DNA of 64,000 bases. It comes from Henriciella sp. (GTDB lineage Bacteria; Pseudomonadota; Alphaproteobacteria; Caulobacterales; Hyphomonadaceae). The translations under genes were made by a program, and so were the position numbers. Below are positions 1-64,000 of this stretch, one piece after another. The notes beneath the pieces are model-generated. The model saw only the letters and a program-made list of their open reading frames with translations. It was not told the DNA's origin and made no database searches. Within the stretch, counting starts at the first letter, position 1, and every line of letters begins with the position of its first letter. Location of the stretch: assembly GCA_030066975.1 (NCBI GenBank), contig JASJAO010000002.1, positions 248,001 through 312,000 of the forward strand. Reading direction: 5' to 3'.

Positions 1-695
1 TAAGCGACGATCGCCAGCGCAGGGTTGCCCCGGAAGGGGCCGGCTCCTTCGAACTGGATGGGGAATGGCTCGACGAGGATCTGACCGCGCAGGGCTATCT
101 GCGATTTGGCAAACGTGCTGTGCGCGCCGATCTCGCCGAACGGCTCGGCTGGGAGCTCTCCAAACGCCGCAAGGAAGCGGGCAAAGCGACGTTCGAAGTA
201 CCGACAGATCTCGCCTCGATCATCTCCTGTCCGCTTGAGGATTTTCATGTTGTGCTGAAGGGTTTTGGCGTTGTCGCGGCCCAGAAAGACAAGGAGTCCG
301 GCGCGGTGACTTTGTGGCGGTTCCAGTCACGCGCGTTTCAGGAAGAACAACGCAAGCGGCGCGAAAGCCGTCCACCGCGCAAGCCGCGCGGTGAAGGCGC
401 TCGTCCTGCGGGCAGACACAAAGGCAAAGGCGGACATCGGCCTTCGGGTGGCAAGTCCGGCACATCTCGTCGCGGTGCCCCTCGCGAGAGACAACCGGAC
501 CCGAACAGCCCGTTTGCTGCACTTGCCGCTCTGCTGCCGCCTGAGCCGCCGAAGCCGAAGAAGAAACGGAAGCCTAAGAAACAGAAGCCGACAGATTCGA
601 CTGCGACACAAGCATCGCCTCAAGCTGTTCCATCGGACACCGATGCCCCCGCCGCGCCTGAGCCAACACCATCAAAATCAACCCCTGATGCCTGA
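1..695 (+). CDS. C-terminal part of a DEAD/DEAH-box helicase (5' end outside window)
   Basis: The reading frame is open from the first bases (codons in phase with position 3) to a TGA at 693-695, so this is the 3' end of a longer gene. The visible part has a folded segment (about the first 110 residues), then a long basic, low-complexity tail rich in Arg, Lys, Gly and Pro, ending in a Pro/Lys and Ala/Ser/Thr/Pro run. Identification as the tail of the alphaproteobacterial helicase (MgpS/Suv3-like) rests mainly on context: in many alphaproteobacteria such a helicase directly precedes an S4-domain gene, a ferredoxin and carD, exactly as here. The helicase motor motifs lie upstream and cannot be seen. 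Its stop overlaps the start of the next gene by 8 bases, suggesting translational coupling. Confidence 0.7.
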   Translation, partial: SDDRQRRVAPEGAGSFELDGEWLDEDLTAQGYLRFGKRAVRADLAERLGWELSKRRKEAGKATFEVPTDLASIISCPLEDFHVVLKGFGVVAAQKDKESGAVTLWRFQSRAFQEEQRKRRESRPPRKPRGEGARPAGRHKGKGGHRPSGGKSGTSRRGAPRERQPDPNSPFAALAALLPPEPPKPKKKRKPKKQKPTDSTATQASPQAVPSDTDAPAAPEPTPSKSTPDA

Positions 696-981
696 TCAGG
701 ACAGCGAAGAGATCCGGCTTGATATCTGGCTGTGGCGCGCCCGGTTCTTCCGCACGAGGTCGCTTGCAAGCGACCATGTCAGCCGCAAAGGCGTGCGCCT
801 GACCCGTCACGGACAGACGCGGAAAACCGACAAGCCTGGCACGCGCATTCAGCCCGGTGATGTTCTGACCTTCTACAAAGCCAAAGACATCCAGACCATC
901 GAGATGCTTGAACCCGGAACGCGGCGGGGGCCCGCCTCGGAGGCGGCCGCCCTTTACAGATCCATCGCGCCCGATCCATAA
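688..981 (+). CDS. S4-domain RNA-binding protein, Hsp15/HslR family
   Basis: 97-residue protein. The N-terminus IRLDIWLWRARFFRTRSLA followed by a Gly-Val-Arg-Leu segment is the characteristic S4 RNA-binding fold of the HslR (Hsp15) family, which in E. coli binds 50S subunits carrying stalled peptidyl-tRNA. The ATG at 688 overlaps the helicase stop (ATGCCTGA), which is why I prefer it over the longer upstream extension that would lie entirely inside the helicase gene. The length fits the alphaproteobacterial members, which are shorter than the E. coli protein. Likely co-transcribed with the helicase, TerB-like and ferredoxin genes. Confidence 0.85.
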   Translation: MPDQDSEEIRLDIWLWRARFFRTRSLASDHVSRKGVRLTRHGQTRKTDKPGTRIQPGDVLTFYKAKDIQTIEMLEPGTRRGPASEAAALYRSIAPDP

Positions 982-989
982 GGCAGATT

Positions 990-1430
990 ATGAACGGATT
1001 TTTCTCAAAACTGTTTGGCGGGCGCGGCGAGGCGCCGGTTCGCGAGCTCGACCCCTATGAGGCCGCCGCCGCGCTGATGATTGAAGCGGCTTTGGTGGAT
1101 GGCATCTATGCCAATCTGGAAAGCGATATGGTGGCCGAGATCCTGGTGACCAGTTTCAACATGGACGCAGCGCGTGCTGACGAGGTATTGAAACGCGGCG
1201 AAGAGCTGGCAGAGAACGCCACTGACGCACATGCCCTGACCCGCCACGTCAAGAAGCTGCCAGACGATGAACGGACTTCAATCATTGAAGGTCTTTATCG
1301 GGTTTCCTTGGCAGACGGGGAAGCGTGCAAGTTTGAAGACGCCTACATTCGCCATGTTGCCAGCCTTTTGCACATTGACGATGTGACACGGGCTCATGCG
1401 CGCAAAAGAGCTGGGCTAAACGCACAGTGA
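990..1430 (+). CDS. TerB-like (tellurite-resistance fold) protein
   Basis: 146 residues. After a short N-terminal segment containing the FFSKLFGG-type leader typical of this group, the protein has the helical TerB-like domain with two acidic helix-loop repeats (EAALVDGIYANLE and RVSLADGEACKFED), the positions where TerB family proteins carry metal-coordinating acidic residues. The general TerB-like family is found in many proteobacteria outside tellurite-resistance operons and its cellular role is not established. It starts 8 bases after the S4 gene and belongs to the same run of genes; no other ter genes are near, so tellurite resistance should not be assumed. Confidence 0.8.
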   Translation: MNGFFSKLFGGRGEAPVRELDPYEAAAALMIEAALVDGIYANLESDMVAEILVTSFNMDAARADEVLKRGEELAENATDAHALTRHVKKLPDDERTSIIEGLYRVSLADGEACKFEDAYIRHVASLLHIDDVTRAHARKRAGLNAQ

Positions 1431-1504
1431 CAGCCCGCTACATTGACTTGCGCGGTGACCACAGCCATTTGCCGTGCTGCAACATGAATTACTAGGGCCA
1501 GTTG

Positions 1505-1846
1505 ATGACCTATATCGTTATGGATGCCTGCATCCGATGCAAGTATATGGACTGTGTGGAAGTCTGCCCCGTGGACTGTTTCTACGAAGGCGAAAACATG
1601 CTCGTCATTCATCCTGACGAGTGTATTGATTGCGGCGTCTGTGAGCCGGAATGCCCGGTTGAGGCGATCAAGCCGGACACTGAAGATGAACCGGATGCCA
1701 AGTGGCTGAAGCTGAATACCGACTTCTCGAAAGTCTGGCCGAACATCACAATTATGAAAGAACCGCCAGCCGACCGCGAAGACTTTGCGCAGGAAACCGG
1801 AAAACTGGCAAAGTATTTCAGTGAGAAGCCCGGAACCGGCGACTAG
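1505..1846 (+). CDS. fdxA: 7Fe-8S ferredoxin, FdxA family
   Basis: 113-residue ferredoxin with the two-cluster pattern of Azotobacter FdI-type proteins. Cysteines at residues 9, 17 and 50 match the [3Fe-4S] ligands and those at 21, 40, 43 and 46 match the [4Fe-4S] ligands; extra cysteines at 12 and 25 are also usual in this family. A C-terminal extension of about 55 residues follows the clusters, as expected for FdxA. A TTG one codon upstream is in frame, but the ATG at 1505 gives the standard MTYIV start. It carries electrons in the cytoplasm; the partner is unknown. The position directly before carD is conserved in alphaproteobacteria. Confidence 0.95.
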
Positions 1847-1915
1847 AGCATTCTCTATGGCAGTAGCCCCGTTGAAACCGCGCCAACTGTAATCAGATTA
1901 ATGAGAATTAAACGC

Positions 1916-1932
1916 GCCTATTGAGAATAGGC
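1916..1932. repeat. Short perfect hairpin downstream of fdxA
   Basis: GCCTATT-GAG-AATAGGC, a 7-bp perfect inverted repeat with a 3-base loop, followed by ACGTTTTC. It may be a weak intrinsic terminator for the helicase-to-ferredoxin unit, but it also overlaps the proposed -35 of the carD promoter, so it could equally be a regulator site. Confidence 0.5.
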
Positions 1933-1949
1933 ACGTTTTCTGCTATACA
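1921..1949 (+). promoter_or_regulatory. Predicted housekeeping promoter of carD
   Basis: TTGAGA (1921-1926), a 17-base spacer and TATACA (1944-1949) form a good sigma-70-type promoter about 100 bases before the carD ATG. Transcription would begin near 1956, leaving a leader of about 90 bases. The -35 element sits inside a perfect hairpin. Confidence 0.55.
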
Positions 1950-2048
1950 TATTTGTCACAACAAGACTCACGAGCCATGCACATTGTCGGTGGAAAGATC
2001 CCCTCACCGGCGACATGGCTCGTTTGCGTAGAAAATGAGGTCTCCCAC

Positions 2049-2570
2049 ATGGCAAAATCAGACGCGGCAACAAAGCTCGACTTCGAAGCTGGACAGAAGA
2101 TTGTTTACCCCGCTCACGGTGTTGGTACGGTTACCAGCATTGATCAGCAGCAAGTCGCGGGCATGACGCTCGAAGTCTACGTTGTCTCTTTTGACCAGGA
2201 CAAGATGATCCTGCGCGTCCCGACCAATCGCGCGATTGCCTCTGGCATGCGCGCGCTGGCCGGCTCCAAACTCGTCGATGATGCACTGCGCACGCTTGGC
2301 GGCAAGGCCCGTATCAAGCGGACCATGTGGTCACGCCGGGCGCAGGAATACGAAGCCAAGATCAATTCAGGTGATCTGATCTCCATCGCAGAAGTGGTGC
2401 GCGATCTGCACCGTCTCGAAGATCAGCCGGAACAGTCCTATTCGGAGCGCCAGCTTTATGAAAGCGCGCTGGACCGGATGGCCCGCGAACTCGCAGCGGT
2501 TGAGAGCATTGATCACGACACCGCAATGGACCGTCTGGCCAAGTCCCTCGCCAAGAAGAAAGCGGCCTGA
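2049..2570 (+). CDS. carD: CarD/CdnL-type RNA polymerase-binding transcription regulator
   Basis: 173 residues. The N-terminal half (about residues 9-70, with KIVYPAHGVGTV) is the RNA-polymerase beta-subunit-interacting CarD_CdnL_TRCF domain and the rest is the helical domain that contacts promoter DNA. The family stabilises open complexes, particularly at rRNA and growth promoters; the Caulobacter orthologue is CdnL. I choose the ATG at 2049 because a GAGG Shine-Dalgarno lies 8 bases upstream and it gives the family's usual N-terminus; a frame extension to 1953 has no conserved features. It is followed by a clear terminator and then rpoH. Confidence 0.95.
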   Translation: MAKSDAATKLDFEAGQKIVYPAHGVGTVTSIDQQQVAGMTLEVYVVSFDQDKMILRVPTNRAIASGMRALAGSKLVDDALRTLGGKARIKRTMWSRRAQEYEAKINSGDLISIAEVVRDLHRLEDQPEQSYSERQLYESALDRMARELAAVESIDHDTAMDRLAKSLAKKKAA

Positions 2571-2604
2571 AAAGGCAACGTCGAAGACGACGCGTAAAGT
2601 CTTT

Positions 2605-2634
2605 AAAGCCTCGCCGAACCGGCGGGGCTTTTTC
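2605..2634 (+). terminator. Rho-independent terminator after carD
   Basis: Stem AGCCTCGCCG / CGGCGGGGCT with loop AACC and one G-T pair, followed by a T run (TTTTT). Placed 35 bases after the carD stop. Confidence 0.85.
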
Positions 2635-2756
2635 GTTTCCTGTGTGAACAAGCCCTGTATCTGACGCTTTTTAGTTCATTTTGAAAAAAATCAACCTGCC
2701 ACGTGATCCACTCGCCTTAACCGGGCGTAAACAGCCTAAACACGTGGAGACAAGAC

Positions 2757-3638
2757 ATGGCAACACAGCAAGCTGGATCCGCTGACCGCCGCTTTGTACG
2801 CAAAGCTATGAAGGCCCCAATGCTTGAAGCCGATCATGAGATCGACCTTGCCACCCGATGGCGCGATAACAATGACGAACGCGCCCTGCACGAATTGACC
2901 ACAGCCTACATGCGGCTGGTGATCGCCATGGCGTCGAAGTTTCGCCATTATGGATTGCCGCTCGCTGACCTGGTTCAGGAGGGCAATGTCGGCCTGATGC
3001 AGGCGGCGGCTCGCTTTGATCCCGGACGGGAAGTGCGCTTCTCAACCTATGCGTCCTGGTGGATCCGGTCTTCGATCCAGGACTATGTTCTGCGCAACTG
3101 GTCGATTGTGCGAACCGGCACAACTGCGGCGCAGAAATCGCTGTTCTTCAATCTGCGCAGATTGCGTGCGAAGATTGACGACACCGGTGACGGCGTCATG
3201 ACGGATGAGAATCGCAAATGGGTTTCGGAACACCTCGGCGTGCCGGAGCGGGACGTCGCCTCCATGGCCTCCAGGCTCTCAGCCTCAGACCGATCGCTCA
3301 ACGCGCCGATGACCGCAGATGGCGAAGCCGAATGGCAAGACCTGTTACCCGATCACGCGGCCACGCCTGACGTTCAGGTCATGGAGCAGCGCGACAGCGA
3401 GCGCCGCAAGGAATGGATTGCCGAAGCGCTGAAAGCCCTGAATGAGCGCGAAACGCTGATCATCATGGAGCGTCGCCTGACCGATGATGGTGTGACGCTG
3501 GAAGTGCTCGGCAAGCGGCTCGGCATCTCCAAGGAGCGCGTGCGCCAGATCGAACACCAGGCGCTGGGCAAACTGCGCAAAGCCCTGACCAGCATGGTCG
3601 GCGACCCGCAGGCCGCCGGACTGATCCCGCAAGCCTGA
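2757..3638 (+). CDS. rpoH: Heat-shock sigma factor sigma-32
   Basis: 293 residues, normal length for RpoH. Region 2.1-2.2 (about residues 50-88, with DLVQEGNVGLMQAAARFDP) binds core polymerase; region 2.4 follows (FSTYASWWIRSSIQDYVLRN). The RpoH box QKSLFFNLRR occupies residues 126-135 and distinguishes sigma-32 from other group members. Region 4.2 with the helix-turn-helix (VLGKRLGISKERVRQIEHQA) recognises the -35 element. It should direct transcription of chaperone and protease genes, and two expected targets, clpB and ftsH, lie in this same window behind heat-shock-like promoter motifs. Alphaproteobacteria may carry more than one rpoH; which paralogue this is cannot be decided here. Confidence 0.95.
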   Translation: MATQQAGSADRRFVRKAMKAPMLEADHEIDLATRWRDNNDERALHELTTAYMRLVIAMASKFRHYGLPLADLVQEGNVGLMQAAARFDPGREVRFSTYASWWIRSSIQDYVLRNWSIVRTGTTAAQKSLFFNLRRLRAKIDDTGDGVMTDENRKWVSEHLGVPERDVASMASRLSASDRSLNAPMTADGEAEWQDLLPDHAATPDVQVMEQRDSERRKEWIAEALKALNERETLIIMERRLTDDGVTLEVLGKRLGISKERVRQIEHQALGKLRKALTSMVGDPQAAGLIPQA

Positions 3639-3756
3639 AGCCTGATTGCCCGCGCCGTTCCATCGTACAGGCTGACGACGCGCGCTGACGTTGAGTGATG
3701 GCTTCCCGCGGGTCCAGGTTCTGATAAATTACGAGGAGAATCGGAGAGAGTGTTCC

Positions 3757-5127
3757 ATGCAACTCGTAAGTGATGAGATCCTGATTGACAGCGGTCAGAT
3801 CGACCCAACTTATCCCGCCATCTATCCCAAGCTGGAAGGGTTCGAACTCGCCAATCCGGCGTCCTGGACCTCCGGCCATCCGTTCGACTTCTACAGACGC
3901 CTGCGCGAAGAGGCGCCGGTGCATTGGACCCCGGGATACAAAGCGTTTTCCGGCTTCTGGTCGGTCAGTCGCTATGAGGACATCAAGACGGTGGAGCTTG
4001 CGCCGCATGTGTTCTCCTCTCAGCGCGGAAGTATCAATATCGGTGTCGCACGGCGTGAGGACTGGAAGCCGAAGAAGCTGGTGCCGGCGGCGTTCAACTC
4101 GCTGATCAACCTCGACGCGCCGCATCATATGGAGATGCGGATTCAGCAGAAGGACTTCTTCATTCCAGCCTATGTGGCGAAGATCCGCGATCGGGTTGCC
4201 GCCCACATTGACGGCTTGCTGGACGAGATGGAGCGTCAGGGTCCGGAGGTCGACTTCGTCAAGATGTTCTCCGAACAGGTACCGCTCTTCACACTGTGTG
4301 AGATGCTGGGCGTCGATGAGGCCGACCGTCCGAAGATCGTTCATTGGATGCACTATCTTGAGATGGCGAGCATGTACACGGTCAACAAGTGGCAAGTGAT
4401 CATGGGCAACCCCTTGTTTCCCTTCCGCTTCTTCAAGGCTGTGAATGAGATGTTTGCCTATGGCGAGCAGGTGATGGCCGACCGCAAGGCGCATCCGCGC
4501 GAGGACTTGCTGACCGTGATCGCCCAGTCCAAGCTGGACGGGGAGGAACTGAGCCAGGAGTATCTCGACGGATCCTGGTTGCTGATCATCTTTGCTGGCA
4601 ATGACACGACGCGCAACTCGCTGACGGGCACGATCCAGCTGATGCATGACTTCCCCGATCAGCGCCAGATGGTGCTGGACGATCCGAGCCTGATCCCGCG
4701 CATGTCGCAGGAGGCTTTGCGGCTCGTCTCGCCGGTCAAGCATATGCGGCGCACAGCGCTGGAAGACTTTGAAATCAATGGACAAAAAATCGCCAAGGAT
4801 GAGAAAGTCGCAATGTGGTATGGCGCGGCCAATCGCGACCCGGACGTCTTCCCCGAGCCCGACACGTTCGACATGATGCGCGAGAATATCGACAAGCATC
4901 TCGCCTTTGGCCATGGCGTGCACAAATGCCTCGGCGCGCGCATCGCGCAGATGCAGCTTCGCCTGTCTTATGAAAAGATTTTCGAGCGTTTTCCGAACAT
5001 CGCGCCGGTCGGCAAAGTCGTCTATGCGCCGAATGCGCTGGTCAATGCGATGTCGAGTTTGAAGGTGAACCTGTATGGCGCGGGCGGTCAGCGCGCACCT
5101 CAGGTCCAGGTTCAGGCGGCCGAATAG
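3757..5127 (+). CDS. Cytochrome P450
   Basis: 456 residues, soluble bacterial class I type. The I-helix oxygen-activation motif AGNDTT is at residues 280-285, the K-helix ExxR (EALR) follows, and the heme loop FGHGVHKCLG has the cysteine ligand at residue 391. The ATG at 3757 is preceded by purine-rich sequence (GGAGAGAG) and gives the expected N-terminus; an in-frame TTG at 3691 is less likely. Overall resemblance is to bacterial P450s acting on steroid, terpene or alkyl substrates (CYP125/CYP142-like group), but the substrate cannot be read from the sequence. No ferredoxin or ferredoxin reductase gene adjoins it, so redox partners must come from elsewhere. A long antisense frame across it is a codon-bias shadow. 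Confidence 0.93.
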   Translation: MQLVSDEILIDSGQIDPTYPAIYPKLEGFELANPASWTSGHPFDFYRRLREEAPVHWTPGYKAFSGFWSVSRYEDIKTVELAPHVFSSQRGSINIGVARREDWKPKKLVPAAFNSLINLDAPHHMEMRIQQKDFFIPAYVAKIRDRVAAHIDGLLDEMERQGPEVDFVKMFSEQVPLFTLCEMLGVDEADRPKIVHWMHYLEMASMYTVNKWQVIMGNPLFPFRFFKAVNEMFAYGEQVMADRKAHPREDLLTVIAQSKLDGEELSQEYLDGSWLLIIFAGNDTTRNSLTGTIQLMHDFPDQRQMVLDDPSLIPRMSQEALRLVSPVKHMRRTALEDFEINGQKIAKDEKVAMWYGAANRDPDVFPEPDTFDMMRENIDKHLAFGHGVHKCLGARIAQMQLRLSYEKIFERFPNIAPVGKVVYAPNALVNAMSSLKVNLYGAGGQRAPQVQVQAAE

Positions 5128-5130
5128 GCG

Positions 5131-5796
5131 CTAGCTGGAATCAAACGCAGAGCGGGTAAAATAGTGCAGATCGATCAGCGCTTGGGTGCTGACCGGGTGC
5201 TTTTGCCGCCGCGCTTTGGTGACGGTCGGCGGATGGCCGAGCCGGAGCGGATTGGTCCGGGTGGCCCCGGTCTTGCGCCCCGCCCGCTGCCGCTCGAGCC
5301 AGCGGGCCATGCGGCGCGCGTCTTTTTTGGGCTGTTCAAGCACAGCCTCAAGCCGCTGAAACCGTTGGACAAGGGTGCCCGGGTCCACGAACGCGTCATC
5401 GTCTGAGGGCATGGTCAGGGCGCGAGCAGGCGTGTCAGCGACAACCTCATCGCCGGCCTCGGTCACTTCATACCAGAGCGCGAGCGCGCTTGGCTGCGGC
5501 TCGGTCAGCGGAAAGGCTAGCCTCTGAGGTTTGGGCAGGTCGCGGAGCCGGGCGAGGGCGTCCGGGTCGGTCTCGCGCGGCGCAGTACGCACCGGCAACA
5601 CTTCGGTGAGGGCCATTAACAGCAGCGCCCGGCGCACCAGCGCCTCGGCCTGACGCAGCAGGATCAGCGTCTCGCGCCGCGCCGGCGCGCGCAGCAGCCC
5701 GCCGGGGATAAGCGCGTCGGCAAACCGCGTCACCAACCCCCGCACCGCGCGCCACCCCCGCGCCAAAGCCAGCTCTGTACTCTGCTCCATCGTCAT
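5131..5796 (-). CDS. Conserved-looking hypothetical protein, unrecognised family
   Basis: 221 residues, cytoplasmic by appearance (no signal peptide or membrane helix that I trust). The N-terminal half has an amphipathic helical segment rich in Leu, Ala and Arg (TLILLRQAEALVRRALLL), the middle is acidic and Pro-rich, and the last 70 residues are very basic (KKDARRMARWLERQRAGRK and following). Codon use and GC match the core genome. It converges with the P450 gene with 3 bases between stops. I do not recognise a domain. The basic C-terminus could bind nucleic acid, but that is speculation. Confidence 0.6.
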   Translation of the reverse strand: MTMEQSTELALARGWRAVRGLVTRFADALIPGGLLRAPARRETLILLRQAEALVRRALLLMALTEVLPVRTAPRETDPDALARLRDLPKPQRLAFPLTEPQPSALALWYEVTEAGDEVVADTPARALTMPSDDDAFVDPGTLVQRFQRLEAVLEQPKKDARRMARWLERQRAGRKTGATRTNPLRLGHPPTVTKARRQKHPVSTQALIDLHYFTRSAFDSS

Positions 5797-5922
5797 GAGC
5801 GCGAGTATGCGGGGGATGGGCGTTGGGTCGGATTGATTTTTTGGAAGTGGTCGCTGTTTGGGTGCCCGGTTTGGGGCGATTTTAATCGCTCATTACTTCC
5901 GCAAGGGGTGAAAGACCGAACA

Positions 5923-6282
5923 TTAGATTTTTGATACGCCGAGATCATCTCGTAAGGCTGCCTTAAGTCTGTCGTGAGCCTCATATCTTGCTGCTACGTC
6001 GTCATTTGTTTCAACGATTTTGGCGACAGCTTCACGCACAAGAGGAGGGGCGACTAAATCACAGCGCATTTGCCAATAAGCAAAATTTTTGGCGGCTTTG
6101 TCAGACCGAGAAACAGCCGCCTCGTGATAAGCTTCCAACAATCCGATGTATGCCGCCTTACGCTCTTCGAAATTCCTCTTTCTCGTCTGACTTCGGTTTT
6201 GCAGCCAAGATTGGATGAACGCCGTAATTATTGAACCAAGCCCAAATGCTGTTAAGAGCGGAAGAATGAACTCGGGATTCAA
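5923..6282 (-). CDS. Small membrane-anchored hypothetical protein
   Basis: 119 residues from a TTG start at 6282, preceded by purine-rich AAGGGAAAGAGA. One N-terminal transmembrane helix (about residues 5-25, ILPLLTAFGLGSIITAFIQ) is followed by a basic, helical, probably coiled-coil cytoplasmic region. This layout (single anchor then a charged helix) recurs in many small proteins of mobile or defence-type regions. It lies 22 bases downstream of the GIY-YIG nuclease gene on the same strand, in the same visibly lower-GC tract, so the two probably form one transcript. Function unknown; no database family recognised. Confidence 0.6.
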   Translation of the reverse strand: MNPEFILPLLTAFGLGSIITAFIQSWLQNRSQTRKRNFEERKAAYIGLLEAYHEAAVSRSDKAAKNFAYWQMRCDLVAPPLVREAVAKIVETNDDVAARYEAHDRLKAALRDDLGVSKI

Positions 6283-6304
6283 ATTCTCTTTCCCTTGACG
6301 TTAC

Positions 6305-7009
6305 TCACTGAAATTTTCGCCTCTTGAATGCCCGTATGTCTTCGCGCGTGAGTTTGAACCACTCGCCATTTGCACGCTTGTCAGAAAATCTTCGATGCCA
6401 GTAGCTTTCGATCCCACTTGGATCGTCTGTCCGTATCGTATGAACAAGATCAACCTTTTCAGGCATTGAAACACCGATTTCTTTTACACGACGCTCGATC
6501 TCGTCACTTCGACCGATTTTGAAATGAGCGCCAGATTTCAAAAGGTATACGAAACCTTCACGAGCACTTTCCTGTGTGGCTTTTGTGTCTTCTTCGTCTG
6601 GCAGCAAGTTGGCGATATCTGCAAACTCTTCATTTTCGGCTACCCATGCTGAAAGCGCTTGGAGCAACGACGCCTTGTTACCAAAATGCTTCGAAAATGT
6701 TGTGTGAGAGGGAAAGCCCTCGTTGTCGCGCGCATACATTCGCACATCAACTTCGGCGGGTATGCGTCCGAGTTGTCGAACAAACTCCGCATATTGCTGA
6801 AGAATATTATCTGATGAGAGTTTACCTTGCTTTTTGTTGGGCTCGAGACCTGCCTCAACAAGGGCGGCACTCCAGCTCCTCCAATGGACGCCATACCACT
6901 CAGGTTTTCTAATTCCTGTTTCTCTCTCAAACACCCTCATGCCCGGAGCACGATCATACTTTTCATAAACTCGCTGAATTTCGGATAGTATGAATTCACG
7001 CGATGGCAT
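6305..7009 (-). CDS. GIY-YIG nuclease-domain protein (T5orf172/MUG113 type) with two homing-endonuclease-associated repeats
   Basis: 234 residues from the ATG at 7009, which has AGGA about 7 bases upstream; an earlier in-frame ATG at 7057 lacks such a site. Residues about 4-53 and 65-118 look like two copies of the homing-endonuclease-associated repeat, a helical DNA-binding module (each with an Arg-Xaa-Pro turn: RAPG, GRIPAE). A linker precedes a C-terminal GIY-YIG domain of the T5orf172/MUG113 kind from about residue 151: FVYLLKSG and FKIG supply the two GIY-YIG strands, R167 and R173 the basic helix, E201 the likely catalytic acid, H205 the following His, and GEWFKL the closing strand. Expected to nick or cut DNA. 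Lower GC than the flanks suggests acquisition by transfer. Confidence 0.8.
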   Translation of the reverse strand: MPSREFILSEIQRVYEKYDRAPGMRVFERETGIRKPEWYGVHWRSWSAALVEAGLEPNKKQGKLSSDNILQQYAEFVRQLGRIPAEVDVRMYARDNEGFPSHTTFSKHFGNKASLLQALSAWVAENEEFADIANLLPDEEDTKATQESAREGFVYLLKSGAHFKIGRSDEIERRVKEIGVSMPEKVDLVHTIRTDDPSGIESYWHRRFSDKRANGEWFKLTREDIRAFKRRKFQ

Positions 7010-7398
7010 AGTGGGGTCCTGCTTGGGGTATTGACCACACCCGTAGCACAACAGCAATTGGTCAAATCCGCAAGTGGCTATTGGCTTGTTTCATCTCCTT
7101 CTGGGATATAGGGACCGAAAGCTGCATCTATACCTAAAAAATTTTAGACTGCTTACTCAGCCCATGCGGCCTGCCTCACACCGTCTCCACTTCCTTGGGG
7201 GCGGAGACTTTGCGGGGGTTCGCCTCGTGGCGGGGTTTGGGGAGGAGGCGGGATTGGCATCAGGCGAAGCCGACGCCGACATTCAGCCCGCTTGTGATGC
7301 GGATTTAGGATTATCGGCGAAATTGGTCCAGTAGCAGAGACAAAGTCTTCGCAACACCGTGTTACCAAAGCCTTTGAAAGAGGAAGGAGGTTCGGAAA
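7010..7398. other. Intergenic stretch between nuclease gene and secreted-protein gene
   Basis: About 390 bases without a convincing gene. It holds the start region of the nuclease gene, the decayed gene copy at 7167-7282, and the strong ribosome-binding site AGGAAGGAGG (7380s) of the gene at 7399. No tRNA or integrase attachment site was recognised. Confidence 0.6.
7167..7282 (-). pseudogene. Decayed 3' fragment of the gene at 8361-8633
   Basis: On the minus strand this stretch encodes a diverged copy of about the last 37 codons of the intact gene at 8361-8633 (VGVGFA, CQSR, LLPKPR, then PRK and the PKEVE ending), including the same stop context and 9 further shared bases. The Trp codon TGG of the intact gene is TGA here and six bases are missing. 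Only this tail is present; nothing matches the first half of the gene. It is therefore a non-functional remnant of duplication or recombination. The intact copy and this one lie in the same orientation as direct repeats around the secreted-protein gene. Confidence 0.75.
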
Positions 7399-8241
7399 AT
7401 GGCTCAACACGTCGCCGAGTGTTTCTTGCAGGTATCCAGCATCTTTAAGCTCTCGCTCCTTGCGCTCGTGGCATCCAGTCTACCACTGCACGCGCAGGCC
7501 CTAGACGGTCTTCCGGAAACAGGCTCTGAAGAGGCTCACCCACCGATCACGGGGACAATGGATGTTGTGGGGATGGAACTGGTCGAAGATCGCGGAGATG
7601 AGGCGCGGTTCACCTTAACGCTTGTAAACACTACGAATGCCGACTTTTCCGGTCTTGTGGTTTCGGTTTACCCAAATCTGACATCGGGTCTGGAGGTCCG
7701 TGATGCCGTTTTGGATATTGGCGCGGTGAGATCCGGTGAAACCGTTACGCCGAGCCCGACATTCACCGTGCTTGACGCGACAGCTGGCTCGACAGGACTC
7801 ACGGATCTACACTTTGCGGTCGACGATCGAACACACGTTGACGGGCTAGACCTCGACAAGAATGGACTTCGAGATGACGTGGAAGTGCTCATCGAAGCGA
7901 TTGTGCCCGATGAAAATAATGCGGTTGAGCTCGCGGATAAGTATGCCCGAAGCGCGGTCAGGTTTTACCGACAAGACACACCGGAAACGGCGAACGAAGC
8001 CTTTGATGATGTCGAGAACCTTTTGCTTTGCTTGTTGGAAACCGAACTCACGACCGATGTGAGCATGGACGACATAACGACACGTATCTTAATGGAAATC
8101 AGTAATACAGATGAACGATTGGCAGCCCGGTTGAAGGCGTTGGATTTGGCCTATTCCGTTCGGCAAACACGGGCTTTCCCGTCGGATGAGCAGATCGCCC
8201 GGTTCTGCAGCGAAGCACTAATCCCCGATAACGCCAAGTGA
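7399..8241 (+). CDS. Secreted protein with a calcium-binding-loop motif, function unknown
   Basis: 280 residues. A long signal peptide is visible (hydrophobic core about residues 18-30, likely cleavage after HAQA near residue 34). Residues about 50-140 are beta-rich with repeated Thr/Val strands, resembling the immunoglobulin-like domains of exported bacterial proteins. Residues 151-162 (DLDKNGLRDDVE) form a DxDxNGxxDDxE loop like the calcium-binding loops of thrombospondin type-3 or EF-hand-like repeats. The last 110 residues are helical and hold a few Cys. The ribosome-binding site is strong (AGGAAGGAGG). It sits between the two copies of a duplicated gene tail. No enzymatic function recognised; probably periplasmic or cell surface. 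Confidence 0.7.
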   Translation: MAQHVAECFLQVSSIFKLSLLALVASSLPLHAQALDGLPETGSEEAHPPITGTMDVVGMELVEDRGDEARFTLTLVNTTNADFSGLVVSVYPNLTSGLEVRDAVLDIGAVRSGETVTPSPTFTVLDATAGSTGLTDLHFAVDDRTHVDGLDLDKNGLRDDVEVLIEAIVPDENNAVELADKYARSAVRFYRQDTPETANEAFDDVENLLLCLLETELTTDVSMDDITTRILMEISNTDERLAARLKALDLAYSVRQTRAFPSDEQIARFCSEALIPDNAK

Positions 8242-8292
8242 ATACGGCATTAGCTGGAAGTGCTCTCTATTGAAGAGATTGGCGCAATGGAG

Positions 8293-8343
8293 ACTGCGTT
8301 TGCCCCCTCCGCCCTGCGGGCACCTTCCCCATGAATGGGGAGG
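8293..8343. repeat. REP-like palindromic element
   Basis: A Pro/Gly-type intergenic sequence (CCCCCTCCGCCCTGCGGGCA then CCTTCCCCATGAATGGGGAGG) with two nested hairpins: CCGCCCTGCGGG and CCTTCCCCAT/ATGGGGAGG. Elements of this appearance recur between genes in many alphaproteobacterial genomes. It could also stop transcription coming from the gene at 7399-8241. Confidence 0.5.
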
Positions 8344-8360
8344 AAAGAGCCCGGCCTGCC

Positions 8361-8633
8361 TCACACCGCCTCCACTTCTTTCGGGGTGGAGGCTTTGCGG
8401 GGTTTGGCTTCCTGACGGGGTTTGGGGAGGAGGCGGAAGCGGGATTGGCACCAGGCGAAGCCGACGCCGACATCGAGCAGGGCGTCGGAGCGTCCGCACG
8501 GGCACATGAACTCAAGGACCGCCCAGACGCGATAGGTCTCGCCTTTGACCAGGGGCACGGGCTCCCCGGTCACATGATTGGGCGCGGCGTTGACACACAG
8601 CACCAGATCACCAGAACCGACATCGTAACTCAT
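8361..8633 (-). CDS. Small conserved hypothetical protein with SH3-like N-terminus
   Basis: 90 residues. The N-terminal half (GDLVLCVNAAP, then EPVPLVKGETYRVWAV) resembles short beta-barrel proteins with a VCV and a GxxYxV strand that are common as small ORFs in alphaproteobacterial genomes and phages. Cysteines at 13, 44, 46 and 62, with the MCPCG pair, suggest a possible metal site. The C-terminus is basic (LLPKPRQEAKPRK). A decayed copy of its 3' part lies at 7167-7282. Function unknown. Confidence 0.65.
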   Translation of the reverse strand: MSYDVGSGDLVLCVNAAPNHVTGEPVPLVKGETYRVWAVLEFMCPCGRSDALLDVGVGFAWCQSRFRLLPKPRQEAKPRKASTPKEVEAV

Positions 8634-8696
8634 CAGGGCGGCCTCTTAGCACAGAAGCGGCGCGCCGCCCATCTCGGCCTTGGTGGGGCGGTGAGG

Positions 8697-9137
8697 TCAG
8701 GCCGTGCGGGAACTTGCGTACCAGACCCAGAAACTGATCAGGATGGCCGAGCCGGAGACAATCGTCATCAGCGTGCCGGGGATGAAATGGACATAGCCCG
8801 GCAGGTCGACAAAGACGAGATAGCCGAGATCGAGCAGACCGCCGACCATGCCGGTCACCCAGATCGCGGTTGTGTTTCCGCGCCAGATGAAGACCGCGCC
8901 AATGACGGTCACCAGGCCGCCCCAGAGCAGGTTCCAGCCATGCTGATCGAGAATGCCACCAACCGCTGCGTGATAGTCGGCCTGTAGCTCTTCTGGCGGA
9001 ACGGCGTCGGCAATGGCCTGGAAGCCGCCGGACGCATCGGCGGGGATGACAATGATGCCAGCCAGCATGTGGACCAGCCCCCAGATGATCCAGAGGATCG
9101 CCGCGACTTTGAGTAAATGAAGGTGCGTATTTGACAT
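8697..9137 (-). CDS. Four-helix integral membrane protein, divergent from marR
   Basis: 146 residues with four predicted membrane helices: about 9-30 (VAAILWIIWGLVHMLAGIIV), 66-86, 88-110 and 115-138. The start has a good AGGAG site. I do not recognise a named family; similar small four-helix proteins are annotated as DoxX-like or simply membrane proteins. It is transcribed away from a MarR-family gene across a 100-base region that holds a perfect palindrome, so it is probably the regulator's target. Nothing in it indicates the substrate or stress involved. Confidence 0.75.
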   Translation of the reverse strand: MSNTHLHLLKVAAILWIIWGLVHMLAGIIVIPADASGGFQAIADAVPPEELQADYHAAVGGILDQHGWNLLWGGLVTVIGAVFIWRGNTTAIWVTGMVGGLLDLGYLVFVDLPGYVHFIPGTLMTIVSGSAILISFWVWYASSRTA

Positions 9138-9207
9138 GGAACAGCTCCTCGTTGGACAAGTTCAGCCTCCACGCCCCGGAGGTGACGGGAGAACTGGACA
9201 GGATATA

Positions 9208-9222
9208 GTTGACTGAGTCAAC
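9208..9222. promoter_or_regulatory. Operator-like palindrome between membrane-protein gene and marR
   Basis: GTTGACT-G-AGTCAAC is a perfect 7-bp inverted repeat with one central base, the size and symmetry typical of MarR-family operators. It lies 16 bases before the marR GTG and 70 bases before the divergent ATG, so one bound dimer could control both directions. Confidence 0.7.
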
Positions 9223-9237
9223 CAAAGGATTGGACCC

Positions 9238-9675
9238 GTGGATCACGAAGCGACCCTCGCGCTGCAACTCGACCGCCTGATGCGGCGGTTTCAGGCTGAG
9301 CTGCATCCGCGCGCGGTAGAGATCGATGCGGCCAAGGTCGGCCCGATCGGGGGCATGATGCTGATCGCGATCGGGGAGCGCGGGGCGATCTCGTCACAGG
9401 CGCTGGCGGCGGCGCTGGGCCGGGACAAGTCGCAGATCTCGCGCGTGGTGAGTCTGTTGATCCAGAAACAGTTGGTAGAGAAACGCGCCCATGCCGAGGA
9501 CGGGCGGGTGTCGGACCTGGTGCTGACAGAGCGCGGCGAGCTGCAAGTGGCCGGATTTAACGGCGCGCTGAAGGAAGCCACGCGCCAGACGCTGAGCGCG
9601 CTTAGCCGCGATGAGATGGAGCAGTTCTCAGCGATGCTGTCCAAAGTGCTGCAAGAAGCGCCGGACCCGCCTTAG
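9238..9675 (+). CDS. MarR-family transcriptional regulator
   Basis: 145 residues starting at GTG 9238 with AAAGGA 8 bases upstream. The winged helix-turn-helix is at about residues 30-100: the recognition part SQALAAALGRDKSQISRVVSLL is followed by the wing with the family's conserved DGR (AEDGRVSDLVLTERG). The flanking helices make the dimer interface. Expected to repress itself and the divergent membrane-protein gene through the palindrome between them. The effector is unknown. Confidence 0.9.
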   Translation: MDHEATLALQLDRLMRRFQAELHPRAVEIDAAKVGPIGGMMLIAIGERGAISSQALAAALGRDKSQISRVVSLLIQKQLVEKRAHAEDGRVSDLVLTERGELQVAGFNGALKEATRQTLSALSRDEMEQFSAMLSKVLQEAPDPP

Positions 9676-9697
9676 GTGTGCTGGTGGCGAGGCTAAG

Positions 9698-9714
9698 TGA
9701 AAAACCGGTTTTCA
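9698..9714. promoter_or_regulatory. Near-palindrome upstream of the COG0523 gene
   Basis: TGAAAAACCGGTTTTCA contains the perfect 12-bp palindrome AAAACCGGTTTT. It lies 87 bases before the metallochaperone gene and 23 bases after the marR stop. It could be a regulator site for the downstream gene; it does not match a Zur box that I know, and no promoter was assigned. Confidence 0.35.
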
Positions 9715-9800
9715 GTATTGTGAAGCTATAACATTGCAGTTAAAGGATAAGGCTCTTCGCTTGATCCTGCGATCTTTCTAAACCACGAGTTTTTGCCACG

Positions 9801-11027
9801 ATGACTGAACACATTGCTGATGAAAGCAACCGCCTGCCGGTTACGGTGCTGTCCGGGTTTCTGGGCGCGGGAAAGACCACGCTGCTCAACCGGGTGCTGA
9901 ACAATCGCGAGGGGCGCCGGGTCGCGGTGATCGTGAACGATATGTCTGAGGTCAATATCGATGCTGATCTGGTGCGCGCGGGCGCAGAGCTGAGCCGCAC
10001 CGATGAGACGCTGGTGGAGATGTCGAATGGCTGTATCTGCTGCACGCTGCGAGATGATCTGCTCGAGGAAGTGCGCCGGCTCGCCGAGGAAGACCGGTTT
10101 GACTATCTGCTGATTGAATCGACCGGCGTGTCGGAACCGCTGCCGGTGGCGGCGACCTTTGATTTTCGCGACGAGCATGGCGTCAGCCTGTCAGATGTCG
10201 CGCGCATCGATACGATGGTGACGGTCGTGGATGCGGTGAATCTGCTGAAAGACTATTCCAGCCACGATTTCCTGAAAGATCGCGGTGAGGTGATGGGCGA
10301 GGAGGACAATCGCACGCTGGTCCACTTGCTGACCGATCAGATCGAGTTTGCCGACGTGGTGGTGCTGAACAAGGTTGATGATGCGAGCGCTGACCAGGTT
10401 GATGCCGCGCGCAAGATTATCCGCAGTCTGAACGCCGACGCGCAGATTATCGAAGCCAATTATTCAGATGTGCCGACGTCGAAGATCTTCGATACCGGCC
10501 TGTTTGATTTCGAAAAGGCTGAGAGCCATCCGATGTGGGCGAAGGAACTTTACGGTTTTGCCGATCATGTTCCCGAAACCGAGGAATATGGCGTAGCGTC
10601 TTATGTCTATCGCGCCCGCCGCCCGTTTGATCCACAAGCGATCCATGATCTGCTGAACGGGCCGTTGCCGGGGGTGATCCGCGCCAAAGGGCATTTCTGG
10701 ACTTCGACCCGGCCGCAATGGCTGGCCGAATTCTCGCTCGCTGGCGCGCTCTCCAGCATTGCGCCACTTGGCACCTGGTGGGCCTCTGTCCCACAGGACA
10801 ATTGGCCCGAAAGTATCGCCTTGCGCGACTATCTACAAGCTCATTGGCAGGAACCGTGGGGGGACCGCCGCCAAGAGATCGTCTTCATCGGCGCAGGCAT
10901 TGACTGGCCTGACCTGCAAGCCCGCCTTGATGCGGCGCTGATACCGGAAGACGCCGCGGCCTCAGTTGAGGCCTTGCCGGAAACCGACGATCCGTTCCCG
11001 ACCTGGACGAGGATTGAGGCCGCCTGA
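9801..11027 (+). CDS. COG0523 (CobW/YjiA/YciC-type) GTP-dependent metallochaperone
   Basis: 408 residues. G3E-family GTPase: Walker [11 protein letters not shown] at 18-27, the metal-binding GCICC motif with Cys 78, 80 and 81, the Glu-Ser-Thr-Gly switch ([10 protein letters not shown]) and the NKVD guanine-specificity motif (VVLNKVDD). The C-terminal CobW_C domain is present from about residue 250. These proteins deliver zinc, cobalt or other metals using GTP. The length and the C-terminal half resemble the YciC/ZigA-like zinc branch more than cobalamin CobW, and no cobalamin gene is near; zinc is therefore the more likely metal, by inference only. Confidence 0.88.
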
Positions 11028-11149
11028 GTGATTAATCGCACGGTGGCCACCGAAGGCCTGAAACCGTCGCACCAGGCCCTCGGCCTGAAGCAAGCGGACC
11101 CGGACCTGATATACAGTCCTTTGTTCGCGCGACGCGATTGGAGGACAAG

Positions 11150-11554
11150 ATGACCGCCAAAGGGCAATGCCTGTGTGGCAAAGTAAAGTATCAGGTGACC
11201 GGCAGTCTGGGCGAGGTGCGCTATTGCCACTGCCTGCGATGCCGACAAGCTACGGGAACCGCGTTTTCGACCAATGCCCGCATCCCGGAGGATCAGTTTG
11301 AACTGCTAGAGGGGGCTGACGCCCTGACCTCCTATGAAATGGGCCCCGGCATTCATCGCTATTTCTGCGCGACCTGCGGCGCGCCGGCCTTTGTCAAACT
11401 GGACCGTGATCCGGGCTTCATTCGCCCGCGCATCGGCGCGCTGACCGGGCCGGTGGACGTCACGCTGGCCGCCCATGTCTGGGTCGGCTCAAAAGCCGAT
11501 TGGCATGAGATTGCCGATGACTTGCCGCAATATGAGGAAGCCAAGCCACGCTAG
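11150..11554 (+). CDS. GFA (glutathione-dependent formaldehyde-activating enzyme-like) family protein
   Basis: 134 residues. The GFA fold's zinc ligands are visible: C7-x-C9, C26-x-C28-x2-C31 (RYCHCLRCRQATG), and the later CxxC in YFCATCGAPAF. The ATG at 11150 has GGAGG 6 bases upstream; a TTG at 11138 is in frame but inside the site. The wider family includes many CENP-V/GFA proteins of unproven substrate, so formaldehyde-glutathione chemistry should not be assumed. The gene stands alone between the metallochaperone and the convergent rlmN. Confidence 0.88.
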   Translation: MTAKGQCLCGKVKYQVTGSLGEVRYCHCLRCRQATGTAFSTNARIPEDQFELLEGADALTSYEMGPGIHRYFCATCGAPAFVKLDRDPGFIRPRIGALTGPVDVTLAAHVWVGSKADWHEIADDLPQYEEAKPR

Positions 11555-11582
11555 CGGTTGGGCGGTCCGAAGCTGCCCTGCC

Positions 11583-12737
11583 CTACCCGGCAGCGAGCTG
11601 TTCGCGGCGTTTCTCGGCGGCCGATTTCTTCACCGATTCTGAGCGCAGCTGACCGCAAGCGGCAAAGATGTCCCGGCCTCTTGGCGTGCGAATAGGGCTG
11701 GAATAACCGGCTCGATTGACCACTTCCGCGAAAGCTTCAATCACCTCCCAATCGGAGCATTCATAGGGCGAACCGGGCCAGGGATTGAATGGGATAAGGT
11801 TGATCTTGGCCGGAATGCCGCGCAGCAATTTGACCAGATCCCGCGCCTCCGCCAGGCTGTCATTCACGCCTTTCAGCATGACATATTCGAACGTGACGCG
11901 TTTCGAATTGTTGAGCTCCGGATAGGCACGGATCGCCTCGAACAGGGTCTGCAAATCGTATTTGCGATTGATCGGGACAATCTCATCGCGCAGATCATCG
12001 CGCACCGCGTGCAGCGAGATGGCCAGCATTGCGCCGGTGCGGGCGCCAAGCTCCGGGATTTTTGGCGCAACACCGGCGGTGGAGACCGTGATCCGGCGGC
12101 GACCGATGGCGAGGCCTTCGCCGTCACTCAACGTGTCGATGGCCTCGGCCACATTGTCGAGATTGTAGAGTGGCTCACCCATGCCCATAAAGACGATATT
12201 GGTGAGCTGGCGGCCTTCAACACTGGCCGGCCATTCGCCGAGCGCGTCGCGCGCAATCAGGACCTGAGCGGCGATTTCCTGCGCCGTCAGGTTGCGCACC
12301 AATTTCTGCGTGCCGGTGTGGCAGAAGGTGCAGTTGAGCGTACAGCCAACCTGGCTGGAGACACACAGCGCGCCGGTCTTGTTGGAAACCGCCGGGATAA
12401 ACACGCTCTCGCCCTCGACACCGGGTTGAAACCGGACGAGCCATTTCTGGGTGCCATCAACCGAGACTTTGTGCTCGGCAATCTCCGGGCGGCTCAACGT
12501 ATGGGCGTCTGAGAGCTGCGCGCGGAGGTCTTTTGAAAGGTCCGTCATCGCGTTGAAATCGGTTGCGCCGAAATGGTGCAGCCAGCGGCGGAGCTGTTTG
12601 GCCCGCATACCGGCTTTTTTAGGCTCAACGCCGAGCGTCTCCATCTGCGTCTTGAGCGCAGGCAGCGACAGACCCGCGAGCGAGCTGGGCACTGCAGGCA
12701 GGTCTGGCTTTCGGGTAAGATCGAGCGCAGTTTTCAT
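11583..12737 (-). CDS. rlmN: Dual-specificity 23S rRNA/tRNA adenine-C2 methyltransferase RlmN
   Basis: 384 residues. Radical-SAM enzyme that methylates C2 of A2503 in 23S rRNA and A37 in some tRNAs. The [4Fe-4S] motif is CTLNCTFC (CxxxCxxC) in the context [16 protein letters not shown]; the Gly-Glu-Pro-Leu turn MGMGEPLYN follows, and a conserved C-terminal cysteine (FAACGQLR) supplies the methyl-carrying thiol. The N-terminal accessory domain with the [14 protein letters not shown] segment is also typical. An Ala/Lys/Glu-rich tail of about 20 residues ends the protein. Stands as a single gene. Confidence 0.95.
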
Positions 12738-12814
12738 CCGGCGCGCTTTAGCATAGGCGCTCGGTTATGGCGACCGGCTTCGGCGGTTGGCGCAAGCGGG
12801 GGCCACGACCGCCC

Positions 12815-13651
12815 TCAGGCAGCGGCGACTTTGTTCTTGTCCGAAACGCGCTCCAGGGCGCCGCGATAGGTGCGTGAGGCGACAAGACCGTCGCCGAGGC
12901 TAAGCTTTTCGCCGGGGGCGGTGAAGATGAGGCCGCCCGGCAGAAGCTGGCGCGCCAGGTTGTCGGCCGCCTGTTTCTGCATCGGCTCGGCCATCGCAGA
13001 GAGCACATTGCGGCAGATAATCACGTCGAATAGGCCGAGCGCATCGGCGGGCTCGAGCAGGTTATGGACTTTAAACGTCGCCTGCTGGCGCAGCGCCTCT
13101 TTGACTTGCCAGTCGCCGGTATCATTGCGGTCGAGCCCGAGCATCAGGCGGTGAACCGACAGGCCTTTCTGAACGTCGAAATGGCCATAGCTGCCAACGG
13201 TCGCGGTCTCGATACAGTCGGCGGAAATGTCTGTGCCGATAATTTCCAGATCGGCCTTGGTGATGGCTGAGCCGACCTCTTCGCCGAGGCGCATGATCAG
13301 GGAATAGACTTCCTGGCCGGTGGAAACACCGGCGCACCAGATGCGCAAACGCCCGGTCTTGGACAGTTTCAAACGCTCTGGCAGGACATGGGTGACGATC
13401 CGGTCGAACAGGTCACGATCGCCGAAGAACCGGGTCAGCTTGCCAGTCAGGGCGGCGGCAACTTCGGCTTCGAAACGCGGATTGGGGCGAGATTTCAGGC
13501 AGTGGGCGAGATCATCCAGCGTGGCGAAGCTTTCGCGGCGGCTGATTGTCGCCAGACGCGCTTCCATCAGATAGCGCTTGTTCGGGTGGAAGGCCTGGCC
13601 GGACTGTTTCAGCGCAAGATCTGCGAGGGTTTCGAATGTTGTGTCCTGCAT
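12815..13651 (-). CDS. cheR: CheR-type protein-glutamate methyltransferase
   Basis: 278 residues from the ATG at 13651 (an upstream TTG at 13684 is in frame but poorly placed). The helical CheR N-domain covers about residues 1-75 and the SAM-binding domain the rest: RIWCAGVSTGQEVYSL (motif I), the IGTDIS acidic loop and the FDVIICRNVL segment are all present. CheR methylates glutamates of chemoreceptors. Here no receptor, CheA, CheW or CheB gene is adjacent; instead it precedes nothing and follows a single-domain response regulator and chpT on the same strand. The role may be in a signalling branch tied to the CckA-ChpT pathway rather than a full chemotaxis operon, which is inference from position. 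Confidence 0.88.
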   Translation of the reverse strand: MQDTTFETLADLALKQSGQAFHPNKRYLMEARLATISRRESFATLDDLAHCLKSRPNPRFEAEVAAALTGKLTRFFGDRDLFDRIVTHVLPERLKLSKTGRLRIWCAGVSTGQEVYSLIMRLGEEVGSAITKADLEIIGTDISADCIETATVGSYGHFDVQKGLSVHRLMLGLDRNDTGDWQVKEALRQQATFKVHNLLEPADALGLFDVIICRNVLSAMAEPMQKQAADNLARQLLPGGLIFTAPGEKLSLGDGLVASRTYRGALERVSDKNKVAAA

Positions 13652-13721
13652 ACCGTTTCGTACTTCTTCGCAGCTGGCGTCCAAAAGTTACCAAAAACGC
13701 CGACTGTGTTAATATTTTGCT

Positions 13722-14087
13722 TCAGACGAGGCCGACTTCTGCAAATTTGCTTTCGACGATTTCCGCGTCAAACGGCTTCATAATGTACTCGTTTGCGCCT
13801 GAACGCATGGCTTCACCGATATGTTCCGCGTCGTTTTCATTGGTGCAGAACACCACGACCGGGTTCTGTCCGCCATCTTCCCGGCGCAGGGCCCGGACGA
13901 AATCGAGGCCGTTCATCACTGGCATGTTCCAGTCGAGCAGGATGGCATCCGGCATCCGCTCGCGGCATTTGCGCAGGGCTTCCGAGCCGTCACCGGCTTC
14001 GGACACCTCAAAGGAGAGGTCCTTGATAATCCGCCCGGCAACGGTGCGCACAACGCGGGAATCGTCAACAATCAGGCAGTGTTTCAT
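13722..14087 (-). CDS. Single-domain response regulator (CheY-like)
   Basis: 121 residues, a lone receiver domain. The acidic pocket is D8-D9, the phosphoacceptor is D52 (ILLDWNMP), the switch Thr is T82 and the conserved Lys is K104 (YIMKPF). There is no output domain. It lies between chpT and cheR on the same strand, about 70-100 bases from each. In Caulobacter relatives small receivers of this kind take phosphate from ChpT or act on motility; which applies here cannot be told from sequence. Confidence 0.92.
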   Translation of the reverse strand: MKHCLIVDDSRVVRTVAGRIIKDLSFEVSEAGDGSEALRKCRERMPDAILLDWNMPVMNGLDFVRALRREDGGQNPVVVFCTNENDAEHIGEAMRSGANEYIMKPFDAEIVESKFAEVGLV

Positions 14088-14183
14088 GGTTCATTCCAGA
14101 GGCAGTTTCTATCCACGTATCGACTTGCGCGTATTCTTGTTAATATCTGGTTAGGGTCAGCTGACAATTTGAGCGCCGCGCGC

Positions 14184-14825
14184 CTATCCTTCGGCCCGCA
14201 GACCGCTGGCGGTAAATACGACTTCCTCTTCACCGGTCCTGACACTCAATGTCCCACCCAGTTCGTCGGTCACCATACGGGCAAAGAGCGGCTGAATGGT
14301 GCGGGCTGACCAGCCTTCTTCGGGCACCTCGCCCGCAATGGCCGCCTTGGTGAAGTCTGACAGTTTCGCCCGCGGGCCGCGGCCGCTGGCAACAACGCTG
14401 AGCGTGTCATCCTGATTGTGGACGTTGAGCGAGACGACGCCGCCGCGCGGAATGCTGGTGGTCGCCATGATCACCAGATTCATCAGTACGCGCGCATGTC
14501 CGCAGCTGAAATGGGGTGTATCAATATTCCACTCGACGCTTGGCTTGTGGCTTTTCATGAAGCCTTCAACGATCTGTTTAACCTCATGACGGTCGGCGGC
14601 AGTGTCGGAGAGACCCGCCGACCCGAACGCATAGCGCAGCAGCTGGATCCGTGCCGCAGCCGCTTCGGCGCCGTTGACAAGCAATTGTTCGGCCTGGGCC
14701 TTCATATCCGCATCGCCCGGATCATCCAGCAGCTCCAGGGCGGAGTTCACCGATGCGACAGGTGAGATCAGGTCATGGCAAATGCGGGAGGCAATATAAG
14801 CCGCGAGCTGTGAAGGTTCGATCAT
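14184..14825 (-). CDS. chpT: Histidine phosphotransferase ChpT
   Basis: 213 residues. The N-terminal dimerising helical hairpin carries the phosphorylated histidine H17 in SRICHDLISPVASVNSALEL, the signature of ChpT; the C-terminal half is a degenerate histidine-kinase-like ATPase fold that no longer binds ATP. In Caulobacter ChpT passes phosphate from the hybrid kinase CckA to the cell-cycle regulators CtrA and CpdR, and the system is found across alphaproteobacteria. Here the next genes on the strand are a CheY-like receiver and cheR. Cytoplasmic. Length and start match the family. Confidence 0.93.
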   Translation of the reverse strand: MIEPSQLAAYIASRICHDLISPVASVNSALELLDDPGDADMKAQAEQLLVNGAEAAAARIQLLRYAFGSAGLSDTAADRHEVKQIVEGFMKSHKPSVEWNIDTPHFSCGHARVLMNLVIMATTSIPRGGVVSLNVHNQDDTLSVVASGRGPRAKLSDFTKAAIAGEVPEEGWSARTIQPLFARMVTDELGGTLSVRTGEEEVVFTASGLRAEG

Positions 14826-14884
14826 GTTGAGCCCCTTTGGAGATACCGGGGAATCCTAACCGATTCGTCTGCAACGCGCGCGTT

Positions 14885-15121
14885 CTATTCGCCGTACTCA
14901 TCCGGCGGCGGCAGATCGTCATACCCCTCACGGGCGCTCTTGAAGGTGAGAAAGAACAGCCCGAAAGCGAGGCCGAAGCTGAGGGCGGCGCCAAGACCGT
15001 AAGCAATCCAGCCATGCAAGCTGAGATGCATGCCGAATGATGACATAAGCTGTCCCACACCGAACAAGACTGCGCCGAGCGCGAGCGCGCTGAACAGCGC
15101 CAGCATCAGATTTTGCGACAT
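14885..15121 (-). CDS. Small two-helix membrane protein
   Basis: 78 residues from the ATG at 15121 with AAGGCGG upstream. Two hydrophobic segments (about residues 3-25 and 34-58) are separated by a short loop, and the C-terminus is acidic (DDLPPPDEYGE). It begins 14 bases after the ydbL stop on the same strand, so it may be the last gene of the ydbH-ynbE-ydbL transcript. No family recognised; its conservation next to ydbL in relatives would be informative. Confidence 0.65.
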   Translation of the reverse strand: MSQNLMLALFSALALGAVLFGVGQLMSSFGMHLSLHGWIAYGLGAALSFGLAFGLFFLTFKSAREGYDDLPPPDEYGE

Positions 15122-15135
15122 GGCGAATCCGCCTT

Positions 15136-15489
15136 CTAGTTCATCTTCCAAACACCGTCTTCGCCCATCACATAGACCCCGCGCGGGGCTTTGGCGATTT
15201 GTTTTTCGCCGGTGATACGGGCCACTTGTTCAGTCGTGGTGCCGGTATCGCGTGCAAGCTGATCATAGAGGGCGCGGCGCCGATTATTGATATCGTTCAC
15301 CTTGCGCAGCAGAGCCGGGTCGACATTGCCACTGACAATGCCGAGATAACCATCGATCCGCTCACCGACAACGCCTTGTTGCTGGGCCGCCTCAATCTGT
15401 GGGTCGCCCGCCTGAGCTGGGCCCGCCAGGGTCGCCGCCAGTGCCACCATGGCGATCAGGACGAACAGTGTTCTTAGAAGAAAAGTCAT
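15136..15489 (-). CDS. ydbL: YdbL/DUF1318-family periplasmic protein
   Basis: 117 residues with a signal peptide (hydrophobic residues about 5-25, cleavage after AGPAQA). The mature part has the DUF1318 pattern: a QGVVGER turn, the IVSGNVDP segment, INNRRRALYDQLA and the GTTTEQVARITGEK helix. In E. coli YdbL works with YdbH and YnbE and appears to modulate their assembly. It starts 12 bases after ynbE and completes the set. Confidence 0.9.
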   Translation of the reverse strand: MTFLLRTLFVLIAMVALAATLAGPAQAGDPQIEAAQQQGVVGERIDGYLGIVSGNVDPALLRKVNDINNRRRALYDQLARDTGTTTEQVARITGEKQIAKAPRGVYVMGEDGVWKMN

Positions 15490-15501
15490 GTCGGAACTCC
15501 T

Positions 15502-15690
15502 TTAGAACAGGTCCGGGTTTTCGGAGATCAGGTCTTCAACATCCTGATCGAGCCGGACCCGAACTTCCTGGGTAATGGTGACGTTCAAATTGATCTCGAT
15601 TGGCTTGTCCGGTGCCTCAATCTTCACCGTGGGGGTACAGGCGGCTGCTATGACCGCTGTGCCAATTGCGAGCGTAAGGGCGCGAGACAT
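15502..15690 (-). CDS. ynbE: YnbE-family outer-membrane lipoprotein
   Basis: 62 residues from the ATG at 15690. A lipoprotein signal ends at C18 (VIAAACTPT). The short mature part alternates hydrophobic and polar residues (EINLNVTITQEVRVRLDQDV), consistent with the beta strand that extends the YdbH groove at the outer membrane in E. coli. A longer frame from 15756 would overlap nothing useful and lacks the lipoprotein N-terminus. It lies between ydbH and ydbL. Confidence 0.88.
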   Translation of the reverse strand: MSRALTLAIGTAVIAAACTPTVKIEAPDKPIEINLNVTITQEVRVRLDQDVEDLISENPDLF

Positions 15691-15758
15691 GCGCAGACTC
15701 CTTTTATTCCGAGACCAATGTGGGGATAGCCAGCTGAATATCAATTGAACAGGCATGT

Positions 15759-18700
15759 CTACTCTGTTTCATCGTCGGATTCATTGGCAAGGACGGCTTC
15801 GGTGATCCAGTTCGATGTGGCCGCCCGCTGCCCCGACTTAATCAGTTGCGCCAGCTCAGAGTCGACATCGATCCTGAACCGAAACTCGGAGCCACCGAGC
15901 ACGTCCGGATTGAACCCAAGCAAATCAATCGAGACCACGAGTTTGCCAATCAGATTGCCATTGGCGCCAAGCTCCAGAACTGAAAACCGAAAGTCGCGCA
16001 AGGCCGAGACAGCGGCCCCCACCGTCTCATTGCTCTGTCCAGCGGCATTCAATCCCTCGCCCGTATAGCTAACCCGCCCACCTTTCTCATCGGCGATCAA
16101 ACGGGCATTCCGGACAAAGGCATTGCCCTCGACCAGTTCGATCGGGAAGGTACCGGACACCGTGCCCTCGGCCTGCAAATCCGGAAGCGTGAGCGCCTCC
16201 ACCAAGCTGGCCAGCTCAATCTGGTCAGCAGTGACGTTGATGAGATCGCTTTCCCCGGCAATCGTCCAGCGTGTCGGCTCGATCTCCAGTCGCCCGCCAG
16301 CGAATGGCCAGGATGCCCGTTCAATCAAAGCCTCGCGGCCGCCAACCAACTGGAACGAAACTGTCCCGTCCGACAAGGGCAGACCAGGACTGATCGAGCC
16401 GACAGTGAAGACTTGTCCAGGCGGCGTATCGAGCGCCATCAGGTCGTCAAAGAAGAGCTGACCGGTCACGCCATCAATCGCGCCAATGCGAAACGTATCG
16501 AACCCGAACTCGCGCGCCTCAAACCTCCCGGTTCCAGACAGTTGGCCCCCCGTGATCGTGATGTTCGCGTTTCCGGTCACGTCCCCGCGGCCATTGGAGA
16601 GAACCCCGCGCAGCCGATCTGTAATATGGTTCGGTTGCAGTCCCCGCCGCTCGAAACTGAGCAAGCGTGATTGCAGGACCGCCTCGCCGTTCAGGCTCAA
16701 AAGATCAATATCGAGCGTGACATCGCCGAGCGTTGTGCCGCGATCGGCCAGGCGAACCGGCCCGGTCATGCGCATCTGGCGCCCCGTAAACTGCGCCTCC
16801 AGATCCGCCAGAAGTGGCTGATAGAACGGGTCTTCGCGCCGGTCTGTGATGCGGACATTGGAACTGGTGGCCAACCCGGTCAGACCAGCGCTGCCCAAGA
16901 CGCCGTTGAGCGAGAATTGCGGCAGCGTGACATTGGCGGGCACCAATTCGCCGGACAAGACGGTCGTTCCGGATGTGGCGCGCAGGCGGGTCTGTTCATC
17001 GAAGTTGAAACCGAGCCGAGGGGCGGCGGCATCGAGGTTCAGCGACCGGGTCCCGATGCGCATGGGAAGCGACAGAGCCTCAGCTTGCAGGTCGAGATCG
17101 AGTCTGTCGCCCGCTTGCCAGTTCAATAGGGCTTGGGTCAGCTCAGCCCGCCCGGAAAAGCTGTTGCCGGTGAACGGTATCGCGACATTGCCGAGGCGGA
17201 TCTGTCCGGTTGGGCGGCCATCCTGTTGGCGAATAAAACGTCCATCCTCGGGACAGATGGCAAGACGAATATCCTTCAGGACCAGGTCTCCCGCCGTGCG
17301 CGTGCGCGCGATATCGAGCCCGAGACAGTCCCGGCCCTGGGTTTCTACCCGCCAGCCTTCGGCGCCGCGAACAGCGTTGACGCCGCCAAACAGCCGGCTT
17401 TGATCCACATCGATGCCAAAAGCGGTCCCGTCTATGCGTAGCTCGCCCAAAGTCTGCAAACGCAGACCTTCACCTGCGTAAGACAGGTTCAATTGATTGA
17501 GGCGTGTCGCGACCGTGTTGCCGTCAACCCGCCACGGCTGCAGCGTCACGCCGCCGGAGGTCAGCTCTACCGTCCCGCGGTCATAGTGCAGGTCGGTCAG
17601 ATCGATATCGAGGCTGGGGCCGCCCCCATCGGACAGGGAAAATACGCCCGCCAGTTTCACCTGTTCGGGTTTCAGCGTGACGGAGGGCGAGATCCCGTTC
17701 GGGGTCATGATGGCGGACAAGCCCGACAGGCTGGTCAACGCGATGGCGTCCGGGAAAGTCAGGGTCCAATCAGTCGCGGTGCGAGCGCTGAGATTGTAAT
17801 CGCCGCCCAGGGTAAAATTCAACAGGGCCCGACGGGTGGCCGACTGAAAGGCCGTGATATGACCGTTCCACGGCGCATCCCCGCGCGGCGGGGTGAATAG
17901 GGCGTCGATCAGCGGGTCCTCGACCTGCGCCCCTGACAGGAGCAGATTTCCGGTGCCATAGAGCCGGTCGAGCGCGGTGGTGAGTTCACCATCGAAACTG
18001 AGCTGGAGGGCCTCGAGGCGAGCGTCGCGTGCGGTCACCTGATCGAGCCGCGTTTCCAGAGAGAGCTGCATATCCTCGCCGGGTTCAGCCCGCACGGCCG
18101 CGAGTTCCAGCGCCGTGCCTTGCACCGAATAGCCCTGCCCCTCAGCCGCGGCGGTGTTCAGATCTGCGGTGAGATGGGTGATCAAATCGAGCGGGGACCC
18201 GGCAAGCGATGGGACGGGTTCGGCAAAGCGCAGGGTCGCCGTCGACTGCACGTGTTCAACCTCGCCCAGATCGGTGACTGCCAACTGATCGGCCAAGAGA
18301 GAGACCCCCATGTCGCGCGTCTCGCTGTCGATAATCTCGGCTGAAAGGGCGAGCTCTTGGGCGCGCACACCGCTGACCTGAGCGCGTGGCACGTTCAGAT
18401 CCGCCCCGCCAGTAACCAGGCCATCATTCAGGGTGAGGTTTAACCCGCCGCGGTTCAGGACGATGAAGTCTGTGCCAGATTGAAGCTCGGCCGGATCGAA
18501 TTCGAGCTGGATCGAGCCGCTCTCCGGCCAGGACGCGATGACGTCAAACCGGGCGGCGATCGTCCCTGCTGTGGTGGTCAGGTCGAGTTGTCCTTCGCGG
18601 GCGTCAATCTGCGGGGCCGTGCCGGTGCCATCGCCGGACAGGAGCGTCTCCAGCCCGCCTACACTGAACCCTTCGTCGGAATAGAAAGCCTCGACACGCG

Positions 18701-19091
18701 GCTTTTCGACCTTGATCGCGTTGACATTCGGCAAGCTGAGGCCGGGCCAGGTGAGCGCAAGATCAATCGATTGCAGCGACACCCCGCCGGGCTTGTCGGC
18801 ATGTGTCATGGACAGGTCGGTGAGTTGAATGGCGTTGAGGCCGATCTCTGTCACGGTGAACTGGCAGGCAAGTTGCTTGTCTGCACACCAACGCTTGGCA
18901 AATGTTTCCGCCAGCGTCGCCCGAAACAGAAACAGCAGGCAGAGCACGGCAAGGATGACGAGTATCAGTCCAACACCCCAGTATGCGCTTTGGCGCCAGA
19001 TTGGTGCGGGCTTGCTCAGGGCTGGGGTCTCCGTGACTGAGATTTCACCAAGTTTAAGTCGCCCAAAGCCAAAAAGGGACGCTAGGGTCAC
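15759..19091 (-). CDS. ydbH: YdbH-like AsmA-clan inter-membrane lipid transport protein
   Basis: 1110 residues, larger than E. coli YdbH (about 880). A single N-terminal membrane helix (about residues 38-56) anchors it in the inner membrane; nearly all the rest is a continuous series of beta-strand repeats expected to form a long periplasmic groove, with the YdbH C-terminal domain (the TVSGTFPIELVEGNAFVRNA region and after) that contacts YnbE. In E. coli YdbH is redundant with TamB and YhdP in moving phospholipids to the outer membrane. The gene order ydbH-ynbE-ydbL is as in E. coli. Many antisense frames across it are shadows of its codon bias. Confidence 0.88.
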   Translation of the reverse strand: MTLASLFGFGRLKLGEISVTETPALSKPAPIWRQSAYWGVGLILVILAVLCLLFLFRATLAETFAKRWCADKQLACQFTVTEIGLNAIQLTDLSMTHADKPGGVSLQSIDLALTWPGLSLPNVNAIKVEKPRVEAFYSDEGFSVGGLETLLSGDGTGTAPQIDAREGQLDLTTTAGTIAARFDVIASWPESGSIQLEFDPAELQSGTDFIVLNRGGLNLTLNDGLVTGGADLNVPRAQVSGVRAQELALSAEIIDSETRDMGVSLLADQLAVTDLGEVEHVQSTATLRFAEPVPSLAGSPLDLITHLTADLNTAAAEGQGYSVQGTALELAAVRAEPGEDMQLSLETRLDQVTARDARLEALQLSFDGELTTALDRLYGTGNLLLSGAQVEDPLIDALFTPPRGDAPWNGHITAFQSATRRALLNFTLGGDYNLSARTATDWTLTFPDAIALTSLSGLSAIMTPNGISPSVTLKPEQVKLAGVFSLSDGGGPSLDIDLTDLHYDRGTVELTSGGVTLQPWRVDGNTVATRLNQLNLSYAGEGLRLQTLGELRIDGTAFGIDVDQSRLFGGVNAVRGAEGWRVETQGRDCLGLDIARTRTAGDLVLKDIRLAICPEDGRFIRQQDGRPTGQIRLGNVAIPFTGNSFSGRAELTQALLNWQAGDRLDLDLQAEALSLPMRIGTRSLNLDAAAPRLGFNFDEQTRLRATSGTTVLSGELVPANVTLPQFSLNGVLGSAGLTGLATSSNVRITDRREDPFYQPLLADLEAQFTGRQMRMTGPVRLADRGTTLGDVTLDIDLLSLNGEAVLQSRLLSFERRGLQPNHITDRLRGVLSNGRGDVTGNANITITGGQLSGTGRFEAREFGFDTFRIGAIDGVTGQLFFDDLMALDTPPGQVFTVGSISPGLPLSDGTVSFQLVGGREALIERASWPFAGGRLEIEPTRWTIAGESDLINVTADQIELASLVEALTLPDLQAEGTVSGTFPIELVEGNAFVRNARLIADEKGGRVSYTGEGLNAAGQSNETVGAAVSALRDFRFSVLELGANGNLIGKLVVSIDLLGFNPDVLGGSEFRFRIDVDSELAQLIKSGQRAATSNWITEAVLANESDDETE

Positions 19092-19135
19092 TCAACGTTT
19101 CGGTAAGTGTTATGGAATTGTGAATGAATACAGGC

Positions 19136-19160
19136 TTGATAGAGTGGTCAACACTCTCAA
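19136..19160. promoter_or_regulatory. Inverted repeat in the ydbH / M23 peptidase divergent region
   Basis: AGAGTG-GTCAA-CACTCT (6-bp perfect arms) lies within TTGAT...TCAA, 45 bases from the ydbH start and 32 bases before the peptidase start. Its position between two divergent envelope genes suits a shared regulator site; it could also fold as RNA in the peptidase leader. Confidence 0.4.
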
Positions 19161-19191
19161 TCATCGGGCCTGCAATCGAGTGGAGTAAACT

Positions 19192-20517
19192 ATGGCGGCT
19201 CAACCTGTCTCCAAAGGGGGAAGACGCGGCGCGATCCTGGGGGTTGTAGCGGCGATGGGGCTCGGCGCAGTCCTCGTGCTGCCGCAGAGCGAGCCTGCCC
19301 CGGTTGCCGACACGGTCGCCACGCCGGTGGTTGCAGCGGAAGTGGCGCCGGAGGTGGATCTGTTCGAGATGGCCGCGCCGCTTGAGCGGGTTGAGACCAA
19401 ATTGCGCAACCGTGAAACCCTGTCGGGCCTGATTGATCGTCTGGACATACCGGCGCGCGATGGTGCGCTGGCGCTCGCCAGTCTGACCGACGCCGAGCTG
19501 CTGGATGCGCGGCGGGTGCGGCCCGGACTGGAAGTGGCTGCCCATTTTGAAGGCGAGACGCTGAAAGCCCTGTCGATTGAGCCGGAACCGGGCCGCAAGC
19601 TGCTGACCAAGCTGGGGCCGGATGGGGCGTTCTTTCCGGTCGAGATGACCCCGCGCCTGACCGAGGCGCCTCTGGTGGTGAAGGGCAATATTCGCACCAG
19701 CCTCTACAATGATGCGCGTCAGTTGGGCGCGAGCGATCAGCAGATCGTCGATTTCGCGCAGATCTTCAGCTATGACGTTGATTTTCAGCGCGAAATTCAC
19801 CCGGGCGATACGTTTGAAATCGTCTTTGACACCAAACAGGATGAACGCGGCACGGTGATTGATCGCGGCGCCGTGCTGTATGCAGCACTCAACGGGAAAG
19901 CGGTGGACAAACAGTATTATCGCTTCACCACGCCGGACGAGAAGGTCACCGATTATTTCCAGACCAATGGCGAAAGTGCGACCAAGTTCCTGATGAAGAC
20001 GCCGATCAATGGCGCGCGGCTATCCTCGCACTTCGGCAAGCGGCGTCACCCGATCAGCGGCTATACGCGCCTACACAAGGGGACAGATTTCGCCGCCCCG
20101 ACCGGGACGCCGATCTATGCGGCCGGGCATGGCACCGTCGAGCGCGCCAGCCGCTATGGCGGCTATGGCCATTATGTTCGCATCCGTCACGCCAATGGCT
20201 ACAAAACCGCGTACGCGCATATGTCCCGCTATGGCCGGGGCATCAAAGCCGGACGCAAGGTGCGTCAGGGCCAGGTGATTGGCTATGTCGGATCGACCGG
20301 CGCCTCGACCGGGCCGCATCTGCACTATGAGGTCTATATCAACGGCAAGCCAGTGAATGCGATGCGCCTGAAACTGCCGACGGGACGCAAGCTGGCTGAG
20401 ACGCCAGAGATCATGGATGCGTTTGAGCAGCGCCGAGACCAGATCGATGCGGTTCGCGGGCTGTCGCAGCCTCCAGAGTTCGCCATTCTGGCCGCGGGTA
20501 CAGCGGCAACCCAGTAA
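19192..20517 (+). CDS. M23-family (LytM) peptidoglycan endopeptidase
   Basis: 441 residues. One N-terminal membrane helix (about 13-31) anchors it in the inner membrane. The middle (about 60-260) resembles the LysM-like and helical region of MepM/DipM-type proteins. The catalytic M23 domain is C-terminal: H295 and D299 (HKGTDF) bind zinc, HMSRYG follows, and H376-L-H378 (GPHLHYEV) completes the site, so all zinc and catalytic residues are present and the enzyme should be active. Such enzymes cut peptide crosslinks during wall growth or division. It ends with a good terminator. Confidence 0.92.
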   Translation: MAAQPVSKGGRRGAILGVVAAMGLGAVLVLPQSEPAPVADTVATPVVAAEVAPEVDLFEMAAPLERVETKLRNRETLSGLIDRLDIPARDGALALASLTDAELLDARRVRPGLEVAAHFEGETLKALSIEPEPGRKLLTKLGPDGAFFPVEMTPRLTEAPLVVKGNIRTSLYNDARQLGASDQQIVDFAQIFSYDVDFQREIHPGDTFEIVFDTKQDERGTVIDRGAVLYAALNGKAVDKQYYRFTTPDEKVTDYFQTNGESATKFLMKTPINGARLSSHFGKRRHPISGYTRLHKGTDFAAPTGTPIYAAGHGTVERASRYGGYGHYVRIRHANGYKTAYAHMSRYGRGIKAGRKVRQGQVIGYVGSTGASTGPHLHYEVYINGKPVNAMRLKLPTGRKLAETPEIMDAFEQRRDQIDAVRGLSQPPEFAILAAGTAATQ

Positions 20518-20551
20518 GGCATCGGCCCAAACCCAACCGGCTCCAAGAAAA

Positions 20552-20590
20552 ACGCCCCCTGGCGCGATGCCAGAGGGCGGTTTCTTACTT
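20552..20590 (+). terminator. Rho-independent terminator after the M23 gene
   Basis: Stem CGCCCCCTGGC / GCCAGAGGGCG with one mismatch and loop GCGAT, followed by GTTTCTTACTTT. It lies between the peptidase and the convergent urcA gene. Confidence 0.75.
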
Positions 20591-20667
20591 TGGCGTGATC
20601 TTCAGGACCTGAGCGTCTGTGCGGTTTGGGAGGAAACGCCGCTCGATTCCGAGAACACGTGATGTTT

Positions 20668-20991
20668 TTAGTTCGATGCCAGGGTGATTGGCAGTTTCGA
20701 ACCTTCGTAAACAGCTGTCAGCATTGGCGCGTTGATTTTCTCTACCGCGTTAGCAGCCATGGTCGCCACACATCGGCGATCATAGTGGTTGAACCCGTAA
20801 AGATCGACACGGCAAACTTCTTTGGCCTGTTTGACAAGGCTCGCATACGTAGCTGTCGCACCTTCAGGCGTGTTGAGAACAGTGTGATCATAGTAGAGTT
20901 CTGCCGTCACTGTTTCGACATTTGATGTCTCAGCAAAAGCGGGCGCCGCCAGAAACATACTCGCACAGAGCAATGCAATTGAGGATTTCAT
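20668..20991 (-). CDS. UrcA-family secreted protein
   Basis: 107 residues with a signal peptide (MKSSIALLCASMFLAAPAFA, cleaved near residue 20). The mature part has the short UrcA pattern with two cysteines likely paired (EVCRVDLYGF and RRCVATM) and the terminal Ala-rich helix. The family is abundant in Sphingomonadales, Caulobacterales and Hyphomonadales and has no known function. A longer frame to 21165 is rejected because it adds residues before a clear signal peptide. Confidence 0.85.
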   Translation of the reverse strand: MKSSIALLCASMFLAAPAFAETSNVETVTAELYYDHTVLNTPEGATATYASLVKQAKEVCRVDLYGFNHYDRRCVATMAANAVEKINAPMLTAVYEGSKLPITLASN

Positions 20992-21233
20992 GGTTTTATC
21001 CTTGTGTGAGTCGGGATTTGACCCCGACGTCAAAAATGTACCATGAAGAAATGATGCATCGCAACATAAACTTCGCGGCGCTGCAGCAAAGCGGGTATGT
21101 CGATGCGCATGGAAAATCGGTGATCCAGTCGCAAAAGCGTAACGTAAGGGATGATTCGCACGCAATTTTGGCTGCGACTATACTGTAATGCATACCTTTG
21201 CTGCGCCGCGACAAGGCAGAGGGTGCCCGGAAC

Positions 21234-21254
21234 CGCCAGACGGTGTCCCGGGCA
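21234..21254 (-). terminator. GC-rich hairpin just after clpB
   Basis: TGCCCGG ... CCGGGCA with an inner CCG-CCAGA-CGG stem, 10 bases beyond the clpB stop. There is no T run after it on the clpB strand, so it is a possible but weak terminator. Confidence 0.4.
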
Positions 21255-21263
21255 ATCGCGGCA

Positions 21264-23879
21264 CTAGTTCAACGCCGCCGCCCCTTTGGCAAACGTGGTT
21301 GGGATGCCGTTGATCGAGAGATCGTCATTTTCGACGTCAATCTTGATCGCATCGCCATCATGTAACCGACCTTCAAGGATCAGCCGCGCGAGCGGGTCCT
21401 GAAGCTCTTTCTGAATGACACGTTTCAGGGGTCGCGCGCCGTAGACCGGATCATAGCCACGATCGGCCAGCCAGTTGCGGGCCGCCTCGCTGAGCGTGAT
21501 CTCCATCTTGCGATCGGTCAGAAGGTCGCCAAGGCGACGCATCTGAATGTCGACAATATGGTCAATCTCGCTGCGACCAAGGCGGGTGAAGACCACCGTC
21601 TCGTCGATTCGGTTGATGAATTCCGGCCGGAAATGACCGCGAATGGCATTCATCACATGCTCGGTCTGTGCGGCAGTGAGATCACCCTCATCGCCGCTCG
21701 CCAAGACTTCAGAGCCGAGGTTCGACGTCATGATGATGATCGTGTTCTTGAAGTCGACCGTGCGGCCCTGTCCATCTGTCAAGCGACCGTCATCCAGCAC
21801 TTGCAACAGTGTGTTGAACAGATCCGGGTGGGCTTTTTCCACCTCATCGAAGAGCACCACCTGATAGGGCCTGCGCCGAACCGACTCGGTGAGCACGCCG
21901 CCCTCATCATAACCGACATAGCCCGGAGGCGCGCCGATCAGGCGGGCGACAGAGTGTTTCTCCTGAAACTCCGACATGTCGAGCCGCAGAACAGCTGTGT
22001 CATCGTCGAACATGAACTCGGCGAGCGCCTTGGTCAGTTCGGTTTTCCCGACGCCGGTCGGACCGACAAACAGGAAGCTGCCAATCGGTCGGTTCGGATC
22101 CTGCAGACCGGCGCGGGCGCGGCGGACCGCGTTGGAGACCGCAATCAGGGCATCATCCTGCCCGACCACACGTTCGCGCAAGGCCTCCTCCATCCGCAGC
22201 AGCTTTTCGCGCTCGCCCTCCAGCATCTTATCGACCGGGATACCGGTCCATTTGCTGACCACGGCAGCGATATGATCGGGGCGCACAACTTCGGAGACTA
22301 GGCCTTCGTCGCCTTCATCGGCAGATTCAGCGTCCGCAATTCTTTTTTCAAGCCCGGGAATGGTGGCGAATTTCAACTCGGACGCTTTCTGCAGGTCGCC
22401 GACGCGCTGGGCTTCGGCCATTTCGGCATAGGCCCGGTCGAGCTCATCCTTGGCGCTGGCGGCGCCTTTGAGTTTGTCTTTCTCAGCGGCCCAGGCGGTG
22501 GTCAGTTCGTCAGACTTGGTCTGTAACTCCCCGATTTCGGCCTCCAGAGTTTTGAGTCGGTCTTTCGAGGCAGAGTCCTTTTCTTTTTTCAGAGCTTCGG
22601 CTTCGATCCGCAGTTGCAGCAAGCGCCGGTCGATCTCGTCGAGCTCTTCGGGCTTGCTGTCGACCTGCATGCGCAGACGCGAGGCGGCCTCATCCATCAG
22701 ATCGATCGCCTTGTCCGGCAGGAACCGGTCAGTGATGTAGCGATTGGAGAGCGTCGAGGCTGACACGATCGCGGCATCCGACACGCGCACACCGTGATGG
22801 GCCTCGTAACGCCCTTTCAGGCCGCGCAGGATCGAGATTGTGTCTTCCAGGGTCGGCTCATCAATATAGACCGCCATGAAACGGCGGGCCAAAGCGGCAT
22901 CGCCTTCAACATATTTGCGGTACTCATCGAGCGTGGTCGCGCCGATACAATGCAGTTCGCCCCGCGCCAGAGCGGGTTTCAGCAGGTTGGAGGCGTCCAT
23001 CGCACCGTCAGTCTTGCCTGCGCCGACGAGGGTGTGCATCTCGTCAATGAACAGCACGACGCCGCCTTCGGATTGTTCGACTTCTTTCAGGACGGCTTTC
23101 AGACGCTCTTCGAACTCGCCGCGGAATTTCGCGCCTGCGATGAGCGCGCCCATATCGAGGGCGAGCAGGCTTTTGCCCTTCAGACTTTCCGGCACGTCGC
23201 CATTGACAATGCGCAGGGCGAGGCCTTCTGCGATCGCGGTCTTACCAACGCCGGGCTCACCGATCAGGACCGGATTGTTCTTGGAGCGGCGCGACAGGAC
23301 CTGGATCGCGCGGCGGATTTCCTCGTCGCGGCCAATCACCGGATCGAGCTTTCCGGACCGCGCATCCTTGGTGAGGTCGCGGGTATACTTTTTCAGCGCC
23401 TCATAGCCTTCTTCGGCATTTGCGCTGTCGGCGGTGCGGCCCTGGCGGAGTTGTTCAACTGCGCCTTCAAGCGCTGAAGCATCAACGCCTGCGCCTTTGA
23501 GGATATCAGCCGGTTTGGAGCCTTTCAGGCCTGCCATCGCGATCAGCAGGCGTTCAACGGTGACGAAACTGTCGCCTGCCTTTTTGGCGGCGGCTTCTGC
23601 GGACTGGAACAGTTTGGCCGAGGCCTGGTCGAGGCGGAGACCGCCGCCGGCGCCGCTGACTTTCGGAATGGCGCGGATGGCTTCCTCAGTGAGTTGGATA
23701 GCGCGTTCCGGCTGGCCGCCCGCCGCGCGGATCAGGTTGAGCGCGAGCTTGTCGCGGTCTTCCAGCATGGCGCTTAAAATATGTTCGGGGAGAAACAGCT
23801 GGTGGCCATTGGCCAAGGCTGAGGTCTGTGCGGCCTGCAATACGCCTTGCGCACGGTCTGTATAGGTGTCGAAATTCAC
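21264..23879 (-). CDS. clpB: ClpB disaggregase
   Basis: 871 residues, the normal length. In order: N-terminal Clp repeat domain (about 1-145), first AAA+ module with Walker A GEPGVGKT, the coiled-coil middle domain (about 410-530, rich in Lys/Glu with [13 protein letters not shown] after it), and the second AAA+ module with Walker [11 protein letters not shown] and the C-terminal D2-small domain. Works with DnaK to dissolve protein aggregates. The start is GTG with AAAGGAGAG upstream. The promoter region on the same strand holds a sigma-32-like motif. Confidence 0.97.
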
Positions 23880-23978
23880 TTCGGCTCTCCTTTCAAAGGC
23901 AGATCTGTTGGCTCCGCCAGCGAAACCGCTGCACGGATTGGAATGCGGCCCCGCTCAGCGGCGACCGGCTATGGATGG

Positions 23979-24008
23979 GATGTGGGAACGACGCTCCGGT
24001 TGCGCAAG
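23979..24008 (-). promoter_or_regulatory. Candidate heat-shock promoter of clpB
   Basis: Read on the minus strand, CTTGCG (24008-24003), a 16-base spacer and CCCACATC (23986-23979) resemble the sigma-32 pattern CTTGAA - CCCCATNT. It lies about 100 bases before the clpB start. Match is partial. Confidence 0.4.
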
Positions 24009-24050
24009 AGCGTGCGACAGGCTCGCCAGACCGGAGGCAGTAGAGCGGTC

Positions 24051-25340
24051 CTAGGCCTGCACCGCCTGGCGCGCGATCAGGGCTTCGACAAAGTTGATGT
24101 GGCTGCGCAAGTGGTAGAGCTCATCATTGTAGGAGACGGGCACATCGACGCCGCCCACTTCCATTTGAAGCTGACGAATTTCATGCAGCACCTGATTGCG
24201 TGTTTCATCTGATTTGGCCTCGATGCCGCGTCGCTCCAGATCGTGCAGATTGTTGTACCAGACATAAATCTTGCGCCGGATGCGCCAGCGATAGACCGGC
24301 GGAGCGACCTGAAACAGCGGGATCATCAAAGTGATCAGCGGGATGAGGAACACCCAGGCGCGCTCCAGGAAGTTCGCCCACTCGAATGAGAAATAGCGCC
24401 GCAGAAAGGTCGGCCCATTGCGGTAGAATCGGCTCGCTTCGGCTGAGAGCGGCAAGTCGACTTTCACCGGATCAGGGTAGGTTGCGGCGGGCGTCAGGAT
24501 CGAGCCGCGTCCATGGATCGGCTCGGCTGCTTCCAAGAGCACGGCCTGAATGGCGGGGTGAAGGTCTTTGCGGACACCGAGCTGGGCAATCGCAGCGATC
24601 AGGCTTTTATCTGTACTCGGCCGGTTCTGATCAAGATCCACCACGCCTTCAAACAGGGTGACTGGCGCCAGCGCCGGATAGCGCATCGACAGGCCCTGGG
24701 CCCGGCGCACCGGCACGAGCCGCACGCGTGGGTCCTGTAACAGAGCCCGGATATAGCCCGCATCGACAGAGGCGGCGAACACTGCCGCATCGACCTCGCC
24801 CGCGAGCAGAGCGCTCACCGCAGCGGTGCCGGATAGGGCGACGGGGTCGCGCCAGGCCCCGCCCCAATCGGCCTGTAGATTGGTGGTGAGGGCCCGGGTG
24901 CCAGATCCGGCCGCTCCAGCAGCGATGCGTGCCTGATCCAGGTCTCCGAAATCCACAACTTCGGAGACGGCCGGGACGAAGATCCAGAACGGTTCGGCCA
25001 AAACGCCGCCGAGCGATAGTGTGGTTTCGCGCTCGGCCTCGCCCGCAAGTCCGCCTTGCAGCAAGGCGACATCCGCCTCTCCGGCGGCAAGCAGACTGTA
25101 ATTCTCAACCGTCCCGGCGGTTTCAAGCACCTCGACGTCTATGCCATGCACGCTGAGCCGGTTCTTATACTCCGTGGCCAAGGCGTAATACTGCCCATCC
25201 GCCCCACCTGCGGCGAAGGTAATGGACTTGGGCGGTGGCGGGGCGACCAGTCGCATAGTGATGAACAAAACGACCAGGGCGAACAGCGCCAGGGGCACAT
25301 AGAGTTTCAACGCCTCTTTCATTCTGGCAAATGACTCCAT
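24051..25340 (-). CDS. TAXI-family TRAP solute-binding-type protein with two membrane anchors
   Basis: 429 residues. One membrane helix near the N-terminus (about 13-30), then a periplasmic TAXI solute-binding domain (about 36-310, beginning ITFAAGGADGQYYALATEYK), a second membrane helix (about 337-357, VFLIPLITLMIPLFQVAP) and a basic cytoplasmic tail of about 70 residues with a helical segment (DELYHLRSHINFVEALIARQA). Typical TAXI receptors are free periplasmic proteins encoded beside a fused membrane permease; neither the usual cleaved signal peptide nor a permease gene is here. It may sense rather than transport, which is inference. It is divergent from ftsH. Confidence 0.8.
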   Translation of the reverse strand: MESFARMKEALKLYVPLALFALVVLFITMRLVAPPPPKSITFAAGGADGQYYALATEYKNRLSVHGIDVEVLETAGTVENYSLLAAGEADVALLQGGLAGEAERETTLSLGGVLAEPFWIFVPAVSEVVDFGDLDQARIAAGAAGSGTRALTTNLQADWGGAWRDPVALSGTAAVSALLAGEVDAAVFAASVDAGYIRALLQDPRVRLVPVRRAQGLSMRYPALAPVTLFEGVVDLDQNRPSTDKSLIAAIAQLGVRKDLHPAIQAVLLEAAEPIHGRGSILTPAATYPDPVKVDLPLSAEASRFYRNGPTFLRRYFSFEWANFLERAWVFLIPLITLMIPLFQVAPPVYRWRIRRKIYVWYNNLHDLERRGIEAKSDETRNQVLHEIRQLQMEVGGVDVPVSYNDELYHLRSHINFVEALIARQAVQA

Positions 25341-25412
25341 TCTGTCTCACGGCCAGCAGACTCGGCCGCAATTCAACTCAATAATTCCTTCTATGGCATA
25401 GATTGACATGTT

Positions 25413-25445
25413 TTGAGTCGTTTTCGTGAAACCCTTCCCCTATAT
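25413..25445 (+). promoter_or_regulatory. Candidate heat-shock promoter of ftsH
   Basis: TTGAGT (25413-25418) and CCCCTATAT (25437-25445) with an 18-base spacer resemble the alphaproteobacterial sigma-32 -35/-10 pattern. It ends 38 bases before the ftsH ATG. A second AT-rich box, TATAGT, follows a few bases on and could serve a sigma-70 promoter. Confidence 0.4.
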
Positions 25446-25482
25446 GCTATAGTGCTAGTCAAACGAACGTCTGGATGTCCTC

Positions 25483-27411
25483 ATGAACTCCCGTAATCTC
25501 GCCGTCTGGGGCTTGATCGCCATTTTACTCATCGGCCTGCTTGCCGTGATGCAAAGCAATCCTGCGCAAACCGGCGCTGAAAAGTACGATATCAGCCAGG
25601 TCTATGAAATGGCTGAGACCGGCCGAATTCAGGAAGTGGTCATCAAGACCGACCGGATTACCGGCGTCACCCTGGATGGTGAGCGCTTCTACGCATTGAA
25701 AAATGTCGATGTGTCGGCGACCCACTCGACCGCGCTGATGGAACTGGGCGTCGATGTCGCCGAGGACCCGGAGGCGGGCTTCAGCTTTGCTGACCTGTTG
25801 ATGAGCATTCTGCCAATCCTGCTAATCCTCGGCATTCTGCTGTTCTTCATGCGTCAGATGCAGGGCGGCGGCGGTGGCCGCGGTGCGATGAGCTTCGGCA
25901 AATCCCGCGCGCGTCTGCTGACCGAGAAACAAGGCCGCGTGACCTTTGATGACGTGGCAGGTGTTGATGAGGCCAAGGAAGAGCTGGAGGAAGTCGTCGA
26001 CTTCCTGAAAGACCCGGCCAAGTTCCAGCGGCTTGGCGGCAAGATCCCCAAAGGCGCGCTGCTGGTGGGTCCGCCCGGGACGGGTAAGACCCTGCTGGCG
26101 CGCGCGATTGCGGGTGAAGCCGGTGTGCCGTTCTTTACAATTTCCGGTTCTGACTTTGTCGAAATGTTTGTCGGCGTGGGTGCAAGCCGTGTGCGGGACA
26201 TGTTCGAGCAGGCCAAGCGCAATGCACCTTGTATCATCTTCATTGACGAGATTGACGCGGTCGGGCGCTCACGTGGCGCCGGGCTTGGCGGCGGCAATGA
26301 TGAGCGCGAGCAGACCCTGAACCAGCTGCTGGTCGAGATGGACGGCTTTGAAGCCAATGACGGGATTATCATCGTCGCGGCGACCAACCGCCCGGACGTT
26401 CTGGACCCGGCCCTGCTGCGTCCCGGTCGCTTCGACCGTCAGGTCACCGTCGGCAACCCAGATGTGATCGGCCGCGAGAAGATCCTGAAAGTCCACATGC
26501 GCAACGTGCCGCTGGCCAAAGACGTAAACCCGAAAATTATTGCACGGGGCACACCGGGCTTCTCTGGTGCTGACTTGGCCAATCTGGTCAACGAAGCTGC
26601 CCTTCTGGCGGCGCGGCGCGGCAAGCGTGTTGTTGCGATGAAGGAGTTTGAAGACGCGAAAGACAAGGTCATGATGGGGCCGGAACGCCGCTCCATGGTG
26701 ATGTCTGAGAGCGAAAAGGAACTAACCGCCTGGCATGAAGCCGGACACGCGATTGTCGCGATGATGGTGCCAAAGGCCGACCCGGTTCACAAAGCGACGA
26801 TCATTCCGCGTGGCCAAGCGCTCGGCATGGTAATGCAGCTGCCGGAAGACGATAAGCTGTCCATGAGCCGGATCGAGATGACCTCTCGCCTCGCGATAAT
26901 CATGGGCGGACGTGTCGCCGAAGAAGAAAAATTCGGCGACGAGAACGTCACCGCCGGTGCCGCTTCTGATATTCAGCAAGCAACGCGCCTCGCCCGGGCC
27001 ATGGTCACGCGCTGGGGGTTGTCTGATGAGATCGGTCCGGTCGACTATGCCGATGATCAGGGCCAGGTCTTCCTCGGCCAGCAATTGATGCAATCCTCAT
27101 CTGTATCTGAGGAAACGGCGAAGAAGATCGAAGAGGAAGTCCGCAAACTCATCCAAAGAGGTATGGATGATGCGCGTGAGATCATGACCACGCATCGCGA
27201 CAAGTGGTCTGCGCTTGCTGAGGCTCTGCTCGAGTTTGAAACGCTGACGGGTGATGAAATCAACGCCCTGATCAATGAAGGCAAGACACCGGAACGCCCG
27301 GACGAGCCGGATGAAACGCCGGGATCAGGCTCAGCCGTTCCTGTGATCGGGAAACGCCGCAAGGACAAGGGCGGTGAAGGCTTTTCCGGCGGCGAACCGG
27401 AACCGGCATAA
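25483..27411 (+). CDS. ftsH: ATP-dependent zinc metalloprotease FtsH
   Basis: 642 residues. Two N-terminal membrane helices (about 5-25 and 105-127) flank a periplasmic loop. The AAA+ domain has Walker A GPPGTGKT at 196-203, Walker B ([11 protein letters not shown]) and the second region of homology ([20 protein letters not shown]). The protease domain carries H418-E-A-G-H422, the zinc site. The C-terminal coiled coil is followed by a Gly/Lys/Glu-rich tail. It degrades membrane and soluble proteins, including RpoH in E. coli, and so links with rpoH in this window. Unlike the usual arrangement it is not next to tilS. Confidence 0.97.
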
Positions 27412-27474
27412 GGTAGCTCTACGTTTGTTCACTTTTTGTTTGACCGGTTTCGGGGTGCGTGTTAGTTGAAACGT

Positions 27475-27819
27475 ATGGATACAGGCGCCTTCCGATCAAC
27501 ACTTGAGACGCATGGTATTGGCCGTGAAGTGTCCGACGCCATTGTTGATCTTGTTGAAGACAGCCGCGAGCAGTTTGTCACGAATGAGAAGCTTGAACTT
27601 GAGATGACCAAGTTGCGAGGTGAGCTTCGTGGCGAGATGGCAGAACTACGGACTGAGCTTCGCGGTGAGATGTCTGATCTGCGAAGTGAGGTGAAATTAG
27701 ATTTTGCCGGACTGCGAACCGAATTTGCGGAACATAAGACGCATACAACGCGTCTGGTTTTGGGCACCAGCGGCGCGCTTGGCCTGTTGATGATTATGCT
27801 TCGCTTTCTTCCAGCATAG
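27475..27819 (+). CDS. Coiled-coil protein with C-terminal membrane helix (DUF1640/CCDC90-like)
   Basis: 114 residues from the ATG at 27475 (a TTG at 27466 is also in frame). The centre has repeated heptad-like units of the form KLRGELRGEMAELRTEL and continues as a coiled coil; the C-terminus ends in a single membrane helix (about 94-113). This is the layout of bacterial DUF1640 proteins and of the mitochondrial CCDC90/MCUR1 family. Function in bacteria is unknown. It starts 63 bases after ftsH and precedes a BolA gene by 12 bases. Confidence 0.7.
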   Translation: MDTGAFRSTLETHGIGREVSDAIVDLVEDSREQFVTNEKLELEMTKLRGELRGEMAELRTELRGEMSDLRSEVKLDFAGLRTEFAEHKTHTTRLVLGTSGALGLLMIMLRFLPA

Positions 27820-27831
27820 GGTGAGACCGCG

Positions 27832-28065
27832 ATGGCCATGACACGCGAAACTTTGGAAGGCTTCCTGACCGAGGCCTTCCCGGACGCCGAGATCACACTG
27901 ACTGATTTGGCGGGCGATAATGACCACTGGCAGGCCGAGATCGTGTCGGCGCAGTTTGCCGGGAAAACCCGAGTCGCCCAGCACCAGATGGTCTATGCCG
28001 CGCTAAAGGGCAGAATGGGTGGCGAACTGCACGCGCTGGCTCTGAAAACGAGAGCGCCTGGCTAA
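27832..28065 (+). CDS. BolA/IbaG-family protein
   Basis: 77 residues. The class II KH-like fold of the BolA family is recognisable from the middle His-Gln-Met-Val-Tyr segment (VAQHQMVYAALKGRMGGELHALALKT), with the His expected to help bind a shared iron-sulfur cluster with a monothiol glutaredoxin. The short length and lack of the helix extensions match IbaG/BolA2 more than classic BolA. In many alphaproteobacteria the monothiol glutaredoxin gene follows directly; here a beta-lactamase-fold gene follows instead. Confidence 0.88.
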   Translation: MAMTRETLEGFLTEAFPDAEITLTDLAGDNDHWQAEIVSAQFAGKTRVAQHQMVYAALKGRMGGELHALALKTRAPG

Positions 28066-28113
28066 TTCTTCGGTGGCGATTGACGGCGCTTTCGGCGCGA
28101 TTAGCCAGAAAGA

Positions 28114-29382
28114 ATGATCCGTACGCCTTTTTCTCCGACACGCCGATCCGTACTCGCGGCTCTGCCAGCTGGCCTGCTGGTTGGAGGCTGTTCTCGACCC
28201 GCGTCGACACAGGACGATTTACTGCTCAGGCTGATCAAGGGTCCGTCAGATGCACGTGCGTCTGCGGCCGGGTTTGTCCTGATGCGAGGTGGCGAAGTCC
28301 TGGCCGAACGCGCGGTTGGCCTTGCGCGGGGATTGAGTGAAGAGGAAAAGGCGCGCGGTCTGGCAGAGGCGCCGTTCACGACCGAATTGCCGTTTCGCTG
28401 TGCTTCAATTTCGAAGATTGCCGTTGCGATGACGGCGCTGGAACTGGCGCGGCAAAACGTGTTGGGTCTGGACAGCGATATCGCGCCCTATCTGCCAGTT
28501 GAACTGCGCCATCCCTTGTATCCGGACGCGGCGCTCACCCTGCGCATGTTGCTGTCGCACACCTCAGGGCTGCGGGACCCGGACGCCTACTGGGTGGCGC
28601 ATCCGGGCATGATTGCGTCTGTGCTCACCCCAGACCTGTTTGCAGAAGCGCGGGCGCCCGGCAGCTGGTTTGAATACTGTAACCTGAATTACGGGATCGC
28701 GGCGACTGTGATGGAAGCTGCCAGCGAGGAACGGTTTGACCGTCTGGTGAAGCGCCTCGTGCTGGAGCCTTTGGGCCTGCGCGGGAATTTCAACTGGAGC
28801 GATGTCGACACCGCTTACAAACAAACCGGCGCCACGCTGTACCGCGAAACCGAGGCCGGGTGGCAGGTGCAGATAGATGGCCCAGACCTGTTGTCTGATC
28901 CTGACCCGCTTTTTCTCAAGGAAGAAGGTGCGGACCTGTCGACTTATCGGCCAGGACAGAATGGCAGCCTGTTTTCACCGCAAGGCGGCCTGCGGGCCAG
29001 TTTGAGAGACCTCGCTTTGCTGGCGGGGAAACTGAAAGACCTGCCGGAACTGACAGACCCGGTGTGGACCCTGAACGAGGCGATGGACAATGGCCTGCAT
29101 GATCAGCGCTATTTCCAGGCTTTCGGCACCGGGACCCAACCCCATTTTGCAGCAGAATCGCTGTGGCCGGAGGAAGACATGGTCGGTCACCATGGCGAGG
29201 CCTACGGGCTCTATGCCGGGGCGTTTTACCTGCCGGGCAAGGATCTCTCGCTCGCCTACGCTGTGACCGGCACGCCGGAAACCCCGCCAGCCCGCAGCCC
29301 GGAGCATCCGTCACTGGACCTGTTCACCGCCGAACTGGTGCGGGCGGCAAGGCAGGCCTACGAGGCGGCGAGCGCGAGCTAG
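28114..29382 (+). CDS. Serine hydrolase of the class C beta-lactamase / PBP4-like family, probable lipoprotein
   Basis: 422 residues. The N-terminus has a twin-arginine-like segment (TRRSVLAAL, R10-R11) and a lipobox ending at C26 (LVGGC), so export by Tat and lipid attachment are likely. The active site is complete: S98-x-x-K101 (SISK), H149-T-S-G-L, and Y188-x-N190 (YCN), with the third element HHGEAYG near residue 350. The family covers beta-lactamases, D-alanyl-D-alanine carboxypeptidases and esterases; sequence does not fix which. The gene is surrounded by unrelated genes. Confidence 0.88.
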   Translation: MIRTPFSPTRRSVLAALPAGLLVGGCSRPASTQDDLLLRLIKGPSDARASAAGFVLMRGGEVLAERAVGLARGLSEEEKARGLAEAPFTTELPFRCASISKIAVAMTALELARQNVLGLDSDIAPYLPVELRHPLYPDAALTLRMLLSHTSGLRDPDAYWVAHPGMIASVLTPDLFAEARAPGSWFEYCNLNYGIAATVMEAASEERFDRLVKRLVLEPLGLRGNFNWSDVDTAYKQTGATLYRETEAGWQVQIDGPDLLSDPDPLFLKEEGADLSTYRPGQNGSLFSPQGGLRASLRDLALLAGKLKDLPELTDPVWTLNEAMDNGLHDQRYFQAFGTGTQPHFAAESLWPEEDMVGHHGEAYGLYAGAFYLPGKDLSLAYAVTGTPETPPARSPEHPSLDLFTAELVRAARQAYEAASAS

Positions 29383-29394
29383 GCGCTGGTTGGC

Positions 29395-30315
29395 TCAGGC
29401 TTTCTTTTTGCCCCGGAGGCGTGGCCAGATCAGTTTGAGCCAGATCCACAGGAAGATGGCGAGCAGGACGATCCATGGCAAACCGACCGCAAAAGCGGTG
29501 ATGACGGCGGCGATGGCGGCTGAGAAATTGTAGAAGAAATCTCCAAACGCTTCGGCCAGTGGATTCTCACGCGTGGCGCTGAACGGCGGCACTTTAGTGC
29601 TGTAACTGACATCAAGACGCGACATTGAGACCCGCAGACGCAGCGTTTTGAGCTGGGCTTCAATACTTTCAATGTCGCCCGTGACCCGCGCTAGTTCGCG
29701 CTCGATCTGTAACAGGTCGCCAAGCTCGCCGTCGCGGCGTTGCAGCAGATCGAGCAACCGGCCCTGCAGCGTCTTCTGGGCCTCGAGACGGGCACCGGTA
29801 TCGAGGATCGCACGGGTCAGATCTTCCGCGCTGGTGGACCGTTGTGTGATCTCGCCGCCCGCCGCGTCCACTTCGGTTTCCATGCCGTCCAGAAACGTCT
29901 CGATCCAATCGGGTGTCGCGCGAATGGAGAGATTGCCAGAGGCGTAATCCACGTCTTCGGAATAGATGTTGGAGTTGATGACGATACAGGTCGCCGTCCC
30001 GGCCGCGCGGCAGGCTTCGGTATGGGCCTGCATCATCGGGTCGACACCACCTTTTGGTAGCGTGAGCCCCAGACTGTGGCTGTAGGCGATGTATTGCTCT
30101 GCGGTTTCCGGTGCGGGTTCGCCCCCCACGTCCGGTCCAGATGGGCGATTGGACATTTTTCGCTCCGGCGCAAAGCCGTCGCTTCCGGCAACCATTTGAT
30201 CCATCGCCACAGGCGCGGGCGGCGCAGGCGACATGCTCGCTTGGTAATCTCCGTCAGATCCCCCGCATGCTGCCAGAACAAAAACCGCCGCGCCCAATCC
30301 AAACTGTTTCAGCAT
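29395..30315 (-). CDS. DUF4349 lipoprotein
   Basis: 306 residues. A lipoprotein signal ends at C17 (VLAACGGS). A Pro-rich linker leads to the DUF4349 domain, containing the SLGLTLP segment and a long coiled coil (about 185-230, LLDLLQRRDGELGDLLQIERELARV...). A membrane helix near the C-terminus (about 263-290) and a basic tail (RLRGKKKA) end it. Such lipoproteins occur widely and are of unknown function; the coiled coil suggests self-association. It converges with the serine-hydrolase gene. Confidence 0.85.
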   Translation of the reverse strand: MLKQFGLGAAVFVLAACGGSDGDYQASMSPAPPAPVAMDQMVAGSDGFAPERKMSNRPSGPDVGGEPAPETAEQYIAYSHSLGLTLPKGGVDPMMQAHTEACRAAGTATCIVINSNIYSEDVDYASGNLSIRATPDWIETFLDGMETEVDAAGGEITQRSTSAEDLTRAILDTGARLEAQKTLQGRLLDLLQRRDGELGDLLQIERELARVTGDIESIEAQLKTLRLRVSMSRLDVSYSTKVPPFSATRENPLAEAFGDFFYNFSAAIAAVITAFAVGLPWIVLLAIFLWIWLKLIWPRLRGKKKA

Positions 30316-30486
30316 GTCACTCCTCCCGATCGTGATACTTTCTGAAACTCATGACAGGAAATCAAAGCCAAATCGAGGCGCAATAGAGACATGCCGTCAC
30401 ACATGCTGCAGGAACCCCGGGGTAAAGTCTTGCGCGGGGGTGTGCAGACTGCTTTACGTGTTGCAGGAGCAAACAGGGAGGCTTCC

Positions 30487-30792
30487 ATGGATCTCGCAGA
30501 ATTGACGAGTAAAGCAGCTGCTGCGGTTGAAGGCGGCGGTGGTGGTTTCACCAAGAAAGTAAAGTTTGATTTCGGCGATGTCGGCAAACTGTTCATCGAT
30601 GGCGCTGCGGGCGTCGCCAACAATGATGACGCCGAGGCCGATGCAACAGTCAAAGTTGACTGGGACGACTTCACCAAACTGGCCGCAGGTCAGCTGGACC
30701 CAACCATGGCCTTCATGCAGGGCAAGTTGAAAGTCCTGGGTGACATGTCGGTTGCGATGCAATTGCAAGGCCTGATGAGCAAGTTCAGCTAG
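30487..30792 (+). CDS. SCP2 sterol-carrier-like domain protein
   Basis: 101 residues from ATG 30487 (GGGAGG 7 bases upstream). The whole protein is one SCP2 fold: the acidic FDFGDVGKLFIDG strand pair and the helix GQLDPTMAFMQGKLKVLGDM are typical. The family binds hydrophobic ligands such as fatty acids and sterols. It could buffer acyl-CoA or a lipid substrate; no pathway partner is adjacent, though a P450, BVMO and hydrolases are elsewhere in the window. Confidence 0.9.
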   Translation: MDLAELTSKAAAAVEGGGGGFTKKVKFDFGDVGKLFIDGAAGVANNDDAEADATVKVDWDDFTKLAAGQLDPTMAFMQGKLKVLGDMSVAMQLQGLMSKFS

Positions 30793-30814
30793 AACGCCAT
30801 CAATCGAAAAACCG

Positions 30815-30853
30815 AAAAGGCTCCGTCCGGCATTTGCCGGATGGAGCCTTTTT
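30815..30853 (+). terminator. Strong rho-independent terminator after the SCP2 gene
   Basis: Stem AAAAGGCTCCGTCCGGCA / TGCCGGATGGAGCCTTTT with one G-T pair and a 2-base loop, then TTTTT. It ends 16 bases before the next start codon, so the next gene needs its own promoter or depends on read-through. Confidence 0.9.
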
Positions 30854-30868
30854 GCCTAGACAGCGCAG

Positions 30869-31804
30869 ATGACCGAATTGCCGAGTGATAAGATTGTCGA
30901 TGTGCCGGGAAACCCGCGACCGGAGGGGGCCCGGATCGTCTGGTTTGAAGGGGTTGGCGGGCGTAATCTGCGCGCCTGTATTGCGCCCGCCACCGCTGCA
31001 GAAGCGCGCGGCACCTGTATTGTCTGTCCAGGGCGGACCGAGTTTATCGAGAAATATTTCGAGGTTGCGCGCGAGCTGCAGGATAAAGGGTTTGCCGTTC
31101 TGATCCTTGACTGGCCGGGCCAGGGCCTGTCAGAGCGCCTGCTTGAGGATCGCCAGAAAGGCCATATCGACCGATTTGAGACCTTTATGGGCGCACTGCG
31201 CAACGGTCTGGACGCCATTGAGGACCTGCCACGACCTTATGTGTCGCTGGCCCACTCCATGGGCGGGGCGATTGCACTCGCCGCGATCGGCCAGAACCTG
31301 GTGCGTGTCGAAGCGGCGGCATTCTGTGCGCCGATGTGGGGTCTGCCGCTGGGACGAGTGCAGCGCTATTTCATCTGGGCGATGCGGGTGATGGGTCGCT
31401 CAGACGATTTTGCGATCAAGCCGGGGCCACCGGAAAAGTTCGAAGAGAATATCGTCACGCATGATGAGGCGCACTGGAAATTGCACCGCGCCCTGACTGA
31501 TGCAGCGCCGGACCTGTCACTGGGTCCTGTCACCTGGGGCTGGCTCGGGGCGTCACTGGACATTGTGCAGCGGATCACCAAGCCCGCCATCCTGAAGACG
31601 ATTGATATTCCGGTCTTTGTGGCAAGCGCTGCAGAGGAAAAGCTGGTCGACAACCGCGTGCATGAGCAGGTCGTGAAGCACTTGCCCAATCACGAGCATA
31701 TCACCGTTCAAGGCGCGATGCATGAAATCCTGATGGAGCGGCCGGACAAGCGGGCGCAGTTCTGGGCGGGTTTTGATCGAATGTTGATCCGCGCCGGGAT
31801 TTAG
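30869..31804 (+). CDS. Alpha/beta hydrolase, lysophospholipase (PldB-like) family
   Basis: 311 residues. The nucleophile elbow is AHSMGG (near residue 130), the acid is probably the Asp in KLVDN (near 270) and the His in AMHEIL (near 290), giving a full catalytic triad in a lysophospholipase-L2-like fold. There is no signal peptide. The start at 30869 has no clear ribosome-binding site and follows closely on a terminator. The 3' end overlaps a convergent methyltransferase gene by 4 bases. Substrate unknown: a lysophospholipid or other ester. Confidence 0.85.
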   Translation: MTELPSDKIVDVPGNPRPEGARIVWFEGVGGRNLRACIAPATAAEARGTCIVCPGRTEFIEKYFEVARELQDKGFAVLILDWPGQGLSERLLEDRQKGHIDRFETFMGALRNGLDAIEDLPRPYVSLAHSMGGAIALAAIGQNLVRVEAAAFCAPMWGLPLGRVQRYFIWAMRVMGRSDDFAIKPGPPEKFEENIVTHDEAHWKLHRALTDAAPDLSLGPVTWGWLGASLDIVQRITKPAILKTIDIPVFVASAAEEKLVDNRVHEQVVKHLPNHEHITVQGAMHEILMERPDKRAQFWAGFDRMLIRAGI

Positions 31805-32535
31805 TCTTCGGTTTTCCGATACAGCGAGACATGCATCTTGCTGTCAGCGGTAAATGGCTCCCGAGCCCAGCCTCCCCAGCGAGCTTCCAGTTGCAGGCCC
31901 GCAAGCTCAGCCATGAGATCGATTTCCTGCGGCCAGGCATAACGCATGACCAGTGGGGCGAGCCGAACGCCACTGTCGGTGATCCGAACCCTTTGAAAGT
32001 TGAAGACCTGCTCGACGGGATCATGCTCAACCGCCTCCAGCCAGACCGAACCGGCCCCGATATGTTTGGTTCGTAAGGCCTGATACTCATCGAACCGGGT
32101 CAGATCGGGCACGAAGGTTTCGACCAGGAAGCGCCCGCCGGGTTCGAGATGTCTGGCAACAGACTGGAAACACTGCACTTGCGCGGCCTGAGACGTCAGA
32201 TTGAACAGGGTGTTGAAGACGAGAAAGGCAAACTCGAACGATCGCCCGATCTCAAAATCGGCCATATCGGCGATGAGGACAGGGATATCCGCCCCGCCCG
32301 GCTTGGCGCGCATCTTGTCGACCATGTCTGGCGAGCCTTCCACGCCCTCCAGTTCAAAGCCTTTCTCGACGAGCGGAAGCGCCATCCGGCCGGTTCCGAT
32401 CGCGAGCTCCAGCAGTCGACTAGAGCCCGCGAGTTCGGCAATCAGGTTGACCGACGCAGTTGTGGTACCGGGATTATGAAGTTTGTCGTATTCATCGGCA
32501 TACAGTTTGCCGAATGTGTCTGATTCAAATTTCAT
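31801..32535 (-). CDS. SAM-dependent methyltransferase (class I)
   Basis: 244 residues. Motif I (LLELAIGTGRMALPL, about residues 40-55), the acidic SAM-ribose contact (EGVEGSPDMVDKM) and the later LVFNTLFN and ETFVPDLTR loops mark a class I methyltransferase of the Methyltransf_25/11 kind. No substrate-specific motif is seen. It converges with the hydrolase and is 18 bases from bacterioferritin on the same strand, possibly co-transcribed. Confidence 0.85.
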   Translation of the reverse strand: MKFESDTFGKLYADEYDKLHNPGTTTASVNLIAELAGSSRLLELAIGTGRMALPLVEKGFELEGVEGSPDMVDKMRAKPGGADIPVLIADMADFEIGRSFEFAFLVFNTLFNLTSQAAQVQCFQSVARHLEPGGRFLVETFVPDLTRFDEYQALRTKHIGAGSVWLEAVEHDPVEQVFNFQRVRITDSGVRLAPLVMRYAWPQEIDLMAELAGLQLEARWGGWAREPFTADSKMHVSLYRKTED

Positions 32536-32553
32536 ATCCCCTCACATACTGTT

Positions 32554-33033
32554 TTAATGAGCATTCGCTTCGGACTGAAGCTGGATATAGCTCTCGATGC
32601 CAATTTGTTTGATCAAATCGAACTGGGTCTCGATATAATCAACATGCTCTTCCTCGTTCGTGAGGATCTTTCCGAACAGGTCCCGGCTGACATAGTCGCG
32701 AACCTTTTCAGCGTGCGCCATCGCATCGCGCAGAAGCGGGATGGCATCTTCTTCCAGCGCCAGATCGCATTCCAGAATCTCTTTCACGCTTTCCCCGATG
32801 CGCAATTTTCCGAGATCCTGCAGGTTTGGCAGTCCGCCGAGAAACAGAATTCGCTCGATCAACCAATCAGCGTGGTTCATCTCTTCGATGGATTCCTTAT
32901 ACTCATAGTCGCCGAGCTTGCTCACGCCCCAATCTTTCAACATGCGTGAGTGCAGGAAATACTGATTGATTGCTGTGAGCTCATTCTTCAAGCAAGCGTT
33001 CAGAAACTCGATGACTTTTGCGTCGCCTTTCAT
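32554..33033 (-). CDS. bfr: Bacterioferritin
   Basis: 159 residues. All key residues are present: heme ligand M52, and ferroxidase-centre residues E18, E51, H54, E94, E127 and H130. It should assemble into the 24-subunit iron-storing shell with inter-subunit hemes. A bacterioferritin-associated ferredoxin gene (bfd) is not adjacent. The start has GGAGAGAG just upstream. The AT-rich region before it holds an inverted repeat. Confidence 0.96.
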
Positions 33034-33044
33034 GGCACTCTCTC

Positions 33045-33062
33045 CGTATAAATACCTATACG
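33045..33062. promoter_or_regulatory. Inverted repeat before bfr
   Basis: CGTATA-AATACC-TATACG has perfect 6-bp arms immediately upstream of the bfr ribosome-binding site. A second short palindrome, ATCAATTGAT, lies at 33113-33122 in the same AT-rich region. Either may be a regulator site; I do not recognise a canonical Fur or Irr box. Confidence 0.35.
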
Positions 33063-33224
33063 TCGCATCTAGGGCGCATCGATTGAGAAATCAAATAAAA
33101 AAATCCAATAAAATCAATTGATTATGAAAGTGCGAAGCATTTGCAGGGCGATTGAAAATCAGTCTCAGCCGCGGCCCTTATCAGATGGGATTGGTCAGGC
33201 ACGGAAATCCCCAGTGGGACCGGC

Positions 33225-34691
33225 TTAAACCAGCTCGTAGTCTTCGAATTTCACCTCCGCCACGGCGTCGGCATAGGCGCGTGTGTGCGACGACCAGTTC
33301 TGTGTGATCTTGCCGTCTTCGGTCTTGTACCAGCTGTTGCAATGCGGGTCGGCCCAGACGGTTTTGGCGAGATCGGCCTGCAGCTTGTCATTGAAGGCGG
33401 TTTGGGCCGCGCGGCTGGGTGCCATGGCGCGCGCCTCTTTCTGGACCAGACCTTGAAGCGACTTCACAGCATATTCGACCTGGCGTTCGAGCATGAAGGT
33501 GATCGCGTTATGCCCAAGATTGGTGTTCGGACCGTACAGCACGAACAGGTTCGGAAAGTCCGCAATCGTGATGCCGAGATAGGCTTCCGGGCCATCCGCC
33601 CAGACGGCATTCAGGTGCTGGTCATTCTGGCCAACCACATCAACCGACCAGCGCCAGCCCGTGGTCTCAAAGCCGGTGGCAAAGACCATGATATCGAATT
33701 CATGCAGTGCGCCGTCAGAGGTGCGTGCGCCTTTGGCTTCAATTGAGGATGGGCCTTCGCAGACCAGTGAGACATCGTCCCGGCATAGGGCGGGATAGAA
33801 ATCATCCGTGATCAGAATGCGCCGACATCCCACCGGATAGTCTGGTGTCAGTTGGGCCCGCATGTCCGGATCCTTGATCTGAGCATGCAGGTGATCGGTG
33901 GCGATTTTGGTGTAGGCGGCGCGGCCTTCCTCAGTCCATTCGAACACTTGCCAGAAAAAATAGTCGGCATTGTCATAGATCAGTTTTCGATTGGCCGCGC
34001 CGAGTTCCATCGCAATGTCCGGTTTAGTCATCATCAGCGCGACTTCCTGTGGACTGGTTTTCACATCGCGGCGAGGCACGACCCAGTTCGGCGAGCGCTG
34101 AAACACGGTGAGATGCGCAGCCTCTTCGGCAATTTCGGGAATGATCTGCACCGCGCTGGCGGCGGATCCGACAATCCCGACCTTCTTGCCTTTCATGTCG
34201 ACAGAATGATCCCAGGCCGCCGAATGCAGCTTGGGGCCTTCAAAGGCTTCAAGACCGGGAATGTCTGGCCAATTGGGGCGATTGAGCTGTCCGAGCGCCC
34301 CGATCAGGGCATCGCCGGTAAAGGTTTTGCCGCTCTGCGTGGTCAGCGTCCAGGTGCAGCTGTCTTCATCCCAGACAGCCGAGACGGCTTCATCGGCGAG
34401 ATGAATGTTCGGACGCAGCTGGTAGCGGTCTGTGATTTCTTCGGCATAGTCCTGGATTTCGCCGCCCTGGGGATAGGTGCTGGACCAGGCGACACTTGGC
34501 GCGAAGGAGAACTGGTATAGCGAGACCGGAACATCGCAGGCGACGCCCGGATAGGTGTTTTGCGCCCAGGTGCCGCCGACCTTGTCGAGCTTTTCAACAA
34601 TTGTGAACGTGAAGCCTGATTCCTGTAATTTGATTGCTGCGCACAGTCCGCCGAGCCCCGCGCCAATTATCAGAACATGTTTATTTGCCAT
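33225..34691 (-). CDS. Flavin monooxygenase, Baeyer-Villiger type
   Basis: 488 residues. FAD-binding GAGLGG is at residues 10-15 and the NADPH-site GSAASA near 175. Residues 150-161 (FEGPKLHSAAWD) match the type I Baeyer-Villiger monooxygenase fingerprint FxGxxxHxxxW(P/D) exactly, with H156. Such enzymes insert oxygen next to a ketone. Length fits the shorter bacterial members. The substrate is unknown; the same window has an unlinked P450, epoxide hydrolase and SCP2 protein, which together hint at oxidative metabolism of a hydrophobic compound but not as one operon. Confidence 0.9.
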   Translation of the reverse strand: MANKHVLIIGAGLGGLCAAIKLQESGFTFTIVEKLDKVGGTWAQNTYPGVACDVPVSLYQFSFAPSVAWSSTYPQGGEIQDYAEEITDRYQLRPNIHLADEAVSAVWDEDSCTWTLTTQSGKTFTGDALIGALGQLNRPNWPDIPGLEAFEGPKLHSAAWDHSVDMKGKKVGIVGSAASAVQIIPEIAEEAAHLTVFQRSPNWVVPRRDVKTSPQEVALMMTKPDIAMELGAANRKLIYDNADYFFWQVFEWTEEGRAAYTKIATDHLHAQIKDPDMRAQLTPDYPVGCRRILITDDFYPALCRDDVSLVCEGPSSIEAKGARTSDGALHEFDIMVFATGFETTGWRWSVDVVGQNDQHLNAVWADGPEAYLGITIADFPNLFVLYGPNTNLGHNAITFMLERQVEYAVKSLQGLVQKEARAMAPSRAAQTAFNDKLQADLAKTVWADPHCNSWYKTEDGKITQNWSSHTRAYADAVAEVKFEDYELV

Positions 34692-34774
34692 CTTGCCTGT
34701 CCTCCGCGTGTCTTTTTAGCATACGGTGAACGAAGACGAAGCCGACGCAAGGCCTGACGCAGGGAAAATTTGGC

Positions 34775-35617
34775 TTAGCTGCGTTGGGGATCGGCCGGGT
34801 AGACGCCCAAGATCTTCAGAGACGACGAGAAAAAGCCCAACTCCTCCAGCGCAAGCTGAACCGGGCGTTGATCCGGGTGACCCTCAATCTCGGCATAGAA
34901 TTGGGTGGCGGTGAAGGCGCCATCAAGCTGGTAGCTTTCCAGCTTGGTCATATTGATCCCATTGGTCGCAAAGCCGCCAAGCGCCTTATACAGCGCAGAC
35001 GGAATATTGCGGACCTGAAACAGGAAGGCAGTGACGGTCTTGGCATCGCTGGCATCGAGATCCAGAGGGTCTGGGGCCATAATCACAAAGCGCGTGGTGT
35101 TGTGCTGGGCATCCTCAATATCGGAGGCGAGGATCTGCAGGTCATACACCTCTGCCGCCAGAGACGGAGCAATCGCGGCAACTGTCGGGTCGCCTAGTTC
35201 CGACACGTAGCGGGCCGCCCCGGCCGTGTCTGCGGCTGTAACCGGTTGAATCCCGTGCGAGCGCAAATATTCCCGGCACTGGCCGAGCGCCATGATGTGG
35301 GAATAGGCGTTCTTAACCTGGGCCAGCGTGCTGCCTTTGGGCGCCATCAGCTCAAACCGGATGCGCATAAAATGCTCGCCAATCATGTGCAGGGTCGACC
35401 GCGGCAAGAGATGGTGAATATCGCCGACCCGTCCGGCGATGGTGTTTTCAACCGGGATCATGGCGAGATCGGCTTCGCCGCTTTCAACGGCGGCGAACAC
35501 GTCTTCAAAAGTGCGGCAGGCCACCGCTTCAAAGCCCGGATAGACCGCGTTACAGGCAATATGAGAATTCGCGCCTGGCTCGCCCTGATAAGCGATTTTG
35601 CCCGTCTTTCCGGTCAT
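34775..35617 (-). CDS. pheA: Prephenate dehydratase
   Basis: 280 residues. The catalytic domain begins IAYQGEPGANSH, with the conserved Thr-Arg-Phe (NTTRFVIM) motif near 178; the C-terminal ACT domain (about 195-275, with the Glu-Ser segment KLESYQLDG) binds phenylalanine for feedback control. It makes phenylpyruvate from prephenate. Monofunctional, without chorismate mutase, as is usual in alphaproteobacteria. The divergent cytochrome c gene is its normal neighbour. Confidence 0.95.
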   Translation of the reverse strand: MTGKTGKIAYQGEPGANSHIACNAVYPGFEAVACRTFEDVFAAVESGEADLAMIPVENTIAGRVGDIHHLLPRSTLHMIGEHFMRIRFELMAPKGSTLAQVKNAYSHIMALGQCREYLRSHGIQPVTAADTAGAARYVSELGDPTVAAIAPSLAAEVYDLQILASDIEDAQHNTTRFVIMAPDPLDLDASDAKTVTAFLFQVRNIPSALYKALGGFATNGINMTKLESYQLDGAFTATQFYAEIEGHPDQRPVQLALEELGFFSSSLKILGVYPADPQRS

Positions 35618-35778
35618 TCAGGTCTATCCTTTCTGCGCCGATTGACGCGCCGCGTGCCCTGCGCGCTTTCGCCGCTGAACGACCCCCGCGCGCAATTCGC
35701 CACATCTGTCTATATTGATCGGAATGCAATAGCGTGTCAGAAGGCGCGCGCAACACTGGTTTTCAGGGGATTTGCCGC

Positions 35779-36708
35779 ATGGGTGAACTTGGCCTCAACA
35801 AGATTTTCGGCGCACTTTTAGCAGTAGGGCTTGCTGTATTGGGTCTCCGGGAACTGTCCACCATCGTTTTTGGCGGCGGTCATCATGCCCATTACGAGTA
35901 CGAATCACTCAATGCGTGGGCAGAGAAGAATTTTGCCTATCGCGTGAATATCGCCGAATCCGGTGCTGGCGGTGAGGTGATTGAAGAGGTTTATGATCTG
36001 GGCCTGCTGCTGGCGAGCGCGGACATCGCGCGCGGTGAGCGCAGCTTTAGAGCCAAGTGTGCGACCTGTCACACGATTGAAGAGGGCGGCGCCAACGGCA
36101 CCGGGCCAAACCTGTATCGAAGCCTTTTCGTGCCCAAGCAGCATGTTGAAGGGTTCAACTATTCCGGCGCACTGGCGGCTGTTGGCGGCGAGTGGACCTA
36201 TGAGGCCATGGATGACTGGCTGCGTGCGCCGGGTCGCTATGCCCGCGGCACCAGCATGGCCTTTGCTGGCCTGAACCGGGATGATGAGCGCGCGAATGTC
36301 ATCGCTTATCTGACGTCCTACACGCCGGAAGCACCGGCTTTCCCTGAGCCTCTGCCTGCCGTGGATGAAGCTGTTGTCGAAAGCGCAGAAGGTGACGAGG
36401 CTGCCACGGATGCGGCAGTGATCGACGCGGGCGCTGAGGCCGTAGACGCGGTTGAAGCCGTTATTGAAGAGGCTGTCGAGCCGGAAGCTCCAACTGCAGA
36501 AACCGCCATCGATGCCGTTGTGGAAGATGCAACGGAGGCCGCTGAGGCGACCGAAACGTCGGTTATCGAAACGGTCACCGACGCCGTTGACGAGGCTTCA
36601 GATGCTGCAGACGCAGCTGTCGAGGATATCACCGGCGATATTGTTGAGGATGTGACTGAGGCTGCGGAAGACGCAGTTGAGGCACCGGAAACGGGCGGCG
36701 AGAACTAG
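35779..36708 (+). CDS. Membrane-anchored class I cytochrome c (CycM-like) with long acidic C-terminal tail
   Basis: 309 residues from ATG 35779; the MGELGLNKIFGAL start matches the conserved N-terminus of this family. A membrane anchor occupies about residues 7-30. The heme-binding CATCH is C94-A-T-C97-H98 and M160 (RGTSMAFAGL) is the distal ligand. The cytochrome domain ends near residue 185. The remaining 120 residues are low-complexity, rich in Ala, Glu, Asp, Val and Thr, with repeated units like AVDAVEAVIEEAVE; typical family members stop near 180-200. The core carries electrons from the bc1 complex to an oxidase; the tail has no known role. Confidence 0.9.
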   Translation: MGELGLNKIFGALLAVGLAVLGLRELSTIVFGGGHHAHYEYESLNAWAEKNFAYRVNIAESGAGGEVIEEVYDLGLLLASADIARGERSFRAKCATCHTIEEGGANGTGPNLYRSLFVPKQHVEGFNYSGALAAVGGEWTYEAMDDWLRAPGRYARGTSMAFAGLNRDDERANVIAYLTSYTPEAPAFPEPLPAVDEAVVESAEGDEAATDAAVIDAGAEAVDAVEAVIEEAVEPEAPTAETAIDAVVEDATEAAEATETSVIETVTDAVDEASDAADAAVEDITGDIVEDVTEAAEDAVEAPETGGEN

Positions 36709-37556
36709 GTTTTCAGCCAGTCGGGCACCAGCCCGATTGAAGCAGACAGCTTCACCCGGCGCGCGCCGACCGGCTCGCCATATTGGCTCGCTATCCGCTC
36801 GATTGATCCGGCAAGAGGTTCGGCCGCAACCGCCATGTGAAACCCGTTTCCGTGCAGCAGGGTCTTGTCATCCAGCATGATCCCGACATGGCCTTTCCAG
36901 AAGACCAGGTCATTGCGCTGCAGAGCCCCCGGGCGTTGCCAGTCCTCAATCGGGTCACCGGCCCAGGCCCCCTGCATATCGCTGTCGCGCGGCAAGGTGA
37001 TGTTGCAGGCCGCAAAAGCCTGTTGGATTAGGCCAGAGCAATCTATGCCGAGACTTTCGCGTCCGCCCCAAAGATAGGGCGTATGCAGATAGCGCTCGGC
37101 CACAGCGGCGGGGTCTGATTCATAGATATCAACTGGGCTCAGCTGATCTTCATACACCCATCCGGCGCGGGCGCATTTGAGGAACCGCCCTTCGCGTTCC
37201 TCCTCGCTGACCATCAGGCCGCCGAGGCTGATGAGATAGCGCGGGGCTGATTTGATCGACGGACGCGGATAGACGTAGAGGCGGAGCGCCCTAACGCGAT
37301 GTGTTGGGGCCAAGGCCGGGGCGGACAGCGCCTCCATCAGCGCCCATCCGACATAACGGTCTTGTACGCTTTGAACGAGGCCGAACTCGCCCTCTTCATG
37401 GTGCAATACGACATGTTGGCCATGCAGCGCTTGCGAGGCCATTTCAGCATCAGGCTCCGGGTCTTTGCGCAGTGCGACAATCCCCGCCGTGACCTGCATA
37501 AGGGTGCGCTCGCCGCCATCCGGCAAGGTCAACCTTGGGTCGTCGAACTCTGGCAT
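36705..37556 (-). CDS. NlpC/P60-family cell-wall peptidase
   Basis: 283 residues from ATG 37556 (AGGAG 8 bases upstream). The N-terminal part (about 20-140) is the SH3-like region common in this group. The catalytic NlpC/P60 domain holds C173 (IDCSGL), H223 (GHVGIML) and H235 (LLHGNG), all in place. No signal peptide is evident, so the export route is unclear. The stop overlaps the cytochrome stop by 4 bases in convergent orientation. Likely cuts peptide bonds of peptidoglycan or of recycled muropeptides. Confidence 0.88.
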   Translation of the reverse strand: MPEFDDPRLTLPDGGERTLMQVTAGIVALRKDPEPDAEMASQALHGQHVVLHHEEGEFGLVQSVQDRYVGWALMEALSAPALAPTHRVRALRLYVYPRPSIKSAPRYLISLGGLMVSEEEREGRFLKCARAGWVYEDQLSPVDIYESDPAAVAERYLHTPYLWGGRESLGIDCSGLIQQAFAACNITLPRDSDMQGAWAGDPIEDWQRPGALQRNDLVFWKGHVGIMLDDKTLLHGNGFHMAVAAEPLAGSIERIASQYGEPVGARRVKLSASIGLVPDWLKT

Positions 37557-37606
37557 CGCGCACTCCTGATCAGCGCCGCTATACAATCAGAGTGCTAAGG
37601 CCTTGT

Positions 37607-37987
37607 TTAGGCAACGGCGCGATTTTTCTCAGGCATGACACCATCGGCAATGTTGCCGGCCTCTGCTGCGAGGATGTTGGCGCCAAAGGTGCGCAGCCAG
37701 GTCATACCTTCCACGGTACGCTCAATCAGAACGCTGCGAAGGTCATTTTCGTCCGGAACCCGCCTGATGAAGCCGGCCCGTTCGAGCACGTCGAGCGCCC
37801 GTGTGACAGCTGGTTTGGCGATCTTCAGCTCAGACGACAGACCACGAACCGTGTGCGGCCCAGACGTCAGGGCGACCGTCATCAACACAGCCTGTTGGCG
37901 CGCGGTCATGTCTGACTCGTCGCTGCGCACATAAGCGGTCAGGGCCCGTCGCCAGAGTTCAAGCGCCTGTCTTTGCGTCATCGCCAT
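37607..37987 (-). CDS. MarR-family transcriptional regulator
   Basis: 126 residues. The winged helix region is plain: TVRGLSSELKIAKPAVTRALDVLERAGFIRRVPDENDLRSVLIERT. The conserved Asp and Arg of the wing are kept. No palindrome is obvious in its own upstream region. The target is unknown; it lies 20 codons-worth of bases upstream of the NlpC/P60 gene on the same strand (51 bases), so it may control that gene or be co-transcribed. Confidence 0.9.
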   Translation of the reverse strand: MAMTQRQALELWRRALTAYVRSDESDMTARQQAVLMTVALTSGPHTVRGLSSELKIAKPAVTRALDVLERAGFIRRVPDENDLRSVLIERTVEGMTWLRTFGANILAAEAGNIADGVMPEKNRAVA

Positions 37988-38091
37988 ATCAGCACCTCTT
38001 CGTCTTTTGTTAACGAATCAGAATCCGATTTGCATGACGCGTAAAGAGTCCAGAACAATTATTAGGTGTGGATAACTTCCCCTGACGGCAT

Positions 38092-38130
38092 GACGCCGCC
38101 CCGAAAACCGGAACAGCGTCAGGCGGCGTT
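38092..38130 (-). terminator. Possible hairpin terminator downstream of serA
   Basis: GACGCCGCC (38092-38100) and GGCGGCGTT (38122-38130) can pair, with a 21-base loop. It is 18 bases past the serA stop on the minus strand. The T run expected of an intrinsic terminator is missing. Confidence 0.35.
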
Positions 38131-38147
38131 ACCCTCGGGCTCCGGCG

Positions 38148-39746
38148 TTAAAAGTGCAGCACTTTCGCATATCGGACGTGGGGCAAATCTTTCAGTCGAT
38201 CAGTGAATTCAGCCGGGGGCAGACTGTCAATTCCGACCAGGGCAATCGCTTCGCCTCCGGCGTCAGAGCGCCCGAGATGGAAGGTCGCGATGTTGACCTC
38301 GAGATCACCCAGCATCGACCCCAAAGCGCCAATAAAGCCGGGTTTGTCGAGATTGTTGACGTAGAGGACCGTCTGCGAAAAGTCGCCCTCAAGCGCCATG
38401 CCTTTCACCTCGACGATGCGCGGTTGGCCTGCGATCAGCGTCCCCGCCAGCGAGCGCCAGCCGGGCTCGGGATCGTTTTCGGTGCGCTTGGTCAGCACTT
38501 TGATACGGATGAGGCTGTCATAGATGGGGCTGTCTTCGGTCTTGGTTTCAGACAGTTTCACGCCACTGTCAGCAAGAATGGCCGGGGCTGAGACCATGTT
38601 CACATCGCCGCGCGAGGCCCGCAGCAAACCAGCCAAGGCGGCGGCGGTGAGCGGCTTGCGATTGAGGTCGGACACCTCGCCTTCATACTCAATGACCACT
38701 TCTTCAAATCCATAGTCACTGATCTGACCGGCAAACAGGCCGAGCTTCTCTGCCAGAACGGCAAACGGTTTCAGGCGCGGGGCCTCGTCCGCGGTGATCG
38801 ACGGCATGTTCAACGCATTGGTAACCGCGCCGGTGAGCAGATAGTCGCTCATCTGTTCGGCGACCTGTAGGGCGACGTTTTCCTGAGCTTCTGTGGTGGC
38901 GGCGCCGAGATGCGGGGTTGCGATAAAGTTCTTCGCGCCGAACAGGACGTTGTCCTTAGCGGGCTCTGAGGCGAAGACATCAAAGGCCGCGGCGCCGATA
39001 TGGCCGGTTTCGAGACCTTCGGCGACTGCGGCTTCATCCACCAGACCACCGCGGGCGCAATTGACCAGGATGACGCCGGACTTGGTCTTGGCGAGGGCTT
39101 CTCTGGAGAGGATATTCGCTGTCGCTTCGGTCTTGGGGACGTGCAGTGTGATGACGTCGGCGCGGGTCAGCATCGTGTCGAGGTCGGGCGCTTTCTCAAC
39201 ACCAAGCTCGAGCGCGCGTTCTTCGGTCAGGAATGGATCATAGGCCAGCACTTTCATGGTGAGGCCTTTGGCGCGTTCAGCGACACGCGCGCCGATATTG
39301 CCGCACCCGATCAGGCCGAGCGTCTTGTAGGACAGCTCTGTGCCCATGAAGGCTTTCTTCGGCCAGTCGCCGGCCTGCGTTCCGGCATTGGCCGCCGGGA
39401 TTTGACGCGCAGCAGCGAACATCATGGCGATCGCGTGCTCCGCTGTGGTGACCGCGTTTCCGAACGGGGTGTTCATCACGACCACGCCTTTGGCAGTGGC
39501 AGCCTTGATATCGATATTGTCGACCCCGATCCCGGCGCGGCCAATCACTTTCAGATTGGACGCCGCCGCAATCACATCTGCATTCGGTTTACAGGCAGAG
39601 CGAACGACGAGGCCGTCATAGTCGGGGATGGCTGCGATCAGTTCTTCGGTATTGAGGCCGGTCTTGATCTCGGTTTCGATCCCGCGGGCTTTGAAAATCT
39701 CAACCGCGGCAGGGGCGAGCGTATCGCCGATAAGGACTTTAGGCAT
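38148..39746 (-). CDS. serA: D-3-phosphoglycerate dehydrogenase
   Basis: 532 residues from ATG 39746 (a GTG two codons earlier at 39752 is possible). N-terminal substrate and NAD-binding domains hold the [15 protein letters not shown] dinucleotide fold and the catalytic His in [14 protein letters not shown]. An intervening domain and a C-terminal ACT domain complete the long, type 1-like form. It makes the first committed step to serine. It sits downstream of serC with a REP-like element between. Confidence 0.97.
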
Positions 39747-39770
39747 TTTCACAATTTTCTTTTCTATGTC

Positions 39771-39855
39771 CGCTCATCCCCGCATAGGCGGGGATCTTTT
39801 GCGGTCGGTTGAAGACGTTGAAGACGCGAGATCCCCGCCTATGCGGGGATGAGCG
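39771..39855. repeat. Long inverted repeat (REP/BIME-like) between serC and serA
   Basis: Two exact 27-bp arms in opposite orientation, 39771-39797 and 39829-39855, are separated by 31 bases. Each arm itself contains ATCCCCGC-(4)-GCGGGGAT, so a strong cruciform or a nested RNA hairpin is possible. The flanks GTCCGC and GCGGAC extend the symmetry imperfectly. The core resembles REP elements common between genes in many proteobacteria. It may reduce read-through from serC to serA or protect mRNA ends. Confidence 0.85.
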
Positions 39856-39866
39856 AGAGGCGGACG

Positions 39867-41033
39867 CTAGATCGCCGCGAGTTCCTGTGCGAAGGCCCAG
39901 TCGAGCCACGGCGTCAGTTTGGCGACATCGCTTGGCTCCACCGTGGCACCGCACCAGATGCGCAGACCCGGAGGCGCTTTGGCATAGGCGGCCGCGTCGA
40001 AACAGGCATCCTCAGCTTCCAGGCGCTTCATCATGCGCTTGACGAAATCGCGTTGGGCCCCCTCGTCCATCTTGGCGACCTGGGGATGGGCGATCTTGAA
40101 AGTGACGCCGGTGTTTGAGCGCACCTCGGCATCCGGGCAGAGAAACTCGACCCAATCGGTCTCGGCTTCCCACTTGGTCAGAATGTCGAGCGACTGATCA
40201 GACCGGGCTTTTAGAGCCTGATACCCGCCAATCTCTTCGGCCCAGTCGAGGGCTTTCAGATAATCTTCGGTCGCCAGCATGGACGGTGTGTTGATCGTCG
40301 CGCCTTCGAACAGTGCCTCGTTCAGCTTGCCGCCTTTGGTCATGCGGAACAGCTTTGGCAGCGGGCGTGCGGGCTTGTAACCTTCCAAACGCGCGACGGC
40401 ATTTGGCGACAGGATCAGCATGCCGTGAGCGGCTTCCCCGCCGAGCACTTTCTGCCAGCTATAAGTGACGACATCGAGTTTCTCCCACTCAATGTCCTGG
40501 GCAAACACAGCTGAGGTCGCGTCGCAAATGACCACGCGGTCCGGGTTGGGCTTGATCCAGTCTGCATTCGGGACCCGGACACCAGATGTCGTGCCGTTCC
40601 AGGTGAAGACGATATCGGCATCGTCGCGGGCCTTGTCGAACTCCGGCAGGACGCCATAGTCGCCTGTGTGAATGTTGCAGTCTGGCAGCTGTAGCTCGTT
40701 CACCGCATCGGTGACCCAATCCTTGCCGAAGCTTTCCCAGGCAAAGATATCGGTGCCGCGACAGCCGAGCATGGACCACATGCACATTTCCACCGCGCCG
40801 GTATCTGACGCCGGAACGATCGCCACGCGATAACCGTCTGGCAGACCGAGAATGTCTTTTGTGCGCTCAATGGCCTGCTTCAGTTTGGCTTTCGCCAGCG
40901 CTGAGCGGTGCGAGCGTCCAAAGGCGGTTGAGTCGAGTTGTTGCAGGGAAAATCCGGGGCGCTTTGCGGTGGGTCCGGAAGAAAAATGCGGACACGCAGG
41001 GCGTACGTCCGGTTTAACGGCGTCATATGGCAT
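39867..41033 (-). CDS. serC: Phosphoserine aminotransferase
   Basis: 388 residues. Fold type I PLP enzyme of the alphaproteobacterial SerC form: PLP Lys is K195 (YSWQKVLGGEAAHG), the Asp preceding the pyridine nitrogen contact (ICDATSAVFAQD) is near residue 171, and the TWNGTTSGVR segment is conserved. It converts 3-phosphohydroxypyruvate to phosphoserine. Downstream serA provides the preceding reaction. Confidence 0.96.
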   Translation of the reverse strand: MPYDAVKPDVRPACPHFSSGPTAKRPGFSLQQLDSTAFGRSHRSALAKAKLKQAIERTKDILGLPDGYRVAIVPASDTGAVEMCMWSMLGCRGTDIFAWESFGKDWVTDAVNELQLPDCNIHTGDYGVLPEFDKARDDADIVFTWNGTTSGVRVPNADWIKPNPDRVVICDATSAVFAQDIEWEKLDVVTYSWQKVLGGEAAHGMLILSPNAVARLEGYKPARPLPKLFRMTKGGKLNEALFEGATINTPSMLATEDYLKALDWAEEIGGYQALKARSDQSLDILTKWEAETDWVEFLCPDAEVRSNTGVTFKIAHPQVAKMDEGAQRDFVKRMMKRLEAEDACFDAAAYAKAPPGLRIWCGATVEPSDVAKLTPWLDWAFAQELAAI

Positions 41034-41044
41034 CTGTTTTTACT

Positions 41045-41062
41045 CCTATCCTTACAGATAGG
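41045..41062 (-). other. Hairpin in serC leader
   Basis: CCTATC and GATAGG (perfect 6-bp arms, 6-base loop) fold a hairpin just upstream of the serC ribosome-binding region, next to a second GC-rich stem (GGCTGGCC duplicated around CCCCCGTTGGGG). Alphaproteobacterial serC genes are known to carry a conserved 5' RNA motif (serC motif); I cannot confirm that this leader matches its consensus. Confidence 0.35.
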
Positions 41063-41190
41063 CTGGCCCCCGTTGGGGAGGGCTGGCCCGGCGCCGCTAT
41101 GGCACGGATTGAGCCATGGTGCAAAATATGATTCTGCAAAGCAGCTGAATTTTATGTGAGGCGGTCTCTCTGGGGCCTAGATCTGCCGCG

Positions 41191-42093
41191 CTATTTGTCG
41201 ATCTCATCGCGGTAGACGAGGCGAAAGCCGACATGGGAGGCAGAGAAATTGACCTCGCTGTCGTGGCGAGCGCTGGGCCGGTAACGGCGACAGAAATTCT
41301 CGGCGCACAGAAACGAACCGCCTTTCATGATGCCAAACAGGGCCGACGGCGCGTGGCCCTTAACCAGCTCCCAGACATTGCCGGTCATATCATAGAGGCC
41401 GTAACCATTGGGCGCATAGCATCCGACCGGCGCGCTGCCATCAAAGCCGTCATGCGTGGTATTGGCCACCGGAAACAGACCCTGCCACGTGTTCGCGCGC
41501 GGCTGATCGGTCTTGTCCGGCGGGGTGTCGCCCCATTCATAGCGCGCGCCGTCAAGGCCGCCGCGGGCGGCATATTCCCACTCTGCCTCGGTCGGCAAGT
41601 CTCCCCCCGCCCAGGCTGCATAGGCCTCAGCGTCGGCATAGGTCATGTGAACCACGGGATGGTCCATACGGTTGTCGATTGAAGAGCCCGGCCCTTCTGG
41701 CGCGCGCCAATAGGCGCCTTCGACGAATTTCCAGGGCGCGCGTCCGCCGACGAAGACCGCAGAGCCAGCGGTCAGGAGCTCGGGCGGAATACCCGGATTG
41801 TCTTCCGGCTTTGGTTTGGTCTCAACGGTTGTGACATAGCCGGTCGCCTCGACAAAGGCACTGAACTGGCGATTGGTCACCTCATGTGCGTCCATGCGGA
41901 ACGGGCCGGTCTCGACCTCGCGTACCGGCGCTTCTTCACGATACGCCTCGTTCGAGCCCATCGCGAACACGCCGCCCGGCAGGGCAACAGGGTCAGGCGA
42001 TGTGGTCAGGCAGGATTCGGGCTGGGCCTGCGCGGTTTGGCTGATCAAACCAAAGCAAAGCGCCAGCGGCACAAATGAGCATCTCAACGGCAT
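41191..42093 (-). CDS. Exported formylglycine-generating enzyme (SUMF1/FGE) homologue
   Basis: 300 residues with an N-terminal signal peptide (hydrophobic residues about 5-22, cleavage after AQA). The FGE-sulfatase domain covers the mature protein: PVVHMTYADAEAYAAWAGG, LPTEAEWEYAARGG, GLYDMTGNVWELVK and VGFRLVY blocks are all present. Near the end, GGSFLC-AENF-C (C263 and C268) aligns with the two catalytic copper-binding cysteines of true FGE, which many SUMF1-domain relatives lack. True FGE converts a Cys of arylsulfatases to formylglycine. No sulfatase gene is in the window. Confidence 0.88.
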   Translation of the reverse strand: MPLRCSFVPLALCFGLISQTAQAQPESCLTTSPDPVALPGGVFAMGSNEAYREEAPVREVETGPFRMDAHEVTNRQFSAFVEATGYVTTVETKPKPEDNPGIPPELLTAGSAVFVGGRAPWKFVEGAYWRAPEGPGSSIDNRMDHPVVHMTYADAEAYAAWAGGDLPTEAEWEYAARGGLDGARYEWGDTPPDKTDQPRANTWQGLFPVANTTHDGFDGSAPVGCYAPNGYGLYDMTGNVWELVKGHAPSALFGIMKGGSFLCAENFCRRYRPSARHDSEVNFSASHVGFRLVYRDEIDK

Positions 42094-42207
42094 GGCGATA
42101 GTTTGACGGCACGCGGCATCAACACAAGACCTGTTATGCGGTCAGCCCCGATTGTCAGGCTACGCGACATCTGTAACAGTCACTCCAAACTGATTTGGGT
42201 ACACGTC

Positions 42208-43185
42208 ATGACGCGCAGTAAATCCTTATGGCTTGTGTCGGCTTTGGCTCTCACATCCTGCATGTCGGCGTCGACCGAACTCGCCGCGGGGCCGATGGAA
42301 GATCGCAGGAGCGAGATCCTGTCGGTGTTGGAGCGGCTGGACGACCGGTCGCTCACAACGGAAGAGCAGCTCAAAAACTATCTGTCAGACGCGGTGATTC
42401 TGCCGCCTGGCGAAGCGGAAATCCGCGGCAGGGAGGCGATCCGGGACCATCTCAACGGGTTTGGCACGGGTGTTGATCTGATCGCACGCCATGAGATCGT
42501 GGAGCTCGACTTCGCAGGCGAAACCGCGCTTGTCCAAGGCCGCGTCATCGGCACAGCTTCGCCCGACGGGGACCCGAACACCTACGCTTTCGAGACCAAG
42601 AACCTGATCGTGATGGAACCGGATGCCGCAGGTGCGCTCAAAATCTCGAAAGTGATCTACAATAGCGCTCCCACTGCGCCGGTCGAACCGGCCATGACGA
42701 CGGCTGAGACTGACCCGGTGCCTAATCTCAATGTCTTTTCAAAGTTTGCTGGGACCTGGACCCTGAAAGAGGACTTGTTTCAGCAGGTCTGGGATGGGGA
42801 AACGGTCGAAACGCTGACCATTGAAAATCACCTCACCACATGTGATCGGGTCAACACCGACAAAAGCGCGCTTTGTGTTGTGGATGCGGGGGACTTTGAA
42901 GGCCACATTTTCTGGGCCCAGAATGAGGAAACCAGCACATTCCATCACGTGTCGCACTTCGGTGAGCGTCGGCTCGGTGTTGGCGAAGGTCAGATGAGCG
43001 ACACTGGCGATCTCAACATCAAGATCACATTCTCAGATGAACCGACCGGCACCTATCGGATATACGACTATATCTGGATCGATGACGACACTTACGAGAT
43101 GATATCACGCCAATATCGCGCCGACGGGACAGCTACCGGCAACTGGTATGGCGGGACGTTTGTACGGGTTGAGACGTCGGACTGA
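42208..43185 (+). CDS. Lipoprotein with NTF2-like (SnoaL/DUF4440) domain and C-terminal lipocalin-like region
   Basis: 325 residues from ATG 42208, whose signal ends at a lipobox cysteine C18 (LALTSCMS). Residues about 35-160 look like an NTF2/SnoaL fold (conserved IRGREAIRDHLNGF, then ETALVQGRV). Residues about 185-325 are beta-rich with a Trp-Thr-Leu-Lys-Glu start (FAGTWTLKEDLF) and repeated aromatic strands, resembling small beta-barrel domains. The two-domain arrangement is unusual to me and the function is unknown. Upstream extension of the frame is not supported. Confidence 0.65.
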   Translation: MTRSKSLWLVSALALTSCMSASTELAAGPMEDRRSEILSVLERLDDRSLTTEEQLKNYLSDAVILPPGEAEIRGREAIRDHLNGFGTGVDLIARHEIVELDFAGETALVQGRVIGTASPDGDPNTYAFETKNLIVMEPDAAGALKISKVIYNSAPTAPVEPAMTTAETDPVPNLNVFSKFAGTWTLKEDLFQQVWDGETVETLTIENHLTTCDRVNTDKSALCVVDAGDFEGHIFWAQNEETSTFHHVSHFGERRLGVGEGQMSDTGDLNIKITFSDEPTGTYRIYDYIWIDDDTYEMISRQYRADGTATGNWYGGTFVRVETSD

Positions 43186-43229
43186 TCGCTTGGCGTCGCT
43201 GCACGACGGATTCCGCGAACGAAAACTTG

Positions 43230-43661
43230 TTAGGCCGCGACCCGTTTTGCATCTGCGCCGGGCATTTGCTCCAGCAGGAAGTCGTGGAAGCTCTCGGCAC
43301 GTTGAATGAAACGGTTAAAGGGCAGTTTTGCCTTGAACACCGCCTGTGGGGCAATGTTACAGCCGCAGCGAAGCGCGGTTTCGACCGCTGTGTCGCGCTC
43401 CGGCTGCGCCGAACAGATCGAGATCCGGTGTTTGCCCATATTGGCGACGCGAGCGATGGTCATGTCGCCGTCATGGCTGTCTGGTAGAGTGAGGTCGAGC
43501 ATGACCAGATCGAACCGTTCCAGACGCAAGCGATTTTCCGCCTCCATCAAGGTCGTCGCCAATACAAGATCGACCGGAACCCGCGCGCGCGCCGCCTTGT
43601 CTGCAGCGACCGCCAGCAATTCACACACCGGCTGATGATCTTCGACCCAGAGAACTTTCAT
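43230..43661 (-). CDS. Stand-alone response regulator receiver protein
   Basis: 143 residues, one receiver domain with the acidic pair E7-D8, phosphoacceptor D56 (LVMLDLTLP), a switch Ser (ISICSAQ) in place of Thr and a Lys in the AVFKAKLPFNRF loop. A basic C-terminal stretch of about 20 residues follows. Having Glu-Asp rather than Asp-Asp in the pocket is a common variant. No kinase gene is adjacent. Confidence 0.8.
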   Translation of the reverse strand: MKVLWVEDHQPVCELLAVAADKAARARVPVDLVLATTLMEAENRLRLERFDLVMLDLTLPDSHDGDMTIARVANMGKHRISICSAQPERDTAVETALRCGCNIAPQAVFKAKLPFNRFIQRAESFHDFLLEQMPGADAKRVAA

Positions 43662-43874
43662 TAAAACGACCTTTTTACTCTACTGATACCCCGGCGATTC
43701 TCGCCTGCCCTCTTCTGTTACCAATTTGCCACCTTAGCCTTTCGGGATGGTAAAGCAGAAATGACCAAAGTGTTGAAATTTGAAGATTTTGGCCGCTGGA
43801 TTGCATCGTCGCCAAACTTACACAATCTATGCTAGGCTGGTGCAACACTGAGCGATTCACGGGAGGCCAACAGT

Positions 43875-44771
43875 ATGACAGAGGAGACGCTTGCTATAAA
43901 ACAGCGCAAATCTGCCTTCCTTGCGGGTCTCGACACGTCCGGTGATCACATCGTTGATACAATGATTAAAGAACGCTGCCCGAGCTTCGTCTCACATTGG
44001 AGCTGGCCGGTTGTTCGCCCGATGCTTTACAGCTTGCTGGGTTACCGCAAGGCCTGCAACACCGCTGATTTTCTGCAGACATTGCGCGGGCAGGATGGGT
44101 TTGACCATTTGAGCCAGGAACTGGCGGTGGATCTGACGCTGACCAATATCGAGAATATGCCGAAGACAGGTCGGCTCGTAGTTGCAGCCAATCACCCGAC
44201 CGGACTGGCCGATGGCGTGGCGGTCTGGGATGCGCTGCGCCGGGTTCGCCGTGATATCGTGTTTTTTGCCAATGCCGACGCAATCCGGGTCAGCGACACA
44301 TTCTCGGATGTGATCATCCCGGTGGAGTGGGTGATGGACAAACGCACACCCGCCAAGACGCGCGAAACTCTGCGTCTGGCCAAGGAAGCCTTCGCCGAAG
44401 AAAAATGCGTGGTGATTTTCCCGTCCGGGAAGCTCGCCAAGAAAATTGATGGGGTGCTGACGGAACAGGACTGGATGCCATCTGTGGTCAGTCTCGCGCG
44501 CAAGCACAAGGCCCCTATTCAACCGCTGAATGTGCGGGCTGAAAATTCCTGGCTTTATTATTTCTTCTCCAAAGTGAATGGCGAGCTGCGTGACATCACG
44601 CTGTTTCACGAGCTTCTGAACAAGTCCGACAGCAGCTTTGATATGACATTCGGGCCACTGATTTCGCCGGGCTTTTTGGAAGGTGATGTGAATGATCTGA
44701 CCTCGGCTTTGCGCGACTATGTCGCCTGTCAGCTTGGCGGCAAGCCTGAACATCCATTCATTTATTCATAG
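43875..44771 (+). CDS. PlsC-family acyltransferase
   Basis: 298 residues. The acyltransferase blocks are NHPTGLAD (near residue 112) for the HxxxxD-type active site and the later FPSGKLAK, the equivalent of FPEGTR. This matches 1-acylglycerol-3-phosphate or related ornithine-lipid acyltransferases of the wider PlsC family. There is no obvious membrane helix, so it is probably peripheral. Divergent from the response regulator across 210 bases. Confidence 0.82.
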   Translation: MTEETLAIKQRKSAFLAGLDTSGDHIVDTMIKERCPSFVSHWSWPVVRPMLYSLLGYRKACNTADFLQTLRGQDGFDHLSQELAVDLTLTNIENMPKTGRLVVAANHPTGLADGVAVWDALRRVRRDIVFFANADAIRVSDTFSDVIIPVEWVMDKRTPAKTRETLRLAKEAFAEEKCVVIFPSGKLAKKIDGVLTEQDWMPSVVSLARKHKAPIQPLNVRAENSWLYYFFSKVNGELRDITLFHELLNKSDSSFDMTFGPLISPGFLEGDVNDLTSALRDYVACQLGGKPEHPFIYS

Positions 44772-44858
44772 AAAACAAGTGTTTACAGTTGCTGGTCGTG
44801 CGGACGACCCGGTTTTGTGTTAAGAAAGTCTTGCCATTGACACAAAGGGGAGTTGCTG

Positions 44859-46085
44859 ATGGACACTTTTTTCGAAGATATCGCGGATCAATTTGAGCTT
44901 CACTGGAAGACAGCGCTCACAGTACTGGTGATCCTGATTGTCACTTATATTGTTGCCCGCCTGGTCTCATGGGGACTGCGCAAAAGCATCGACAAACTTA
45001 ACCTGGAATCGGTTGACGCTGGCGAAACACCACAGCTTGGCAGCAGTATTGGAGTTGCCGGGTTCTGGATTGTCATCCTTGTGGGCCTTGTTGCAGCCCT
45101 TGAGCGCCTCGGCCTCAATCAAGTCACGGAGCCTCTGAACAATCTCTTGAACCAGGTGATGACCTACCTGCCGAACGTGGCGGGGGCCGCCATTCTGATG
45201 GCCGTGTTTGCCATTTTGGCGACGGTCGTGCGCAAAGCATCGACATCGGTTCTGAAATTCGCAGATCCGATGCCTGAAAAACTGGGCCTGGCCACGGGGG
45301 ATGTGAACATCTCAGGCATTACCGGCATTGTCCTGTTTGCCCTGCTTGTACTGACGGGTATCGGCGTGTCGCTGGACACTCTGCAGATGCCGTCGATTTC
45401 AGAGCCTGTCGGGGGATTGATTGATAGTGTTCTGGGTGCGGTTCCGAATGTCGTTGTCGCGCTGATCATTTTGGGTCTGTTCGTTTTCATTGGAAAATTC
45501 GTGACCGATCTGATGCGAAAGACGCTGCCCAATACCGGGCTCGACTCAGCCGTTGCAGAACTTGGCCTGCTGAAAGGGGCTGATTCCGGGCTGACGGCCT
45601 CCAGCCTTCTCGCAAGTGTCGCGATGTTCTTCATCGTCCTGATCGGTCTGGTTCAGGCGATCGCCGTTCTCGAGTTTGAGATTCTGTCGGAATACATGGA
45701 TGTGGTGCTGTCCATGGGCGCTCAGATTGCGTTCGGTGCCGTCATCATTTTTGCAGGCGTCTTCATCGCGCGTCTGGTCACCGGTGCCATGTCAGCGACC
45801 GGGGGGGACGCCACCGACACAGCCGCAGCGATTGTCAAATGGTTGATTATTGGCCTCGCCATCATTCTCGGTCTGTCGCGGATGGGCCTCGACCCGGAAG
45901 GCGGCGTGTTCGTTCTGGACGTTGCAAAACTGCTGGCGATGGGCGCGGCTGTCGGTCTCGCTGGCGCGATGGCCATCGGCTTCGGCTGGGGTGGTCGCGA
46001 CTGGTTTGGCAGGCAACTGGAAAAGTGGCAGCCCGGGGACCCCAAACCTCCGACGCGGAAACGGACATCTTCCGCGAAGAGCTGA
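44859..46085 (+). CDS. MscS-related membrane protein with repeated TM-helix domain (PF05552/CmpX-like)
   Basis: 408 residues from ATG 44859 with AGGGGAG 6 bases upstream. About nine hydrophobic segments are spread along the chain, and repeated TM-helix units (each with an Ile/Val-rich helix then a conserved Gly-Leu turn such as LPNVAGAAI) match the CmpX/YnaI-type group that gives mechanosensitive channels with extra helices. The C-terminal part (RDWFGRQLEKWQPG) is the short cytoplasmic tail. Its role is likely in osmotic or membrane-stress response. It has its own terminator. Confidence 0.8.
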   Translation: MDTFFEDIADQFELHWKTALTVLVILIVTYIVARLVSWGLRKSIDKLNLESVDAGETPQLGSSIGVAGFWIVILVGLVAALERLGLNQVTEPLNNLLNQVMTYLPNVAGAAILMAVFAILATVVRKASTSVLKFADPMPEKLGLATGDVNISGITGIVLFALLVLTGIGVSLDTLQMPSISEPVGGLIDSVLGAVPNVVVALIILGLFVFIGKFVTDLMRKTLPNTGLDSAVAELGLLKGADSGLTASSLLASVAMFFIVLIGLVQAIAVLEFEILSEYMDVVLSMGAQIAFGAVIIFAGVFIARLVTGAMSATGGDATDTAAAIVKWLIIGLAIILGLSRMGLDPEGGVFVLDVAKLLAMGAAVGLAGAMAIGFGWGGRDWFGRQLEKWQPGDPKPPTRKRTSSAKS

Positions 46086-46109
46086 GGTAGCGCCCCAAGC
46101 ACAAAGCGA

Positions 46110-46139
46110 AAGGCCGCCCCATCTGGAGCGGCCTTTTTT
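46110..46139 (+). terminator. Rho-independent terminator after the MscS-related gene
   Basis: Stem AAGGCCGC / GCGGCCTT with a 10-base loop and a run of six T. The next gene is convergent, and the stem is symmetric enough to serve it too. Confidence 0.88.
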
Positions 46140-46154
46140 GTTGTGGGCAGGGCT

Positions 46155-47582
46155 TTAGGCAGGTGCCGGTTTACCTTCGCCATACCAGTCAACATTGCGG
46201 GTCATGAACATGGTCAGCGCGATCGCGGCAAAGCTCGCCAAGGCCCCGGCGAGCAAGGCGTGATCCTCAGCTCGCATCAGGACATAGATGAGCGTGTAAA
46301 TGCCCGCCATGATGCCCAGCGCACGCAGACCATAGGTCCGCGACTGAAACACAGCCATGGCATAAAGGGCGGTAAGACCGACTGTCAGGACTGCCGCAAT
46401 CGCAAACGCAATGTCAAAGCCAACCCGCTCGGAAAAAGCGAGCAGCAGCAGATAGAAAATCGTCTGGGCGAGACCGACCAGCACATATTGCGCCGGGTGG
46501 GCCCGCGCGCCACTGGTCACCTCAAACAGGAAGTAAGCCAGAAACACAAAACCGATAAACATGGCGGCATATTTCAAGGCGCGCTCTACGCTCTGATAGG
46601 GGCTGACCTCCTTTAGGAAACGCACGGCCATGTCGCGATTGTTCCACTGGGTCACTTCGGAGAGGTTGAGCCGCGGGCCCGCCCCGGCAATCCCGCGGGC
46701 AAGATAGGGCACCCGCCAAGTGGCAGAAAAGCCCTCGTCACTTGCGCCTGCGGTATGCGTGTCGGGCAGGACGCCGCCACCGAAACTGGGGGCCTCCCAA
46801 TTGCTGGTCATGTGTAACTCGGTCGTCTTGGCGAAGGGGCCCATGGCGAGGCGTCGCGCGCCGGACAGTCTCAGATCAGCAGAAACCCGAAACCGGTCCT
46901 GCAGGGTTTCAAGACCGGGAATCTCACCGCCCGCAAGTGTATTGTGGGTGTGCGGAACGGGCTCATATCCGTCACCATTGGTCGTACGGTTGGCCGGTTC
47001 CATCGCAACATCAAAGCGTCGTCCATCACTTTGTTGGACTGTCACGCCAATGACATCCTTGATGCCACGCGTGTCTGAGACACCGACATAGAGACGTGCA
47101 TCCGGCCAGATCGCTTCGGCATCCGGAGGCACGGCGTTACGCAGCGCGGCGGGATCGAATTCCGCGTCGAACCGGATCTGAGAGTCAAACACCGGGATCG
47201 TATGAATGCCGCGTTGTCGCTCGGTGACGGTAACCTCGGCTTGGGCGCGACCGGTCTCAGCATAAGCGATGGCAATCCCGTAAACGACGGCATCCGGCTT
47301 TGTGGCATCCGGCCGCCGCAAATAGGGGACGGCAAGAACCGGCCCGAGCACGCTTTGGGCACCGCCCACCGACTCGCTCACCTCTGATACAGCAAGCTCG
47401 AGACCCTCACTGCGCTCGTTTACAACGCCGTAGACCAGCATGGCCGGGATGATCATCACGACGGCGAGCGCGCAGACGAGCAACAGCTTCAGCCCCGCTG
47501 AACGTTTCGGCAGCAGGGCTGACAAAGCCGGTGGGATCTCGCCCGGTGGTAGGGGTGATGTCGGGGTTTCTGTATTGGTCAT
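46155..47582 (-). CDS. creD: Inner-membrane protein CreD
   Basis: 475 residues. A long N-terminal helix (about 30-50) is followed by a large periplasmic domain and then five closely spaced C-terminal membrane helices (about 330-465). The SEVSESVGGAQSVLGPVLAVPYL and HPAQYVLVGLAQTIFYLLLLAFSERVGF segments are diagnostic of CreD. In E. coli it belongs to the CreBC two-component regulon; here no creB or creC gene lies beside it. Function is envelope-related but undefined. Confidence 0.92.
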   Translation of the reverse strand: MTNTETPTSPLPPGEIPPALSALLPKRSAGLKLLLVCALAVVMIIPAMLVYGVVNERSEGLELAVSEVSESVGGAQSVLGPVLAVPYLRRPDATKPDAVVYGIAIAYAETGRAQAEVTVTERQRGIHTIPVFDSQIRFDAEFDPAALRNAVPPDAEAIWPDARLYVGVSDTRGIKDVIGVTVQQSDGRRFDVAMEPANRTTNGDGYEPVPHTHNTLAGGEIPGLETLQDRFRVSADLRLSGARRLAMGPFAKTTELHMTSNWEAPSFGGGVLPDTHTAGASDEGFSATWRVPYLARGIAGAGPRLNLSEVTQWNNRDMAVRFLKEVSPYQSVERALKYAAMFIGFVFLAYFLFEVTSGARAHPAQYVLVGLAQTIFYLLLLAFSERVGFDIAFAIAAVLTVGLTALYAMAVFQSRTYGLRALGIMAGIYTLIYVLMRAEDHALLAGALASFAAIALTMFMTRNVDWYGEGKPAPA

Positions 47583-47702
47583 GGATCAGGCTCCTGCTCG
47601 CGCGGCGAACATTAAAAACAAAAGGAAGCCTTCCAGATCGATCACGCGGATGGCGAGACCGAGACCGGGTTGGGACAAGATTACGAAAATGTCAGGGCCG
47701 AA

Positions 47703-50441
47703 TCAGGCCTTCTTCGTCACCTGGAGCGCACCGTGGCAGTGCTTGTACTTCTTGCCGGATCCGCAGGGACAAGGCGCATTGCGCGGCGTCCGTGACCAGT
47801 CTTCTTCGGCCTGAGCGACCATGGCATTCGGGGCCTGTTCAGCCACCGCTTGCGGTGTGTTCGCCCGTTCATTCCTGCCCGTATCAGGATCAAGATGCGT
47901 TTCAAACACTTGCGGTTTTGGCGCGACGGGGACCGGCTGCGGCTGAGGCGGCGCGATCTGCGCGTTCATCAGGAGACGGGTGACCTCAAGGCGCAGCTCT
48001 GACAGCATATCGTAGAACAGTTTGAACGCTTCTTCCTTGAACTCGTTCAACGGATCGCGCTGACCGTAAGACCGCAGATGGATCACGGAGCGCAACTGAT
48101 CGATCTGTTGCAGGTGCTGGCGCCAACGCGCATCCAGAACTTGCAGCAGAACCTGTTTCTCAATCGCGCGGTATTGTCCTTCAGGCGCAGCATCGACCTT
48201 GGCATTGTATGCGGCCTCGGCTGCGGTCACGATCCGTTCAGCGATTTCTTCGTTCGCGACACCTTCTTCATTCGCCCAATCGGCGATCGGTAGATCCAGG
48301 CCAAGCATTTCACCACAGCGCGTGCGCAGACCGTCCGTATCCCAGAGTTCCGCATGCGCCTTTTCAGGTATGTGAGCGTTGACCATGCCCTCGATCACCT
48401 GCTCACGCATATCGAGAACCTCGTCGAGTACGCTGCCCGCATGCATGAAATCCTTGCGCTGTTCGAAGATGACCTTGCGCTGATCGTTGATCACATCGTC
48501 ATATTTCAGAACGTTTTTTCGGATCTCGAAATTGCGCTGCTCGATCTTTTTCTGTGAGGTCTGGATCGCCTTGTTCATCCAGGGATGGGTGATCCCTTCT
48601 TCTTCCTTGATGCCAAGGCTTTTCATGATCGAGTTCAGGCGCTCGGCAGCGAACACGCGCATCAAGTCGTCTTCAACTGAGATAAAGAATTTCGATTTTC
48701 CGGGATCACCCTGGCGGCCTGTACGGCCCCGCAGCTGGTTGTCGATCCGGCGGCTTTCGTGGCGCTCGGTTCCGAGTACAAACAGGCCGCCTGCATCAAG
48801 CGCCTGTTTCTTGGCCACTTCAATCTCGGCCCGGACCTGGCTCTCAATGTTGGCCAGTTCGCCCTCAGACGGCTCAACGCCTTTCTTGGCGATATAATCT
48901 TCAACCGCTTTGGACACGCGCATCTCGAAATTGCCGCCGAGCTGAATGTCGGTGCCGCGACCGGCCATATTGGTCGCCACGGTCACTGCGCCGGGAACAC
49001 CGGCATCGGCGACGATCTCGGCTTCCTGGGCATGGTGGCGCGCATTCAAAACCTTGTGCGGAATCTTGGCTGCGGTGAGGTAGGTCGAAACAATCTCTGA
49101 TTTCTCGATCGACGCGGTGCCCAGAAGCACGGGCTGGCCTTTGGCGCGTGCTTCGCGTACTTCCTCGACGATCTCTTTATACTTCGCAGACGCGAGACGA
49201 TACACGACGTCATCATCATCAATGCGCTGGATCGGCTTGTTGGTCGGCAGTTCAAACGTGGCGAGCGAGTAGATATCGGCGAATTCCGACGCTTCCGTCA
49301 TCGCCGTCCCGGTCATCCCGCCCATTTTTTCGTAAAGGCGGAAATAGTTCTGGAATGTGATCGAGGCGAGCGTCTGGTTTTCGGGTTTGATGTCGACGTT
49401 TTCTTTGGCCTCAATCGCCTGATGCAGGCCTTCGGACAGTCGGCGACCTTCCATCATCCGCCCGGTAAATTCGTCAATCAGCATCACCTGACCGTCTTTG
49501 ACGATGTAATCCTTGTCGCGCGCGAACAGGGTGTGGGCTTTCAGCGCCTGATTGGAATGGTGGACAATCGAGACATTGGACGGATCCCAGAGGGAGCCTT
49601 CCATCAGGCCTTTCTCGGCGAGCATTTCCTCCATCGCCTCAAGGCCTTCTTCGGTGAAGACAACCGATTTCATTTTCTCGTCGAGATCGACATGGATCTC
49701 CTTGTCGAGCGTTGGAATCAGCTGGTCGATGGTACGGTAAAGTTCAGAGCGATCGTCTGTAGGCCCGGAAATGATTAGTGGGGTGCGGGCTTCATCAATC
49801 AGAATCGAGTCGACTTCGTCGACAATCGCAAAGGCGTGGTCGCGTTGTACCATCTGCTCCAGCGAGTATTTCATATTGTCGCGCAGATAGTCGAAGCCGT
49901 ATTCGTTATTGGTGCCGTATGTGACATCGCAGACATAGGCCTCTTTGCGTTCCTGATCGGTCAGGCCCTGTTTGATGACGCCAGTCGTCATACCAAGGAA
50001 GCCATAAAGCTTGCCCATCCATTCCGCGTCGCGGCTGGCGAGATAGTCATTGACAGTGACCACGTGAACGCCGCGTTCAGTCAGGGCATTGAGATAGACC
50101 GGTAGCGTGGCCACGAGGGTCTTGCCCTCACCGGTGCGCATCTCAGCGATTGCCCCGCTGTGCAGGACCATGCCGCCGAGCAGCTGCACATCGAAGTGGC
50201 GCATACCGAGGGAGCGCTTGGCCCCCTCGCGCACGACCGCGAAGGCTTCGTCGAGAATATCGTCGAGGGTCGCGCCTTCCGCGAGGCGGCGCTTGAACTC
50301 GTCTGTCTTGCCGCGCAGCGCCTCATCCGACAGCGCTTCGATCATCGGCTCGAGCGTGTTGATCTTCTGCACCCGTCGACGCATCGGCTTGAGCTGGCGG
50401 TCATTAACGGATCCAAAAATCTTTTGCGCGAACGATAGCAT
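47703..50441 (-). CDS. secA: Preprotein translocase ATPase SecA
   Basis: 912 residues from ATG 50441; an upstream frame to 50576 has no SecA similarity. Nucleotide-binding domain 1 carries GEGKT at 104-108 and the [19 protein letters not shown] block; the preprotein-crosslinking, helical-scaffold and second nucleotide-binding regions follow in the usual order. The C-terminal SEC-C zinc motif ([14 protein letters not shown]) is intact. SecA powers export through SecYEG. It is divergent from ppiC. Confidence 0.98.
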
Positions 50442-50619
50442 AGAAGACAAATCCACTCGTATCTTTGATCTCAATCGCCCCAGGCACCATGAAAGGATTG
50501 ATAAGGCGTGCACGCCAGGTGGCGCTTCGGTAACATGTCTCTCGACCGATACCTTAACCGGACTTAAGAACGCCATTATTGAGTGTCAATCAGCGCAATA
50601 CCGCAGAGGAACCTGTCAA

Positions 50620-51549
50620 ATGCAGTGTACCCGATTCACCACACCGATTTTCAGCGCCATTTTGCTTGGAGTTGCAGGCCTTTCAGCCTGTGAAGATCCG
50701 GCGCCGACGAGCCGCAGCGCTGGCCAGGTTGACGCAGCCACGGCCGCCCTTGTGAACGGTGACCCGATCTATATCAGCGATGTTGAGCTGGAAGCGGCCG
50801 CGCAAGGGTTGATTGAGCCCGGCGGGCCTTTTGGGCCGGACCATCCGGATTTTCAACCCGTGCTGGAACAGTTGATCGACCAAAGACTGCTGGCCCAGGA
50901 AGCGGTGCGGCGGGGCCTCGATCTCGAAACTGCCGCGCGCCGACGCCTGGAAGCCGGACGCGAACGCCTGCTTGGCAACATTCTGGTGGAGAACCTGGTC
51001 GCCAATGAAGTCACCGACGATGCGATTGAGTCGATGTACGCAGAGCAGGTTAAATTACAGCAACTGGACGACGAAGTGCGCCTGCGCCACATCCTGGTCG
51101 AGACCAAGGACGAGGCTGACAGCATTGCAGGCGAACTCAGCGACGGAACCGATTTTACCGAGCTCGCGTTCAAACACTCGATCGATATCCGCACCCGGAT
51201 TGATGGCGGCAATTTTGGCTGGGTCGCCCCGAACGATATGATGGACCCCTTCCCGGCCATTATCGGGGATACCGAAACCGGCAGCATGTCAGCGCCTTTT
51301 GAGTCTGAACAGGGCTGGCACATTCTGCGCGTCGATGAACGTCGCACGCGGCCACCAAAGACCAAAGAAGAGATGCGCCCGGAGATCATCACGTTTCTGA
51401 CCTTCACCCAGATCAGCGATATCCTGCGTGAACTGCGCACCAATGCGGATATCCGCCAGCGCAATCCGGGCGATGCGGCCGTGACGCCTGCGATCGAGGA
51501 CGACGCTGCTGCTGTGGCAGACGAGACGACAGATACAGAAACGCCATGA
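50620..51549 (+). CDS. Parvulin-type peptidyl-prolyl isomerase, lipoprotein
   Basis: 309 residues from ATG 50620 (AGAGGA upstream). The signal peptide ends at C24 (GLSACED), so it is probably a lipoprotein. A helical SurA/PrsA-like N-terminal domain (about 35-145) precedes a rotamase domain starting near 150 (VRLRHILVETKDEADSIAGEL, FTELAFKHSIDI, GGNFGWVAP). A Pro/Asp/Thr-rich tail ends it. Expected to assist folding of exported proteins beyond the inner membrane. It overlaps argJ by 4 bases (ATGA). Divergent from secA, as in many alphaproteobacteria. Confidence 0.9.
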   Translation: MQCTRFTTPIFSAILLGVAGLSACEDPAPTSRSAGQVDAATAALVNGDPIYISDVELEAAAQGLIEPGGPFGPDHPDFQPVLEQLIDQRLLAQEAVRRGLDLETAARRRLEAGRERLLGNILVENLVANEVTDDAIESMYAEQVKLQQLDDEVRLRHILVETKDEADSIAGELSDGTDFTELAFKHSIDIRTRIDGGNFGWVAPNDMMDPFPAIIGDTETGSMSAPFESEQGWHILRVDERRTRPPKTKEEMRPEIITFLTFTQISDILRELRTNADIRQRNPGDAAVTPAIEDDAAAVADETTDTETP

Positions 51550-52796
51550 AACTCAAAACATCTCCATTTGCACCGGAACGGTTTCCTGATCTTCCGGAGA
51601 TTGCCGGTGTTCGCGCGGCAACCGCGTCTCGGGGCTTTTATGCCGGGCGCGGACTGAACCGGGATGACGTATTTCTGTTTGCCTTTGACGACGGCACAAG
51701 CTGCGCTGGGGTCTTCACCCGCTCCACCACCGCTTCGGCCGATGTAAAATGGTGTCGGGAAGCCTTGAAAGCGGGTGGCGGTAAGGCCCGCGCCCTGGTG
51801 GTCAACTCGGGCAACTCTAATGCGTTTACGGGCCCAAAGGGCGTCCTGAAGAATGACGCGACGCTGGCTGCAGTCACAGAGGCGTTGGGGGTTTCGAAAA
51901 CCGAGTGCTTTCTTGCGGCCACTGGTGTGATTGGCGAACCTCTGGATGACCCAAACTATGTCGGGAGCGCTGTTCCCGCTTTGGCCCAAGCGCTCACTTC
52001 CCCGAACTGGGAAGCTTGTGCGAAGGCATTTATGACCACCGACACTTATCCCAAAGGCGCCGCTGAGCGTTGTGACATTGACGGGCAGCCAGTCAAGCTC
52101 GCCGGAATTGCCAAAGGTTCCGGTATGATTGCGCCAAACATGGCGACCATGCTGGCTTATGTCTTCACCGACGCCGCGATTGCGGCCGAGGTCTTGGACC
52201 ATGTGCTGCGGGAAGCTGTTGAGGCGAGCTTCAATGCGATCACAGTTGATAGCGACACATCGACGTCAGATACGCTGATGGTGTTTGCGACCGGCGCCTC
52301 ACAGGCACCGCTGATCACGGATCGCGATGACCCGCGACTGGCTCCGTTCGCGGCGGCGCTCACCCGGATCTGCCGCGAGTTGGCCTTTCAGGTCATCAAA
52401 GATGGCGAGGGCGCGACCAAGTTCATTACGATTCATGTCTCCGGCGCTGAGACACAGCAATCCGCTAAAACCATTGCAGCTGATATCGCCAACTCGCCAC
52501 TGGTGAAGACCGCGCTGGCGGCAGGGGACGCCAATTGGGGCCGCGTCGTCATGGCGGCAGGGAAGTCCGGCGAGCCGATTGATTTGAGTGAGCTCTCGAT
52601 CCGGTTTGGCGATGTTCACGTTGCAGAAGCAGGCAGCCGCACCGCCGACTATGATGACGATGCAGCGAATGCGGTTTGCGCCGAACCGCATATCGAAATC
52701 CACGTTTCGGTCGGATCGGGACCGGGACGGGGCACGGTCTACACCTGCGATCTGACCCATGCCTATATAGACATTAACGGGGCGTATCGAACGTGA
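51546..52796 (+). CDS. argJ: Bifunctional glutamate N-acetyltransferase/ornithine acetyltransferase ArgJ
   Basis: 416 residues. The autoprocessing site is in KGSGMIAPNMATMLAYVFTD, whose Thr becomes the new N-terminus of the beta chain and the nucleophile. The conserved NSGNSNAFTG loop (near residue 98) and TVDSDTSTSDT segment are present. It recycles the acetyl group from acetylornithine to glutamate in arginine synthesis. Overlaps ppiC and mutT by 4 bases each, so the three are translationally coupled. Confidence 0.97.
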   Translation: MKLKTSPFAPERFPDLPEIAGVRAATASRGFYAGRGLNRDDVFLFAFDDGTSCAGVFTRSTTASADVKWCREALKAGGGKARALVVNSGNSNAFTGPKGVLKNDATLAAVTEALGVSKTECFLAATGVIGEPLDDPNYVGSAVPALAQALTSPNWEACAKAFMTTDTYPKGAAERCDIDGQPVKLAGIAKGSGMIAPNMATMLAYVFTDAAIAAEVLDHVLREAVEASFNAITVDSDTSTSDTLMVFATGASQAPLITDRDDPRLAPFAAALTRICRELAFQVIKDGEGATKFITIHVSGAETQQSAKTIAADIANSPLVKTALAAGDANWGRVVMAAGKSGEPIDLSELSIRFGDVHVAEAGSRTADYDDDAANAVCAEPHIEIHVSVGSGPGRGTVYTCDLTHAYIDINGAYRT

Positions 52797-53200
52797 CCAA
52801 ACTAGTACTTGTCGTGGCCGCGGCCTTGATTGACGAGAAACAACGCGTGCTGCTGGCGCAAAGGCCAGAAGGAAAGTCCATGGCCGGGCTGTGGGAATTT
52901 CCGGGCGGTAAGATCGAGCCTGGCGAATCGCCGGAATCCGCGCTGGTGCGGGAACTGAACGAAGAACTTGGGATTATGGTGAACGCAAACGCCATCAAAC
53001 CGATCACATTTGCAAGCCACACTTATAAGACTTTTCACTTGTTAATGCCATTGTTCCATGTGAGCGAATGGGAAGGATCGCCAGAACCTGCAGAGGGCCA
53101 GCAATTGCAATGGGTGAGCGCAGCCGCGCTGCACACTTACCCCGCTCCACAAGCTGATATTCCCCTCTTTGACGTTCTGGTTCGCTATCTGAAGGACTAA
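52793..53200 (+). CDS. mutT: 8-oxo-dGTPase MutT
   Basis: 135 residues. The Nudix box is GGKIEPGESPESALVRELNEELGI, matching GX5EX7REUXEEXGU. The whole protein has the short MutT layout with QRPEGKSMAGLWEFPGGK before the box. It removes oxidised guanine nucleotides. It overlaps argJ by 4 bases and is followed 6 bases on by a pilin gene. Confidence 0.95.
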   Translation: MTKLVLVVAAALIDEKQRVLLAQRPEGKSMAGLWEFPGGKIEPGESPESALVRELNEELGIMVNANAIKPITFASHTYKTFHLLMPLFHVSEWEGSPEPAEGQQLQWVSAAALHTYPAPQADIPLFDVLVRYLKD

Positions 53201-53205
53201 AATTC

Positions 53206-53394
53206 ATGATGGCGATCCGAAAACGTATCAGTGCCTTGAAAAAGAGCAAAGCTGGCGCAACCGCCGTTGAATACGCCCTTATCATGTCGCTTATGGTGGT
53301 GGCTCTGCTCGGTGCGCTTTCTGCCACTAGCGATAGTAACTCAGCGCAATGGAACATGGTTGCCGACGAAGTTGATGCGGTGTCGCCGGGCTAG
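53206..53394 (+). CDS. Flp/Fap-type pilin
   Basis: 62 residues. The short basic leader is cut between G17 and A18 by the prepilin peptidase (KAG|ATAVEYALI), giving the conserved glutamate E22 at position 5 of the mature chain and a hydrophobic helix. A single ATG-ATG start. This is the type IVb pilin of Tad systems. It stands alone after mutT: no cpaABCDEF or tad genes are adjacent, and the nearest pilus-type genes are two TadE-like genes about 3 kb on. It may be a divergent or orphan pilin copy. Confidence 0.9.
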   Translation: MMAIRKRISALKKSKAGATAVEYALIMSLMVVALLGALSATSDSNSAQWNMVADEVDAVSPG

Positions 53395-53481
53395 ACCTCT
53401 TCCGTAGGAGCGTTGCCGCAACGTCCTGTCTTGACCCGGCCTGCTTCAAAGGCCCTGATTGCGTCAGATCAGGAGTGCCAG

Positions 53482-54660
53482 ATGACCGTCTCACCACAGC
53501 CCTTCAGGATTTCCATTCCACAAGCCAAGATCGACGCCATCATGGCGCGTGTGCATGACTATAAGTGGTTTGCCGCGCCAGAACTGCCGGATGACTGGGC
53601 GCTGGGCATGTCGACGCCAGTGATGAAGGAGATCCAGGCGCACTGGATCGAGACTTATGATTGGCGGGCCGAAGAGACCAAGCTTAATGCCTATCCCCAT
53701 TTCACGGCCGAAATCGAAGGGCTCGATATTCACTTTGTGCATGTGGTGGGTGAGGCAGAAGGCAGGCGCCCGCTTCTTCTGACGCATGGCTGGCCGGGAT
53801 CATTTTTCGAGTTCTGGGACGCAATCGGTCCTCTTGCGTTTCCGTCGCAGCATGGCGGACAAGCGTCTGATGCGTTCGATCTGATCATTCCTTCCCTTCC
53901 CGGATATGGATTTTCCGACAAGCCAGCAGCGCCCATTGATCAAAGGCGCACGGCCTATCTGTGGAACCGGCTGATGCAGGATGTGCTCGGATATGAGACT
54001 TATCTCGCCCAGGGCGGCGACTGGGGATCTCTGGTGACAAGCTGGCTCGGCCAGGATCACGGCACGAAACAAGGCCTTGGCGGATGCGCTGCGATCCACA
54101 TCAACATGCTGGGATTTCGGCCAGTGGAGGCGGCGCCGAAAAGTGAAGAGGAAATCGCCTGGTTCAAACAGCGTGAGATCGCGATGCAGGCCGGAGGCAG
54201 CTATTTCCAGCAGCAAGCGACCAAGCCGCAAACACTCGCCATGAGTTTGATGGACAGTCCGATGGGGACCGCCGCCTGGATCCTGGAGAAGTTTCACGCC
54301 TGGTCAGACCTGAAAGCGGGCGATCTGCAGAGCGCTTACACTTATGATCAGTTGCTCACCAATGTGATGATCTATCTGGTCAACGACGCGATCGCGACGT
54401 CGGTCTGGTACTATGCCGCCTTCTTCATGGGCAGTGGCGGCGCACCGGGCACGCGATGTGAAACGCCAACCGGATATGCTGCCTATCCTGGCGAACCGCT
54501 GTTTGCCTCACCGCCGCGCTCCTATGTCGAGCGGGCGTACAATGTGGACTATTGGTCCGATATGCCGCGCGGCGGGCACTTTGCCGCAATGGAAGTGCCG
54601 GACTTGTTTGTTGAAGACTTAAGAGCCTGGGCGGCTAAAACACCATTTGGCCAAGCGTGA
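53482..54660 (+). CDS. Epoxide hydrolase (EHN family)
   Basis: 392 residues from ATG 53482 with AGGAG 7 bases upstream. The EHN N-terminal domain occupies about residues 1-95. The alpha/beta hydrolase core has the oxyanion HGWP (102-105), nucleophile D180 (GGDWGS) and a C-terminal His (RGGHFAAME). The gene encodes a soluble epoxide hydrolase that opens epoxides to diols. Its 3' end overlaps a convergent membrane-protein gene by 26 bases. With the P450 and BVMO it suggests oxidative use of hydrophobic compounds, by inference. Confidence 0.9.
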   Translation: MTVSPQPFRISIPQAKIDAIMARVHDYKWFAAPELPDDWALGMSTPVMKEIQAHWIETYDWRAEETKLNAYPHFTAEIEGLDIHFVHVVGEAEGRRPLLLTHGWPGSFFEFWDAIGPLAFPSQHGGQASDAFDLIIPSLPGYGFSDKPAAPIDQRRTAYLWNRLMQDVLGYETYLAQGGDWGSLVTSWLGQDHGTKQGLGGCAAIHINMLGFRPVEAAPKSEEEIAWFKQREIAMQAGGSYFQQQATKPQTLAMSLMDSPMGTAAWILEKFHAWSDLKAGDLQSAYTYDQLLTNVMIYLVNDAIATSVWYYAAFFMGSGGAPGTRCETPTGYAAYPGEPLFASPPRSYVERAYNVDYWSDMPRGGHFAAMEVPDLFVEDLRAWAAKTPFGQA

Positions 54661-54937
54661 TCAGCAACTGTACAAACAGCGCCAAGGCAGAGAGCGCGAT
54701 AATGGTTGCGACCCATGCGCCGCCAAAGCCCATGAACAGACCCGCCGCAATGCCGCCGCCAGCTGAAATGACCAGTGCCACCAGCCAATTCATGCCCATG
54801 GACAGCGTGAAGGTTGAATAGGCCAGAACCAGAAGGGTGATAATCGCCCCCCAAGCGCCAGCTTTCATGAAAGCACCATACATGCTTTCCTGCGCTTCAA
54901 CATCCATTTCGCCGCGTGTGTAGTCGCCCGACGCCAT
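54635..54937 (-). CDS. aa3-type cytochrome oxidase subunit IV-like small membrane protein
   Basis: 100 residues from ATG 54937. The N-terminal stretch SGDYTRGEMDVEAQESMYGAF precedes three hydrophobic segments. This matches the short bacterial aa3 CoxIV pattern (PF07835), although the family usually has one helix and only about 45 residues; the extra length may mark a fused or larger variant. The 3' end overlaps the epoxide-hydrolase gene on the other strand. The rest of the oxidase is not in the window. Confidence 0.7.
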   Translation of the reverse strand: MASGDYTRGEMDVEAQESMYGAFMKAGAWGAIITLLVLAYSTFTLSMGMNWLVALVISAGGGIAAGLFMGFGGAWVATIIALSALALFVQLLITLGQMVF

Positions 54938-55103
54938 TCGACTCTCCATTCCAGAATTGAGATCGTCTTATCGCGCGCTCTGTTTTGGTCAAGCGCCATA
55001 TGTGTCGCAGACAGGACAAATGACCTTAAGCCTTTCCAAACGCGCACGAATGTTACAGGGTCGCGCAAACAAACGCCGACAGAGCGCGCGGGAGACTTAA
55101 TAT

Positions 55104-56585
55104 ATGAGCCATGTAGCAGCGACGGCCGAACCGACCGTCGGAACCGAACACGCCACCGGAGGCGCATTCGGGATCAAGGGCGTTGCCTGGGCCATTTTTG
55201 AGTGGGCGAGAAACCCCTACTACAATGTGATCGTCATATATGTGTTCACCCCTTACTTCGCCGGTGACGTGGTCGGGGGCGGAGCCGCCGGACAGACGGT
55301 CGTTGCCAACACGATCGCTGCCGCAGGTCTGACAATGGCCATTCTTGCCCCCGTTCTGGGCGTGATTGTCGACAAAGGCGGGCGAAAAAAGCTCTTCATC
55401 TTTGCAGTATTGCTGCTGATGGGATTGTGTTCATTCGGACTGGGGTTTGTCTTGCCTGACACACCCGGCGCGGTCGCACTCGGCATGATCCTGCTCGCAA
55501 CGGCCTATTGCTGCTATACGATTTCAGAGCTGCTTCATAATGCTCTGCTCCCCGCCGCGGGGGCGCCGAAATCACTGCCCATGATTTCCGGTTTGGGTCT
55601 GGCCTTCGGGAATATCGCAGGCGTAGTGATGCTCATTGGCCTGCTTGCCATCAACTATTTCACAACGTGGGCACAGGCCTATCCGGGAGGCATTGGGCCG
55701 TTGTCGGGGCCGATTGTTGCGATCTGGCTCGCCATCTTCATCATTCCGTTTTTCATGTTCATGCCGGACCAGGTCGGCAACCTTGGCAGTTGGCGCAGGG
55801 GCGCGGTCGAGACGTTTACGCCCCCGAACTTCAAGCTTTGGGGCAAGCCGCCTGTCCTGAACTATCTGTGGTCAGCCCCGATCAACGCCGCAGAGTTTGT
55901 GGTCCAGAAGTTTCGGGAATCCCCGAACGTGATGAAGTTCCTGCTTGTGCGCATGATCTATGCGGATGGCATCGCGGTTCTACTCACCATGGGTGCGGTT
56001 TATGTGGCCGGTGTCCTGAATTGGACTCTCACAGAAGTCATGATTTTCGGAATTACAGGCTCTCTCATCGGGGCGCTTGGCGGCATTGTGGGTGGCGCCC
56101 TGGACGGATGGCTCGGTCCGAAAAGAGCGCTGGTGACAGAGCTGACGGCGATCCTTGTCATCCTGACCGTGCAGCTATCGATTACCCCAGACGCTCTCTT
56201 GTTTGGTATGGTTCCGTCTGGACATGAAGTCTGGTCTGGGTTTGGCACCGGCCTGTTCACGACGCTATCGGATGTTGTGTATTTCCTCCTGATCGTGCCG
56301 ATGGCAATTGCGATCGTGGCCTGTATCTCCTCAAGCCGGTACATGCTGGTACACATTGCGCCACCAGAGCGGATTGGAGAATTTTTCGGCTTCTATGCGA
56401 TGGCGGCGAGCGTGACGGTCTGGATGGGACCACTGATCGTCGGCATCATGACGGCGGCTTCAAATGATCAGCGGATCGGCTTTTCAGGTGTGGGCCTGTT
56501 ATTCCTGGCAGGCCTGATCGGCATGGCCTTCTTTGTCAAAGCCGACAAAACGCCTGAGCATATGAAGGTTGCAGACCACAGCTGA
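55104..56585 (+). CDS. MFS transporter, UMF1 (Atg22-like) family
   Basis: 493 residues with about twelve membrane helices. The motif A-like region GVIVDKGGRKKLFIF follows the second helix, and the central cytoplasmic loop and WARNPYYNVIV start match the UMF1 family of MFS proteins related to yeast vacuolar Atg22. Bacterial members are uncharacterised effluxers or importers. It has a GGGAGA site near the start. It stands apart from its neighbours by orientation. Confidence 0.85.
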   Translation: MSHVAATAEPTVGTEHATGGAFGIKGVAWAIFEWARNPYYNVIVIYVFTPYFAGDVVGGGAAGQTVVANTIAAAGLTMAILAPVLGVIVDKGGRKKLFIFAVLLLMGLCSFGLGFVLPDTPGAVALGMILLATAYCCYTISELLHNALLPAAGAPKSLPMISGLGLAFGNIAGVVMLIGLLAINYFTTWAQAYPGGIGPLSGPIVAIWLAIFIIPFFMFMPDQVGNLGSWRRGAVETFTPPNFKLWGKPPVLNYLWSAPINAAEFVVQKFRESPNVMKFLLVRMIYADGIAVLLTMGAVYVAGVLNWTLTEVMIFGITGSLIGALGGIVGGALDGWLGPKRALVTELTAILVILTVQLSITPDALLFGMVPSGHEVWSGFGTGLFTTLSDVVYFLLIVPMAIAIVACISSSRYMLVHIAPPERIGEFFGFYAMAASVTVWMGPLIVGIMTAASNDQRIGFSGVGLLFLAGLIGMAFFVKADKTPEHMKVADHS

Positions 56586-56604
56586 GACGTGCGGCGAAAC
56601 CAGC

Positions 56605-57159
56605 CTAGTTCCGGCGGCGCTCGATCTCGTTGACACGGCGCGGGCGCAAGTAGAACTCATCCGTCAGAGTTTTCTTTTCTGTGAAGAAATAGCCGAGGAA
56701 AGATTCGTAGTCATACTCGATCTCGGCATAAATCAACGTACCGTTCTTCGAGATCAGGTCGGGCGGAATGGTGATGGCCTGACCGGCTGGATAAGGCGTC
56801 AGGTTTCGTCCATCACTCCAGGCCACTTTAACCGCGCCATTGTCCTCTTTCAGACTGGATATGCGCATACGGGCATCTGCAATTGGATAGGGTTCGAAGA
56901 CCATTCGCGTCGCCTCGAAAATATCGTTCAGCTCAGCATTGTTGACGCTGGCGGCTCGTGCAGTCAGATCACCGAGTGTAGCCGAGGCGGACGTCACCTT
57001 GCGGTCGAGCGTCATCATGAACGACACTTCGATACTGCCGAAATAGAACAACATCATGACCGGCGCGATGAGGGCAAACTCTACCGCAGATACGCCGTCA
57101 TTCGCGCGCAGGAACCCGCGAATCTTGCGCCAGTGAAAATGATGGATCGTCCGCTTCAT
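56605..57159 (-). CDS. TadE/TadG-family pilus-assembly protein
   Basis: 184 residues from ATG 57159 (GAGGAT upstream). The short leader ends before the conserved DGVSAVEFALIAP, the TadE pattern: a prepilin-like cut and a hydrophobic helix with the E at +5. The rest is an exported globular region. It starts 10 bases after the preceding TadE-like gene on the same strand. TadE-type pseudopilins help build Flp pili. No other tad gene is adjacent; a lone Flp pilin is 3 kb away. Confidence 0.85.
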   Translation of the reverse strand: MKRTIHHFHWRKIRGFLRANDGVSAVEFALIAPVMMLFYFGSIEVSFMMTLDRKVTSASATLGDLTARAASVNNAELNDIFEATRMVFEPYPIADARMRISSLKEDNGAVKVAWSDGRNLTPYPAGQAITIPPDLISKNGTLIYAEIEYDYESFLGYFFTEKKTLTDEFYLRPRRVNEIERRRN

Positions 57160-57169
57160 GACACTATCC

Positions 57170-57730
57170 TCAGAACGGCTCATTTCGGAACGCAACGGTT
57201 GCCTGGAGCAGGCGCTTGTCATTGCTCACATTGGCCAGCGGTCGGCTCAGAATGGGCGTAATCAGGTCCCATTCGTAGAACACACGCACAAGCACGATGT
57301 CGCTGCCCTGCCCAGCATTGAACTGGAAATTGCTGGTCACCACCTGACCGGTTGAGTCAATTGGCGACGGATTCGACGTCGTGGCGAAATTGTTGAATGT
57401 GTTGACGTCGATACTGAGTTTCGCGCTACATGACATCAGCCCGAACATGTTGTCGCAAACTTCCTGTTTGAAAGCCGCCGGGGTGACGTTCGCCGAGTTC
57501 TGGAACTGACCGGTTCGGATCAGGCGCGCTGCCTCCGACGCGCCATGCTCGAGCACTGAAGACATGATGAAGATCACGCAGATTTCGAGCAAGCCGAAGA
57601 TCAGCAGGAAGAATGGCATGGCGATCAGGCCAAACTCGACAACCGCAAGACCGCGCTTGTCTTTGCCCCAATCCCGAATCTTGCTGGCCCAGCGCGGTGC
57701 AAACACTCCTGGCAATGATTGTCTCATCAT
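57170..57730 (-). CDS. TadE-family pseudopilin
   Basis: 186 residues from ATG 57730 (GGAGAGG upstream; a second ATG follows directly). The leader ends at KRGLAVVEFGLIAMPFF, with the prepilin-type cut before the hydrophobic helix and Glu at +5. The exported domain has two Cys (VCDNMFGLMSCSAK), likely paired. It is the first of two TadE-type genes. Expected to act as a minor pilin in Flp pilus assembly. Confidence 0.85.
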   Translation of the reverse strand: MMRQSLPGVFAPRWASKIRDWGKDKRGLAVVEFGLIAMPFFLLIFGLLEICVIFIMSSVLEHGASEAARLIRTGQFQNSANVTPAAFKQEVCDNMFGLMSCSAKLSIDVNTFNNFATTSNPSPIDSTGQVVTSNFQFNAGQGSDIVLVRVFYEWDLITPILSRPLANVSNDKRLLQATVAFRNEPF

Positions 57731-57903
57731 GTCCCTCTCCGGCACACCCAACACCACAATCAAAACCTGTAGCAGTTTGCCCTTTCCATGAGGTTCAGGA
57801 CTTCGGTCAAATTTGATGTAAATTCGGCTGCGGCAAAGGCTGGCCTTTACTCTGCCGTAATCTGAGGCCACATGCTGTGAAATCTCTCCTGCTGGAGCCC
57901 CGT

Positions 57904-59037
57904 ATGACGCACAATCCCATCCGCCCCTGGCGCAATATCGAGCGACGGAAAAGTCGCCAGATCATGGTCGGATCCGTGGCTGTAGGCGGTGATGCGCCGA
58001 TCAGCGTGCAGACGATGACAAACACGCCAACACCGGATGTTGCGACGACGCTTGCGCAAATTCAGCGCGCCGCCGATGCGGGGGCAGACATTGTTCGCGT
58101 TTCCTGTCCGGACGAAGATTCTACCGCCGCGATGCGGGCGATCACGTCAGGCGCACCGGTCCCGATCGTTGCGGACATCCACTTTCACTATAAACGCGGG
58201 ATTGAGGCGGCAGAGGCGGGCGCGGCCTGCCTGCGGATCAATCCCGGCAATATAGGCTCCAAATCCCGGGTCAAAGAGGTGGTCAGTTCAGCGCGCAATA
58301 ATGGCTGCTCGATCCGGATTGGCGTCAACGGCGGTAGTCTGGAACGCCACCTGCTGGAAAAATATGGCGAACCGTGCCCCGACGCGATGGTGGAAAGCGC
58401 GCTCGACCATGCCCGCATTCTCGATGATCTCGGCTTTCATGACTATAAAATCAGCGTGAAAGCGAGCGACATGTTCCTTGCTGTGGCCGCCTATCAGCAG
58501 CTCGCAGATGCGACCGATGCCCCACTGCACTTAGGTATCACAGAAGCGGGCGCGCAACGAACTGGCACAGTGAAATCCTCAATCGGAATGGGCAATCTGC
58601 TCTGGATGGGGATTGGGGATACGATCCGCGTGTCTCTGTCGGCGGACCCGGTCGAAGAGGTGAAAGTCGGGTTTGATATGCTGAAATCGCTAGGGCTGCG
58701 CACGCGCGGGGTCAACATCATCTCCTGCCCGTCCTGCTCGCGGCAAGGGTTTGACGTGATCTCAACGGTTCAGACGCTTGAGGAACGCCTCGCCCATATT
58801 GCTGAACCCATCACGCTGTCTATCATCGGCTGTGTCGTGAACGGTCCGGGAGAAGCGGCGATGACCGATCTTGGCTTTACCGGTGGCGGCAAGGAAAGCG
58901 GCATGATGTACGTGTCTGGCCGCCCGGATCACAAACTCTCCAACGCGGATATGATCGATCACATTGTCGAACAGGTCGAAGCAAAAGCCGCACGCCTGAA
59001 AGCAGCGCGGGCGGCCGAAGCGGTCGCGGCAGAATAA
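57904..59037 (+). CDS. ispG: 4-hydroxy-3-methylbut-2-enyl-diphosphate synthase (IspG/GcpE)
   Basis: 377 residues from ATG 57904 (GGAG upstream). TIM-barrel domain about 1-260 begins with a [23 protein letters not shown] segment; the C-terminal bridge holds the [4Fe-4S] cysteines in CPSC (near residue 280) and GCVVNGPGE. It reduces MEcPP to HMBPP in the MEP isoprenoid pathway using iron-sulfur electron transfer. An Ala-rich tail of about 15 residues ends the protein. Single gene. Confidence 0.97.
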
Positions 59038-59039
59038 GA

Positions 59040-59558
59040 TCAGTTCAGCGGCTCACACACAGCGCCGGACACCAGGCCTGCGGCCTGAACATGCCTGTCT
59101 TCGCTTGGCGCCAATCGCCGGATAAGCGCAACGCCCCAGCCTTCTATTTGGACAACCGGCTCGCCATTCGGACCGACACTGGGACCGTCTGGCCCGGCAG
59201 CCACGACACCCTCAAACCCGCTGCCTTGGCTAAGACCGCCGACAAAAATATTGTCGGTCTGATCATTGAAAATCGACAGCGAGCCATATCCATCCCAGAT
59301 CGGCGCTGAAATCCGCACCGGCCCGTCCTCTGTATTGAACCGGCAGACCGCATAGGAGAGATCCGGTGAGGGGCGCACGATGCGCTGCGTCTGCGGGGTC
59401 TGCCTAGGGCTCGCAACCCAGGTATTGACCGGCAGGCCTTGCGCTTCAAAGGTCTCGTGCGCCTTGGTCATGATGAAGCCAGGGATCGAGGTCAGCACGA
59501 AATAGTGCGTCACGACTGCGCTTATGACGAGAACGAGACAGCTCACCATCCACCGCAT
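59040..59558 (-). CDS. DUF1254-domain membrane protein (C-terminal partner of the split pair)
   Basis: 172 residues with an N-terminal membrane helix (about 4-24). The RFNTEDGPVRISAPIWDGYGSLSIFND and following blocks match the DUF1254 family. In many bacteria DUF1254 and DUF1214 lie in one polypeptide; here they are two adjacent genes sharing one base (TGATG), so they are translated together. Function of the family is unknown. Confidence 0.8.
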   Translation of the reverse strand: MRWMVSCLVLVISAVVTHYFVLTSIPGFIMTKAHETFEAQGLPVNTWVASPRQTPQTQRIVRPSPDLSYAVCRFNTEDGPVRISAPIWDGYGSLSIFNDQTDNIFVGGLSQGSGFEGVVAAGPDGPSVGPNGEPVVQIEGWGVALIRRLAPSEDRHVQAAGLVSGAVCEPLN

Positions 59559-60178
59559 CAGCTCATCTCGCCGGCACAGCTCAGTCGCTGAATGTGGGGT
59601 GGAAACAGGGCTGTCTCGGGGGTCGCGAGCAGGTCATCCTCGGGCTGATACAGCCGCAGCATCAGATCGAACTTGCCACCCGCCTGGCTTGACACCCAGG
59701 GCATCAGAACATCGGACGGCGGGGTTGGAGAAACCTGGAACATCCACTCGGCTTCGGCGTCCTGAAAAATGTACTCGGCTTGCGTCTGGTCGAAGGACAG
59801 TTTGTTATCCTCATTCATGGGAAGCATGTTCGCCGCGTCATAGAGTGTAATCGACCACCAAGCGGCGGGAAATCCGCCCCCGCTCACTCTGTAGATACAG
59901 GTGTCTCGCAGGGGGCGGCCCGTATCGTCGACTGTCTTGATGAAATAGACCGCCTCTTCCTTACGCAAGCCCATGAGCCCGTTGCGTGCGACGCGAGCCC
60001 GCACGTAAGGATTGGCCGTTTCAGAGCCGATCGACCAGTCACTGCGCCAGTCATCAATGTCGAGCGCGTTGCCAATTCTTGGTCCACCCGGGGCCAATCC
60101 ACCCAACCACACGGCAGAACCGGCACCAACCAGCACACCCATCACTGCGACAAGCAAGAGTTTTAGAACACGTCCCAT
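59558..60178 (-). CDS. DUF1214-domain membrane protein (N-terminal partner of the split pair)
   Basis: 206 residues. One N-terminal membrane helix (about 5-28) anchors a periplasmic DUF1214 domain (conserved WWSITLYDAANMLPMNEDNK and SSQAGGKFDLMLRLYQP). It overlaps the DUF1254 gene by one base (TGATG) on the same strand. Fused and split forms both occur in proteobacteria; the proteins are of unknown function. Confidence 0.82.
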   Translation of the reverse strand: MGRVLKLLLVAVMGVLVGAGSAVWLGGLAPGGPRIGNALDIDDWRSDWSIGSETANPYVRARVARNGLMGLRKEEAVYFIKTVDDTGRPLRDTCIYRVSGGGFPAAWWSITLYDAANMLPMNEDNKLSFDQTQAEYIFQDAEAEWMFQVSPTPPSDVLMPWVSSQAGGKFDLMLRLYQPEDDLLATPETALFPPHIQRLSCAGEMS

Positions 60179-60287
60179 ATCCCTCTTAGACCCTATGCTC
60201 GCGCAGTCGTGAAGAGTTCACCGCGGGTAAAATCTTGTCAGATCCCGGTGGCTAGGTCATGCGGGGAAGTGTTTTCTGGAGAATGTC

Positions 60288-61529
60288 ATGCTCGGTCAAA
60301 TGCTCAAATGGCTTGTTCGTATTGCACTGGCGGGGGCGGTCGCGGCAGGCATGTCGGCCTGCACCATGCTGGGATTGAACTATTCCAGTCTAAGCGTCGA
60401 CAATAAGCCGGTCGCCAGCCCGCCCCTGACAAGCGGGTTTGATCCGGCCACCACGCGCATGGTGCTTGAACAGGAGCTGTACGGCCCCTGGCCTGGAAAT
60501 CTGCCCGTGTCCTTTAGCGCGCCGCGTGTCATCGACGCGCAATATCTTGGCGGGCGCGGCACGCTGGAAGAAATCACACTGACCATCGGTGAGGGCGACA
60601 GCGCGCGCCGTTTCCCGATCGCCATCGCCTATCCGAATATCGCCAAGACCAAACCTGTCCCCCTGATCATCAGTCAGACATTTTCTGACAATTGCTCTGT
60701 CTTTCCGAACGATCCCGTGACGGAACTGGGCGGGGATGTTTGTAACGGCACCAATATGACGGGGGCTGTCGGCTTTCTGGCGACAAGCATTTTCGGCACC
60801 TATATCGCCTACGCCCCGATTGAACGCTACTTCGACGCCGGGCTGGCCTATGCCAGTTTTCCAGGTTGGAGCTTTGTCCCGGACGGCAATCCCTCAGCTC
60901 AGTCGGTTATGGCCACTCTGACCCCAGATCCAAAACCCACGAGCGCCCTGATGGCCTGGGCCTATGGCTTTGATGCCGCGGCGAAGGCGCTTGAGACCGA
61001 TCCGCGTATTCAGCCCGATGCGATTGCAGCACTCGGACACTCCCGTTACGGCAAATCAGCCCTGATGGCGGCAGCCTGGTCTGATCGCATCGCCGCCGCG
61101 ATTGCCCACCAGTCCGGATTTGCAGGTGCCGCGTCTTCGCGGTCTACCACCGGTGAGACACTCGGACGGATGGCGCGATCTTATCCGCACTGGGTCCGTC
61201 CGGGACTGGGCCAGGAATTGAAAGACGGATTGGAGCTTTCACTCGACCAACACTTTCTGCTGGCGCTGATTGCGCCGAAGCCGATTTTCCTCGGCAATGG
61301 CCGCCGCGATGTCTGGTCCGACCCGAATTCAACCTATCGATTGGCGCAGGCCGCTGACCTTGTCTATGAGGCGGAAGGCGTCGAGGGCTTGCCAGATGGA
61401 ACGATGCGTACATTCGAGCCGGGTGCCGAAATCAGCTACTGGTTGCGGGTTGGTGGTCATAGCGTCGTATCTGAAGACATTGATGCTTTCATTGCCTTCA
61501 TGACAGCGCATTTCTCACCGGCTGGGTGA
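60288..61529 (+). CDS. Alpha/beta hydrolase of glucuronoyl-esterase (CE15) type, lipoprotein
   Basis: 413 residues. The signal peptide ends at lipobox C25 (GMSAC), so it is attached to a membrane. The nucleophile S252 sits in GHSRYGKSALM, the GxSRxGK pattern of CE15 glucuronoyl methylesterases, followed by the IAAAIAHQSGFAGAASSR segment. A probable acidic residue and His (VGGHSV near the end) complete the triad. CE15 enzymes cut ester links between lignin and xylan glucuronic acid; some bacterial homologues act on other esters. Substrate not determined. Confidence 0.82.
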   Translation: MLGQMLKWLVRIALAGAVAAGMSACTMLGLNYSSLSVDNKPVASPPLTSGFDPATTRMVLEQELYGPWPGNLPVSFSAPRVIDAQYLGGRGTLEEITLTIGEGDSARRFPIAIAYPNIAKTKPVPLIISQTFSDNCSVFPNDPVTELGGDVCNGTNMTGAVGFLATSIFGTYIAYAPIERYFDAGLAYASFPGWSFVPDGNPSAQSVMATLTPDPKPTSALMAWAYGFDAAAKALETDPRIQPDAIAALGHSRYGKSALMAAAWSDRIAAAIAHQSGFAGAASSRSTTGETLGRMARSYPHWVRPGLGQELKDGLELSLDQHFLLALIAPKPIFLGNGRRDVWSDPNSTYRLAQAADLVYEAEGVEGLPDGTMRTFEPGAEISYWLRVGGHSVVSEDIDAFIAFMTAHFSPAG

Positions 61530-61598
61530 AGCTGCGCCCCTTTGCAGTTTGTAGCAACGCAGAGTAACCTTTCGGTATAACGAAACCGGGAGGCAATT

Positions 61599-62090
61599 AT
61601 GCAATCAGAAGTACCAGACTTCAGCGCGCTGTTTGAAACAGCGCTCAGTGGGCACGCAGCGGATCTGAAAGCGTTCATGACGCCCGTGCTGCTCTTGATC
61701 TGTTGGACCCTGATCATGTGGCTTTGGATGTATGCCACGCGTATTCCGGCCATGGTGGGCGCTAAAATCGATGCCGATTCCGAGGCCGCGAAATCAGCCG
61801 GATACCTCGATGAGTTGTTGCCATACAATGTGCGCTGCGTTGCCGACAATTATAACCATCTGCATGAACAACCGACGATCTTCTACGCCCTGATGGCGTT
61901 TGCGGCGCTGACAGGTGGCGCGACAGATTTCCTGATGTATCTCGCCTACGCTTATGTTGGCATTCGGGTCATCCACACATTTGTTCAAGTGGTGGTTCGA
62001 AAAATCCCGCTTCGCTTCCTGGTCTTTTGCCTGGGCACGCTCATTCTGTTCGTCATGGCGGGAACGGAAGTCATTCGGGTCTTCCTGTAG
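61599..62090 (+). CDS. MAPEG-family membrane protein
   Basis: 163 residues with four hydrophobic helices. The core MAPEG signature NYNHLHEQPTIFYALM (near residue 90) is present, the region that binds glutathione in microsomal glutathione transferases and leukotriene synthases. Bacterial members may act in detoxification or lipid oxidation. It precedes prfA by 26 bases but is probably separately expressed. Confidence 0.88.
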   Translation: MQSEVPDFSALFETALSGHAADLKAFMTPVLLLICWTLIMWLWMYATRIPAMVGAKIDADSEAAKSAGYLDELLPYNVRCVADNYNHLHEQPTIFYALMAFAALTGGATDFLMYLAYAYVGIRVIHTFVQVVVRKIPLRFLVFCLGTLILFVMAGTEVIRVFL

Positions 62091-62116
62091 ACCGCGATAC
62101 CGGCTAGAGCCGGGAC

Positions 62117-63190
62117 ATGGCTACAATACCCCAGTCCCGGCTCGAACAGGTGATCGAGCGATTTGAAGAAGTTGAAGCGCGCATGGGCGCGACGACAGAC
62201 GGCGATGAAATCGTCGCGCTGTCGCGAGAACATGCCGAGTTGAAACCGGTTGTCGATGCGGCGCGCGATCTGATCGCCATGCGGGAAGGTCTTGTCGAAG
62301 CTGAGGCGATGGCCAAGGGTGACGATGCCGACATGGCGGAACTGGCAGAAGAAGAAGCCAGCGACCTGCGCGAGCGTATTCCGGCCGCTGAGGCCGCGAT
62401 GCAGCTTCTGCTCCTGCCAAAAGATGCCGACGACAAAGCCAACATCGTGCTTGAGATTCGCGCGGGCACCGGCGGGGATGAGGCGGCGATCTTCGCTGGT
62501 GACCTGTTTCGCATGTATTCCCGCTATGCCGCGCTGCAGGGCTGGAAGATCGACCTGCAAAGCGCCTCGGACGGCGATGCAGGCGGCTATAAGGAAATCA
62601 TTGCCAATGTCGAAGGCGATGGGGTGTTCGGGCGCCTGAAATGGGAAAGCGGCGTGCACCGGGTCCAACGTGTGCCCGCCACCGAAACGCAAGGTCGTAT
62701 CCATACCTCGGCGGCTTCGGTTGCGGTTTTGCCTGCGCCAGAAGATGTCGAGATTGAGATCCGCAACGAAGACATCCGGATTGACACGATGCGGGCCTCC
62801 GGGTCCGGCGGCCAGCACGTCAACACAACTGACAGCGCCGTTCGGATTACCCACTTGCCGACCGGGATCATGGCGACGAGTTCTGAAAAGTCGCAACATG
62901 TGAACCGCGACAAGGCGATGCAGCAGTTAAAAATCCGCTTGTATGAGCGCGAAAAACAGGCCGCTGATGCCGAACGGGCCGAAGCGCGGGCAAGCCAGGT
63001 TGGATCCGGCGATCGGTCTGAAAAGATCCGCACATATAATTATCCCGAAAACCGGCTGACCGATCACCGAATCGGCCTGACGCTTTATTCACTCGACAAG
63101 ATTATTTCAGGCGACAAGCTCGAGGACGTGGTTGAGGCGCTGATGACGGAAGATCAGGCGCGCCGCCTCGCAGCCATGGAAGACGCGTGA
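62117..63190 (+). CDS. prfA: Peptide chain release factor 1
   Basis: 357 residues. The PAT codon-recognition tripeptide for UAA/UAG sits in [14 protein letters not shown], and the catalytic GGQ is at residues 231-233 ([16 protein letters not shown]). The Gln of GGQ is methylated by PrmC, whose gene follows with a 4-base overlap (GTGA). Confidence 0.98.
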
Positions 63191-64000
63191 CGCGGCAAAC
63201 CTATGCGGACTTGCTTCAGATGGGAATGCAGCGATTGCGAGAGGCTGGCATTGAAAACGCGCGTGGAGATGCACGAGCGCTTCTTTTGCACACCGCCGGA
63301 TTATCACCGGCTGAACTGATTGGAGTGGAGACAGAGACGCCGACCGATCCGGTGAAAGCGGCATTTATGCAAGCGATAGAGCAACGGGCGGCTCGAATTC
63401 CACTACAGCATATTCTGAAGCGGACATTTTTTTATGGGTTGGAGCTTTCAACCGATCCGCGTGCCTTGATTCCCCGCCCAGACAGTGAGCAGGTCGTGGG
63501 CTTGGCGCTGTCGCTTGGAGTCTCTGAACAAGCCGCCAAAATTGCAGACCTTGGAGCCGGTTCTGGCGCTTTGCTGCTCGCCCTGCTCGATCAACGCCCG
63601 GCCTGGACCGGCATTGCCGTTGAGCAGAGCGCATCAGCAATCACATTGATTGAAAAGAATATTTTAAGTCTTAGCCTCGGGGATCGAGCACGATGCTTCC
63701 ATGGCAGCTGGACCGAGTGGACGGGCTGGGGCGATTGCGATCTCATCATCTCAAATCCGCCCTATATTCGCAGCGCTGTGATCCCGACACTGGCCCCGGA
63801 AGTACGTGATCATGATCCGATTGAGGCACTGGATGGCGGACCGGATGGGCTTGAGGCCTATCGCGAAATTATCGCCCTTGCCGCGGCGCAGATGACGCCG
63901 GGTGCCTTTCTGGTCCTGGAGATCGGCTATGACCAGAAGGACGATGTGACCGACCTGCTGAACAAAGCCGGTTTCATTAAGATTCAGCACCAGAAAGATC
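63187..64000 (+). CDS. prmC: N5-glutamine methyltransferase PrmC (HemK), cut by window end
   Basis: The frame runs from GTG 63187 to the window end without a stop (about 271 codons seen). The N-terminal helical domain is followed by the SAM-binding motif [15 protein letters not shown] and the catalytic NPPY at residues 190-193 ([10 protein letters not shown]), which defines the glutamine methyltransferases. It methylates the GGQ glutamine of release factors. It overlaps prfA, so the pair is a coupled operon. The C-terminus lies outside the window. Confidence 0.95.

Follow-up and report, generated by a model that had tools for sequence, protein, structure and literature searches.

The window analysed here is a 64,000-nucleotide stretch of a Henriciella sp. 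contig. Two genes lie in close tandem on its minus strand, a nuclease gene followed after 22 nt by a gene for a small membrane protein. Their coordinates, together with those of the horizontally transferred block that contains them, are listed in Table 1. A longer form of the nuclease, starting at a TTG codon at position 7057, is also possible.

Table 1. Features of the two-gene block (window positions) and domains of the nuclease (residues)
Feature	Position	Strand	Remarks
GIY-YIG nuclease gene	6305-7009	-	ATG start, 234 aa (ORF list)
Small single-pass membrane protein gene	5923-6282	-	TTG start, 119 aa (ORF list, hydropathy)
Intergenic gap, 22 nt	6283-6304	-	Same gap and same TTG start of the small gene in congener L035
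About 100 nt upstream of the nuclease, part of the transferred block	7010-7109	-	Candidate leader/promoter
Whole transferred block, ~1.19 kb	5920-7109	-	85% identical to L035 5901-7090; unrelated flanks
First HEAR (HNH_repeat) of the nuclease	residues 2-56
Second HEAR of the nuclease	residues ~63-144		Extent from structure matches
GIY-YIG (MUG113/T5orf172) domain of the nuclease	residues ~151-234		C-terminal

The block is nearly the AT-richest part of the window. Its GC content is 47.2%, compared with 58.4% for the whole window, and only 0.03% of 1190 bp segments (step 10, whole window) have a lower value. GC3 is 0.44 in both genes against a mean of 0.66 (s.d. 0.075) for 60 ORFs, a mechanically chosen, non-overlapping reference set that includes the two cassette genes themselves and some probable non-genes. 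A further ORF of low GC3 (0.467), for which no Pfam match was obtained, is located at 20668-21165 (-).

No integrase or transposase domain was detected by Pfam in six neighbouring genes, namely the P450 gene and those at 5131-5796, 7399-8241, 8361-8633, 8697-9137 and 9238-9675. The adjoining gene 5131-5796 (-) has a paralogue (56% identical) on another contig of its own genome (L022) and is patchily distributed in the genus (13 of 29 genomes). The gene 7399-8241 is bracketed by a direct repeat of 114 nt (7167-7280 and 8352-8465; 81% identical); a search of the genome itself with positions 7150-7300 gave matches at just these two sites.

The nuclease and the small membrane protein

The nuclease was matched by Pfam to MUG113 (E = 4.9e-18), to HNH_repeat in two stretches (E = 1e-12) and to T5orf172 (E = 5.9e-10). 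HNH_repeat is the homing endonuclease associated repeat (HEAR), and on this basis the two repeats would be expected to bind DNA. Residues Y155, K164, R174, E201 and H205 are identical in all 56 aligned sequences, that of the window among them. The highest 19-residue mean hydropathy is just 0.48, so the protein was assigned no transmembrane segment. Relatives numbered 1,020 in one search and 3,616 in the other, the two sets overlapping. Through their GIY-YIG domain, 26 of 26 relatives match the PADLOC defence candidate PDC-S57, for which we know of no mechanism; in the window nuclease the match is confined to residues 151-226.

The small protein consists of an N-terminal hydrophobic segment, a basic stretch, a long helix and a helical bundle. 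The hydrophobic segment is single (residues 5-23; Kyte-Doolittle 19-residue mean of 2.1, compared with 0.8 for the best segment elsewhere downstream), and AlphaFold2 predicts helices at residues 3-12, 15-58, 61-77, 80-91 and 96-114 with a pLDDT of 92. Basic residues flanking an anchor indicate the cytoplasmic side (the positive-inside rule), and those past the anchor of the small protein suggest a SNIPE-like topology with the N-terminus outside and the C-terminus inside. No Pfam family was matched, and 118 database proteins, the protein itself counted, are related to it at E ≤ 0.001. It resembles uncharacterised phage proteins, both through PHROG family phrog_10731 (E = 4.6e-4 across residues 2-60) and through a BFVD structure match to A0A8S5MVL7 (TM-score 0.79, E = 2.6e-3, 17% identity); for neither do we know of a function or of a link with a nuclease. 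More distant relatives are encoded on plasmids of Piscirickettsia, Yersinia ruckeri and Citrobacter (L063, L064 and L065), with IS630, Tn3 or recombinase genes nearby.

An earlier note, made from the letters of this DNA alone, had described a nuclease with two HEARs and a T5orf172/MUG113 GIY-YIG domain with its catalytic residues, a single-anchor protein encoded across a 22-base gap, an AT-richer tract in high-GC DNA and no transposase or integrase in the vicinity. The Pfam matches, the invariant residues, the coordinates and hydropathy, the GC and GC3 values and the scan of the six neighbours bear out this description.

Transfer, recurrence and co-divergence of the pair

Both genes are rare. 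Among 385 sampled genomes of the class, the own genome counted, the nuclease was found in four (E ≤ 1e-20) and the small gene in two. Within 105 genomes of the family, nuclease matches were obtained in five, namely the own genome, G022 (90%), G087 (52%), G097 (43%) and G010 (nuclease domain only), and the small gene was found in two, the own genome and G022 (88%).

The second copy of the pair, L035 (a Hyphomonadaceae MAG, taken as contig G022:C2), was compared with the window over 12.7 kb. The block of Table 1 is the sole region in common, and no similarity outside it was detected by blastn or tblastx. Homology ends at the stop codon of the small gene and, on the other side, extends upstream of the nuclease to 7109; this upstream region gave a 75-nt match (85% identical) that covers the first nine coding bases of the nuclease and has no comparable counterpart in the other 13 loci compared. 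Synonymous divergence between the two genomes (dS, NG86) is 0.64 and 0.80 for the cassette genes, compared with 1.08 for rlmN, 1.13 for carD and 1.22 for P450, although the P450 of G022 is possibly not a strict orthologue of that in the window; YN00 gave 0.48 and 0.49 for the cassette and 1.15 for carD. The cassette is less diverged than these three other genes, and its dN values of 0.055 and 0.061 show that both proteins are under purifying selection. Because the window and L035 share the block amid unrelated genes, and because it has diverged less than rlmN, carD and P450, it has moved as a unit, and the two genes have been exchanged horizontally as one block.

No terminal repeats, direct or inverted, were found at the block above the level of shuffled sequences; the longest words shared by the window and L035 beside it are 6 and 8 nt (a comparison made without a shuffle control). 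Relatives show a rearranged gene order around the window site and therefore offer no clean empty site. In the region corresponding to window 3.7-40 kb, for instance, P450 is followed in G026 (L092) by homologues of window 33.2-39.9 kb. Two of 29 genomes have the gene that lies upstream of the block in L035.

A profile scan of the fetched loci gave 15 distinct loci with a full-length or near full-length nuclease, and the small gene lies beside it in four: the window, L035, L038 (Sphingomonas soli) and L048 (an IMG/VR contig). The genes form a close tandem in the window, L035 and L048, overlapping or 10 nt apart in the last according to the start codon, and are divergent in L038. The nuclease is without the small gene in the remaining 11 loci (L036, L037, L039, L040, L042, L047, L060, L061, L062, L003 and L004; flanks of up to 1.5 kb per side for L003, L004, L060, L061 and L062), and the partner is therefore optional or has been lost. 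The small gene was likewise not found at loci with the nuclease domain only or at L049, where a remnant of 38 C-terminal nuclease residues is left. Viewed from the small gene, the nuclease is adjacent in four of nine distinct loci and absent from five: L045, L041 (near a contig end) and the plasmid loci L063, L064 and L065. These counts support recurrence of the two genes together. The earlier note had named recurrent pairing at variable sites as what would favour a mobile or defence cassette, and this is the pattern seen, in four of 15 loci, at unrelated sites in the window and L035 and with co-divergence; confinement to the same locus in close relatives, with ordinary GC and without joint occurrence elsewhere, is not what is observed.

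The identity matrices of the nuclease and the small protein were compared for seven pairs, giving a Mantel r of 0.949 (6 of 5040 permutations as high); for the four pairs observed side by side r is 0.956. The other three (P0121/P0004, P0262/P0065 and P0251/P0074) were paired from contigs of equal size and the same source, a matching that is suggestive only (offset controls gave 0-2 hits, the true offset two in each list). Divergence of the two proteins in step is supported, and may stem in part from shared host descent. On the nuclease tree, in which gains and losses of pairing are not told apart, the paired nucleases occupy three places; the three label changes compare with a mean of 3.7 on shuffling (140 of 500 shuffles as low), and pairing is thus spread, without significant clustering. 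L048 with L040 and L062 with L004 are joined on long branches, and these joins are possibly false. L037 was excluded from the trees as a broken copy.

Candidate functions of the pair

Among the matches listed in the open-access literature, none concerned a HEAR/GIY-YIG gene accompanied by one for a membrane protein. In PMC13190303, PD-lambda-1, that is SNIPE, is described as one protein with an anchor, DUF4041 and a GIY-YIG domain, which cuts phage DNA at injection and turns toxic once its membrane anchor is deleted; a third of its homologues bind the membrane by means other than a transmembrane segment. The pair resembles SNIPE in its C-terminal GIY-YIG domain, in a presumed DNA-binding part ahead of the nuclease domain, in a single anchor with the bulk of the protein predicted to be cytoplasmic and in the conserved catalytic glutamate (E201, 56 of 56 rows, the putative counterpart of SNIPE E414). 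The GIY-YIG domain matches the PD-Lambda-1 models weakly (E = 5e-5) and from profile position 337 on only; this match, limited to the nuclease domain, is present in five to six of 26 relatives. In the window, however, HEARs take the DNA-binding place, and since a Pfam scan of the nuclease, run to E = 1, found no DUF4041 and the anchor belongs to the small protein, the pair is not a SNIPE.

The pair is real, foreign, mobile and recurrent. As the best explanation we tentatively favour a nuclease that moves horizontally, is coupled to a membrane partner and is most likely directed against invading DNA, with the logic of SNIPE laid out over two genes. The coupling of the two genes is supported, and the parallel with SNIPE is drawn from analogy and gene linkage. 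The nuclease would bind DNA by its two HEARs and cut by its GIY-YIG domain; the small protein, sitting in the inner membrane and exposing its helical bundle to the cytoplasm, would hold or restrain it there. So tethered, the nuclease may cut phage or other invading DNA entering at the membrane and spare the chromosome. By analogy, anchoring, DNA binding and cutting, the three functions of SNIPE, would be divided over two genes. The more specific proposal of a two-gene membrane-tethered anti-phage nuclease, in which the SNIPE principle of telling self from non-self by the place where DNA enters has emerged, or been divided, within a different nuclease family, is in itself fairly unlikely.

The neighbourhoods bear on a role in defence. 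In L048 a gene for Abi_alpha (PF14337; PADLOC PDC-S47) lies at L048 6067-6810, 54 nt past the small gene, and in L038 AbiEi and AbiEii are encoded ~1.4 kb beyond the nuclease, with a phage integrase ~0.3 kb from the small gene. As a raw count, Abi genes are therefore near two of four pairs, and none were seen at the other two as far as these were scanned or read: PADLOC gave no defence genes among ten ORFs of the window, four of them adjoining the pair, and no Abi genes were noticed on reading through the L035 neighbourhood. IetA- and DolB-like PADLOC matches in the window were rejected, as Pfam identifies FtsH and Clp ATPases. Near the solitary nuclease of L036 there are an integrase-like gene, a hydrolase-like gene that defence models match in part and what we take to be a resolvase, while no defence-model matches were obtained among the scanned neighbours in L039, L060 and L061. 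The earlier note had proposed a defence or selfish-element role. This interpretation is partly supported: Abi genes near two of the four pairs would fit the former role, but the solitary nucleases of 11 of 15 loci would fit the latter no less well.

The main rival, which we judge somewhat unlikely, is that the nuclease is a selfish, free-standing homing-type enzyme of the T5orf172 kind. It would cut its target sites, and repair of the cut would copy its gene in; the membrane protein would be passenger cargo, perhaps useful to the host or a prophage. PMC10448857 describes free-standing homing endonucleases of phages that are encoded by T5orf172/MUG113 genes and have repeated DNA-binding domains, often near terminase, ribonucleotide reductase and capsid genes. 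The present nuclease shares with them the T5orf172/MUG113 domain, repeated domains that probably bind DNA, and a free-standing and mobile state; some copies lie in viral contigs, and phage protein families match the nuclease domain, the homing endonuclease family phrog_18411 weakly (E = 0.0016). The L042 copy is found among phage genes, presumably antisense between a terminase-like gene and others. The solitary state in 11 of 15 loci, at varied sites, suits a selfish nuclease at least as well; one copy (L037 5911-6615, broken) lies between genes that we take to be gmk and greA, an unusual place for a defence gene. Damaged copies point the same way: L037 has an in-frame stop and a match that starts at residue 31, L049 is reduced to the remnant noted above, and two of the four paired nucleases look damaged, L048 by an apparent frameshift in the first HEAR and L038 by replacement of the C-terminal tail. 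Mobile genes, and selfish ones in particular, commonly show such turnover. Homing, however, needs a matching empty allele, and blastn and tblastx detected no similarity between the window and L035 sites outside the block, which has no terminal repeat above shuffles. The phage endonucleases carry CapR/DUF723-type zinc fingers in place of the HEAR (TetR-like) repeats, and the present family is found at unrelated sites and in part has a co-diverging membrane partner. Cargo alone does not predict co-divergence. A selfish nuclease thus explains the solitary and damaged copies well, and the co-diverging partner and unrelated sites less well.

In two species the genes have stayed in tight tandem, the small gene starting with TTG after a gap of 22 nt, which would also suit a nuclease and inhibitor of toxin-antitoxin type, in which the small membrane protein holds the nuclease until stress or phage damage frees it. 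Co-encoded restraint is made plausible by the toxicity of SNIPE without its anchor (PMC13190303). We nevertheless consider this arrangement improbable: the small gene is oppositely transcribed in L038, and ten solitary nucleases have an open frame across the stretch read, so that the enzyme is probably not toxic as such; its occurrence alone in 11 of 15 loci likewise argues against strong toxicity. It is quite improbable that two unrelated accessory genes sharing islands are carried together by chance. Both are indeed rare accessory genes, the nuclease is absent where distant relatives of the small gene occur on plasmids, close to Tn3, IS630 and recombinase genes, and pairing is not significantly clustered on the tree; but chance neighbourhood seems unlikely given that rarity (4/385 and 2/385 genomes of the class), and it predicts neither co-divergence nor adjacency that persists through a change of orientation.

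If the tethered-nuclease explanation is true, the spatial rule by which SNIPE tells self from non-self would extend beyond a single protein architecture, and a large nuclease family could be assigned a role that can be tested. If the nuclease is selfish, the pair would show that a gene of this kind can gain a membrane-protein partner and retain it. In both cases, a small protein family of about 118 database clusters, with no Pfam name, gains a genetic context.
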